Source of the DNA: Candidatus Dormiibacterota bacterium
GTDB taxonomy: Bacteria > Chloroflexota > Dormibacteria > Aeolococcales > Bog-877
Direction of reading: 5' to 3'
Assembly: GCA_013044295.1 (NCBI GenBank)
Contig: JABEUU010000129.1
Coordinates: 1-43,536, forward strand
Length of the DNA stretch: 43,536 bases
In this document: positions 1 to 43,536 of the stretch, one piece after another
Layout: each line of letters starts with the position of its first letter
Position numbering within the stretch: the stretch's first letter is position 1
The notes under the pieces: model-generated
What the model saw: the letters and a program-made list of their open reading frames with translations, nothing else
Told to the model about the DNA's origin: nothing
The model's database searches: none
Position numbers and translations under genes: made by a program

Positions 1-665
1 ACCCCTCGCACGGTGTGGATGAATCGAGGGTTGCCGCTGTCGTCGCCGAGCAGGCGGCGGAGCTCGACCACGGCATTGTCGACGGCCCTGGTGTAGACAT
101 CCGAGTTGACCCCCCACACCTGGTAGATCAACTGCTCCTTGCGGCATACCCTGCCCGCCTGGCTGGCGAGAGCCAGCAGCAGGCTGAACGAACGGGGCGG
201 CAACCGGACCTGGCGGCCGTCGACGTGGCAGCTCCATGTGGAGCTGTCGATGACCAAGCCCCCAATCTCGATCCTCGACCCGGTGGAACCCGCGCGATTG
301 AGCAGGCGCTGGATGGCAGCCCGGACCACACTGGGGTCCTCATCCTTGCCAACGTAGACGTCAGCGCCGCTGGAGTAGCCCGCGGTTTTGTCGTAGGGGT
401 CGCTCTTGGCGCTCAGCATCAGTACTGGTATCTGGTCTCCTGAGGCACGCAGCGAACGGAGCACCTCCAGGCCCGTCATCTCCGGCATGGCGTAGTCCAG
501 GACCACACAGTCAGGACGATCGCGCGCGATCCGCAGCAGCGCCTCGCGGCCGCCCCTGGCCACCGTGATCCGATAGCCATCCCCAGCCAGCAGCGCGCTG
601 AGCGCAGCCAGGCTGGTGGGGTCGTCGTCGACCACCAAGATCCGGATCCTATCTTCGGCGCCCAT
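1..665 (-). CDS. OmpR/PhoB-family response regulator (receiver + winged-helix), partial: C-terminus beyond window start
   Basis: Minus-strand translation from ATG at 665: MGAEDRIRILVVDDDPTSLAALSALLAGDGYRI...DCVVLDYAMPEMTGLEVL...VCRKEQLIYQVWGVNSDVYTRAVDNAVVELRRLLGDDSGNPRFIHTVRG; DDD pocket, phospho-Asp and Trans_reg_C motifs. Absent from the ORF track because it is open at the edge. Confidence 0.93.
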   Translation of the reverse strand, partial: MGAEDRIRILVVDDDPTSLAALSALLAGDGYRITVARGGREALLRIARDRPDCVVLDYAMPEMTGLEVLRSLRASGDQIPVLMLSAKSDPYDKTAGYSSGADVYVGKDEDPSVVRAAIQRLLNRAGSTGSRIEIGGLVIDSSTWSCHVDGRQVRLPPRSFSLLLALASQAGRVCRKEQLIYQVWGVNSDVYTRAVDNAVVELRRLLGDDSGNPRFIHTVRG

Positions 666-837
666 CTCCCTCCCCGAGGCCCCCCAGCGTAGTCGCTGCG
701 GGCCCCTGACACAAATGGTGCGCTGCGAATGCAAAACCGGGTGGCGCGGCCGACAGAAGCGGGGCGGTAGCACAGCGGGAGTGGTCCAACACTGCCACGT
801 CGAAGGGTTTTGGAGGACCCGGTGGGAGGAAATCTGG

Positions 838-1422
838 ATGTTGGATGAGGAATTCGCCGCGCACCTCGAAGGGCTGCGCCTCGCTGAGCCGGACGCGATC
901 TCGTGGATGTTCACGGCCTTTCGCCCTGATGTCGAACGCTGCTTTCGGCAGCGCCCCCCGGAGGATCGCGCCGACCTGGTCCAGGATGTCTTCCTGACCG
1001 CGATCACCCGGTTGCACTCCTTCCGCGGTGACCGGCCAGCGGTGCTGAGAGCGTGGCTCAAGAGCATTGCGTTCCACCGCTGGCATCACCGCTGGGAAGC
1101 GGACCTGGTTCGCCAGCGCCACGCCGGAGTCGCGTTGGAGGTGCTGCTGGACCTGCACCCAAGCCACCCGGCCTTCAGCGACGAGCGCTCGGACCCGGCC
1201 CTGGAAGCTATCGAGCACGACGTGATCGGTCGGCTGCTGGGCTGTCTCACGCCGGGCCAGGCGCAGGCGGTCCATGCTCACGTCATCGAGGGCAAGTCGA
1301 CCCGACAGATCGCGGCCGACTGGGGCGTTCCGCGCGAGCGAGTGCGCGGGCTCTACAAGCGCGGCATGGCCCGCCTGCGCGTGGCCGAACTGACGCGCAG
1401 CTTGGTGGGCGACCCAGCCTGA
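838..1422 (+). CDS. Sigma-70 family (ECF-like) RNA polymerase sigma factor
   Basis: Region-2-like DLVQDVFLTAITRLHSFRGDRPAVLRAWLKSIAFHRW and region-4-like LTPGQAQAVHAHVIEGKSTRQIAADWGVPRERVRGLYKRGMARLR; in frame with ORF 616..1422. Confidence 0.8.
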   Translation: MLDEEFAAHLEGLRLAEPDAISWMFTAFRPDVERCFRQRPPEDRADLVQDVFLTAITRLHSFRGDRPAVLRAWLKSIAFHRWHHRWEADLVRQRHAGVALEVLLDLHPSHPAFSDERSDPALEAIEHDVIGRLLGCLTPGQAQAVHAHVIEGKSTRQIAADWGVPRERVRGLYKRGMARLRVAELTRSLVGDPA

Positions 1423-1602
1423 TGCCAAGGAGAACTCGGATGTATTCGGATCGCCGCGCAAGTGAGATTCAAGTTTCCATGCGCGTAACAAATCCCGCAG
1501 ATTGCTTGGCGTCCTCTAGAGGTGCAGAATCCCAGGCACTGGTTTGGGAGCACCAGTGCCGCCCTGGGGGAAGTGGGGCAGCTAAGTGAGGGAGGCGCGG
1601 CG

Positions 1603-2334
1603 GTGAGGCGCAAGTTGGCCGTGACCGTGGGTTTCGCCGTATTCTGCATTGCCTTAGCCGGGTTTGTAATGTTGGGGGTGGCGGCCCAGACCGGCCAGGT
1701 TCGGGTGCTGGCCGCCGCCCGCACCATCGCCGCCGGCCAGGTGCTCCAGGCCAACAGCACCGATCTCAGTGCCGCGGGTGCCCTGGTGCACCTGGGAGCC
1801 AGCGCGCTGGCCGACACCTTCCCCCAGCGGGACTATCGCGCCGTGCAGGGTGAGGTGGCGCTGGTCACCATCCCGGCGGGGTCGGTGATCCTTCGCAACG
1901 ACCTGAGCGGTGGGTCCGCGGTCGGCCTGCGCCAGGTGACCCTCGATCTCGCCTCCATGCCCCCCGCGCTCAGCCCCGGTAGCCGTGTCGACCTGCTATC
2001 TGTGTGGGGCGATCAGACCGGAGCAATCGCGCCCGGGTCAAACCTCTGCGGTCCGTCGGCCACCGTGGGCTGCGTGGTGCCCCTGGCACAGTCGGTGCTG
2101 GTGGTAGCCCTGAGTGGGCCGGCGCACTCGATCACCATCGCCGTCACGCCTGCGGAGGTTGCTCCCTGGCTGTTGTTGGACGCCACCGAGCCGATTTGGG
2201 CCGTGCCCGCCAGTGCGAGCGTCTGCCCTGGTGCCGAGCGGCAGATCTCGAACCCAACAGCCGCCTTGCGGGCGATCCAGGCGCCCGAGCCAGTCTCCGC
2301 CTGCCCTCTCGCCTCAACCGGCGGAGGCCCGTGA
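1603..2334 (+). CDS. cpaB: CpaB-like SAF-domain Flp pilus assembly protein
   Basis: N-terminal TM then VRVLAAARTIAAGQVLQANSTDL...VTIPAGSVILRNDL (SAF-like); first gene of the tad cluster; GTG start at 1603 preferred over ORF start 1522. Confidence 0.75.
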   Translation: MRRKLAVTVGFAVFCIALAGFVMLGVAAQTGQVRVLAAARTIAAGQVLQANSTDLSAAGALVHLGASALADTFPQRDYRAVQGEVALVTIPAGSVILRNDLSGGSAVGLRQVTLDLASMPPALSPGSRVDLLSVWGDQTGAIAPGSNLCGPSATVGCVVPLAQSVLVVALSGPAHSITIAVTPAEVAPWLLLDATEPIWAVPASASVCPGAERQISNPTAALRAIQAPEPVSACPLASTGGGP

Positions 2335-3227
2335 TGAGGATCGGCCGGGGACGCTCCGGTCCCCCTCCAGGGCACTTGGTCGACTCCGCCGTGGGGTCCG
2401 CCACCCCGGCCGGCGCCGGTCGGCTGGTGGGGGTCATCGGGGCTGCCGGGGCGCCCGGGCGAAGCTTCATCAGCGTCAACACCGCAGTCTGGTTGGCCCA
2501 GCGCGGCCTCTCCGTGTGCTTGATCGACGCCGACCCCGGGCTGGGGACCGTGGCCGCTCAACTGGATCTCAGCGAAGAGCGATCCCTCTTCTACCTGGCC
2601 CACGAGTCGACGCTGAGCGCGGTCGACGATGAGCTCATCGACCGGCACCTGCAGCACTTCGGCCCGCTCGCGGTGCTCACGGGACGCTTTGAGCCCGGCT
2701 GCGGTGGCGCCATCTCAGACGAGCTGATGGGCCAGGTGACCGGCTTGCTGCGTAGCCGCTTTCGACTCGTGATCGCGGATCTCGGCCCCCTGGACAACCC
2801 CGCGACGGCGACCATGGCGATCCGGTGCCAGCTGCTGCTGTGGGTGGTCTCCCCGACCCCTCTTGGCGCTGACCGTTTCGACCGCACCGTGACCTCGGCG
2901 CTGGCCAGCCCCCTCCGCCCGAAGCCGAGCCTTGCCATCGTCAACGGCACCGGGAACGGGTCCCTGTTGGAGACCGAGGACGCTCTGGTCCGACGCTACG
3001 GGGTCGCGGTTGGGGCCAGCGTGCCCCATCACCGGCTGGCCTGCCTTGAGGCTGAGGCCAGTCACCGCCCGGCGGTCCTGGACGGACCTCTGAGTAAACC
3101 GTTGCGACGGGTGGCGGCAGCGGTGGAATCCGCAGCTCTTCGGCCGGGACACCTGGAGACCGCACGAGACCTCGGCGAGTCAGCTAGATCGACAGGGTCG
3201 CTCCTGGCTGACGGGGCCGGTAGTTGA
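2334..3227 (+). CDS. MinD/CpaE(TadZ)-like P-loop protein with degenerate Walker A
   Basis: MRIGRGRSG...LVGVIGAAGAPGRSFISVNTAVWLAQRGLSVCLIDADPGLGTVAAQLDL; position between cpaB and cpaF; ATG overlaps the preceding stop. Confidence 0.8.
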   Translation: MRIGRGRSGPPPGHLVDSAVGSATPAGAGRLVGVIGAAGAPGRSFISVNTAVWLAQRGLSVCLIDADPGLGTVAAQLDLSEERSLFYLAHESTLSAVDDELIDRHLQHFGPLAVLTGRFEPGCGGAISDELMGQVTGLLRSRFRLVIADLGPLDNPATATMAIRCQLLLWVVSPTPLGADRFDRTVTSALASPLRPKPSLAIVNGTGNGSLLETEDALVRRYGVAVGASVPHHRLACLEAEASHRPAVLDGPLSKPLRRVAAAVESAALRPGHLETARDLGESARSTGSLLADGAGS

Positions 3228-4600
3228 GCCTCCATCTCGGGATCGACCCCGGCGCCGATGTCGACCATCTGCAGGAGGTGGAATCGGAGGTGCTGACCCG
3301 CGTCCAGGCCGGCATTGCCGGCCGGCTGGCGCAGCGGTCTGAGCCAGAACTCCTGGCCAGCGACCGGGATTGGATCGCAGAACTGGTGCAAGCGGAGATT
3401 CAGCGGTATCACACGGCGGCGCCGCACCGGAGCAGCCCCGTGCTGGACGGCGCCGGGTACGACCGCCTTCGGCGGCGGGTCCTGGCCCAGGTCAATCCGC
3501 TTGGTCCCCTCGCCGAGCTCCTGGACGATCCCTTGGTCGAGGAGGTACTCGTGAACGGGCCAGGGGAAATCCTGGTGGTCAGGGACGGGGTCCAGGAAAT
3601 GTCCGGAGTGGAGTTCGCCAGCGAACAGGACCTTCTCACAACCGTCCAGCAGCTCCTGGACACGGGCTCATCCCATCTGGACCGCGCCAGCCCCATGGTC
3701 ACCGCTACCCTTGGCGACGGCTCCCGGATCAACGCCGTGCTGCCACCAGTGGCGCTGCCCATGGCGGTCACCATCCGGCGCCACCAGCTGGCACGCTTCG
3801 GCAGGCTGGCCGACCTGGCCCAGGTGGGCACGCTCCCGTGGGAGCTGATCCCCCTGCTGCAAGCGGCCGTCCGCTCCCGGCTCAGCCTTATCGTGTCCGG
3901 CAGCACCGGCTCGGGAAAGACCACTCTGCTGCGCCTCCTGATCGGTGAGGTGCCCGCCTTCGAGCGCATTCTCACGATCGAGGACCAGCGCGAGCTCCAC
4001 CTCCGGACGATGTCCGGAGGCCGACCCAACACCATCTCACTCGAGGCCCGGGACGCCAACACCGAAGGCCGGGGCGAGGTCACGATCCAGCAGCTGGTCC
4101 GCAACGCCCTGCGCCAGCGGCCGGACCGGATCTTCGTGGGAGAATGCCGCGGGGCCGAGGCCCTGGACGTCGTGGATGCCATGGGCACCGGCCACGACGG
4201 CAGCGGGACCACCCTGCATGCCAACAGCGCCCGCGATGCTCTGGCGCGCCTGGCGGCGCTGGTCCGACGCCACCCCGCCCAGGCCCAGGCGGACCCCGCC
4301 GCGATCGCCCGCGAGCTGGCGGCCAAGGTGGACTTGGTAATCCACCTGACTCGATTTCGACGGCTCGACGGACGCGACCACAGGGTCGTCCAGGCGGTGG
4401 GCTTCGTCACCGGCCAAGTGGAGGGCGAGATGCCCCTGGTCGAGGAGGTCTGCCGCTACAGCCGTAGCCGTGGCGAATGGGATTGGGGCATGACCCGGCT
4501 CGACGACCTACCCGCCAAGATCACCGACAAATTCGAGGCTGCAGGGATCGCTCTGTCCGACATTCTGGGGACCGGGGCGTCCCTGGGCGTGAGCGCCTGA
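3224..4600 (+). CDS. cpaF: CpaF/TadA-type secretion ATPase
   Basis: IVSGSTGSGKTTLLRLLIGEVPAFERILTIEDQRELHL...RNALRQRPDRIFVGECRGAEALDVVDAMGTGHDGSGTTLHANSARDALARL: Walker A, Asp box, Walker B-like and His box. Confidence 0.96.
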   Translation: MSLHLGIDPGADVDHLQEVESEVLTRVQAGIAGRLAQRSEPELLASDRDWIAELVQAEIQRYHTAAPHRSSPVLDGAGYDRLRRRVLAQVNPLGPLAELLDDPLVEEVLVNGPGEILVVRDGVQEMSGVEFASEQDLLTTVQQLLDTGSSHLDRASPMVTATLGDGSRINAVLPPVALPMAVTIRRHQLARFGRLADLAQVGTLPWELIPLLQAAVRSRLSLIVSGSTGSGKTTLLRLLIGEVPAFERILTIEDQRELHLRTMSGGRPNTISLEARDANTEGRGEVTIQQLVRNALRQRPDRIFVGECRGAEALDVVDAMGTGHDGSGTTLHANSARDALARLAALVRRHPAQAQADPAAIARELAAKVDLVIHLTRFRRLDGRDHRVVQAVGFVTGQVEGEMPLVEEVCRYSRSRGEWDWGMTRLDDLPAKITDKFEAAGIALSDILGTGASLGVSA

Positions 4601-4610
4601 GGTCGACCAG

Positions 4611-5558
4611 GTGCTGCCCTCGGCTGTGATCCTGCTGGCGGTCCTCGCCTCGGGCTTGGCCGGCGCCACCGCCACGATGCTGATCCTGGACGGCGGGCGA
4701 ACCTCACTCGGTTCAGGAGCGGTGGTCCGCACCTCCGACTCGCGGCTCGGTCTCGAGCGACGGATCGCCAAAGTCCGCTCGGCAATCTCGGACTGGCCGG
4801 GCTGGCTGCCACGGCTCGGCCTGGGGCTGGCTGCCGGCATCGGAGCCTACCTGGTGCTGGGACTGGTGCTGCCGGCGGCGGTGGTGGGCTCCCTGGGGTG
4901 GATGGGCCTGAGCGCTCTCTCCCATTGGCGGGAGATGGGCAGGAGGGCCCGCCAGCGCGAGGCCCTGGTGGCTGCGATCGACCTGCTCGGCCAGCTGCTT
5001 CCCGCTGGGCACGGGGTGCGGCAGTCCATCCAGGTGCTGGCCGAGAGCGGGCCCCTCGAGCTGAGGCCGGAACTGGCTGTGGTGCTGGCCAGGGTGCGCG
5101 AGAGCTCCCTCGAGCAGGCTCTGCTGGAGGCCGAGATCCGACTGCGGCAACCCCTCTTCACCCTGCTGGCGACCACTCTGGCGGTCGGGGGACGGTCAGG
5201 AGGACGCATCACCCCACTGCTGGAGGAGCTGTCGCGGGCGGCCCACCAGATCGAGGCTGCTCAGAGCCAACTGCGGGCCGAGCAGGCGCAGGGGCGCTTT
5301 GGGGCGCTGGTGATCGCGCTGATGCCGCTGGCCCTGATCGCTGGCCTCAGGGTGGTCAATCCCAGTTACCTGAAACCCTATTCGACCCCACTTGGCCAGT
5401 TGGTGCTGGCCCTGCTTCTGGCGACCATCGTGGCCGGCTACCTGTGGATGCTCCGGATCCTGCGCATCCCCGACCTTGATGTGATCGAGATGGCGGACGC
5501 TCCCGGCCCGCGCCGACAGCCAGCCCCGGCGCCTGGCCGCGATTGGGGGCGGGCGTGA
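4611..5558 (+). CDS. tadB: TadB-like type II/IV secretion F-domain membrane protein
   Basis: LVAAIDLLGQLLPAGHGVRQSIQVLAESGPLELRPELAVVLARVRESSLEQALLEAE plus C-terminal TMs; follows cpaF. Confidence 0.87.
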   Translation: MLPSAVILLAVLASGLAGATATMLILDGGRTSLGSGAVVRTSDSRLGLERRIAKVRSAISDWPGWLPRLGLGLAAGIGAYLVLGLVLPAAVVGSLGWMGLSALSHWREMGRRARQREALVAAIDLLGQLLPAGHGVRQSIQVLAESGPLELRPELAVVLARVRESSLEQALLEAEIRLRQPLFTLLATTLAVGGRSGGRITPLLEELSRAAHQIEAAQSQLRAEQAQGRFGALVIALMPLALIAGLRVVNPSYLKPYSTPLGQLVLALLLATIVAGYLWMLRILRIPDLDVIEMADAPGPRRQPAPAPGRDWGRA

Positions 5559-6532
5559 TCACCGGCTGGGAGCTCCAGGCTCCGATGGAGTTCGCCCCCA
5601 GAGCCGGATCCATCTTGACGCCCTTGGGCATGTCCCCCGACTGGCTACCGCTGGTCGTGGCTGCGGCTTTGGCCATCGGCGCCGGGGCTGGCGCCTGCAT
5701 CTGGCTATGGCCGGGGCGACCGAGCTGGGGGGGCTGGGTGGGCCGGAGAACGGCCCACCGACGTGCTCGGGCGGGCAGGCGCCCCCAACACGGCCTGCCA
5801 CTGCTCGGCCGCACCGCGGCTGCAGGCGAGCTGCTGGCGGGCCGGCTGCTGCCCGGCCCGACGCGATCCGCCCTGCTGGGCCTGCTCCAGCGTGGCGGGG
5901 TAGACTCCAGCCCCGAGCAGGTGGTTATGGAGCAGACCCTGCTCACGCTGGGGGCCGCGGTGCTGTTGGCTATACCCGCCACCTTGGGGGTGCTCCCGCT
6001 ATGGATGGTGGCCCTGGTCCTGCTGCTCCCACCCGCCAAGGGTTTACGGTTGCTGCGAGCGGCGCGCAACCGCCGCTGGGCCACGCTGGCGCAACTGCCC
6101 ATCCTGGTCGACCTTATGGCCCTGGAGCAGAGTGGTGGAGGGGTCGGCGCCCGCCGGGCCATGGAGTTGGTGGTGGCGCGAGTCAGGGGCGACGCCGCCG
6201 CGATCCTGCGCGAGTGCCTTAGCCGCTCCGCGGCCTCTGGCACACCGCCCCTGGACCGGCAGTTGGAGGATGGCGCCGAGAGGATGCGGATGCCCGCGCT
6301 GGCCGCGCTGGCCGCGGTGATCCGGCTGCAGCGGGAGGAGGGGATCTCCACCGCCTCCCCCCTGGGCAACCTGGCTCGGAGTTTGCGAGACCGCCAGCGC
6401 GACGATATGACCAGCCGGGGTCGGCGGGCGCTGGTCTCGATGCTCCTCCCGGTCGCCCTGTGCATCCTGCTTCCCTTCATCGTGATCATGCTTTACCCAG
6501 CCCTGGAGCAGCTGGCCGGGGCCTTCCAGTGA
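5555..6532 (+). CDS. tadC: TadC-like type II/IV secretion F-domain membrane protein
   Basis: LAQLPILVDLMALEQSGGGVGARRAMELVVARVRGDAAAILRECLSR...IILYP-type C-terminal TM; overlaps tadB stop. Confidence 0.85.
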   Translation: MITGWELQAPMEFAPRAGSILTPLGMSPDWLPLVVAAALAIGAGAGACIWLWPGRPSWGGWVGRRTAHRRARAGRRPQHGLPLLGRTAAAGELLAGRLLPGPTRSALLGLLQRGGVDSSPEQVVMEQTLLTLGAAVLLAIPATLGVLPLWMVALVLLLPPAKGLRLLRAARNRRWATLAQLPILVDLMALEQSGGGVGARRAMELVVARVRGDAAAILRECLSRSAASGTPPLDRQLEDGAERMRMPALAALAAVIRLQREEGISTASPLGNLARSLRDRQRDDMTSRGRRALVSMLLPVALCILLPFIVIMLYPALEQLAGAFQ

Positions 6533-7194
6533 AGTCCGGGAAGCAGTCGGGGCAGGCCATGGTGGAGCTCGCGATCGGGGTCGCCATCTTCCTGCTGGCC
6601 ACCCTCGGAGCAGTCCAGCTCGGGCTCTCGGCCCTGGCGCAGGAGGGTCTCCAGAGCGCGGCTCTGACCGGCGCCCGGATCGCCTCGGCCGGACCACTGC
6701 CGGGAGATCCGATGCAGCGGCTGTCCGCCGGCCGTGCGGCCGCCAGCGCCGCCATCGCGGCCGACTCGATGGGCCTGGCCGAGGTCGCTGGCTGCCCGTC
6801 CGGGTCGTCAGATGGGTGCGGGGTCGGAACCATCTGCGTCGCCTACCACAACGGCATCTCCCAGCCCGGCACCGACCTGCCCTGCGCCCAGGTCAGCGGC
6901 ACGTCGGGGGAGACGTATGGACCCGCCCCCTATGAGCTGGATGGCCGGCAGAACCCCAGCTGCCCGTCGGGCCCCTGCTTCGGCGCGTCGCGAGCCATGG
7001 CGGCCTGCGCGACGGCCTCTGCTCCAGGGCGGCTGCGCGTCTGTGTGGCCTACACCAGCTGGCCGCCGCTGGCGGTCGACATCTGGATCACCGGCGGTCT
7101 CCGCACCATCACCCCCTGGCTCAGTTCGACCGGCCTCGACGTCGAGCCGGTGAGCGTGCGTTTGCGACTTCAGGTCGAGGCCTTCTCCTCGTGA
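6529..7194 (+). CDS. TadE-like pseudopilin
   Basis: GTG start overlapping tadC stop; VKSGKQSGQAMVELAIGVAIFLLATLGAVQLGLSALAQEGLQSAALTGARIASAG = TadE N-terminal motif. Confidence 0.82.
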   Translation: MKSGKQSGQAMVELAIGVAIFLLATLGAVQLGLSALAQEGLQSAALTGARIASAGPLPGDPMQRLSAGRAAASAAIAADSMGLAEVAGCPSGSSDGCGVGTICVAYHNGISQPGTDLPCAQVSGTSGETYGPAPYELDGRQNPSCPSGPCFGASRAMAACATASAPGRLRVCVAYTSWPPLAVDIWITGGLRTITPWLSSTGLDVEPVSVRLRLQVEAFSS

Positions 7195-7769
7195 TCCAGA
7201 CGCGACGGCGGGCGGCTGGCCAGGCCCTGGTAGAGCTGGCCCTGGTGCTGCCGCTGACGCTGCTGCTTGGCTGCGGCGCGGTCGCGATCGTTCAGTTGGC
7301 GCGCACCCAGATGGCGCTGAGCACGGCCGCCAGCGCAAGTGCCCTGGTCGCGGCCCGGGCGGTCGATGCGGTCCAGGCCTGCCAGCAGGCGCATCTAGAA
7401 CTAGCCTTCGTGCTCGCCGATTCAGGCGGACTGCTACCGGCGCACCTCCACGATGCCACGAGCGGCAGCTGCGTGGGTTCCATCCCCGTGGCGGCCACGC
7501 TGCCCACCTCGGACGGCAAGGGCTCAGAGGTCGTCTGGCTCGGATTCGGGTCTCCGATGGACACCTTCTGCCGCGCTGGAGGCGTCCCCGGCAGTGGCGG
7601 GGTGACGGACGGGGATGTGGTGGTAGCGGTCGCGTATCGTCCTGATCTGAGGTGGATTCCTCTGCTGGGAGCCTGGCTGTCGCCTACCCTGACAGCTTCC
7701 GCAACCGACAAGGTCGACCCCTTTCGCAGTCGTGACCCGTCCCAGGACCAGACCGGTGACGGCTGCTGA
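7191..7769 (+). CDS. TadE-like pseudopilin (second copy)
   Basis: RRRAAGQALVELALVLPLTLLLGCGAVAIVQLARTQMALSTAASASALVAARA. Confidence 0.82.
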   Translation: MIQTRRRAAGQALVELALVLPLTLLLGCGAVAIVQLARTQMALSTAASASALVAARAVDAVQACQQAHLELAFVLADSGGLLPAHLHDATSGSCVGSIPVAATLPTSDGKGSEVVWLGFGSPMDTFCRAGGVPGSGGVTDGDVVVAVAYRPDLRWIPLLGAWLSPTLTASATDKVDPFRSRDPSQDQTGDGC

Positions 7770-8346
7770 AGCGGGCCGCGAGGCCGGCCAGATTCTGCCC
7801 CTGTTCGCCCTGCTGCTGGCGCTGCTGCTACTGCCGATCACAGCCCTGGCGGTGGACGGGGGCTTACTCCTGTCGGCCCATGCCGGGGTGGTGGCCACCG
7901 CGCAGAGCGCTGCCCAGTCTGGAGCCGAGGCCGTCGATGTGATCGCGCTGGATCGCTCCGGCACGTTTCAACTGTGCGGAGCGCCGGATGGCAACCCCAC
8001 CTGCGGCAATGGGGTGGGCGACGTGGCGGAGGTGGTGACGGCCGTGGTCGATGCCGGGTTGTCAGGACCCTGGGTGACCTGTCAGCAGGTGGCATCCTCC
8101 GATCTGACTCCAACGGGGGGGCACAGCCGCGGTTGTGAGGTGGCTCTGCTCGGAGCCTGCCCGGGAGGGTCCGGTTCGGTCGGACCTGGGATCGGCCAGG
8201 GAGTCGCGGTGCTGGTGTGGCAGACCTCGCAAATGCCGTTGCTGGCGATCGGGGCCTGGAGCTCTATCCTGATCCAGGGGCGGGCGACCGCCTGGATGGC
8301 TCATGGCTTCGGGCAGCCGGTACCGAACCCTCCGGCCCCATGCTGA
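7732..8346 (+). CDS. TadG-like (TadE/G) pilus-assembly protein
   Basis: REAGQILPLFALLLALLLLPITALAVDGGLLLSAHAGVVATAQSAAQSGAEA: TadG-type N-terminus. Confidence 0.75.
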   Translation: MTRPRTRPVTAAEAGREAGQILPLFALLLALLLLPITALAVDGGLLLSAHAGVVATAQSAAQSGAEAVDVIALDRSGTFQLCGAPDGNPTCGNGVGDVAEVVTAVVDAGLSGPWVTCQQVASSDLTPTGGHSRGCEVALLGACPGGSGSVGPGIGQGVAVLVWQTSQMPLLAIGAWSSILIQGRATAWMAHGFGQPVPNPPAPC

Positions 8347-9440
8347 CTCTGCCGCCAGGGGCGCCCCCGCCCGGGAGTTTGCCGCCACCGCCGGAGGTGC
8401 CCCAGCACGCGGTCCTCGCCTGGCAACGGCCGGGAGAGGCAAGACCACAACGCCAGGTCCCCAGCCACCCCCTCTTCTGCTTGGCCGAGCCGGAACCGGC
8501 CCCAACCAGAAGCCGCGGGCCGAGGCGGCGCTGGACGAACCTCCCCCCAGTCGAAATGACCCGCCGCCTGCTCGCGGCCGGGAGCGGTGACCGCATCCCG
8601 CTCTCCGCTGGTGGGAGGCCCGCCTCCGACGGCGGTCGGGGAGCGGGACGCCCTCTGGTCCTGATGGTCGCCGGTGGACGCGGCGGCAGCGGCCGCTCCA
8701 CTCTGGCTCTCGACATCGCTTGGGCCATCTCCAGCCAGCACGGCGGCCACCAGACTCTGCTGGTGGATGCCGACGAGTTCAGTCCCAGTCTGGACCTGCG
8801 GCTGGGCGCGGCCGAGGAGGATCTGGATCGGCTGCCGTCTGCGAGGGTGGACCAGGTGCTGCTTCGGTTGCCCGATCTGACGACGGGCAACCCCCGCCTT
8901 GAAGGCATCCTCTGGACCGACCCCCAGCACTCGCTGCGAGCGCTCTTCAGCACCTGGCCCGGGCGTGAGGCGCCTGCGGTCGGCTCCGAGCACCTGGACT
9001 ATCTGCTCCAGTACCTAATCCAGCCAGCTTTCGAGGTGGTGGTGGTGGATGGAGGGCCGCGGCCCGGAGCCAACGGCTCTCAGGCACGTTTCTGGGCCAG
9101 CCGCTCCAACCTGTTCCTGCTGCCGCTGAGGCCGTCGCCGGCCCATGCGCGGTCGGCGTGCCAGGTCCTGCAGGTGCTGGAGAAGGAATTCGGAGTTGGC
9201 CCCGATCGCTGCCGAGGGGTGGTCGCGCTGGCTCCTGGCGAGTCAATTCGACGCTGGCATCGCCAGCCTGCCCTGGAGGGTCTCGCACTCTGGCCGCGGC
9301 CCTGGGCCCAACGCAGCGCCGCCCTGGCGGAGGCACGCCACCTCCCGCTTGCCCAGGTCGACCGCAAAGTTGCGACTGCCACGGCCAATCTGGCCGCCGA
9401 CCTCTGGGCAGCTACCGGGGAGGGCTGGCCAGGTGGCTGA
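8340..9440 (+). CDS. MinD/ParA-like ATPase (second TadZ-like protein of the locus)
   Basis: LVLMVAGGRGGSGRSTLALDIAWAISSQHGGHQTLLVDADEFSPSLDLRLG; ATG at 8340 in frame with ORF 8217..9440. Confidence 0.8.
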   Translation: MLTLPPGAPPPGSLPPPPEVPQHAVLAWQRPGEARPQRQVPSHPLFCLAEPEPAPTRSRGPRRRWTNLPPVEMTRRLLAAGSGDRIPLSAGGRPASDGGRGAGRPLVLMVAGGRGGSGRSTLALDIAWAISSQHGGHQTLLVDADEFSPSLDLRLGAAEEDLDRLPSARVDQVLLRLPDLTTGNPRLEGILWTDPQHSLRALFSTWPGREAPAVGSEHLDYLLQYLIQPAFEVVVVDGGPRPGANGSQARFWASRSNLFLLPLRPSPAHARSACQVLQVLEKEFGVGPDRCRGVVALAPGESIRRWHRQPALEGLALWPRPWAQRSAALAEARHLPLAQVDRKVATATANLAADLWAATGEGWPGG

Positions 9441-9891
9441 GTTCGGCTGGCTGCGGGCGCAATTCCGCCCTCAAGGTCAGCTCCGGCGCCAGGGTATTGA
9501 GCAGACCACCGCCCGACTGCGCCAGCTGGTGGATGGGTTGGAGGCAGCCGTCGGCAGCGGGGACGACGTCGCGCTGGTCCGCTACCTTGGTCCCCAGCTG
9601 ACCGCCAGGATGTTGGCTGCAGCCGCCGGCTTCCGTCGCCAGGGGGTGGTCTGGCGACCCGCCCGATCCGGGCTGCGCTGGAGCCCCTGTCGCCGAGCCC
9701 CGGATGGTCCCGGCCTGGCCTGGCTGCGGTTGCGACTCGAGGACCGCACCCGCTGCGAGTACCCCGAGGGAACGGTCGCCGCCCCCCTGCGGACCCGCGA
9801 GGTGGATGTCGAGCTGGACACCACGGGCGTCCCCTGGAAGCTGTGCCGGGTAGTCGAGCGCCCGGGGGTCGAGGACTGGTCCGGGAGTTAG
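9433..9891 (+). CDS. Hypothetical protein, last gene of the tad cluster
   Basis: GTG at 9433 overlaps the preceding stop (coupled); VAEFGWLRAQFRPQGQLRRQGIEQTTARLRQLVDGLEAAVG... Confidence 0.6.
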   Translation: MAEFGWLRAQFRPQGQLRRQGIEQTTARLRQLVDGLEAAVGSGDDVALVRYLGPQLTARMLAAAAGFRRQGVVWRPARSGLRWSPCRRAPDGPGLAWLRLRLEDRTRCEYPEGTVAAPLRTREVDVELDTTGVPWKLCRVVERPGVEDWSGS

Positions 9892-11153
9892 AAATCCTCG
9901 AAGCACCAGGGGGGCGGGTCCCACGCCAACAGGTCGTCCGCCCTGCGAGCGGCGGCTGGATCGCCCATCGACAACCTCCCGGCCGCCGCCAGACCGGTCA
10001 GGCACCGCTGGCCCAGACAAGCCGAGCTGAGCTCTGAGACGCCCAGGATCAGGTCCGGGCTGGACTCGGTCTTCCGGCACTCCCCGACACCGTTGGCAAC
10101 GTGGAGACGGAAGCGCCCCTCGGCGAGATGTTCGACCGGGTCTGACACCTCGATGGTCAGGTCGCCATCGCGCTGGTAGCGGCGGGCGGACAGGACCTCG
10201 GGAACGTCAATAATCCTGGCCCAGATGGTCGTGCCCAGACCCAGCTCCAGCGCCTGGGGGTCCTTGGCGAGCCAGAGGATGGGGTCGTCCAGCGGCCGCA
10301 GCCCACGCCCCGAAGCCTCCACCCGGTGCACCAGGTCGACCTCGAGGCAATAACGCCACATATCGGCGGCGGCTCCCGGCGCGTTAGCCACCATCTCGGA
10401 GATCAGAAGGGTAGACCGCGCACCGAGGGCGGACCAGGCCTGGCGGATCCGGTAGACAAGGTAGCCGTCGTCCCCGCCGTCGCCTTGATGGACGACCAGG
10501 AAGAGTCTGGCCTCATCCCGGGGCAGGTGAGGATCGTCCTCCGAGAGGGACATCTCCCAAGCGCGCTGGTCGCGGCCGATGGTCCCGGGTCGGCTTTGGA
10601 GCAGGTGATCATGGAGTGGAGGAAAGCGCTGCAAGGCCTCGTCGCGACCCACCATGCGCAGTGACCCTGATGTCGGGAGGGGAACCAGCTGGGCGCGAGG
10701 ATGCTCCAGCGCGACCCGCCAGGACCGCGCCGCCGGCCCGAACCCGAACCGCGAGTAGATGGCCCCCTCCGAGGCCCACAGGATAGCCATCGCCAAGCCC
10801 TGGTCGCGAGCCCCCAGGATCTGTCGGGTCATCATTTCGCGGAGCAGGCCCCGGCGCCGGTGGGTGGGCAGCACCCCGACCGCGGTCACGCCGCTGGCGG
10901 TGACCACAGTTCCCGGCAGGGCCAGCTCCAGCGGGAAGGCCAGAGAGCTGCCCACCATCTGACCGTCGGCGAACGCAGCGATCGTATCCTGGGGCTTGAC
11001 CCGCTCCCGGAACCAGCGCTCGAACCAGGGGTCACCACGCTCACCGAAGGCGGTCAGGTTGACGTCGGCGAACTGGGCGAGCTCCTCGGGGCGAATGGGG
11101 CGGAACTCGACTGGCACGGCGGGGATGATACCTACCGTCCCCGACCCAGACAT
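9888..11153 (-). CDS. Eis-family GNAT N-acetyltransferase
   Basis: MSGSGTVGIIPAVPVEFRPIRPEELAQFADVNLTAFGE...GVTAVGVLPTHRRRGLLREMMTRQI...WASEGAIYSRFGFGPAA: Eis-type GNAT plus C-terminal SCP2-like part. Confidence 0.88.
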   Translation of the reverse strand: MSGSGTVGIIPAVPVEFRPIRPEELAQFADVNLTAFGERGDPWFERWFRERVKPQDTIAAFADGQMVGSSLAFPLELALPGTVVTASGVTAVGVLPTHRRRGLLREMMTRQILGARDQGLAMAILWASEGAIYSRFGFGPAARSWRVALEHPRAQLVPLPTSGSLRMVGRDEALQRFPPLHDHLLQSRPGTIGRDQRAWEMSLSEDDPHLPRDEARLFLVVHQGDGGDDGYLVYRIRQAWSALGARSTLLISEMVANAPGAAADMWRYCLEVDLVHRVEASGRGLRPLDDPILWLAKDPQALELGLGTTIWARIIDVPEVLSARRYQRDGDLTIEVSDPVEHLAEGRFRLHVANGVGECRKTESSPDLILGVSELSSACLGQRCLTGLAAAGRLSMGDPAAARRADDLLAWDPPPWCFEDF

Positions 11154-11274
11154 GGCTCCACCTCTCGATGATGTGGCGCCGCGGCGACCAATACCCCACC
11201 GTGAGAGAGGTCCGCTTGCGTCTCTGGCATACTCCAGGGACCCGTTGGCGGCGATTGTGCGGTTGGAGGGCACG

Positions 11275-11856
11275 GTGTCCGGGGATCTCTTCAGGGGCCG
11301 GCTGGTACGCCTCTGTGCACCGCGTGCCGAGGATGCCGATGTCCTGGCCCGCTGGAGTGAGGACGGGGCCTACCGGCGCCAGGCTGACACCGATGCCCCA
11401 CGGCCCAGAACCGCCGACCACTTCCGGGAGCGGGACGAGTTGTCGGGCTCAGACCCGGACACCTTCGAGTTTCGCATCCGCACCCTCGATGACGATCGAC
11501 TGGTGGGCTTCGTCGCGGTCTGTCGCATCGAGTGGGCCAACCGTCATGGTTGGGTGGCGGTCGGCCTTGGCGAGGTTGCCGACCGACGCCGCGGGTACGG
11601 CGCAGAGGCGGTTTCGCTGCTGCTGAAATATGCCTTTCATGAACTCGGTCTGCACCGTCTCAGCCTGGACGTGATCGCCAGCAACGAGGCCGCCATCTCC
11701 CTGTACCGCAAGTTGGGGTTCCAGGTGGAGGGAAGGCTGCGGGAGCGCGTCCTGCGCGACGGGCAAGCGGTGGACCTGATCTACATGGGGCTGCTTTGCC
11801 GCGATTGGGAGAGCGCCCAGTCGGCCCCCGCCTCCGCGCCCTCCTTGGACGGCTGA
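11275..11856 (+). CDS. RimJ/RimL-type GNAT N-acetyltransferase
   Basis: GDLFRGRLVRLCAPRAEDADVLARW...ADRRRGYGAEAVSLLLKYAFHELGLHRLSLDVIASNEAAISLYRKLGFQVEGRLRERVLRDGQAVDLIYMGLL. GTG at 11275 is a likely start; ORF open from 10996. Confidence 0.88.
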   Translation: MSGDLFRGRLVRLCAPRAEDADVLARWSEDGAYRRQADTDAPRPRTADHFRERDELSGSDPDTFEFRIRTLDDDRLVGFVAVCRIEWANRHGWVAVGLGEVADRRRGYGAEAVSLLLKYAFHELGLHRLSLDVIASNEAAISLYRKLGFQVEGRLRERVLRDGQAVDLIYMGLLCRDWESAQSAPASAPSLDG

Positions 11857-11862
11857 ACGGTC

Positions 11863-12549
11863 GTGCCCGGGCGACCACCGCCCCCCCTGGAGCCCCCGCA
11901 ACCAGGCTTTCAAGTCTTCTTCCAGAGAGGCAACTCGGTGCGCGCCTCGGATGCGGATCGAGAACAGGTGACCAGCCAGCTCTCTGAGCACCATGTCGCC
12001 GGCCGGCTCACCACCGACGAGCTGCGGGAGCGCACCAATCGGGCCCTGGACGCAAGGACGATCGGGGAGCTCAAGGCCGTGATGGCCGACCTGCCGGGCA
12101 GCTTCGCCACCCCGGTGAACCCGTGGGAAGCCATGCTCTCAAGGCGCAACCGAGGACCCTTTCCCGGCCTCGGCTACGGAGGCTTCTGGGCTAAGGCGGG
12201 TGGCCTCTGGGCGGACGTGCTGGCAATCACCGGCATCTCAGCTGTCCTGGACCCCTTGGCAGCGGGCGTCCACCTGGGCGCTCTCATTGCCCTCACCCCG
12301 GCGGTCTACTTCGTCGGTTTCTGGGGCGGATTCGGCCGCAGCCCGGGAATGTGGTTGGTGGGGATCAGGGTCGTGCGGGCTGAGGACGGCGGCCGCCTAG
12401 GGTTCAGACGCAGCCTGCTTCGGGCCGCCGGCTACCTGCTCGATCTGGCGTCCTGCTTCGTCGGGTTCGGTTGGGCGGCGCTGGATCCCCACCGCCAAGG
12501 CTGGCACGACAAGATCGCCGGCAGCTATGTGGTCAGGCGTCTGCGCTGA
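11863..12549 (+). CDS. DUF1707-like + RDD domain membrane protein
   Basis: VRASDADREQVTSQLSEHHVAGRLTTDELRERTNRALDARTIGELKAVMADLPG (DUF1707-like) then RSPGMWLVGIRVVRAEDGGRLGFRRSLLRAAGYLLDLASCFVGFGWAALDPHRQGWHDKIAGSYVV (RDD). Confidence 0.87.
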   Translation: MPGRPPPPLEPPQPGFQVFFQRGNSVRASDADREQVTSQLSEHHVAGRLTTDELRERTNRALDARTIGELKAVMADLPGSFATPVNPWEAMLSRRNRGPFPGLGYGGFWAKAGGLWADVLAITGISAVLDPLAAGVHLGALIALTPAVYFVGFWGGFGRSPGMWLVGIRVVRAEDGGRLGFRRSLLRAAGYLLDLASCFVGFGWAALDPHRQGWHDKIAGSYVVRRLR

Positions 12550-13302
12550 CTCGAAGGCCAGCTCCGGCACTGGCCATTGGAGTTGGAAGCGGCGTCCGAT
12601 CCGATGCAGACCGGCCAGTATCGGCAGGCCCAGGAGCACGACCATGAGAGCGTTGCCGACGGCTCGGAAGGCGTCGTAGCCGAACGACGTCACCAGGTAG
12701 TAGCGGGCGAATCTCGCCAAGGCGGGTAACGGCGCCATCCCTGGACTCCAGCCGAGCCCGGGCGAGCCTGCGAAGAAGGTCCAGTTCCACACGTCCATGA
12801 CCACTCCGAACCCAAATCCCGTCACCACCCCGACCAGAGCCAGGCTCAGCACGTCCGCCCGGGTCGGCCTGCTTCCGGCCCGCAGCCGCCCCGCCCAACC
12901 GGCCAGCAGGCCCACCCAGCCGAGGGCGAACAGCTGGTAGGGGACCCACGGGCCCAGGCCGCCGGTCGCCAGAGCGGAGGTGAGCAGGGAGCCGACACCG
13001 ACCAGGAAGCCGAAGCTCGGCCCGAGGGCGTATCCCGCGCAGAGGACCAGTAGGAATATGGGGCTGAAGCCACCGATTCCGGTCACCAGGGCGGCCCGCA
13101 GGGCGGCGTCCGCGGCACTCAGGGCCGCCAGCAGGGAGAGCGAGCGCGAGTCCAGCCGGCGAGTGCCGACCTCGAAGACGAGCAGGGCCAGAACGGAGCC
13201 CAGACCGATGGCCAGGGCCGGGGTGCTGGAAGGCAGTCCCAGGCCCACGAAGGGCCAGAGGAAGAGCCCCATGCCCAGCAGGCTCACGAGCAGCAGGATC
13301 AT
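12397..13302 (-). CDS. ECF transporter substrate-binding S component (probably cobalamin class)
   Basis: Multi-TM protein SLSLLAALSAADAALRAALVTGIGGFSPIFLLVLCAGYALGPSFGFLVGVGSLLTSALATGGLGPWVPYQLFALGWVGLLAG; adjacent to EcfA/EcfT genes and downstream of a cobalamin riboswitch. Confidence 0.8.
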   Translation of the reverse strand: MILLLVSLLGMGLFLWPFVGLGLPSSTPALAIGLGSVLALLVFEVGTRRLDSRSLSLLAALSAADAALRAALVTGIGGFSPIFLLVLCAGYALGPSFGFLVGVGSLLTSALATGGLGPWVPYQLFALGWVGLLAGWAGRLRAGSRPTRADVLSLALVGVVTGFGFGVVMDVWNWTFFAGSPGLGWSPGMAPLPALARFARYYLVTSFGYDAFRAVGNALMVVLLGLPILAGLHRIGRRFQLQWPVPELAFESAQTPDHIAAGDLVVPALAVGIQRRPTEPDEAGRQIEQVAGGPKQAASEP

Positions 13303-14636
13303 GCGGGCACCGGGTCGAGGGTCCGCAGCCGGCCACCCTCGGCCACCACCACGAGGTCGCCCACCTGCTCTGCGAACTCGCGGTCGCTGGTGGCCACCAG
13401 CACCGCCGCCCCCTGGCTGGCGAGCCGATCCACGGCCAGAAACAGTGCCCGCCGCGAGGCCTGGTCGGCTGCCCTGGTGGGCTCATCGAGAAAGACCATC
13501 TCTGGCCCTCCGACCAGGATCGCGGCCAGGGCCACCCGCTGCCGCTGACCGGTGCTTAGATCTCGAGGGTCCCGGCCCGTGAGCTGCCCTAGACCGAACT
13601 CGGCAGTGACGTCGCTCCCCGAGCCCGCCAGTCTCAGCCAGCGGATCGTCTGCTGGATTTCGGCCTGAACGGTCGCCTGATGGAGCAGGGCTCCGGGGTC
13701 CTGCGGGAGATAGGCGCGGCGGCCCGGCTCGCGGTGAAGGCCACCTTGGATGGGCTGGAGCAGCCCGGCGAGGGTGCGCAGCAAAGTGGTCTTGCCGGCT
13801 CCGTTGGCCCCGGTCACGGCCACGACCTCGCCCCGGTGGCAACGCAGGTTCACCCCTTCGAGCACAGGCTGCTCGTGCCCGACTGCGAGCGAGGTCGCCT
13901 CCCACGCCAGCTCCCCGGAGGTTCGCGAGCCCGGCTGGCGGAGGGGCCATACGGGCGCCGGCTCGGGACCCGACAGCCTGCCCGCCCTCAGGAAGACTCG
14001 ACTCACTCCAAGATCCGGGAGCCGCTGGGGCCGGTGATCAGCGACCACGACCGCGACGCCGTGGGCGACCAGCCGGTCGAGCTGCTGGCGCAGAGCCCGA
14101 GCGCCCTCTTCGTCAAGCTGCGATGTGGGCTCATCCAAAACCAGCAGCCTCGGCTCCATGGCCAGCGCTCCGGCCAGGGCCACCCGTTGGCGCTCGCCAC
14201 CCGAGAGCGTCGCCACCCGACGCCGCGCCAGGTGGGGTATCCCCATCGCGACCAGCGAGCGCTCGACGCGCTGCCTGACCACCGCCGCCGAGAGTCCCAG
14301 GTTGGCGGGCCCGAAGGCCACCTCCTGATCAACCACGGGCAGCACCATCTGCGCCTCCGGTTCCTGAAAAACCAGCGCTACCCGCTGGGCGAGCAGCCGT
14401 GGGGTTACCCCTCGAAGGTCCTGGCCGAGGACCTCGACCCGCCCGTGGGCAACCCCCCCATGGAAATGGGGTACCAGGCCGTCGAGGCAACGGAGCAGGG
14501 TGGTCTTGCCACTTCCGGAGGGCCCCGCCACGAGGGTCATGCCGTCCTCGAGAGCCAGGCTGAGATCCGCAAGCGCGGCGGCAGGGGCCTCTGGATAGCG
14601 GTACGTGTAGTCGGTGAAGCGCGCCGTGACCGCCAT
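13299..14636 (-). CDS. ecfA: ECF transporter fused A-A' ATPase (two ABC domains)
   Basis: Two Walker A motifs (GPSGSGKTTLL, GANGAGKTTLL), two signatures (LSGGERQRVALAGALA, LSTGQRQRVALAAIL), two Walker B motifs. Confidence 0.93.
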   Translation of the reverse strand: MAVTARFTDYTYRYPEAPAAALADLSLALEDGMTLVAGPSGSGKTTLLRCLDGLVPHFHGGVAHGRVEVLGQDLRGVTPRLLAQRVALVFQEPEAQMVLPVVDQEVAFGPANLGLSAAVVRQRVERSLVAMGIPHLARRRVATLSGGERQRVALAGALAMEPRLLVLDEPTSQLDEEGARALRQQLDRLVAHGVAVVVADHRPQRLPDLGVSRVFLRAGRLSGPEPAPVWPLRQPGSRTSGELAWEATSLAVGHEQPVLEGVNLRCHRGEVVAVTGANGAGKTTLLRTLAGLLQPIQGGLHREPGRRAYLPQDPGALLHQATVQAEIQQTIRWLRLAGSGSDVTAEFGLGQLTGRDPRDLSTGQRQRVALAAILVGGPEMVFLDEPTRAADQASRRALFLAVDRLASQGAAVLVATSDREFAEQVGDLVVVAEGGRLRTLDPVPA

Positions 14637-15452
14637 CTAGACGAGCCCCGGCAGGAGCAGCAGAAGGCTGGCCAGGAGCGGCAGCCAATCGACGGCGGGA
14701 AGCTCCAGACTGGGGTATGGCTGCCAGCCTCCAGCCCGCCCCAGCAGCAGGGCCGTGATGAAGACCGCGATCGCCAGCGCGGCGGAGATGGCATCGACCA
14801 GATCCCGTCCGCTCCAGGCTGGGGTCCAGACCTTGGTCCGGCCCCCTGATGCGAAGCCGCGGGCATCCATGGCCTCGGCCAGCAGGACCGAGCCCTCGAT
14901 CGCGGTGAGCACCGCGGGAACCGCCACTGCCCGCCAGGAGCGGGGCCCCCGTGGCCGCCAGCCGCGCATCGCCTGGGCCTCCCTCACGGTGCTGAAGCTC
15001 TGGCCCAGTCGGGGCACCAAAGTGATGGCCGAGCCCAGGGCGGCACCGGTGCGGTGGAGGTGTCGCGGTAGCGCCTCGACCAACTGCTGGGAGTCCACCA
15101 CCAGGGCCAGTGCACTCCCAGCCAGCAGGCAGGCGCCCAGCCCCAGGGCGACGTCGAAACCAAACGCCGCCGCCTCCAAGGTGAGCGTGCCGCCGATGGC
15201 AGGCAGCCAACCCGGCAGCGCCCAGACCACATCCTGGCCGGTGTGGCTGAGCAGAAAGTTGAGGCCGACCCCGCCCAGGCATGCCAATCCGACCCAGGCC
15301 AGCAACCGGGACACCCTGACCGCGGGACGCCGCCGCATGAGGACCATGGTGAGAGCTGCCAGCAGGGCGATCGCACGGTAGACCGGATCCTCAGTCCCCA
15401 GCGACAGCAGCAGCACGGCCCCGGCCCAGAGCAGCAGCGCCCGCGGATTCAC
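14637..15452 (-). CDS. ecfT: ECF transporter transmembrane T component (EcfT/CbiQ family)
   Basis: TM protein with ALPRHLHRTGAALGSAITLVPRLGQSFSTVREAQAMRGWRPRGPRSWRAVAVPAVLTAIEGSVLLAEAMDARGF: EcfT coupling motifs; GTG at 15452 chosen as start. Confidence 0.9.
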   Translation of the reverse strand: MNPRALLLWAGAVLLLSLGTEDPVYRAIALLAALTMVLMRRRPAVRVSRLLAWVGLACLGGVGLNFLLSHTGQDVVWALPGWLPAIGGTLTLEAAAFGFDVALGLGACLLAGSALALVVDSQQLVEALPRHLHRTGAALGSAITLVPRLGQSFSTVREAQAMRGWRPRGPRSWRAVAVPAVLTAIEGSVLLAEAMDARGFASGGRTKVWTPAWSGRDLVDAISAALAIAVFITALLLGRAGGWQPYPSLELPAVDWLPLLASLLLLLPGLV

Positions 15453-15463
15453 GACTTCGCCGG

Positions 15464-15940
15464 TCAGCCCTTGGGCGGCTTGGGGGGAGCGGCTGGGCTG
15501 CCGGTGCCAAAGTGCCATCCCAGCGCGTCACCGGGGCGCAGATGGATGTCGGAGATGCCAGTCTGAGCCACCCGCCATGGGCCCTCGCCACTCCAGGTGA
15601 AGAGCGCCCAGTAAGGTTGTCCCGAGGCGAAGCAGTTGGTGTAGGCCGCCGGCTCGCGGTCGATCTGACAGACCGCATCGCCGTAACTGAAGTGCTTGAT
15701 GGCGAACTCGATCCCGCTGCGCTTCATGGCCGTCTCGGCGGGGATTTCCGCCGCCGTGAAGGCGACGCAGCTATCCACCACCTTTTTGCTCGCCAGCTCG
15801 ACCACCACCTCCACCCGATGGCCGCTGCCACACTGCTGGCCGCCCCCCCCGCCGGCGGCGGCGGCCGCCCCGCATCCGGCCACCAGCGTCGCCAGGAAAA
15901 CAGGGGCCAGAATCGCGCTGACCGCTTGAGACGACCTCAT
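15464..15940 (-). CDS. Small lipoprotein, DUF4430/transcobalamin C-terminal-like
   Basis: MRSSQAVSAILAPVFLATLVAGCGAAAA lipobox; C-terminal AYTNCFASGQPYWALFTWSGEGPWRVAQTGISDIHLRPGDALGWHFG resembles DUF4430; first ORF after the cobalamin riboswitch. Confidence 0.68.
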   Translation of the reverse strand: MRSSQAVSAILAPVFLATLVAGCGAAAAAGGGGGQQCGSGHRVEVVVELASKKVVDSCVAFTAAEIPAETAMKRSGIEFAIKHFSYGDAVCQIDREPAAYTNCFASGQPYWALFTWSGEGPWRVAQTGISDIHLRPGDALGWHFGTGSPAAPPKPPKG

Positions 15941-16019
15941 CGTCTCCACCTCCCGGCGGCAACAATTGCCCCCCACGCCAGAACTGGGCCTGCCGCCAGA
16001 GGCCGTCCTTCCCGTTGCG

Positions 16020-16200
16020 CGCGGGGGTACGAGATACCCGCTCGGGCCGGTCTCCTGGCTTGCGGATCGGCGCCCAAAAGCCGCCTTCCCAGGATCGCTC
16101 CCGGTGGCCCGCTGGCTTGGGCTCCCCGCTCACAGTTGCGCGACAGCTCCGGATTTGGGACCACTTCCCGCACCGGATTCCCATTCGCTCGAGGGGCTAT
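16020..16200 (-). ncRNA. Cobalamin (AdoCbl-type) riboswitch
   Basis: Minus-strand RNA: ...GAAUGGGAAUCCGGUGCGGGAAGUGGUCCCAAAUCCGGAGCUGUCGCGCAACUGUGAGCGGGGAGCCC...AAGCCAGGAGACCGGCCC...; B12 box AAGCCAGGAGACCGGCC at 16045-16061, then a GCGGGUA-UCUCG-UACCCCCGC hairpin. Boundaries approximate. Confidence 0.9.
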
Positions 16201-16218
16201 TCGATTGTGTGGCGAATG

Positions 16219-16878
16219 TTAGTCGAAATCGGCCCCAGCCGGCTGCCCGATCGGCTCTTGCCCCGGGCTTGGAAGTGGGATGAGGCGAAATTCAAAGTGG
16301 ACCAGGCGCGAGTCCGAGCGCAGGGGGCGGACAGGGGTGGCGGAGCCTCGCCGCAGCGAGTGCGCGACGACCAGTTTGTCGAGATCCTCCCGCAGGGCGA
16401 CGGCCTCGCTTACGGTGAGGTCCAGGATGTCTTGGCTGAGGCCGCCCGCCGCCCGCCAACCGGCGGCCTCCTCGGCCTCGGTCTCCAAGTACGCCATGGT
16501 CCGGCGCTCGGAGACTGCCAGCACCTGCTGGGCCACGCCCCGAGCCGCGGCGTTGAACTCTGGCGTAGCCAGGGATGGGTCTTCCGGCGCCATCGAAAGG
16601 CTGCGAAAGGTGGCCCGCCACGGCCGCCGGCGATGGTCCTCAGTGGAGGGCTCCTCCGCCACCAACCCGGCCCTCCCCAGCAAGCGCAGGTGATAGCTGC
16701 AGGCGGATGGGCTGAGACCGGTGAGACCGGCGCACTGAGTCGCCGTGATCGGCCCCTCCATGACCAGCCGCTCCAGAATCCGCATCCGCGCGGGATGAGC
16801 AATCGCGCGCAGGGTGGCGGCGTCCCGAATCACCAATGCCCGGTCGAGGTCGGGCGCCCTCGAGTCTGAGCTCGTCAC
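16219..16878 (-). CDS. ArsR/HTH_20-type winged-helix transcriptional regulator
   Basis: IRDAATLRAIAHPARMRILERLVMEGPITATQCAGLTGLSPSACSYHLRLLGRAGLVAE. Confidence 0.88.
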   Translation of the reverse strand: MTSSDSRAPDLDRALVIRDAATLRAIAHPARMRILERLVMEGPITATQCAGLTGLSPSACSYHLRLLGRAGLVAEEPSTEDHRRRPWRATFRSLSMAPEDPSLATPEFNAAARGVAQQVLAVSERRTMAYLETEAEEAAGWRAAGGLSQDILDLTVSEAVALREDLDKLVVAHSLRRGSATPVRPLRSDSRLVHFEFRLIPLPSPGQEPIGQPAGADFD

Positions 16879-16990
16879 CTGGCCATCCTAGATCCAACGC
16901 GGGTCGCAGGCAGCGCCGTGGGGAGCCGCGCCTCATCGGCCGGATGAACCCAGGTCGCCTTTGTCGCTCGGCCATCTCGAGTCACCGGCC

Positions 16991-17395
16991 CTACTCCGCT
17001 CCCTCCGCCTCCAGATTGGCGGCATCGGCAGCGTGGACGCGAAAGAGCAGCTTGTGCATCTGGCGGGTTAGGTGGAGACGCTCCTCTTCGAGCCGGGACC
17101 GCTTGCGGGCCTGGTGAATGAGATGAAGAGTGCCCCCGGCCGCGATGCAGGCGCCCACATCGCTGGTGACGTTGGTGTAATTGCCGCCGATGAGTTCAGC
17201 CTTGGCGCTCACCACCACCCCCAGCAGCGGTAGCAGCACCAGATACACCCCCAGGCCGAGCAGGAAAAATATGTGCACCTTGCTGGCCAGGACGCGGGGC
17301 ACGAAGCCCAACAGGTGATCCATTCGCGACTCCGGGGTCGCCAGGTTGGCGAGCGAGTCGAAGTTGGAGACAGATGATCCAGGCTCGTCGGGCAT
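16991..17395 (-). CDS. Hypothetical membrane protein
   Basis: Two predicted TM stretches (HIFFLLGLGVYLVLLPLLGVVV; VGACIAAGGTLHLIH) and a charged tail; clean ORF in an intergenic context. Confidence 0.6.
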   Translation of the reverse strand: MPDEPGSSVSNFDSLANLATPESRMDHLLGFVPRVLASKVHIFFLLGLGVYLVLLPLLGVVVSAKAELIGGNYTNVTSDVGACIAAGGTLHLIHQARKRSRLEEERLHLTRQMHKLLFRVHAADAANLEAEGAE

Positions 17396-17583
17396 GAGAG
17401 GCCTCCCGGGAAAACGGCAGTCGCAAAGCGGTGGGACCGAGATCCCCGTCAGCGCCTGCCGGGGCGGATATTGGCGCCAATCCTACGGCCCGCCCCGTCT
17501 CCTCGCGGCCTCGCCGCCAGGTCCGCCCCGAGCCCCTGATCCAGGCGCCCCCGGCCAGCTCCTGGGTTCGACCCCGGATCAGC

Positions 17584-18618
17584 TCAGTAGAAGACCCTGG
17601 CTAGTTCGTACAGGTCCTGGGGCACTCGACGCTGGCCTGCGGCGACCTCGGCCAGGGTCGCCACCGCGATTCCGTCGCCGCGCTTGACGGGAATGACGCC
17701 GAATCGACCCTCCCTGATCAGGTCATAGGCGGCAGCGCCAACTCGGGTCGCCCAGATCCGGTCGTAGGCGGTAGGAGCGCCTCCACGCTGGGTGTAGCCG
17801 AGCACTGTGACGCGCGACTCGAATCCTGTCGCGGCCTCGATCTGCTCTGCCAGCTGAGGCCCCACGCCACGTCGGCTGAGCAGGAGGTGCCCGAACGCGT
17901 CGCGAGCTCCAGCCTGGTCGTCGACACTCGGCAGGCCGCCAACCGTGGCCCCCTCGGCGACCACCACGATGCTGAAGTCGCGGCCCCGGGCGCGCCGGCT
18001 CTGGAGATGCTGGACGATCTCGTCCAGCTGAATCGCGAACTCGGGAATGACGATCATGTCGGCTCCGCCGGCGAGGCCGCCCATCAGCGCCACCCAGCCG
18101 GTGTCACGCCCCATCACCTCCACCACCATCACCCGGTGGTGGGCGGCCGCGGTGGTGTGCAGCCGGTCCAGCGCCTCGGTGACGATGCTGACCGAGGTGT
18201 CGAAGCCGACGCAGTACTCGGTCACCTGGAGGTCGTTGTCCACCGTCTTGGGGACCCCGACCACCGCCAGCCCGCGGTCCGCCAAGGCCGCGGCCACCGA
18301 CAGGGTGTCGTCGCCGCCAAGGGTGATCAGGGCGTCGAGGCCAGCCGCTTCGAAGTTGGCGACCACCGCCTGCATGCTTTGCTCGCTGGAGAGCGGATTG
18401 ACCCTGGATGTTCCCAGGATCGTCCCCCCCACGGCGAGGATGCCGGAGACCTGGTGCGGGTCGATCATGCGCATGTCGAGCTCCTCGACCAGGCCCGCCC
18501 AACCGTTGTGGATCCCAACCACCTCGCCACCGTCGGCGAGGGCTTTCCGGGCAATCGCGCGAATTGCCGCATTGAGCCCCGGCGCGTCCCCACCCCCAGT
18601 CAGGACCCCTACCCGCAT
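17584..18618 (-). CDS. pfk: 6-phosphofructokinase, PPi-dependent-type signature
   Basis: MRVGVLTGGGDAPGLNAAIRAIARKAL...LITLGGDDTLSVAAALADRGLAVVGVPKTVDNDLQVTEYCVGFDTS...EVMGRDTGWVALMGGLAGGADMIVIPE. Confidence 0.95.
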   Translation of the reverse strand: MRVGVLTGGGDAPGLNAAIRAIARKALADGGEVVGIHNGWAGLVEELDMRMIDPHQVSGILAVGGTILGTSRVNPLSSEQSMQAVVANFEAAGLDALITLGGDDTLSVAAALADRGLAVVGVPKTVDNDLQVTEYCVGFDTSVSIVTEALDRLHTTAAAHHRVMVVEVMGRDTGWVALMGGLAGGADMIVIPEFAIQLDEIVQHLQSRRARGRDFSIVVVAEGATVGGLPSVDDQAGARDAFGHLLLSRRGVGPQLAEQIEAATGFESRVTVLGYTQRGGAPTAYDRIWATRVGAAAYDLIREGRFGVIPVKRGDGIAVATLAEVAAGQRRVPQDLYELARVFY

Positions 18619-19137
18619 CCAACATCTCCTCTGATAGGCGAACCAGCGTCTATGCAACTCTAAGCCACTCCGAGACCAGCGTCGACGAGCGCCCTGGAGA
18701 TGAACGCGTCTCGAGGGGTGACCGCGGCGGCCTGGTTGTTGCGGCGAAGGCCGCGCCCGCCGGGGCGGTACCCGGGGAACACCGCCCCCGGCAGCGGGCG
18801 CGGCGTCGGCCGGTGACCGCGCACCACGTCCGGGGCCGCCTCGAGTCGCGACCGCCCCAAGCCCACAAATGTGCCCTGTAGCTCCGGCTCCCGTCGAATG
18901 AGTCGTCGCGGGTACGGCCACTCCTCAGGGTACCTAGCGAGGGGCAGACACGCTCGCGGAGACGGTCCGACCCCGGTGACCGGAGATCTCAGCGCAGCCC
19001 GCGCCACCCACCGGCCCACCCACCCACGAGTTTTCACCTAGTCCGAATGGCGGGTAATCCCCCTCACCCCTGGGCCGAGCGGCTGCCAGCATGAAAACAG
19101 CCATCAATCATCGGTAGAGAAGTTCTAGGAGCCGCCT

Positions 19138-19800
19138 ATGGACGTGAAGGGAACCCCGATTGAGCGCGAGCCGGGAATGTGGATTCTGGGGGTGATGATC
19201 GTCGCCGCCCTGATGGCGGCGGTGGTGCTCATCGGCGGCTACGCCGAAGGTTGGGGAGGGCACCTGCGCATCTCCCAGGGGGCGGTGCCTCTGGGCGCCA
19301 CCAGCGGGACCGCCAGCGCCACCCTCAACTTGACCATCGTGACCGGCCAGATGATGGGGTCCGGTTCGCTCGGCCCGGCCTACGTGCCGTCCGACTTCTC
19401 CGTACCCGCCAATTCGACGGTGAAGGTGACGGTGACCGACTTTGACACCGCCACGCCTCTCACCGGCGCGTTCACCAAGTTCGCCAAAGTGACCGGCACG
19501 GTGGGGAACGTGATGCAGGTGCAGGGGATCAACCCGCTCGCTCCCAACACCACGGTGGGCGGAGCGCACACCCTCAGCTACCTCGCCCCCAGCCAGGTGG
19601 CTCATACCCTCACCATCCCGCAGCTCGGGCTCAACGTTCCCATAGCCGGCCAGTCCCGCATCACCTTCGTGATCCACACCGGCAAGGCCGGCAGCTATCT
19701 GTGGCAGTGCATGGACCCCTGTGGCAACGGCGATGGCGGCTTGGGGTCCCCGATGGGACTCAAGGGTTACATGGCCGGAACCATGACGGTCACCGGCTGA
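19138..19800 (+). CDS. Membrane-anchored cupredoxin-like (putative copper) protein
   Basis: N-terminal TM (MWILGVMIVAALMAAVVLIGGY), beta-rich domain, VAHTLTIPQLGLNVPI and GSYLWQCMDPCGNGDGGLGSPMGLKGYMAGTMTVTG (Cys/Met-rich cupredoxin-type C-terminus). Confidence 0.72.
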   Translation: MDVKGTPIEREPGMWILGVMIVAALMAAVVLIGGYAEGWGGHLRISQGAVPLGATSGTASATLNLTIVTGQMMGSGSLGPAYVPSDFSVPANSTVKVTVTDFDTATPLTGAFTKFAKVTGTVGNVMQVQGINPLAPNTTVGGAHTLSYLAPSQVAHTLTIPQLGLNVPIAGQSRITFVIHTGKAGSYLWQCMDPCGNGDGGLGSPMGLKGYMAGTMTVTG

Positions 19801-19866
19801 TCGGACCTGACATACCCGAAAGACACGCCCCGGGGGAGGGGGCGACATTCCGCCCTTCGCGACCGG

Positions 19867-19902
19867 ACCGGGGGAGAACCTCGCAAGCGGTTCTCCCCCG
19901 GT
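19867..19902 (+). terminator. Strong hairpin, likely terminator of the cupredoxin gene
   Basis: ACCGGGGGAGAACC-tcgcaagc-GGTTCTCCCCCGGT: perfect 14-bp arms; no strong T-tract. Confidence 0.6.
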
Positions 19903-20163
19903 CTTCGCGGCGAGTGAGCGTGTGAGCGGATTCAGGGACCGCCCGGATCGAGGGCGGGGGAAAGCCACGCCGGGGCCCCAGGTGCTGCGGCGGGAGCCGC
20001 GGCGCGGTGTCGAAGAGGGACGGCCGGCGCGGTTCGGCGGTGGCCCAGCCGTCACCGGTGACTCCCTGACGGCCGGCGCCGGGCCAGGCGCCCAGGGCGC
20101 CGCCAGCGGGATGGCTTCGAGTGCGGGCGCAACGGATTCCCTGGCCCACGGGGGCCGCGGGCG

Positions 20164-20601
20164 GTGAGCGCCCCGAGTCGGCTGCGCTACGAGGTGCGGG
20201 CCGAGCTGAGCGCCGGGGGCCGGGCCGTGGTCCAGGCCGGATCGACCGCCATCAGCTTCGATGCCAGCGCCGAGCCGGAGAGCGCGCTCCCAGGGCCGGC
20301 GGACCTCCTGGCGGCAGCTCTGGCCGCCTGCCTATCCAAGAACATCGAGCGCTTCTCCCACATCCTGGAGTTCCGCTACCGGCGGGCCATGGTCCGAGTC
20401 GAGGTGGAGCGCCAGCAGTCCCCGCCGCGGATCGCTAGATCCCACTACGTCATTCAGATTGACACCGAGGAGTCAGACCGGCGGCTCGAATTGCTCCATC
20501 TCAACCTGCGCCGACACGGCACGATCAGCAACACCCTGGCAGCATCCGGCGAGCTGAGCGGCGAGCTGACCCGCTGGGGGGACCCGTCCGAGCCTGGCTG
20601 A
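20164..20601 (+). CDS. OsmC-like family protein
   Basis: ISFDASAEPESALPGPADLLAAALAACLSKNIERFSHILEFRYRRAMVRVEVERQQSPPRIARSHYVIQIDT: OsmC fold pattern. Confidence 0.82.
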   Translation: MSAPSRLRYEVRAELSAGGRAVVQAGSTAISFDASAEPESALPGPADLLAAALAACLSKNIERFSHILEFRYRRAMVRVEVERQQSPPRIARSHYVIQIDTEESDRRLELLHLNLRRHGTISNTLAASGELSGELTRWGDPSEPG

Positions 20602-20624
20602 GAGAGGTTCGCGAGGAACCGCGA

Positions 20625-21041
20625 TCAGACGCGTTGGCTGCCTCGCTGACCAGCGTTGAGGCTGGCCATGGCCAGGCCCATGCGGCGGCCGGCCTCGCCG
20701 GCCGGGGCGCGCAGCCCCTCGTTGGCCGCGAGTTCCCCGATCACCGCGGGGTCCAGGGCGTGAACCTGGGTGCGCTCCCCGTCCCAGCGAATGGCAACGC
20801 TGCAGGGCAGCAGCGCCCCCACCTGCGGATCCAGGCTCAGCACCTGGTCGGCGATGGTGGGATTGCAGATTCCCAGGATCAGGTACGGGTTGATCTCCTT
20901 GCCGATCTTCTCGCGCAGGGTCTTCTGGACGTCGACTGTTGTGAGCAGACCGAAGCCTTGATCGGCGAACGCCTGCTGGACGGCCGTGACGGCCGCCTCA
21001 AACGGCAGGTCAAGGCTGACGCTGTTGACGTACTTCACCAC
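20625..21041 (-). CDS. DUF302 family protein
   Basis: FEAAVTAVQQAFADQGFGLLTTVDVQKTLREKIGKEINPYLILGICNPTIADQVLSLDPQVGALLPCSVAIRWDGERTQVHALDP; GTG start with AGGAGG upstream. Confidence 0.92.
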   Translation of the reverse strand: MVKYVNSVSLDLPFEAAVTAVQQAFADQGFGLLTTVDVQKTLREKIGKEINPYLILGICNPTIADQVLSLDPQVGALLPCSVAIRWDGERTQVHALDPAVIGELAANEGLRAPAGEAGRRMGLAMASLNAGQRGSQRV

Positions 21042-21821
21042 TCCTCCTCAAGGAAAAACTCGTCCGGCAGCGGGCCACGCTGCCGGAATGGGTCCGCCGA
21101 CCGCAGGTTCGTCCGCCGCTCCGCCCGGGCCGCCCGGCTCACCCCGATTGTGACCGCACCTGACCGTCGACGAGCCCTGGCAAGCATCTCGAGCAGGTGC
21201 GTCGCAGGCCCAGCGCCCTCCACCGTCGGGTAGTCGTTGAGGACTGTCTTGGACATGCCGAGGACTTGATACTGCCGCGCCGGGTCAGAGAACTCGGTGG
21301 CTGCAAGGGTCGCTGCGGTCACCCACGGCGTGGCCATCTCGGTTCTGACTGGGGCGGAACAGCGGCTGGGGGCAGTAGGGAGGGGTCGAGGTGACAAACG
21401 ACCCCCAGCAGCACCTCTGAGTCCAGTACGCAGAGCTGGCGCACCGTATCGGTGCTGGTCCAGGACAGCGACCGGCAGCCCCCCGGCGAGTCCGACCGGA
21501 GCGGTGGAGTGCGGCCAGGCGGTTGGACTCATGACAAGACTTTAGCCGGTCGTCGGCGAACTCAGCCGCCCGGGCCCACTCGTAGGATCCCGTCGTTCCA
21601 GCTGGCTGGTCATGACGGGCAGGACAGCCCCCCAAGTGGCGGCCGCAGCCGGTGGGTGGTTCCACTCGGCACCGCGCTGAGGGAATCACCCTAGATCCTC
21701 GGTCAGGTAAAGGCCAAGCTAGAGATGTGAGTTCTACCGAGGGCTCACCGCCCGCAAGGGAGGAACGGAACAAGTCGGACGAGCGACCGATTCGCGGCAG
21801 ACCTGAAAAGGAGGTCGACAA

Positions 21822-22400
21822 ATGCGACGCAAGACTTTCGATGCGCTACTGACTTCGGTGGGTGCGATGCTGACCCTGACCTTGATCGTGGCAGGGGCGC
21901 TCATGATGTGGGGCGCGGTCTTCACTCAGAATCAGGTGCACAATCAGCTGGCCTCGCAAAAGGTCTTCTTCCCGGTCGCAGCCGCCTTCACTCACGCCAA
22001 GGCCGGCACCGAGATCACCCCGGGGATGAAGCCCTACCTGCTCCAGTACGCCGGCCAGGAGGTGCTCACCGGCGCCCAGGCGGAGGCCTACGCGGACCAC
22101 TTCATCGCGGTGCACCTGTCTGAGATGCCCTACCACGGCGTCTACTCCCTGGTGAGCTCGGCGGCCCGTGCGGCCCAGCCGGGGAGCTCCCAGGCCGCCC
22201 AGCTGTCAGCCCTTGAGGCCACCTCGTTCCAGGGCACCACGCTGCGGAGCATGCTGCTGGAGGCCTACGCCTTCGGGACCATTGGACAGATCGCTCTGAT
22301 CGCGTCCATCGTCGCCTTCGTACTCGCGGCGATCACCCTGATCCTCACCTTCATGGGGTACCTGCACCTGCGTCGCACGTCACCGGCTGTGATGATCTGA
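21822..22400 (+). CDS. Hypothetical membrane protein (two TM helices flanking an extracytoplasmic region)
   Basis: SD AAGGAGG upstream; TM helices at the N-terminus (LLTSVGAMLTLTLIVAGALMMWGAVF) and C-terminus (IALIASIVAFVLAAITLILTFMGYL). Confidence 0.75.
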   Translation: MRRKTFDALLTSVGAMLTLTLIVAGALMMWGAVFTQNQVHNQLASQKVFFPVAAAFTHAKAGTEITPGMKPYLLQYAGQEVLTGAQAEAYADHFIAVHLSEMPYHGVYSLVSSAARAAQPGSSQAAQLSALEATSFQGTTLRSMLLEAYAFGTIGQIALIASIVAFVLAAITLILTFMGYLHLRRTSPAVMI

Positions 22401-22437
22401 TCCGATCCTTTCAGCGGTCCCGAGACCGGGGGAGTGT

Positions 22438-22467
22438 GAACCCCGCACCGAATTCGGTGCGGGGTTC
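22438..22467. terminator. Bidirectional hairpin terminator between convergent genes
   Basis: GAACCCCGCACCGAATTCGGTGCGGGGTTC: perfect 30-bp palindrome followed by cctgtttgt on the + strand. Confidence 0.8.
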
Positions 22468-22558
22468 CTGTTTGTCAGTAATTGAGGCGGCCCGCCCCGG
22501 GTCAGCGCTTTAGAGGCTCGGCACCCGGGCGGGCGCGGCGGAGGCACGCCCGAGGCGG

Positions 22559-22771
22559 TCAGGAGGACCGGCGTCCGCGCCAGGTGGAACTGAGCAAGAG
22601 GGCCACCACCGCCAAGGGCATCAGCACCACTGCCAGCGTCGACACCCTGACTGCGACGAGCCAGGCTGCGACCACGATCACGGCGACACCGGCTGCCACC
22701 TCGGGCGTGTCGCCGATGATGAAGTCCCACCAGAAGCGACCGAACGCCGCCCCAGCGCGCCAGACGCTCAA
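22559..22771 (-). CDS. Small hypothetical membrane protein
   Basis: MSVWRAGAAFGRFWWDFIIGDTPEVAAGVAVIVVAAWLVAVRVSTLAVVLMPLAVVALLLSSTWRGRRSS; TTG start overlaps the upstream gene's TGA. Confidence 0.7.
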   Translation of the reverse strand: MSVWRAGAAFGRFWWDFIIGDTPEVAAGVAVIVVAAWLVAVRVSTLAVVLMPLAVVALLLSSTWRGRRSS

Positions 22772-23520
22772 CTAGCCTCCGCGGCCTGAACCGTGGGGCG
22801 GGATCGGCCGAGACCTCGCACCAAGAGCCAGGCGACCCCTCCGTAGAGGGCCAGCAGGACCAGCAGGGCGAGGTCGGACCCCGGCCAACGGACGCCAGCG
22901 CCCTCGCCGCTCCAGAAGGTTCCGAAGGTCACCAACATCAGGCCAACTCCCAGCTTCATGGCGTTCTCGGGGACCTCGCTGAGCTGACGGGCCACCGCCA
23001 ACCCGATCCCGCCCACCGCGATCACGGCCGCCGCCGCCGCGATGGTGGCGATCTCGAGATGGCCCGAGCTCAAGCCCAAGGTGAGCACGATCATCACCAC
23101 CTCCATCCCCTCCAGGAACACCCCCTTGAAGCTGATCACGAAGCCAGTGGCGTCGCGCCCAGAACCGGTTCGCGGTTGGCTCGACAAGCGCTCGACCTCG
23201 CGGCGGTAGATGGCGTCCTCGTCATGCTTGGCCTTGTAGCCACTGGCCCTGAGGAGCGCCTTCCGCAGCCACTGCAAGCCCAGCACCAGAAGCAGGCTCC
23301 CCACCACCAGCCGCAACACGTTGAGCGGCACGTAGTGCACCAGAGCTGGTCCCAGGGCGGCCACCACGATGGCCAGGCACAACAGTGCTACAGCGCTGCC
23401 TTCCAGAGCCGAGCGCCACCCCCTGGTGAAGCCTGCCGCCATGACAATGGTGAGCGCCTCCACCGTCTCCACCACGCAGGCGCCGAACACCGACAGCGCA
23501 ATCAGGATGGTGGCCGCCAT
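22768..23520 (-). CDS. COG4280-like multi-TM membrane protein of unknown function
   Basis: MAATILIALSVFGACVVETVEALTIVMAAGFTRGWRSALEGSAVALL...ALLRASGYKAKHDEDAIYRREV...FVISFKGVFLEGMEVVMIVLTLG...RQLSEVPENAMKLGVGLMLVTFGTFWSGEGAGVRWPGSD. Confidence 0.82.
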   Translation of the reverse strand: MAATILIALSVFGACVVETVEALTIVMAAGFTRGWRSALEGSAVALLCLAIVVAALGPALVHYVPLNVLRLVVGSLLLVLGLQWLRKALLRASGYKAKHDEDAIYRREVERLSSQPRTGSGRDATGFVISFKGVFLEGMEVVMIVLTLGLSSGHLEIATIAAAAAVIAVGGIGLAVARQLSEVPENAMKLGVGLMLVTFGTFWSGEGAGVRWPGSDLALLVLLALYGGVAWLLVRGLGRSRPTVQAAEAS

Positions 23521-24304
23521 CAGGCGAGGTCCAACTCCTGCTCCAGCGCTGGCCCGGCCGGAAGCCGGTGCGCCAAGGGCCGCTGGGAGGCTCCGACTGG
23601 GCCGCTCGCAGGCGGATCCTGGGCCGAGTCGAACCCGAGCGGGAACGCCAGGCAACCCGCGGGGTCCACCGCGATCCCGACGTTGGCCCCCCGCTTGGCG
23701 GATCTAACTCCCACCAGACGCGCGCCACCAGCGGTCTCCACCACGTGGTCGTAGGCACCGGCGCGGAATGCGCTGTCCCTCACCATGCCGTAGAGGATGC
23801 CATCGGTCCGCTCTGAAGAGCAAATCGAAAGGGAGTCCGGACGCAGCAGCAGGGATACCTGAGTCCTGGGACTGGGACGCTCGACGGCCGTGGCCACCAC
23901 ATCCATGGAGCCGATCCGGACTCGGCACAGCCGGTCTCCCGCCAGGCCGACCACCGTCCTGGTGAGGTGCCCGGACAGCCCGGGGAACTGGGCCACAAGC
24001 GGATCTGCAGGGTGCCAACACACATCCTCCGGAGAGGCCACCTGGCAGATCCGACCGTCTCTGATGACCGCCCGTTGGTCGGCAAGCGCGAACGCCTCTT
24101 GTTGGTCATGGGTGATGTAGATGACCGTGACGCCGCTGTCCCGCGACAGGGTGGCGATCTCGACCCGGATCTGCTCGCGCAGATGAATGTCCAGGTTGCG
24201 GTCGCGCCACAGCCAGTCAGCGCCAACGCAAGTCCGCTCGTGGCCAACAAGAGCGGCCGCCAGCGCGCGCCCTCGGACACCTTAGCCAACAGAGTCACTC
24301 TCAT
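23520..24304 (-). pseudogene. Apparent fusion/deletion remnant: lipoprotein signal peptide joined out of frame to the C-terminal part of a PotA/UgpC/FbpC-type ABC ATPase
   Basis: 5' frame: SD GGAGTGAAGG, then MRVTLLAKVSEGARWRPLLLATSGLALALTGC (lipobox). Other frame: RNLDIHLREQIRVEIATLSRDSGVTVIYITHDQQEAFALADQRAVIRDGRICQVASPEDVCWHPADPLVAQFPGLSG...DSAFRAGAYDHVVETAGG (D-loop, H-loop, TOBE) with no Walker A or LSGGQ anywhere upstream. Confidence 0.75.
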
Positions 24305-24385
24305 CCTTCACTCCCGCAACCTACACGGCCCCGGGCACCGGCCCGAGGCGGACTCCGCCATGGTCGAGGACTCCCGACTAGGCGG

Positions 24386-24415
24386 GTTCTAAGGGAAAGC
24401 TATGGCGCGGTTAAG
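24386..24415 (-). promoter_or_regulatory. Candidate PHO box (copy 2)
   Basis: Minus strand CTTAACCG-CGC-CATAGCTT-TCC-CTTAGAAC: three 8-mers at 11-bp period; 20/21 identity of core with the copy upstream of pstB. Confidence 0.6.
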
Positions 24416-24478
24416 GGCGCCTGGGAAATGCACGCGGGCGGGGGCAGCACACCGCTCCTGGGCCAGCCCGAGCGACGG

Positions 24479-25327
24479 CTAGGTGGGCAACTGGGCGGCG
24501 TAGCGAACGGCCCGCCGGCCCACCAACCTGCCCACCCCGATCAGGACCAGGATCATCGCCAAGATGACCAGCCCGGCCGCCCCTGCCACCTCATGTTCAA
24601 GCTGCGTGGGCAAGGTGGCGTTGAGGTAGACCACGTAGGTCAAATAGCCGATGGGATGCTGGAAAAGGGTAAGCGTCGGGTTCTGGTCGGTGAACCCTAC
24701 CGTGTAGAGCAGAGGCGCGGTCTCGCCAACGGCGATCGCCAGAGCCACCACCAGTCCCGATGCGATCCCCGGGATGGCCGGGGGCAACAGGGCGCGCCGA
24801 AGGATGGTGACGCGGGGTAGCCCCAGGGCGATGGCCGCGTCGCGCAGGGTGGCTGGCACCTGCATAAGCGCGACCTCGGTGGTCTTGACGACGTAGGGGA
24901 GCACGATGGCGGAGAGTGCCAGGATCGCCGCCAGTAGTGAGAAGCCCCAGTGAAACTCCTGGTCCAGGACGATGTAGCCGACAAAGCCGATCACGATCGA
25001 GGGGACCCCGGCCAGGGTCTCGTAGCCGAGGCGAAGAATGCCCCCGCGAGTGGGACTGGCAAACTCCGCCAGGTAGATGCCGCCGGCGATCCCCACCGGC
25101 CCGGCCACCACCAGGATGCCCACCATCAGCAGGCCACTGCCCAGGATCGCGTTCTGGAGGCCGTTGCTGGCCGTGGTGGCCGTCAGCAGATGCGCGTTGA
25201 GAGCCGGGGCCGACTGCTGCAGCAGGCTGGCGATGATGGCCAGCGATGGCACGATGACGATGGCCAGAGCCAGCAGGCAAAGGCCCCAGAAGACCAGGTC
25301 GCGTCCCCGGCGCAGCGTCGAGCGCAC
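24479..25327 (-). CDS. pstA: Phosphate ABC transporter permease PstA
   Basis: VAGPVGIAGGIYLAEFA...LRLGYETLAGVPSIVIGFVGYIVL...VLPYVVKTTEVALMQVPATLRDAAIALGLPRVTILRRALLPPAIPGIASGLVVALAIAVGETAPLLYTVGF. Confidence 0.96.
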   Translation of the reverse strand: MRSTLRRGRDLVFWGLCLLALAIVIVPSLAIIASLLQQSAPALNAHLLTATTASNGLQNAILGSGLLMVGILVVAGPVGIAGGIYLAEFASPTRGGILRLGYETLAGVPSIVIGFVGYIVLDQEFHWGFSLLAAILALSAIVLPYVVKTTEVALMQVPATLRDAAIALGLPRVTILRRALLPPAIPGIASGLVVALAIAVGETAPLLYTVGFTDQNPTLTLFQHPIGYLTYVVYLNATLPTQLEHEVAGAAGLVILAMILVLIGVGRLVGRRAVRYAAQLPT

Positions 25328-25329
25328 GG

Positions 25330-26412
25330 TCAGATGCCTCGACCCACAGGCAGCACCGCCCCGCCGCTGACACGTCGGATCACCAGACGGCCGATCAGAT
25401 TGGTGGCGACGGTGATCACCAAAAGCACCACGCCAATCGCGGCCAGCGCGTGAATCGCCATCCCGGTGGCATCGGTGAGGGCGGAGTCCAGCATGGCCAC
25501 AATGGTTGCCGCCAAAGTCGAGAACGGCGAGTAGATGTTCACCGGGAAGCCGTTGAGCAGGTTGCCGCTGATCATCAGCACCGCCATGGTCTCTCCCAGC
25601 GCCCGCGCCCAGCCCAGGATGGCCGCCGCCAGAATGCCCCTTCGGACATAGGGGATGGTCACCACCTTGGCGGTCTCGTACTGGGTCATCCCGAGCGCCA
25701 GGGCCCCTTCCTTGGCCAGGATCGGCACCGTGCGGATGAGCTCACGGGTGGTGGCGGCGATGATCGGGATGATCATGACCGCCAGGATCAGAGACGCGGT
25801 CAGTAGTCCCTCACCACCGCCCACGCCCCCACGGAATATGGGGATCACCGAACCCAGCTCGGTGAGGATGGGAAAGACGTGCTTGGCCAGCAAGGGCCCG
25901 AACACCAAGATGCCCCAAAACCCATAGACAACACTGGGGATCCCCGCCAGCAACTCCAGGAAGATGGAGAGGCTGCTCTGCAGCCCGGCCGGCACCCGCT
26001 CGGTCAGGGCCAGGACCGCTCCGACCGCCGCCGGCACGGCGATCAGAAGCGCGATCAACGACGACGCCAGCGTCCCGAAGATGAATGGAAGGGCGCCATA
26101 GCTAGCCCCGTGGGGAGCCAGCACACCGTGGTGGACGGTTTCCTTGGTGATGTAGAGATTGCCGAAGGTGAAGATCTGACCGGTGAAGAAGTTGGTGCCG
26201 CTGTAGACGAACGCTGGGATCGCCTCCCGAATCATCTCCGCGGCCAGGAACAGCAGCATCAGGGTTGGCACCAGGGCCGCCGCCAAGAGCGCGCCGCGCA
26301 CCGCTCGGTCCCGACCGGTCAGGTCGGCATCGGCAAGCCGGCGGCGCGGGGGCACCACGGTGGGACCGGCGTCGCCGCCGGCCCCACGCGCGTTGCCAAG
26401 GAATCTCATCAA
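25330..26412 (-). CDS. pstC: Phosphate ABC transporter permease PstC
   Basis: LLAGIPSVVYGFWGILVFGPLL...IIPIIAATTRELIRTVPILAKEGALALGMTQYETAKVVTIPYVRRGILAAAILGWARALGETMAVLMISGN. Confidence 0.96.
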   Translation of the reverse strand: MMRFLGNARGAGGDAGPTVVPPRRRLADADLTGRDRAVRGALLAAALVPTLMLLFLAAEMIREAIPAFVYSGTNFFTGQIFTFGNLYITKETVHHGVLAPHGASYGALPFIFGTLASSLIALLIAVPAAVGAVLALTERVPAGLQSSLSIFLELLAGIPSVVYGFWGILVFGPLLAKHVFPILTELGSVIPIFRGGVGGGEGLLTASLILAVMIIPIIAATTRELIRTVPILAKEGALALGMTQYETAKVVTIPYVRRGILAAAILGWARALGETMAVLMISGNLLNGFPVNIYSPFSTLAATIVAMLDSALTDATGMAIHALAAIGVVLLVITVATNLIGRLVIRRVSGGAVLPVGRGI

Positions 26413-26434
26413 GGGGACAGCTGCTACCTGCTCT

Positions 26435-27592
26435 CTACCCCGTGATCTTGTTGATCGCGGCTTCCACCTTGGGGATCACGCTGGTCGGCAGGGCCACGAA
26501 GTTGACCGCCGAGAGGTTGCCGCCGGTGGCACCCCCGGTGGGGCTGATCGCCCAGTACAGGAACGTCCGAATCGCCTCCGCCGTGGTGGGGTTGGGCTGG
26601 GTCTTCTGGATCATCAGGTACTCGAAGTTGATGATCGGGTAGGAGTTGGCCCCCGAACTGTAGATCAGCGACTGGCGCAGGTTGGACGGTGTGCTGCCAG
26701 ATGAGGCATTGACCGCCGAGGTGATCGTGGCCAGGTCGGGGACCAGATAGTTGCCCGCCTGGTTCTGCAGCAGGGCCTCCTGCAGCCCCTGCTGGAGGGC
26801 TGTGTTCTCCACGCTGACTCCGATGTAGGCGACGCATCCGGGATTGGCCTTGCAAACCTGGATCATCCCGGGGTTGCCGTTGGCCGTGAGTTCGTTGGAC
26901 ACGGAGGGCCAGGTCACGGTGGTCCCGAAGGCCGGCCCGTTGGCCCAAGCCGAATTGGTCTTGGTCAGCAGGCTGGTGAAGATGAAGGTGTCGCCAGAGG
27001 AATCCACCCTCCGCACTGGCACAACCTTGACGGCTGGGAGCGTGACCCCGGGGTTGATGCTGGCCAGCTGAGGGTCGTTCCACTTCGTGATCTTGCCCTC
27101 ATACATTTGGGCCAGAATGTTGCCGGTGATCTTGAGGTTGGCGGGCATCCCGGGCACGTTGTAGTCAACCGCTTGGGCGGAGATTGCGATCGGGATGTTG
27201 AGCAAGCTGGGATTGGCGGTGGCCTGGGCCGGGGAGAGGTAAGCGTCCGAGCCCCCCATCTGCACCAGGTTGCCAACGGCCTCGCTGATCCCCAGTCCCG
27301 AGCCGCCCGGACCCGGAGCCAAGGTGATGTTGGAGTAGGCCGCGTGAACCTGAGGCGCCAGCACCTGCAGGTACGGATAGATCAGGGTCGATCCCGCCTC
27401 GTTGAGCGTGACCGCGGTGGACGGATTCCCCCTGGCCGCTGCCGCCGGCTGGCCGGAGCTGCTGCTCGGGGCCGGGCTCTTGGCGGGGTGGGTGGTGGTG
27501 GTTGTGCCGCAGGCGCTCAGGGCCAGCGCGCAGGCGCCGATCGCCAGTGGAATAACGCCGAATCGGGGGTTGCCGACGAATTTAGGGTGCAT
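26435..27592 (-). CDS. pstS: Phosphate ABC transporter substrate-binding lipoprotein PstS
   Basis: LALSACGTTTTT lipobox; TLNEAGSTLIYPYLQVLAPQV...PGPGGSGLGISEAVGNLVQMGGSDAYLSPAQ...KITKWNDPQLASINPGVTLPAVKVVPVRRVDSSGDTFIFTSLLTK. Confidence 0.96.
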   Translation of the reverse strand: MHPKFVGNPRFGVIPLAIGACALALSACGTTTTTHPAKSPAPSSSSGQPAAAARGNPSTAVTLNEAGSTLIYPYLQVLAPQVHAAYSNITLAPGPGGSGLGISEAVGNLVQMGGSDAYLSPAQATANPSLLNIPIAISAQAVDYNVPGMPANLKITGNILAQMYEGKITKWNDPQLASINPGVTLPAVKVVPVRRVDSSGDTFIFTSLLTKTNSAWANGPAFGTTVTWPSVSNELTANGNPGMIQVCKANPGCVAYIGVSVENTALQQGLQEALLQNQAGNYLVPDLATITSAVNASSGSTPSNLRQSLIYSSGANSYPIINFEYLMIQKTQPNPTTAEAIRTFLYWAISPTGGATGGNLSAVNFVALPTSVIPKVEAAINKITG

Positions 27593-27655
27593 TGAATCCT
27601 CCCATAGAAATTTGGTGAACCTCCATCGAACTGGTGCGGGGCGTCCCCCTGGCAG

Positions 27656-28462
27656 TTACGCTGTTCGTCCCTCAAGGTAGGCGCGGCTCCGCTCGTCCCC
27701 AGGGTGGTCGAAGAAGGCGCGAACCGGCGACTGCTCGATCGCCTCCCCGGCCATCATGAACAGGACCTCGTCGGCGCAGCGCGCCGCCTGCTGCAGGTTG
27801 TGGGTGACAAACACCACCGTCTTGCTGCCGCGGAAGCTGGCCACCAGCTCCTCGATCCGGCCGGTGCTGTGCGGGTCCAGCGAAGACGTCGGCTCGTCCA
27901 ACAGCAGCACTTCCGGCTCCACCGCCAACGCTCGCGCCATGCAGAGGAGCTGCTGTTGGCCTCCGGAGAGCATGAACGGCGTCCCTCCGAGGCGGTCGCG
28001 CACGGCCTCCCAGAGACCGACGTCACGGAGCAGGCCCTCGGTTCGCGCCTTCACCTCACCGCGCGCCCAGAGCCCGTGGATACGGGCCCCCAGGGAGACG
28101 TTCTCGGCGATGCTTTGGGGAAACGGGTTGGGCCGCTGAAACAGCATGCCCATGCGCCGGCGCAGGTCGCGCACGTCGGTGCCGCGAGCGTAGATGTTGC
28201 TCCCCTCCAGCAGGATGCTCCCATCGAGGTGAAATCCCGGCCGCTGGTCGTGGAGCCGGTTGAGCGCCCTCAGGAGGGTGGTCTTGCCGCAGCCGGTGGG
28301 TCCGATCAGGGCGGTGACCTTGCCTCTGGCGATTTGCGCCGAGATCCCCTTCAGGACCTGAGTGGACCCGAACCTGACGCTCAGGTCTTGGATGGCGACG
28401 GCGCCCTCGCCAACCGCCGCCGAAGCCACGTCGGGCGGTGTCCCCCGGCTCTCCATAAGCAT
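27656..28462 (-). CDS. pstB: Phosphate ABC transporter ATP-binding protein PstB
   Basis: LIGPTGCGKTTLLRALNRLHDQRPGFHLDGSILLEGSNIYARGTDVRDLRRRMGMLFQRPNPFPQSIAENV...LSGGQQQLLCMARALAVEPEVLLLDEPTSSLDP. Confidence 0.96.
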   Translation of the reverse strand: MLMESRGTPPDVASAAVGEGAVAIQDLSVRFGSTQVLKGISAQIARGKVTALIGPTGCGKTTLLRALNRLHDQRPGFHLDGSILLEGSNIYARGTDVRDLRRRMGMLFQRPNPFPQSIAENVSLGARIHGLWARGEVKARTEGLLRDVGLWEAVRDRLGGTPFMLSGGQQQLLCMARALAVEPEVLLLDEPTSSLDPHSTGRIEELVASFRGSKTVVFVTHNLQQAARCADEVLFMMAGEAIEQSPVRAFFDHPGDERSRAYLEGRTA

Positions 28463-28493
28463 GACGCCAGCATATGGAGGCTCTACTAAGACT

Positions 28494-28523
28494 CGGTTAT
28501 GTAAAAGCTATGGGGCGGTTAAG
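28494..28523 (-). promoter_or_regulatory. Candidate PHO box (copy 1) upstream of pstB
   Basis: Minus strand CTTAACCG-CCC-CATAGCTT-TTA-CATAACCG: three 8-mers separated by 3 bp, ending 32 bp before the pstB start. Confidence 0.7.
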
Positions 28524-28537
28524 GCCCCGCCGGGGAC

Positions 28538-29800
28538 TCAGTCAGCCAGCTGGCGGAATGCCAGACAGGCGTTGTGGCCGCCGAAACCAAAGGAGTTGTT
28601 GAGGACCAGCCGAGGCTGCACCAGGCGCACTCCCTCCGTGACGTAGTCGAGATCGCACGCCGGATCGGGCGTCTCGTAGTTGATCGTGGGCGGCACCCGT
28701 CCGTCCACGATCGCCATCACCGAGAAGACGGATTCGATGGCCCCCGCCGCTCCCAGGCTGTGCCCCGTCATGGACTTGGTGGATGAGACCGGGATCAGCC
28801 GCGACCGCTCTCCCAGCACACTCTTGATGGCGGCGGTCTCGGCCGCATCGTTGAGTGGAGTGGAGGTTCCGTGGGCGTTGATGTAGTCGACATCCGCCGC
28901 GCTGGCCCCCGCCTTCTCCAGCGCCCGCTGCATCGCCCGGCGGGCGCCCCGCCCGGTCGGCTCAGGGGCCGTCAGGTGATAGGCATCGGCGCTGGCACCG
29001 TAGCCAGCCACCTCGGCCAGGATGAGAGCCCCCCGCCGACGCGCTCGTTGATACTCCTCCAGCACCAGAATCCCGCATGCCTCGGCGACCACGAAGCCAT
29101 CTCTGCCCGCATCGAAGGGCCGGCTGGCGTGCTCCGGGTCATCGTTGCGTTGGGAGAGCGCTCGCATGGAGCTGAAGGCACCCACCGCCAGCGGGGTGAT
29201 GGTCGCCTCGCTGCCCCCGGCGATGCAGGCGACAGCGTCGCCGCGGCGAATGATTTCGGCGGCCTCCCCGATGGCGTGGGCGCCGCTGGCACAGGCGGAG
29301 ACCAGGCCGAAGTTGGGCCCGCTGGCGCCGAAGCGCATCGCGATCTCGCCCGCCGCGATATCCACCATGATCATCGGAACCGTGAAGGGGCTGAGACGCC
29401 GGGGACCCTTCTCGGCCAGGGTCAAGGTGGCCTCCTCCATGACCTTTAGGCCACCGATCCCGGAGCCCACGATCACCCCCACCTCGTCACGGTTGGAGTC
29501 GTCGATCACAAGTCCTGACTGCTGCATGGCCTCGCTGGTGGCCGCCAGCGCGAACTGGGTGAAGCGAGCGGTCCGGCTCACCTGCTTGCGGTCGATGAAG
29601 TCGGTGGGTTCAAAGCCGAGCACCTCGCCGGCCATCTGGGACCCGAAGGGTGAGGGATCGAAGGAGGTGATCCGGGCAATCCCGTTGCGGCCGGCGCAGA
29701 GCGCCTCCCAGCTGGCCTGCACCCCGATTCCTACCGGAGTCACCACGCCCATCCCGGTGATGACCACTCGACGCGACCGGGTCTCGTCTGAACCGCTCAA
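28538..29800 (-). CDS. fabF: Beta-ketoacyl-ACP synthase II
   Basis: RRVVITGMGVVTPVGIGVQASWEAL...SACASGAHAIGEAAEIIRRGDA...INAHGTSTPLNDAAET...STKSMTGHSLGAAGAIE...NNSFGFGGHNACL. Confidence 0.97.
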   Translation of the reverse strand: MSGSDETRSRRVVITGMGVVTPVGIGVQASWEALCAGRNGIARITSFDPSPFGSQMAGEVLGFEPTDFIDRKQVSRTARFTQFALAATSEAMQQSGLVIDDSNRDEVGVIVGSGIGGLKVMEEATLTLAEKGPRRLSPFTVPMIMVDIAAGEIAMRFGASGPNFGLVSACASGAHAIGEAAEIIRRGDAVACIAGGSEATITPLAVGAFSSMRALSQRNDDPEHASRPFDAGRDGFVVAEACGILVLEEYQRARRRGALILAEVAGYGASADAYHLTAPEPTGRGARRAMQRALEKAGASAADVDYINAHGTSTPLNDAAETAAIKSVLGERSRLIPVSSTKSMTGHSLGAAGAIESVFSVMAIVDGRVPPTINYETPDPACDLDYVTEGVRLVQPRLVLNNSFGFGGHNACLAFRQLAD

Positions 29801-30954
29801 CCCCGCTCCTCCTCCCCAGTGCCCGCCTCGTTCAAGGCCCGGCCCAGATGCTTTTGCGAACGCGCCTCCAAGCCAACGGGATCATCGATCCCGATGGCCG
29901 TCGACCCCCAGCGGAGCAGCAGCCCGCCCCAGGTGAGTCCAGCGCCGAAGGCTACCAGACAGATCAGATCACCGCTTTGGCACCGGCCCTGCTCCGCCGC
30001 CTCGGCCAGGGCCAAAGGGATCGAGGCCGAGGAGGTGTTGCCCAGCCGCTCCAGATTGCCGGCGAAGCGCTCCAGCGGCAGCTCCAGGCGCCCGGCGGCG
30101 GTCGCCAGAATCCGGGAATTTGCCTGATGGGGAACGACCATTGTCAGCTGGTCCGGACTGCTGCCCACGGCCTCCGCCAGACGGGCCACGACCTGCTCCA
30201 GGATCTTGGTGCTGAACCGGAACACCTCGCGCCCGTTCATGGTCACCACTCTCCCCAGCGCCCTGGGTGAGGCGGTGTACCCGGGCCGGTCGGTCGGCTG
30301 GGAAGTTGCCTGGAAGGGCAGGGTCCCCAGGGCCAGCGCTCCTCGGCCATCGGCGCCCAGGTCGATCGCGAGCAACTCACTGCCGCCCGCGTCCGGGCCG
30401 CCGACGAGGAAAGCTCCTGCGCCATCCCCGAAGAGGACCGCGGTCGACCGATCAGACCAGTCCACCAGCCGGCTGAAGATCTCGGCTGCCACCACCAGCA
30501 CTCGCCGGCTCAGTCCGGTGTGGATCAGGGCCTGGGCCAGGGCCAACCCATAGATGGCGCCGGAGCAGGCGGCCTGGACATCGAAGGCCGGGCCGTGGGG
30601 GCAGCCCAGATCCGCCTGTAGGCGACACGCGAGGGAAGGGAAGGTCTCGTCTGGGGAACTGCTGGAACAGATCACCGTGTCGACCTCGGCAGCCTCCACG
30701 CCGGCGGCGGCCAGCGCGGCCCGAGCGGCCCGGGCGGCCAGCTGCAGCAGGGTCTCCTCGGGGCTGGCTACCCGGCGCTCACGGATCCCGGTCCGGCTGG
30801 AGATCCATTCATCGGAGGTATCCAGGAAGTGCTCGACCTCGGCATTGGACACCACGATCTGGGGCAGGGCGCTGCCAACCGCCATCACCCGGCAGCCCGG
30901 AACGGCCGGACCGGTAGCGGCGTTGCCGGGCTGCGCCCTCCACACTGATCCCAT
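29797..30954 (-). CDS. fabH: Beta-ketoacyl-ACP synthase III
   Basis: SDEWISSRTGIRERRVASPEET...DVQAACSGAIYGLALAQ...VPHQANSRILATAAGRLELPLERFAGNLERLGNTSSASIPLAL: Cys-His-Asn triad context. Confidence 0.96.
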   Translation of the reverse strand: MGSVWRAQPGNAATGPAVPGCRVMAVGSALPQIVVSNAEVEHFLDTSDEWISSRTGIRERRVASPEETLLQLAARAARAALAAAGVEAAEVDTVICSSSSPDETFPSLACRLQADLGCPHGPAFDVQAACSGAIYGLALAQALIHTGLSRRVLVVAAEIFSRLVDWSDRSTAVLFGDGAGAFLVGGPDAGGSELLAIDLGADGRGALALGTLPFQATSQPTDRPGYTASPRALGRVVTMNGREVFRFSTKILEQVVARLAEAVGSSPDQLTMVVPHQANSRILATAAGRLELPLERFAGNLERLGNTSSASIPLALAEAAEQGRCQSGDLICLVAFGAGLTWGGLLLRWGSTAIGIDDPVGLEARSQKHLGRALNEAGTGEEERG

Positions 30955-31129
30955 CGCGTCCCCAAGGCTCAAAGTGCCCTCTAGGTTACGGGCTCGGCCC
31001 GGATTTGGCCCAGGGCGTAACCTTTCCGGCGGTGCAGGACTCTGCTTGCGTCGGTAGGGCGCCCAGGCGCGACCAATTGAGGGCACCGGAGATGCGCCAG
31101 AGCGGAATGCTCGAGAAGGGAGGACGTGG

Positions 31130-31981
31130 ATGTCGATAAGTGCCACCTACGCCCGTTCGCAGGCCGGCCCGGATGCCGGGGCGTTCACCTGTACGGCCTG
31201 TAAGGCCACCTACCCGCTGGCCCAAGTGGCCGGCAACCTCTACGTCTGCCCGGGTTGCTCTCATCATGCGCGGATCGGCGCCCATGAAAGGGTGCGTCAG
31301 TTGGCCGACCGGGGCACCTTCCAGGAGTGGGACGCCGCCCTTGCCGGCACCGACCGGCTGGAGTTCTTCGACACCAGGGCATATGTCGACCGTCTCGACG
31401 AGGCCCGGGTTCGACAGCAGTTGCCCGACGCTATCCTGACCGGCCAGGCCGCCCTCCAGGGCCATCAGGTCGGCCTCGCTGCCTTTGACTTCGGGTTCAT
31501 GGGGGGCAGCCTGTCGACCGCGGTGGGCGAGCGCCTCGCCCGCGCCATCGAGCACAGCGCCGAGGCCGGTCTGCCCTTCGTCTGCGTCACCTCATCGGGC
31601 GGCGCCAGAATGCAGGAGGGAGTCTTCTCCCTGATGCAGATGGCCAAGAGCGTGGCGGCCCTGCACCGGCTGGCGGAGGCGCACCTGCCCTTCATATCCA
31701 TCCTGGTGGATCCCACCATGGGCGGCAGCATCGCCAGTTTCGCTGCCCTTGGCGATGTGATCCTGGCCGAGCCCAAGGCGATGATCGGATTCACCGGGGC
31801 CCGGGTGATCACCCAGGCGACCTACGAGCAGCTCCCGGCGGGTTTCCAGACCAGTGAGTTCCACCATGCCCGGGGCCTGATCGACCGGGTGGTCGACCGA
31901 CGCGAGCTCAAGGAGGTCCTGGCCCAGCTTTTGGCGGTCCTGGCAGGGCCGTCAGGGGAGCACAGCCAGGCTCTGGCATGA
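31130..31981 (+). CDS. accD: Acetyl-CoA carboxylase carboxyltransferase beta subunit
   Basis: Zinc finger CTACKATYPLAQVAGNLYVCPGC; FDFGFMGGSLSTAVGERLARAIEHSAEAGLPFVCVTSSGGARMQEGVFSLMQMAKSVAAL...FTGARVITQATYEQLPAGFQTSEF. Confidence 0.96.
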   Translation: MSISATYARSQAGPDAGAFTCTACKATYPLAQVAGNLYVCPGCSHHARIGAHERVRQLADRGTFQEWDAALAGTDRLEFFDTRAYVDRLDEARVRQQLPDAILTGQAALQGHQVGLAAFDFGFMGGSLSTAVGERLARAIEHSAEAGLPFVCVTSSGGARMQEGVFSLMQMAKSVAALHRLAEAHLPFISILVDPTMGGSIASFAALGDVILAEPKAMIGFTGARVITQATYEQLPAGFQTSEFHHARGLIDRVVDRRELKEVLAQLLAVLAGPSGEHSQALA

Positions 31982-32814
31982 CCCTCGGTGAGTCCGAGGC
32001 GGTCGCGCCTCCCGACGACGCCGCCGCCGCCTGGGCTCACGTCGAGGTTTCCCGGCATCCCGACCGTCCCTATTCGCTGGACCTGATCGAGCGCTGCCTG
32101 GACGACTTCATCGAGCTGCACGGTGACCGCCAGGGCGGGGACGATGCGGCCGTGGTCATCGGGTTGGCCCGGCTGGGCGGCCAGCGCCTGGCCGTGGTCG
32201 CCAACCAGAAGGGGCGGACCCTCGAGGAGCGCGGCCGGCGCAACTTCGGCATGGCTCATCCGGAAGGCTATCGCAAAGCCCAGCGCCTCTTCGCCCTGGC
32301 CGGTCGGCTGCAGCTGCCAGTGGTCAGTTTCATCGACACCCCTGGCGCATACCCAGGAGTCGCCGCGGAGGAGCGCGGCCAGGCTTGGGCCATCGCCCAG
32401 ACCCTGGAGGCCCAGCTGGCCCTGCCCACCCCCTACCTGGCAGTCGTGATCGGCGAGGGCGGCAGCGGTGGAGCCCTGGCGACCCTGCTGGCAGACGCCG
32501 TGCTGGTCTTGGAGCATGCCTTTCTTTCCGTGGCCTCGCCGGAGGCTGCCGCCGCGATCTTGTTCCGGGACGCCGGTCAGAAGCAGCACGCCGCGGCCGC
32601 TCTCCGCCTGGAGGCGGCCAATCTGCTGGAGTGGGGGATCGCCGACGAGATCGTGCCGGAGCCACCCGGCGGCGCCCACACCGACTGGGATGCGACCGCC
32701 GCCCTGCTGCGGCCTCGCCTGGAGGAGAGGCTGCGGCTCATCACCGAGCGGGGTTTCGACCCGGCCCGAAGGCGCGAGCGGTACCGCCGGCTGGACGGCC
32801 TCTTCGAGGCCTGA
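31978..32814 (+). CDS. accA: Acetyl-CoA carboxylase carboxyltransferase alpha subunit
   Basis: FIELHGDRQGGDDAAVVIGLARLGGQRLAVVANQKGR...RNFGMAHPEGYRKAQRLFALAGRLQLPVVSFIDTPGAYPGVAAEERGQAWAIA...GEGGSGGAL; ATG overlaps the accD stop. Confidence 0.96.
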   Translation: MTLGESEAVAPPDDAAAAWAHVEVSRHPDRPYSLDLIERCLDDFIELHGDRQGGDDAAVVIGLARLGGQRLAVVANQKGRTLEERGRRNFGMAHPEGYRKAQRLFALAGRLQLPVVSFIDTPGAYPGVAAEERGQAWAIAQTLEAQLALPTPYLAVVIGEGGSGGALATLLADAVLVLEHAFLSVASPEAAAAILFRDAGQKQHAAAALRLEAANLLEWGIADEIVPEPPGGAHTDWDATAALLRPRLEERLRLITERGFDPARRRERYRRLDGLFEA

Positions 32815-32819
32815 ACCGG

Positions 32820-32834
32820 GTCCCGGCCCGGGAC
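32820..32834. terminator. Short GC-rich hairpin between convergent accA and the GtrA gene
   Basis: GTCCCGG-c-CCGGGAC perfect inverted repeat just after the accA stop; no T-tract. Confidence 0.3.
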
Positions 32835-32878
32835 GGCGCCCGTCGGCCCCTCTGGGGAAGTGCCTTGGGGGACCTCGA

Positions 32879-33433
32879 TCAGGCGGCTGGCTGCCTCGGA
32901 GCCACGAAGACCAGCCTCTGGTAGACCACGTACTTGGCCACCCAGAGGAGGACATAGGTGCCGACGTAGGCGACGCTGGCCACCACCACGTGGAGGCCCC
33001 GGCCCCCCGGTGCGTGGGCGGCGGCCGCCCCCGTCGCCAGCGAGGAGACCACCAGACTGGCCCCCGTGGTGAGCCAGTAGAGCGTCATCTGGCGGCCAAC
33101 TCCGCGACGATCGGCCTCGGGCCAGATCCAGTATCGGCTGATGAGGTACGACGGGACCGTGCCCACCAGGGTCGCCAGCACCGCTGCGGTCATGGCACCG
33201 GTGATTCCGGCGGCGTAAAGCACCACCAGCGCGATCTCAGAGATCCCAGTCGAGAGACCCGAGGTCAGCAGGTAGCGCAGCCACCGGGACGAGCGCGCCC
33301 GCGCCAGGGCGGGGCGCAGCCACGGCCGCTGCGCGGCCCTGGCGCCAACCCAGGCTGGGACCGGGGTCGGCGCATCCAAGCCGGCCGCGGGGGCCAGCTC
33401 CGAGGGGCGGACGGACGGGTCTGCCAGGGACAT
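32879..33433 (-). CDS. GtrA-like membrane protein
   Basis: RWLRYLLTSGLSTGISEIALVVLYAAGITGAMTAAVLATLVGTVPSYLISRYWIWPE...YVLLWVAKYVVYQRLVF: GtrA pattern. Confidence 0.88.
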   Translation of the reverse strand: MSLADPSVRPSELAPAAGLDAPTPVPAWVGARAAQRPWLRPALARARSSRWLRYLLTSGLSTGISEIALVVLYAAGITGAMTAAVLATLVGTVPSYLISRYWIWPEADRRGVGRQMTLYWLTTGASLVVSSLATGAAAAHAPGGRGLHVVVASVAYVGTYVLLWVAKYVVYQRLVFVAPRQPAA

Positions 33434-33539
33434 GGGTGAAGCATCCCATAGGGCAGCTTCGGTGCCCTGAAACCAAACTTAGAGTCGGTGGCCCGGGTAG
33501 GCGAGCATAGCCCCGCCCGCGCTGGCCGGCCGGTTCCGG

Positions 33540-35051
33540 TCACGCTCCGCCCTGGCCGTCCGCCCCCCTGGCGGCCGTTTGAAGCTGCTCCCAGAGAACG
33601 GCCACGTCCTGCGGCTCAGTCCTGAGGCCCCCGATGGTGGCACGCAGGACGAAATGGCCAGCGAGCACCGCGTGCGAGATGAAGACCTCGCCAGCGGCGT
33701 TGACGCGGGCCATCAGGTCCCGGTTGTGAGCTTCCAGCTCCGCCTCCGAGGTGAGGCGCCCGGGATGGTGCCGAAAGCACAGGGTCGACATTGGCATCGG
33801 AGCACACATCTCCCAGTCCGACGCGGCCTCCAGCTGAGCCCGCAGCCATCCGGCCATCGCGAGGTGGCTGCGCAGCAACCTCTCCAGCCCCTCCTGGCCG
33901 AAGTAGCGAAGCACCATCCAGAGCTTGAGGGCACGCATGCGTCGCCCCAGCGACACCCCGAAATCCATCAGGTTGCGGGCGCCGAAGCCCTGGTCCCGGT
34001 CGGCCTCGGGAGTGGCCAGATAGTCAGGGACCAAGGAGAACGCCCGTCGCAGGACCTCCGGTCGCGTGGTCAGCAGGACCGAGCAGTCGAGCGGTGTGAA
34101 CAGCCACTTGTGAGGGTTCATCACCACCGACTGCGCCCGGGAGACGCCGGCGAAGACTCCCCTTCGCTCCGGCAGGATGGCCAGGGCGCCCCCATGGGCG
34201 GCGTCGATGTGCAGCCACAGCCCGTGGCGCTCGCAGATGGTCGCGATCTCGTCGACCGGATCGATGCTGGTGCTGGCGGTGGTTCCCACCGTGGCCACCA
34301 CCGCGCAGGGGCGGTGGCCGGCTTGAAGGTCAGCTTCGATCGCCTGAGCGAGGGCGCGTGGGTCCATCCGGAACTCTTCGTCGGAGGCGACCGCCCGAAA
34401 CCCGGTCCGGCCCAGCCCCAGGGTGACCACGGCCTTCTCCACCGAGGAGTGCGCCTGGTCGGAAGCGTAGACACGCAGCGCCGGAAGCTCCGGCCGGCCG
34501 GCCAGGCCCAGCTCGCGCACCTCCAACCCGGCGGCCTCCCGCGCCGCCGCCAGGGCCACCAGGGTCGAGGAGGAGGCGGTGTCGTTGATGTGCCCGTCGA
34601 AGGTGTCCGGGAGACCCGTCATCCGCGCCAGCCAGCGGCACACGACCCACTCCAGCTCGGTCGCGGCGGGGCCGGTGCGCCAGAGCATGGCGTTGGCGTT
34701 GAGGGTGGCGGTGAGAAGCTCCCCCAGGATCCCGGCGCCGGCGGCCGAGCTGTTGAAGTAGGCGAAGAAGCGAGGGTGGTTCCAGTGGGTGCTGGCCGGG
34801 ATCAGGAGGTTCCCGATGTCCGCCATGATCGCCTCCATGGGCTCCCCCACCCGGGGAGGCTTCCCTGGGAGCGCGGCAGCCACCGCCCCGGGCTCGACAC
34901 GGGCCAGAGGGGGCAGGCTGGCGACCTGTTCGAGATAGGCCGCTGCCAGGTCGACTGCGGCGTAGCCGTGGCGTCGGAACTCAGCTGGCGACATGTCCCT
35001 CTGGAAGGCCGCCTCGAGGTCGGACTCGGCCCCGGGGGTCCGCGTGGTCAC
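33540..35051 (-). CDS. PLP-dependent group II (aromatic-L-amino-acid-type) decarboxylase
   Basis: EFRRHGYAAVDLAAAYLEQV...STHWNHPRFFAYFNSS...HIDAAHGGALAILPERRGVFAGVSRAQSVVMNPHKWLFTPLDCSVLLTT: catalytic Lys in NPHKW. Confidence 0.94.
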   Translation of the reverse strand: MTTRTPGAESDLEAAFQRDMSPAEFRRHGYAAVDLAAAYLEQVASLPPLARVEPGAVAAALPGKPPRVGEPMEAIMADIGNLLIPASTHWNHPRFFAYFNSSAAGAGILGELLTATLNANAMLWRTGPAATELEWVVCRWLARMTGLPDTFDGHINDTASSSTLVALAAAREAAGLEVRELGLAGRPELPALRVYASDQAHSSVEKAVVTLGLGRTGFRAVASDEEFRMDPRALAQAIEADLQAGHRPCAVVATVGTTASTSIDPVDEIATICERHGLWLHIDAAHGGALAILPERRGVFAGVSRAQSVVMNPHKWLFTPLDCSVLLTTRPEVLRRAFSLVPDYLATPEADRDQGFGARNLMDFGVSLGRRMRALKLWMVLRYFGQEGLERLLRSHLAMAGWLRAQLEAASDWEMCAPMPMSTLCFRHHPGRLTSEAELEAHNRDLMARVNAAGEVFISHAVLAGHFVLRATIGGLRTEPQDVAVLWEQLQTAARGADGQGGA

Positions 35052-35866
35052 CCGGCCGCGCCCACGTCGGCAGCCCGGGCGGCGGTGAAAGCGCGGCTTA
35101 TCCCCACCGCGTAGTGCTCGGCGCCCAGGGTGATGAGGTGGAGGCGCAACCCGGGTCGGTGGCCGATCTCCGTCGCGATCTCAGCGGCCACCGCGACCCC
35201 CTCTCCAGCCGCCATCCGCTGGGCCATGGGCTCCGGTATCGGCAGGGCCGGCAAGGAGGCACGGACGAAGGCCAGGCTCCGAGCGGAGCGGATCACCCCC
35301 AGGCTGGCAAAGATGGCCACGCGCGGGGGGAGCACGTCGCGGGCGTCTTCAAGGAAGGAATCGAAGGCGTCGAGATCGAAGATCATCTGAGTCTGCACGA
35401 AGTCGATCCCGGCCGCCACCTTGCGCGCCAGCAGCCGCAGCTCGCGAGGGCGCTCAGCGAATGGGTTGACCACGGCGCCCCGCAGGAGATCCTGCGGTTG
35501 GGCCCAGGTGGGGATTCGCGCCAGCACATCGACCACGCTGATCCCGGTGTCGACCGTCGCCTGGTTCCGATCCCCGCGCACCACCAGCACCCCGGCCGCG
35601 CCCAGAGCGGCTGCTCCGAGCACCTGCTGCTGGAGTCCCAGCAGGTTGCGGTCGCGACAGGAGAGGTGGACGATCGGCCTCAGGCCGTGGGCCAGGCAGG
35701 CCGGTACGGCCGCCAGGGGCGAGAGCCTGGGCCTGCCCATGTGGTTGTCGGTGAGGCCCACGACCCCCACGGCCTGGGCCAACTGGGCGAGCGCCTGGCG
35801 GACCGGCTCCAGCTGGGCGTGGCGCGGCATGGAAAGCTCGGCGGAACGCTCGGCGGCAGGAAACAC
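35048..35866 (-). CDS. Methylenetetrahydrofolate reductase-like protein
   Basis: FPAAERSAELSMPRHAQLEPVRQALAQLAQAVGVVGLTDNHMGRPRLSPLAAVPACLAHGLRPIVHLSCRDRNLLGLQQQVLGAAALGAAGVLVVRGDRNQ...GIDFVQTQMIFDLDAFDSFLEDAR. Start uncertain (GTG 35866 or TTG 35893). Confidence 0.85.
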   Translation of the reverse strand: MFPAAERSAELSMPRHAQLEPVRQALAQLAQAVGVVGLTDNHMGRPRLSPLAAVPACLAHGLRPIVHLSCRDRNLLGLQQQVLGAAALGAAGVLVVRGDRNQATVDTGISVVDVLARIPTWAQPQDLLRGAVVNPFAERPRELRLLARKVAAGIDFVQTQMIFDLDAFDSFLEDARDVLPPRVAIFASLGVIRSARSLAFVRASLPALPIPEPMAQRMAAGEGVAVAAEIATEIGHRPGLRLHLITLGAEHYAVGISRAFTAARAADVGAAG

Positions 35867-36011
35867 GATGCCCCCAATATATTGACCTCGCAAGACATGG
35901 AAAAATTCATCCTGATGGCGGATGGCAAGGCGGCTCTGGGCCAGGCAGAATCCAACTTGGCCGAGGTGCCTCCTTCGGATTCTCCGTCCCATCCGATTCG
36001 AACTCATCGCG

Positions 36012-36776
36012 TTGGCTGACTCCGCACCCGCAGCCTCCCCCGCGGGTGCCCCGGGCGCCGTGGCGCCCAGTGACGGGGTCCCAGTCCTGGAGGTTAGGCA
36101 CCTCGGCCGCTCGCTCTCACTGGGAGAGCAGTCGCTGGAGATCCTGCGTGACATCACCTTCGCCATTCCCAAGGGCGAGTTCGTGACCCTGATGGGCCCA
36201 TCTGGCAGCGGCAAGAGCACCCTGCTGGGCTGCATCACCGGGCTGGACACTCCCAGCAGCGGCCAGGTCTTCCTCAACGGGACCGACATATCCTCGATGC
36301 GCGAGTCGCAGCTGGCCGGCATCCGCAACCGCACCGTGGGCATGGTCTTCCAGGCATTCAACCTGATCCCGACCCTCACCGCCCGGGAGAACGTCGAGGT
36401 GCCTCTCTACGCGGGTAGCTGGAAGGGGTCCCCGACCGCCAGGTCGGAAGAGTTGCTGGGGCTGGTTGGCCTCTCCCACCGCCTGGAACATCGGCCCAAC
36501 CAGCTGTCGGGAGGCGAGCAGCAGCGGGTGGCGATCGCCCGTGCCCTGGCCACCCAGCCCCCTTTGGTGGTCGCCGACGAACCGACTGGCAATCTGGCCG
36601 CCGCCCAGGGCAAGGAGCTGCTGGACCTGCTCTGGGACCTCCGTGAGAAGCTGGGAACCACCTTCGTGATCGCGACCCATGACGCCTCGATCACCCCCTA
36701 CGCGACCAGGATGCTGCAGCTGGCCGACGGGCAATTGGTGGGCGACCATCCCGGCCCCCGCGCCGACGTGGCGTGA
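36012..36776 (+). CDS. ABC transporter ATP-binding protein, MacB/LolD type
   Basis: [40 protein letters not shown]...[24 protein letters not shown]...[34 protein letters not shown] start assumed. Confidence 0.94.
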
Positions 36777-39514
36777 AAGCCGGGCTCTACCTCCGCTACA
36801 CCACCCGCTCCCTCCGCCGCGGTGGGCGCAGAACCGTCCTGGCCGCCTTCTGTGTCGGGGTCGGGGTGATGGCGATCGTGGGGCTACAGCTGGCGGCCGC
36901 CATGGTCACCGCATCCCTCACCTCCAACGTGCGCCAGGCCAATGGGGGTGACGTCTCCGTGGTGTCGGTGGCGGTCCCCCTGCCCTCCGCTGAGCTGGGC
37001 ACCTTCGCCAAGCTCAAGGCGGAAGGCAGAATCACCAACTTCACGGCGGTGCGTGAGGACCAGTCCACCCTGATCGGGGGCAGCGGCCAGGGCGTCTCCG
37101 CCGTGATCAACGCGGTCGACCCCCGGAGCTTTCCCCTGGTCGGGAGCCTGCCGCTGCGCCCTGGGGCGCTGGGCGACTTCCACCAGCTGATGGAGAGGCC
37201 CAACACCATGGTCCTGTCAGGTGGCGTCGCCAGCCTCCTCAGGGCAAGGGTGGGCAGCCGGGTCCGCGTCAACGTGGCCGCCGCCAAACACAGGATCCTC
37301 TGGACCGTCGGGGGCATTCTCCAGGGTAGCCCCCCGGCCGGCCTCAGCCAGGACGTCCTGGTGTCCAGCCTGACCCTGGACCAGGCGCTGACCTCCTCCG
37401 CCCCCAACGAGTACGGTGCCATCTACGTCACCACCCGCAGCTCCAAAGCCGCCGGCCAGGTGGCGGGTCGGCTCCGCAGCCAATTCCCGCTGGCGACGGT
37501 TTCGACGGTTCAGCAGGCGCTCAACTCCAACCAGAAGGCCAGCCAACAGCTGACCCAGTTCCTGTCGGTGGCGGGGCTGGCCGCGCTTCTGATCGGGGGG
37601 ATCGGAATCATCAACACCATGCAGGTCAGCATGGCCCGCCGGCGGCTCGAGATCGCCATGCTCAAGACCACCGGATACCGGCGCCGAGACCTCTACCTGC
37701 TCTTCGGCCTGGAGGCCGCTCTGCTGGGCCTGGGGGGTGGGGTGGCGGGAGCCCTGGTGGGAATTGGGCTCTCGGACGGGATCCGAGTCCTGCTTCAGAA
37801 CGTGGCGGCGATCGACATCAACTTCGTCCTCAACTGGGAGGTGGTCCTGGCCGGGGTCGGCATCGGCGTCGCCACCACCTGCATCTTCGCGATCCTGCCG
37901 ATCGTGCGCCTGAGCCGGGTGCGTCCCGCGGCCGTGCTCCGCGACGACCCCGGCCCTCCCTCCGCGGCCTCGATCGGGACCAACTTGCTGCTGCTCGCGC
38001 TGGTCGGAGTCCTGTTCTGGCTGCTGGCTTCCGCGATCCTCAGCTCTGCGGTACTGGCCTTGGAGCTGGTGGTGGGGAGCGCCATCGCCCTGGCCCTGCT
38101 GACAATGCTGTTCAGCCTCGCGCTCTGGCTGGTCGGCCACCTGCCGGTGCCGGAGCGTTTCACCGCCAGCCACCTGCTCCTGGTGACCGGGGGCCTGGTG
38201 ATCGCCATCGCCATAACCACGGTCGCCAGCCTTCGAGCGGTGGGCGCGCTGATGATCGCGATCGCCCTGCTCGGCTACCTGGTGGTGGTGCTGCCCCGCC
38301 CGATCCAGTCCACGATCCGGCTCGCCCTGCGCAATGCATCCCGGCAGCGCACCCGGACCGCCGGGACGGCGGTGGCCCTGTTCGTCGGGGTCTTCGCGGT
38401 GGGCCTGATACTGATCTTGGGAACTGACATCCGCGCCGACCTGGATAGCATCATCACCCAGGCCACAACCTACAACGTGATCGCGGTCGCGCCTGGCCAG
38501 AGCCAGCAGCAGTTGCTCCGGGCCGCGCAGCGCCTGCATCCCAGCGGCGAGCTCTCAACCGAGGCCGCCGTGACCCTGCCCGTCAGCATCAACGGCAAAC
38601 CCTTGGCCGCGGCTCTGGGCTCGAGATCGGGAAGCTCCTCCGCCCGGGACGCGGTCTTTCTGTTCAGCGGGATTCAGGGTTTCCCGGTCCAGAACGGGGT
38701 GTTCCCCGGGGTGCGCATCACCTCCGGGCGACAGCTGACAGCGATCGACCAGCGCCGCAACGGCGTGCTGGTGAGCGCCTCCCTCCGCCAGAGTCCGTAC
38801 CACCTGGCCGTGGGCGCCAGGATCGTCGTGACCAATCCGCTCGCCAGCCACCCCGTCCCGGTCGACCTGACGGTGGTGGGCTTCTACAGCCCAGCCAGTT
38901 CCAACTCCAAGAAGGGGATCTCTATAAGCACCACGGTGGCGCCCATCCTGGCCACCGACGCCACCACCCGGTTGGTGGGTGGCGCCAACGTGGAGCAGGT
39001 GCTGGAGCTGAAGTTCCCACCCAACCGGGCCGACGCTGCCGCCGCCAAGCTGCGGGCGGCCGACCAGGGGGCCCAGGTGGTGAGCCTGGCCGACTTCACC
39101 CTGATCATCGACCAGTTCCTCAACAACGCCATCCTCTTCCTCACCGCCATCGCCTCCCTGGCCCTGCTGGCGGGGATCGTGATCATCGCCAACTCGGTGG
39201 CCCTGGCGCTGCTCGAGCGCAGGCGCGAGATAGGTATCGAGAAGGCGGTGGGCCTTGGCAGCCGGGCCGTCCTGGGCCAGGTCCTGATCGAGACCGCGAC
39301 CGTGGCCTGGCTGGGAGCTACCGGGGGAATGCTGGCGATCGCCCTGGTGCTGCTGCCCCTCAGCCACTTGGTGGTGAAGATCAACCTTGGCATACCCACG
39401 CCGCTGGCGCTGGCGATCGTACTTGGCGCCATCCTGATCGCGGTCGGGACGGCCGCTCTGGTGGCCTGGGGACCGGTACGGATCCGGCCGCTTGAGGTGC
39501 TGCGCTACGAGTGA
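36773..39514 (+). CDS. ABC transporter permease, FtsX/MacB/LolC type (913 aa)
   Basis: Overlaps ATPase stop (GTG start); GGIGIINTMQVSMARRRLEIAMLKTTGYRRRDLYLLFGLEAALLGLGGGVAGALVG and second NSVALALLERRREIGIEKAVGLGSRAVLGQVLIETATVAWLGATGG. Confidence 0.94.
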   Translation: MKAGLYLRYTTRSLRRGGRRTVLAAFCVGVGVMAIVGLQLAAAMVTASLTSNVRQANGGDVSVVSVAVPLPSAELGTFAKLKAEGRITNFTAVREDQSTLIGGSGQGVSAVINAVDPRSFPLVGSLPLRPGALGDFHQLMERPNTMVLSGGVASLLRARVGSRVRVNVAAAKHRILWTVGGILQGSPPAGLSQDVLVSSLTLDQALTSSAPNEYGAIYVTTRSSKAAGQVAGRLRSQFPLATVSTVQQALNSNQKASQQLTQFLSVAGLAALLIGGIGIINTMQVSMARRRLEIAMLKTTGYRRRDLYLLFGLEAALLGLGGGVAGALVGIGLSDGIRVLLQNVAAIDINFVLNWEVVLAGVGIGVATTCIFAILPIVRLSRVRPAAVLRDDPGPPSAASIGTNLLLLALVGVLFWLLASAILSSAVLALELVVGSAIALALLTMLFSLALWLVGHLPVPERFTASHLLLVTGGLVIAIAITTVASLRAVGALMIAIALLGYLVVVLPRPIQSTIRLALRNASRQRTRTAGTAVALFVGVFAVGLILILGTDIRADLDSIITQATTYNVIAVAPGQSQQQLLRAAQRLHPSGELSTEAAVTLPVSINGKPLAAALGSRSGSSSARDAVFLFSGIQGFPVQNGVFPGVRITSGRQLTAIDQRRNGVLVSASLRQSPYHLAVGARIVVTNPLASHPVPVDLTVVGFYSPASSNSKKGISISTTVAPILATDATTRLVGGANVEQVLELKFPPNRADAAAAKLRAADQGAQVVSLADFTLIIDQFLNNAILFLTAIASLALLAGIVIIANSVALALLERRREIGIEKAVGLGSRAVLGQVLIETATVAWLGATGGMLAIALVLLPLSHLVVKINLGIPTPLALAIVLGAILIAVGTAALVAWGPVRIRPLEVLRYE

Positions 39515-40003
39515 CTCCTCCTCTCGGGACCGTTCCTGGCGCACCCAGGCGAGACCAACCAGGGCGATCCCCGCTCCCAGGGCAATGTAGATCGGCTGCA
39601 GGGGAGGGTCGTCCGAGTAGCCGATGATCGCGATTTCGACCGCCAGCCAGGCCAGCAGTCCCACCCCGACCAGCAGCGCCAGCAGCGGAGCCGACCAATG
39701 GGCCCACCAGGCTGACGCAGCCGCCAAGAGCGGGTCCACCCCCAGGACTGTGAAGGGGACCAGCCCGGGCACGAAGTAGGTGTCGAACGGTGAACCGCTC
39801 AGCTGTGAGGTGGGCATGGACAGGATCTGGCCCTGAGGGCCGAGCATCAGCTCCATCCCCCCGGCCAACGCGCCTACGGCCAGCAGGACCTCGAGCCGGC
39901 GGCAGCTGTGCCAAGCTTGCTGCGCGCTGGCCCCCGGTGACAGGCTCCCCGTCCTCCGTGCCTGGCTTGCGCCCGTCGGGTCGGTGCACGGCGCGTTGGT
40001 CAG
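39515..40003 (-). CDS. Hypothetical membrane protein, boundaries uncertain (ORF runs antisense into the FtsX gene to 38555)
   Basis: EVLLAVGALAGGMELMLGPQGQILSMPTSQLSGSPFDTYFVPGLVPFTVLGVDPLLAAASAWWAHWSAPLLALLVGVGLLAWLAVEIAIIGYSDDPPLQPIYIALGAGIALVGLAWVRQ looks like several genuine TM helices; TM-like sequence extends upstream of the ATG at 39868. Confidence 0.45.
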
Positions 40004-40049
40004 GGCCCAGGGGCGACCCCTGTTGATGTCGCCAAACCGACTCGCCAGC

Positions 40050-40490
40050 CCGTGCCTCCATGAGCCCTTTCAGACGAGCCCAGACCACCCGCTCCTGATG
40101 GCGGCTCCGGCTGGCAACCCAGGGCGCCACCAGGCTCAAGAGGCCAGGCGGGCGGAGGCCCCAGTCCCAGCGCATCCGAGTCCCGGCGGCGACGGGCTCG
40201 AAAGCGATGCGGCTGCGATTGTCCATCGAGGGCGCGTGGGTGACCTTCGTGAGCCGTCGAGGCCGCTCGCAGTTGGCCACCTCGACCATCAGCTCGGCTC
40301 GTCCGCGAAGGCCAGCCATCTCGACCAGGACGCGCGTACCCACTCCGACGGCGCCCTCGGAGACCTGCACGGAACGAGTCATCTTGGGTTGTATAACGAC
40401 TCGTTTCGTTCGTGGGCGACGAAGTCGAACACTTCGCCGAGGGGCCGGTCGATGACTATCTCTCCTCGGATTCGTGGGATCGCTAGGGCA
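40050..40490 (-). pseudogene. SRPBCC/polyketide-cyclase-like gene split by an apparent 1-nt frameshift
   Basis: Frame 1 ...IRGEIVIDRPLGEVFDFVAHERNESLYNPR* then frame 2 MTRSVQVSEGAVGVGTRVLVEMAGLRGRAELMVEVANCERPRRLTKVTHAPSMDNRSRIAFEPVAAGTRMRWDWGLRP; together they read as one SRPBCC domain. Boundaries approximate. Confidence 0.65.
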
Positions 40491-41323
40491 CTCCGGTCAA
40501 CCGCGCCTCGCCCGGCGAAGGCCGGGGATGGAGTTTGCCCAAACCGCTGGTGGCGCCGCGGCGGCTGCTCGAGGCCCGACCTGCCGCCGGGGCCGGTCGC
40601 GGGCCGTCCCGCAGCGCCCAGCCCGGCGACCGGCTCGGTGACGACCTCGAACTGGACGTCTGACCCGGTCTGGAATTGGACCAGCGGGAAGGTCGCCTGG
40701 GTCAGGCGCGCCCTAGGGGAGAGCGCCGCGGCGTCAGAGGCGATGCCTGAGCCGGGGTCCACCGTCGCCGTCTGGACGCCAGCACGAGTGAGGCGGGCCG
40801 ACCCGCCGGTCCGACTGGCCCAGAGGCCCGCGCTGATGTCCTGACAGGGATTGAAGAGCCCCCCGTGGGGTCGTGCCGTAGGCGCGCGAAGATGCCACCG
40901 AGGCCGCGGGACCAGCGGCTCCGGCAACCCAAACCCGCCACCTGGGGACCGACGCCCCGCACCCCACCTGGCTCACGACGACTCCCTCCGTTCCGTGCCC
41001 TCCGCCGATCACAATCAACCCGGGAGGCCCTCCCCTTACAGGGGGCTCTCCCGCCGATCAGCGTGAGGATTTCACTCGGCACCCCCGCGGTGACCAGGTT
41101 TGATGGCTGCGGCGCGAAGCGCGTGCCAGCCGGGCCCGGGGAGCCCGCGGCCAGCCGCGTCTGAGGGCATCTTCTCGCTGGGTAGATTCACCCGCCCAAA
41201 GGCGCGAGCTTTCCGCCTGCCCCAGCCGCCCGTGGGTCAAAGAGCATGGAGGGCGAGCGCGGTTCCTCGCCCCGGACTCGAGACCCCATCGGGCAAAGCG
41301 CACCCTCTCTGGAGGAGGTGGGA

Positions 41324-42031
41324 ATGGTTACCAATCCAGTCCGAGGCGGTTACCCGGCTTCCCTGAGCGGTGAGCTGGACCAGCGCCTGAGCCGGTGGCT
41401 TTGGCTGGTCAAGTGGCTGCTGGCAATCCCCCACGTTCTCGTCCTGGCCTGCCTCTGGCTGGCGGTGTTCGTGCTGACGGTCGTGGCCGGCTTCGCCATC
41501 CTCTTCACGGGGCGCTACCCGAGGTCGATCTTTGACTTCAATGTCGGGGTGATGCGATGGAGCTGGCGGGTGGCCTACTACGCCTATGGGACCCTCGGCA
41601 CTGACCGCTACCCACCGTTCACACTGAGATCGGATCCCAACTTCCCTGCGGATTTCACTGTCGCTTACCCGAGGCGCCTCTCCCGCGGGCTGGTGCTGGT
41701 CAAGTGGTGGCTGCTGGCACTTCCCCAGTACCTGGTGGTCCTGCTGTTCAGTGGCGGCTTCGATCTTGGTTTCGGAGGCCCCGGCAGGACCATCACCGGC
41801 AGTGGTCTGATCGCCCTGCTGGTGCTGATCGCGGCTGTGATCCTGGCCGTGTCCGGGGCCTACCCTAAGCCTGTGTTCGACCTGGTCATGGGGCTGAACC
41901 GCTGGTGCTTCAGGGTGCTTGCCTACGCCAACTTGATGACCGACCAGTACCCGCCCTTCCGCCTCGACTGCGGCAGCCGTGAGCCCGATCTTGAGCAGAG
42001 AGGCGAGCGCGGCGCGGCGGACCCTGCCTAG
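41324..42031 (+). CDS. DUF4389-like membrane protein (tandem repeats of the domain)
   Basis: LVKWLLAIPHVLVLACLWLAVFVLTVVAGFAILFTGRYPRSIFDFNVGVMRWSWRVAYYAYGTLGTDRYPPF repeated as LVKWWLLALPQYLVVLLF...AYPKPVFDLVMGLNRWCFRVLAYANLMTDQYPPF; SD GGAGGAGG. Confidence 0.87.
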   Translation: MVTNPVRGGYPASLSGELDQRLSRWLWLVKWLLAIPHVLVLACLWLAVFVLTVVAGFAILFTGRYPRSIFDFNVGVMRWSWRVAYYAYGTLGTDRYPPFTLRSDPNFPADFTVAYPRRLSRGLVLVKWWLLALPQYLVVLLFSGGFDLGFGGPGRTITGSGLIALLVLIAAVILAVSGAYPKPVFDLVMGLNRWCFRVLAYANLMTDQYPPFRLDCGSREPDLEQRGERGAADPA

Positions 42032-42671
42032 GTGCACCCCCGCAGCACCCAGGCTGACCAGGTGCGCCATGCTGGCGACGAGACGACCTCCGGGACCGTC
42101 GGTCATGAGCCTGGATCGAGCAGGCGGCCCCCGCCGATTGGGAGCGAGACGGGCGGGATGGTCCACCGCATCGTCAGGAGCGGCGGGCGGTTCGCTCGGT
42201 TGGGCGGAGTCAGTTGATGGGGGCTGGGAAGGAATTCCCGCCACGGCGAGGGGGCGACGCGGATCGCCTTGACCAGGGCGCGGATTGGCGCGGCCGTGGT
42301 GCACCTTCGCAAGGCTTCGGATACGCTCTTCGGCGTAGTCCAAGGCTGGCCGTTCGCCGTGGGCCGGCTACCTCTCCCGCTTCTCGACTTGGCCCACTGG
42401 CGAGAACCGCCAGGGAGCTTCGAGCCGCGCCTGGTCCAGCCCGGTGCCACCAGGCGCGGCGAAAGTCAGGAGCCGTCGTTTCCGCTGTCAAGCCGACGGA
42501 CCACACCCGGGGAGTGGGGGTGGGCCCGCGTGCCGCGGGGGCTGACCACCAGAGCCCAGCCATCCAGCCGGCTCGGGATCGTCCCGGCCGGAGCTGCCTC
42601 CCCAAGGCTGGCGGCGCGATTGGCAGCGGGCGGGGCCAGCTGCCGATCGGGAGCGACTGTCGACGCCCCGG

Positions 42672-43536
42672 GTGACTGCATCCGGCCGCCTGCCCGGACC
42701 AATTGGCAGCACCCTCTGGGCGATGGTGCGGGCCAACCTCTTCACCAGGTTCAACGCCATTCTGGGCGCGCTCTTGGTGGTGATCGCTCTGGTGGGGCCA
42801 CCCCAAGATGCCCTCTTTGTGGTGGTGCCGGCGCTGAACACGGTCATCGGAATCGCTCAGGAGCTACGGGCTAGACGCACCCTGGCCAGGTTGGCAGTGC
42901 TCACCGCCCCCCTGGCCCACGTGTTGCGGGAGGGTGCCGTGATCGACCTGCCGGTCAGCCAGGTGGCCCCCGACTGGGTGCTGGAGCTTCGCCCTGGGGA
43001 CCAGGTTGTGGCCGATGGCACCGTACTCGTGAGCGAGGGTTTGCAGGTGGACGAGTCACTGGTGACGGGCGAGGCCGAACCGGTTGACAAGGCCGTCGGC
43101 GACCAGGTGCTGTCGGGCACCTTCGTGGTGGCTGGGATCGCCACCATGCGGACCACCCAGGTTGGCGAGTTTGCCTATGCCCAGCGCCTGGAGGCGGAGG
43201 CTCGCGTCCCGAAACGGGCCCGCTCTGACCTCCAGGCGGGGACCAACCAGATCCTGCGCGGCGTCAGCTGGGCCATGGTCCCCGCCAGTGCGCTGCTGGT
43301 GAGCTCCCAGATGCTGCGCTCCGGCGAGCCCCTGGAGGCAGCTCTCCGTGGGTTGGTGGCCGGAGTCGGCGCCATGGTGCCGGAGGGCTTGGTGCTCCTC
43401 ACCTCCATCGCCTTGGCGCTGGGCGCTCTCCGGATGGCCCGGAGCCGGGTTCTGGTTCAGACCCTGCCCGCGGTCGAGGTGCTGGCTCGAGTTGATCTCC
43501 TCTGCATCGACAAGACCGGGACCCTCACCGAGCCGA
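42672..43536 (+). CDS. Cation-translocating P-type ATPase (CtpE-like), partial at the 3' window edge
   Basis: WAMVRANLFTRFNAILGALLVVIALVGPPQDALFVVVPALNTVIGIAQELRARRTLARLAVL...VDESLVTGEAEPVDKAVGDQVLSGTFVVAG...MVPEGLVLLTSIALALGALRMARSRVLVQTLPAVEVLARVDLLCIDKTGTLTEP: TGE actuator and DKTGT motifs; GTG start 42672. Confidence 0.9.
   Translation, partial: MTASGRLPGPIGSTLWAMVRANLFTRFNAILGALLVVIALVGPPQDALFVVVPALNTVIGIAQELRARRTLARLAVLTAPLAHVLREGAVIDLPVSQVAPDWVLELRPGDQVVADGTVLVSEGLQVDESLVTGEAEPVDKAVGDQVLSGTFVVAGIATMRTTQVGEFAYAQRLEAEARVPKRARSDLQAGTNQILRGVSWAMVPASALLVSSQMLRSGEPLEAALRGLVAGVGAMVPEGLVLLTSIALALGALRMARSRVLVQTLPAVEVLARVDLLCIDKTGTLTEP

Follow-up and report, generated by a model that had tools for sequence, protein, structure and literature searches.

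A deletion scar downstream of pst in a Candidatus Dormiibacterota genome: probable loss of an ABC importer by one deletion, with its PHO-box-like promoter region kept

We analyzed a window of 43,536 nt (contig G000:C81, one of 226 in a draft genome of 91% completeness) in which an operon for a binding protein (SBP), a permease and an ABC ATPase survives only as its two ends. Comparison with a congener in which the operon is intact makes it highly likely that one deletion of ~3.2 kb cut it to the present scar. The deletion scar is a case of ordinary gene loss, recording the loss of one nutrient importer in an uncultivated bacterial lineage. The promoter region of the lost importer was kept, and the genes that followed it are intact.

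The scar and its intact counterpart

Read along the minus strand, the window has fabH and fabF, then a PHO-like array ahead of pstB, pstS, pstC and pstA, and after these another PHO-like array, an RBS and an ATG at 24304. The features of the locus are:

28484..28523, minus strand: PHO-box-like array of four 11-nt units upstream of pstB, CTTAACCGCCCCATAGCTTTTACATAACCGAGTCTTAG
24479..28462, minus strand: pstB-pstS-pstC-pstA, high-affinity phosphate importer, intact and in the same order as in congener G003 (PBP_like_2 for PstS)
24387..24415, minus strand: another PHO-box-like array, here of three 11-nt units, marking the promoter region of the lost importer
24197..24304, minus strand: SBP gene remnant, start codon plus 36 codons (signal peptide, lipobox LTGC), from the reading frame and comparison with G003
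24194..24200, minus strand: deletion junction, where ~3.2 kb present in G003 is missing (the rest of the SBP, the fused permease and the 5' part of the ATPase)
23520..24197, minus strand: ABC ATPase remnant, its final 225 codons, with D-loop, H-loop and TOBE, in an open frame
22768..23520, minus strand: OFeT_1-like membrane protein, intact, its ATG overlapping the ATPase stop (TGATG); Pfam OFeT_1
22559..22771, minus strand: conserved membrane-like protein of 70 aa, encoded by the final gene of the conserved operon; no Pfam family

The SBP remnant starts at the ATG at 24304, preceded by GGGAGTGAAGG (minus strand), and encodes MRVTLLAKVSEGARWRPLLLATSGLALALTGC-GATA, with the lipobox cysteine as residue 32; the counterpart of this leader at the N-terminus of the G003 SBP is MNIRLGLRQPRRRLAAAAAVLVGTAVALTGCGAAATQ. 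At 24197 the reading shifts to another frame, starting NLDIHLREQIRVEIATLSRDSGVTVIYITHDQQEAF and running to a TGA at 23522-23520. The original prediction of a lipoprotein signal peptide ending in LTGC, followed in another frame by the C-terminus of an ABC ATPase, was thus correct, with both parts on the minus strand (24304-24197 and 24197-23520). The ATPase tail matched PotA/PhnT2/UgpC-type ATPase models starting at residue ~130-178, with E values as low as 7e-27, and includes a Pfam TOBE_2 domain. Neither Walker A nor the LSGGQ signature motif was found in the tail, as had been claimed, because its homology begins past both motifs: the G003 ATPase can be aligned with it only from residue 178. 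The signal-peptide frame reads through the junction as a 174-codon ORF (23780-24304), which has no Pfam domain.

At the same locus, G003 carries fabH-fabF-pstB-pstS-pstC-pstA-SBP-permease-ATPase-OFeT-70aa, and so has an intact ABC operon between pstA and the OFeT-like gene. Its SBP is a 353-aa lipoprotein, its fused permease has ~594 aa and its ATPase 406 aa. Measured against this operon, the window has kept both ends (36 SBP codons and 225 ATPase codons) and lost the middle; by gene coordinates, the missing span runs from about SBP codon 35/36 to about ATPase codon 177/178. The intact operon bears out the proposal that a single deletion passed through an SBP-permease-ATPase operon and spared the promoter. 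Microhomology at the junction is possible over at most 4 nt (AACC), as inferred from two relative sequences, and no flanking direct repeats able to mediate a deletion were found in the retained sequence there.

Six-frame searches of the window genome found no orthologue of the SBP, nor any SBP_bac_8 protein whatsoever, and none of the permease, for which the sole match (31%) adjoins an ABC ATPase. The importer of the window lineage is predicted to be dead, because its binding protein and permease are gone and what is left of its ATPase has neither Walker A nor the signature motif. The ancestral operon would have read PHO box - SBP - fused two-domain permease - ATPase - OFeT-like permease - 70-aa protein, from which one deletion, between SBP codon 36 and ATPase codon 178 in G003 numbering, would remove the ~3.2 kb.

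Possible decay of the remnant and losses in relatives

We compared the evolution of the ATPase tail with that of its neighbors. Over the first 75 tail codons, 4 of 38 otherwise invariant columns are broken, versus 0-2 in the intact homologues, and the tail branch has a length of 0.44 in the window versus 0.15 in G003. Terminal branches of the flanking genes are near-equal in the window and G003 (PstA, 0.098/0.073; PstC, 0.106/0.110; PstS, 0.085/0.088; FabF, 0.076/0.089; FabH, 0.176/0.185). The OFeT-like branch, too, is a little longer in the window lineage than in G003 (0.153 versus 0.098). Tajima-type counts of unique changes in the first 75 codons were 11:0 with G007 as outgroup (p = 0.001) and 7:0 with outgroup sets (p = 0.016); for the whole tail they were marginal, at 19:9 (p = 0.09) and 19:8 (p = 0.05). 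The relative-rate p value ranged from 0.001 to 0.45 by segment and outgroup, other outgroups giving no significant result, and for this reason we take the data as suggestive, rather than proof, of relaxed constraint on the tail. In the tail pN is well below pS; therefore, most of its divergence is older than the loss of constraint. A neutral simulation left the 225-codon tail free of stops in 14-70% of cases for 55-10 replacements, so the lack of a stop in the tail is uninformative.

Importer loss was also seen in a second genus of the family. There the operon is intact in G007, G013 and G014; G010, G015 and G016 retain only pieces of the ATPase C-terminus before the OFeT-like gene, and G012 has a weak trace. 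A flanking gene upstream of OFeT lies at 4.4-4.5 kb in the intact G013, versus 0.6-1.9 kb in G010, G012, G015 and G016. The deletions in this genus seem to have taken the promoter region as well, since no PHO-like array was found upstream of the scars. The simplest account is that the importer was lost at least twice, as each of the two genera has members with the intact operon. A tree of the OFeT-like protein, computed without support values, pairs the intact G013 with the scarred G016, which would require further losses.

Other arrangements were met at related loci. A third state of the fabF locus, with neither pst nor importer, reads fabH-fabF-OFeT-70aa-Hyp (L074:4298-8606, on G002:C141); the same genome, G002, has an intact importer operon on a contig other than that of its fabF locus. 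At L120, the ATPase lies directly upstream of OFeT, with no recognizable SBP or permease within 7 kb.

These observations bear on other ways in which the scar could have arisen. In building this metagenome-assembled genome, the assembler might have fused the ends of an operon that is in reality intact, and both the draft state of the assembly, in 226 contigs, and an inferred junction microhomology of at most ~4 nt would favor such an error. However, no other contig of the assembly carries the missing SBP or permease, and a false join would not produce the long branch of the tail or changes at otherwise invariant residues. We consider misassembly unlikely, to the point of giving it very little weight, because the tail branch is long, four of the 38 invariant columns are broken, the pst and fab flanks evolve at near-equal rates and comparable scars occur in another genus. 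We give just as little weight to the idea that the deletion is real and present in only part of the strains of the sampled population, so that the importer persists in the species. Draft genomes represent the consensus of a population, and G001 (7% contamination) has two near-identical operon copies on two contigs, a sign that strains or species can be mixed in such drafts; the decay of the tail, however, suggests that the loss predates a strain polymorphism.

It is least probable, to a degree that nearly removes it from consideration, that the tail is a functional stand-alone TOBE/regulatory protein or a translated leader coupling translation to the OFeT-like gene: its 225 codons run without interruption and overlap the next gene in TGATG, but otherwise invariant residues have been lost, the scars of the other genus carry frameshifts or are shorter, so that tail length is not conserved, and the tail frame has no usual start codon ahead of the junction, the first being a GTG at 24041. 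A conserved ORF with the same short fusion, which the original prediction had named as refuting evidence, was seen in none of the relatives examined, which have either intact genes or shorter scars, and a functional fusion ORF was rejected on these grounds.

The retained promoter region and the genes behind it

Both arrays in the window repeat the unit [CG][TA]TA[AG]N every 11 nt (positions 24415/24404/24393 and 28523/28512/28501/28490), matching the architecture of Streptomyces PHO boxes, which are built from direct repeats of 11 nt (PMC7866108). In the window, the [CG][TA]TA[AG]N unit forms three triple chains, versus none in 200 dinucleotide shuffles, a figure that is somewhat optimistic because the unit was derived from these same sequences. 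A similar array lies upstream of the importer SBP in most of the related genomes examined (G001-G004, G006, G007 and G009), and the pattern was not found in Acidimicrobiia. Upstream of the SBP gene (4870) of L139, an Actinomycetes MAG, GGTTCACCGGTCTTTCACC resembles by eye a Streptomyces-type PHO box.

The lost importer was probably induced by phosphate starvation, and we infer that PhoP would regulate the locus. The claim that the promoter outlived the importer is upheld by the array at 24415-24387, and is refined by the intact OFeT-like and 70-aa genes downstream. The retained promoter is probably still of use, and more than a leftover, because the operon ran on to the intact OFeT-like permease and the 70-aa protein. 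What remains would be a phosphate-starvation promoter and a non-functional leader, 0.8 kb (formerly ~4 kb) upstream of the OFeT-like gene, whose start codon the former ATPase frame still reaches through TGATG. Judged from the sequence, the OFeT-like gene probably stays under Pho control and would continue to be expressed. In the simplest view, deletion of a dispensable importer would leave two membrane proteins as a phosphate-regulated unit.

The OFeT-like gene is intact and conserved, and the named genomes that best match it include Candidatus Dormiibacterota MAGs, which points to Dormibacterota as the lineage of the window. Its match to Pfam OFeT_1 is marginal (29.6 bits against a cut-off of 26.9), and an AlphaFold model (pLDDT 76) matched nothing in the PDB, the best E value being 0.46. 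We take the family to be COG4280, on which a literature search found no paper. Beyond the 70-aa gene, the window encodes a conserved 192-aa membrane-like protein with no Pfam family at 21822-22400 (plus strand), on the strand opposite to the OFeT-like gene; in G003 and G002 this gene is on the same strand, directly after the 70-aa gene. Between the convergent 70-aa and 192-aa genes, positions 22438-22467 form a perfect palindrome of 30 nt, with arms of 15 nt and no loop.

We surveyed 80 OFeT-like loci fetched from named genomes. An SBP-permease-ATPase set lies directly upstream of OFeT in 28 of the 80, from Dormibacterota and from Acidimicrobiia including Acidithrix ferrooxidans; many of the remaining loci, mostly Acidimicrobiaceae, have OFeT and the 70-aa gene alone. 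The five-gene operon SBP-fused permease-ATPase-OFeT-70aa was present in L062, L066, L067, L070, L119 (the cultured A. ferrooxidans) and others, and in Dormibacterota it is probably phosphate-regulated. A limited literature search met no published description of it. Ordinary as the scar is in itself, separate importer scars in at least two genera, each with the OFeT-like gene kept, point to a conserved and uncharacterized five-gene operon. Tentatively, the OFeT-like and 70-aa proteins may be the essential core of a so far undescribed transport module for phosphate starvation, shared by Dormibacterota and Acidimicrobiia, in which the ABC importer would be dispensable and repeatedly lost; here, the deletion would have put that core directly behind a PHO box.

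Substrate of the lost importer and the closest known systems

An organophosphate is the most likely substrate, because Pho-type arrays recur upstream of the importer. Of the organophosphate or phosphonate importer originally proposed, the first half is thus the better guess. The second half lost ground, phosphonate import being less likely than organophosphate import because no PhnJ was found in the family and PhnX scores stay below the cut-off. PhnJ (C-P lyase) was detected in 1 of 31 genomes, one outside the bacterial family of the importer, and PhnX (phosphonatase) was above cut-off in none of the 31 and likewise in none of the controls.

The 2-aminoethylphosphonate (2-AEP) importers PhnSTUV and PhnS2-U2-T2 provide the best NCBIfam models (TIGR03261/03262/03265, NF011620) for all three importer proteins of the intact relative, namely its SBP, fused permease and ATPase. 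The three proteins nevertheless scored far under the family cut-offs (59.7 versus 310, 96.6 versus 593 and 284.8 versus 458 bits), and thus did not reach the PhnS/PhnU2/PhnT2 equivalog level. In fold, the SBP best matched 4r6y, a putative 2-AEP-binding protein, followed by HitA, AfuA and P5PA.

The ugpBAEC glycerol-3-phosphate importer has an ATPase of the same MalK/UgpC class, and an operon of this type had been suggested as the ancestor. It was rejected because relatives carry one fused, double-length permease (594 aa in G003) in place of the separate UgpA and UgpE; the SBP is also closer to other families.

Similarity to HitA/FbpA and the OFeT neighbor raised ferric import as a candidate; among PDB sequences, the SBP profile matched HitA best (8e-20). 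In HitA, however, the tyrosine dyad lies in ALINNYYW, which aligns with ALIQSSAG of the SBP family (NYYW versus SSAG), so that the dyad is replaced by Ser-Ala; the histidine of NGQH is missing too. We lowered ferric import because of the missing dyad, which separates this SBP from those of FbpABC and HitABC.

AfuABC was itself once annotated as a ferric importer. The SBPs of AfuABC and P5PA, importers of sugar phosphates and pyridoxal phosphate, share the fold of the present SBP at ~17% identity. Its invariants STG, SGP and N219 lie at three helix starts, near which FbpA-type proteins also hold an anion, and resemble the residues reported to hold the phosphate in the Ser/Thr-Gly cradle of AfuA and P5PA (PMC8427247, PMC4546632). 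From these systems, the operon of the lost importer differs by its added OFeT-like gene.
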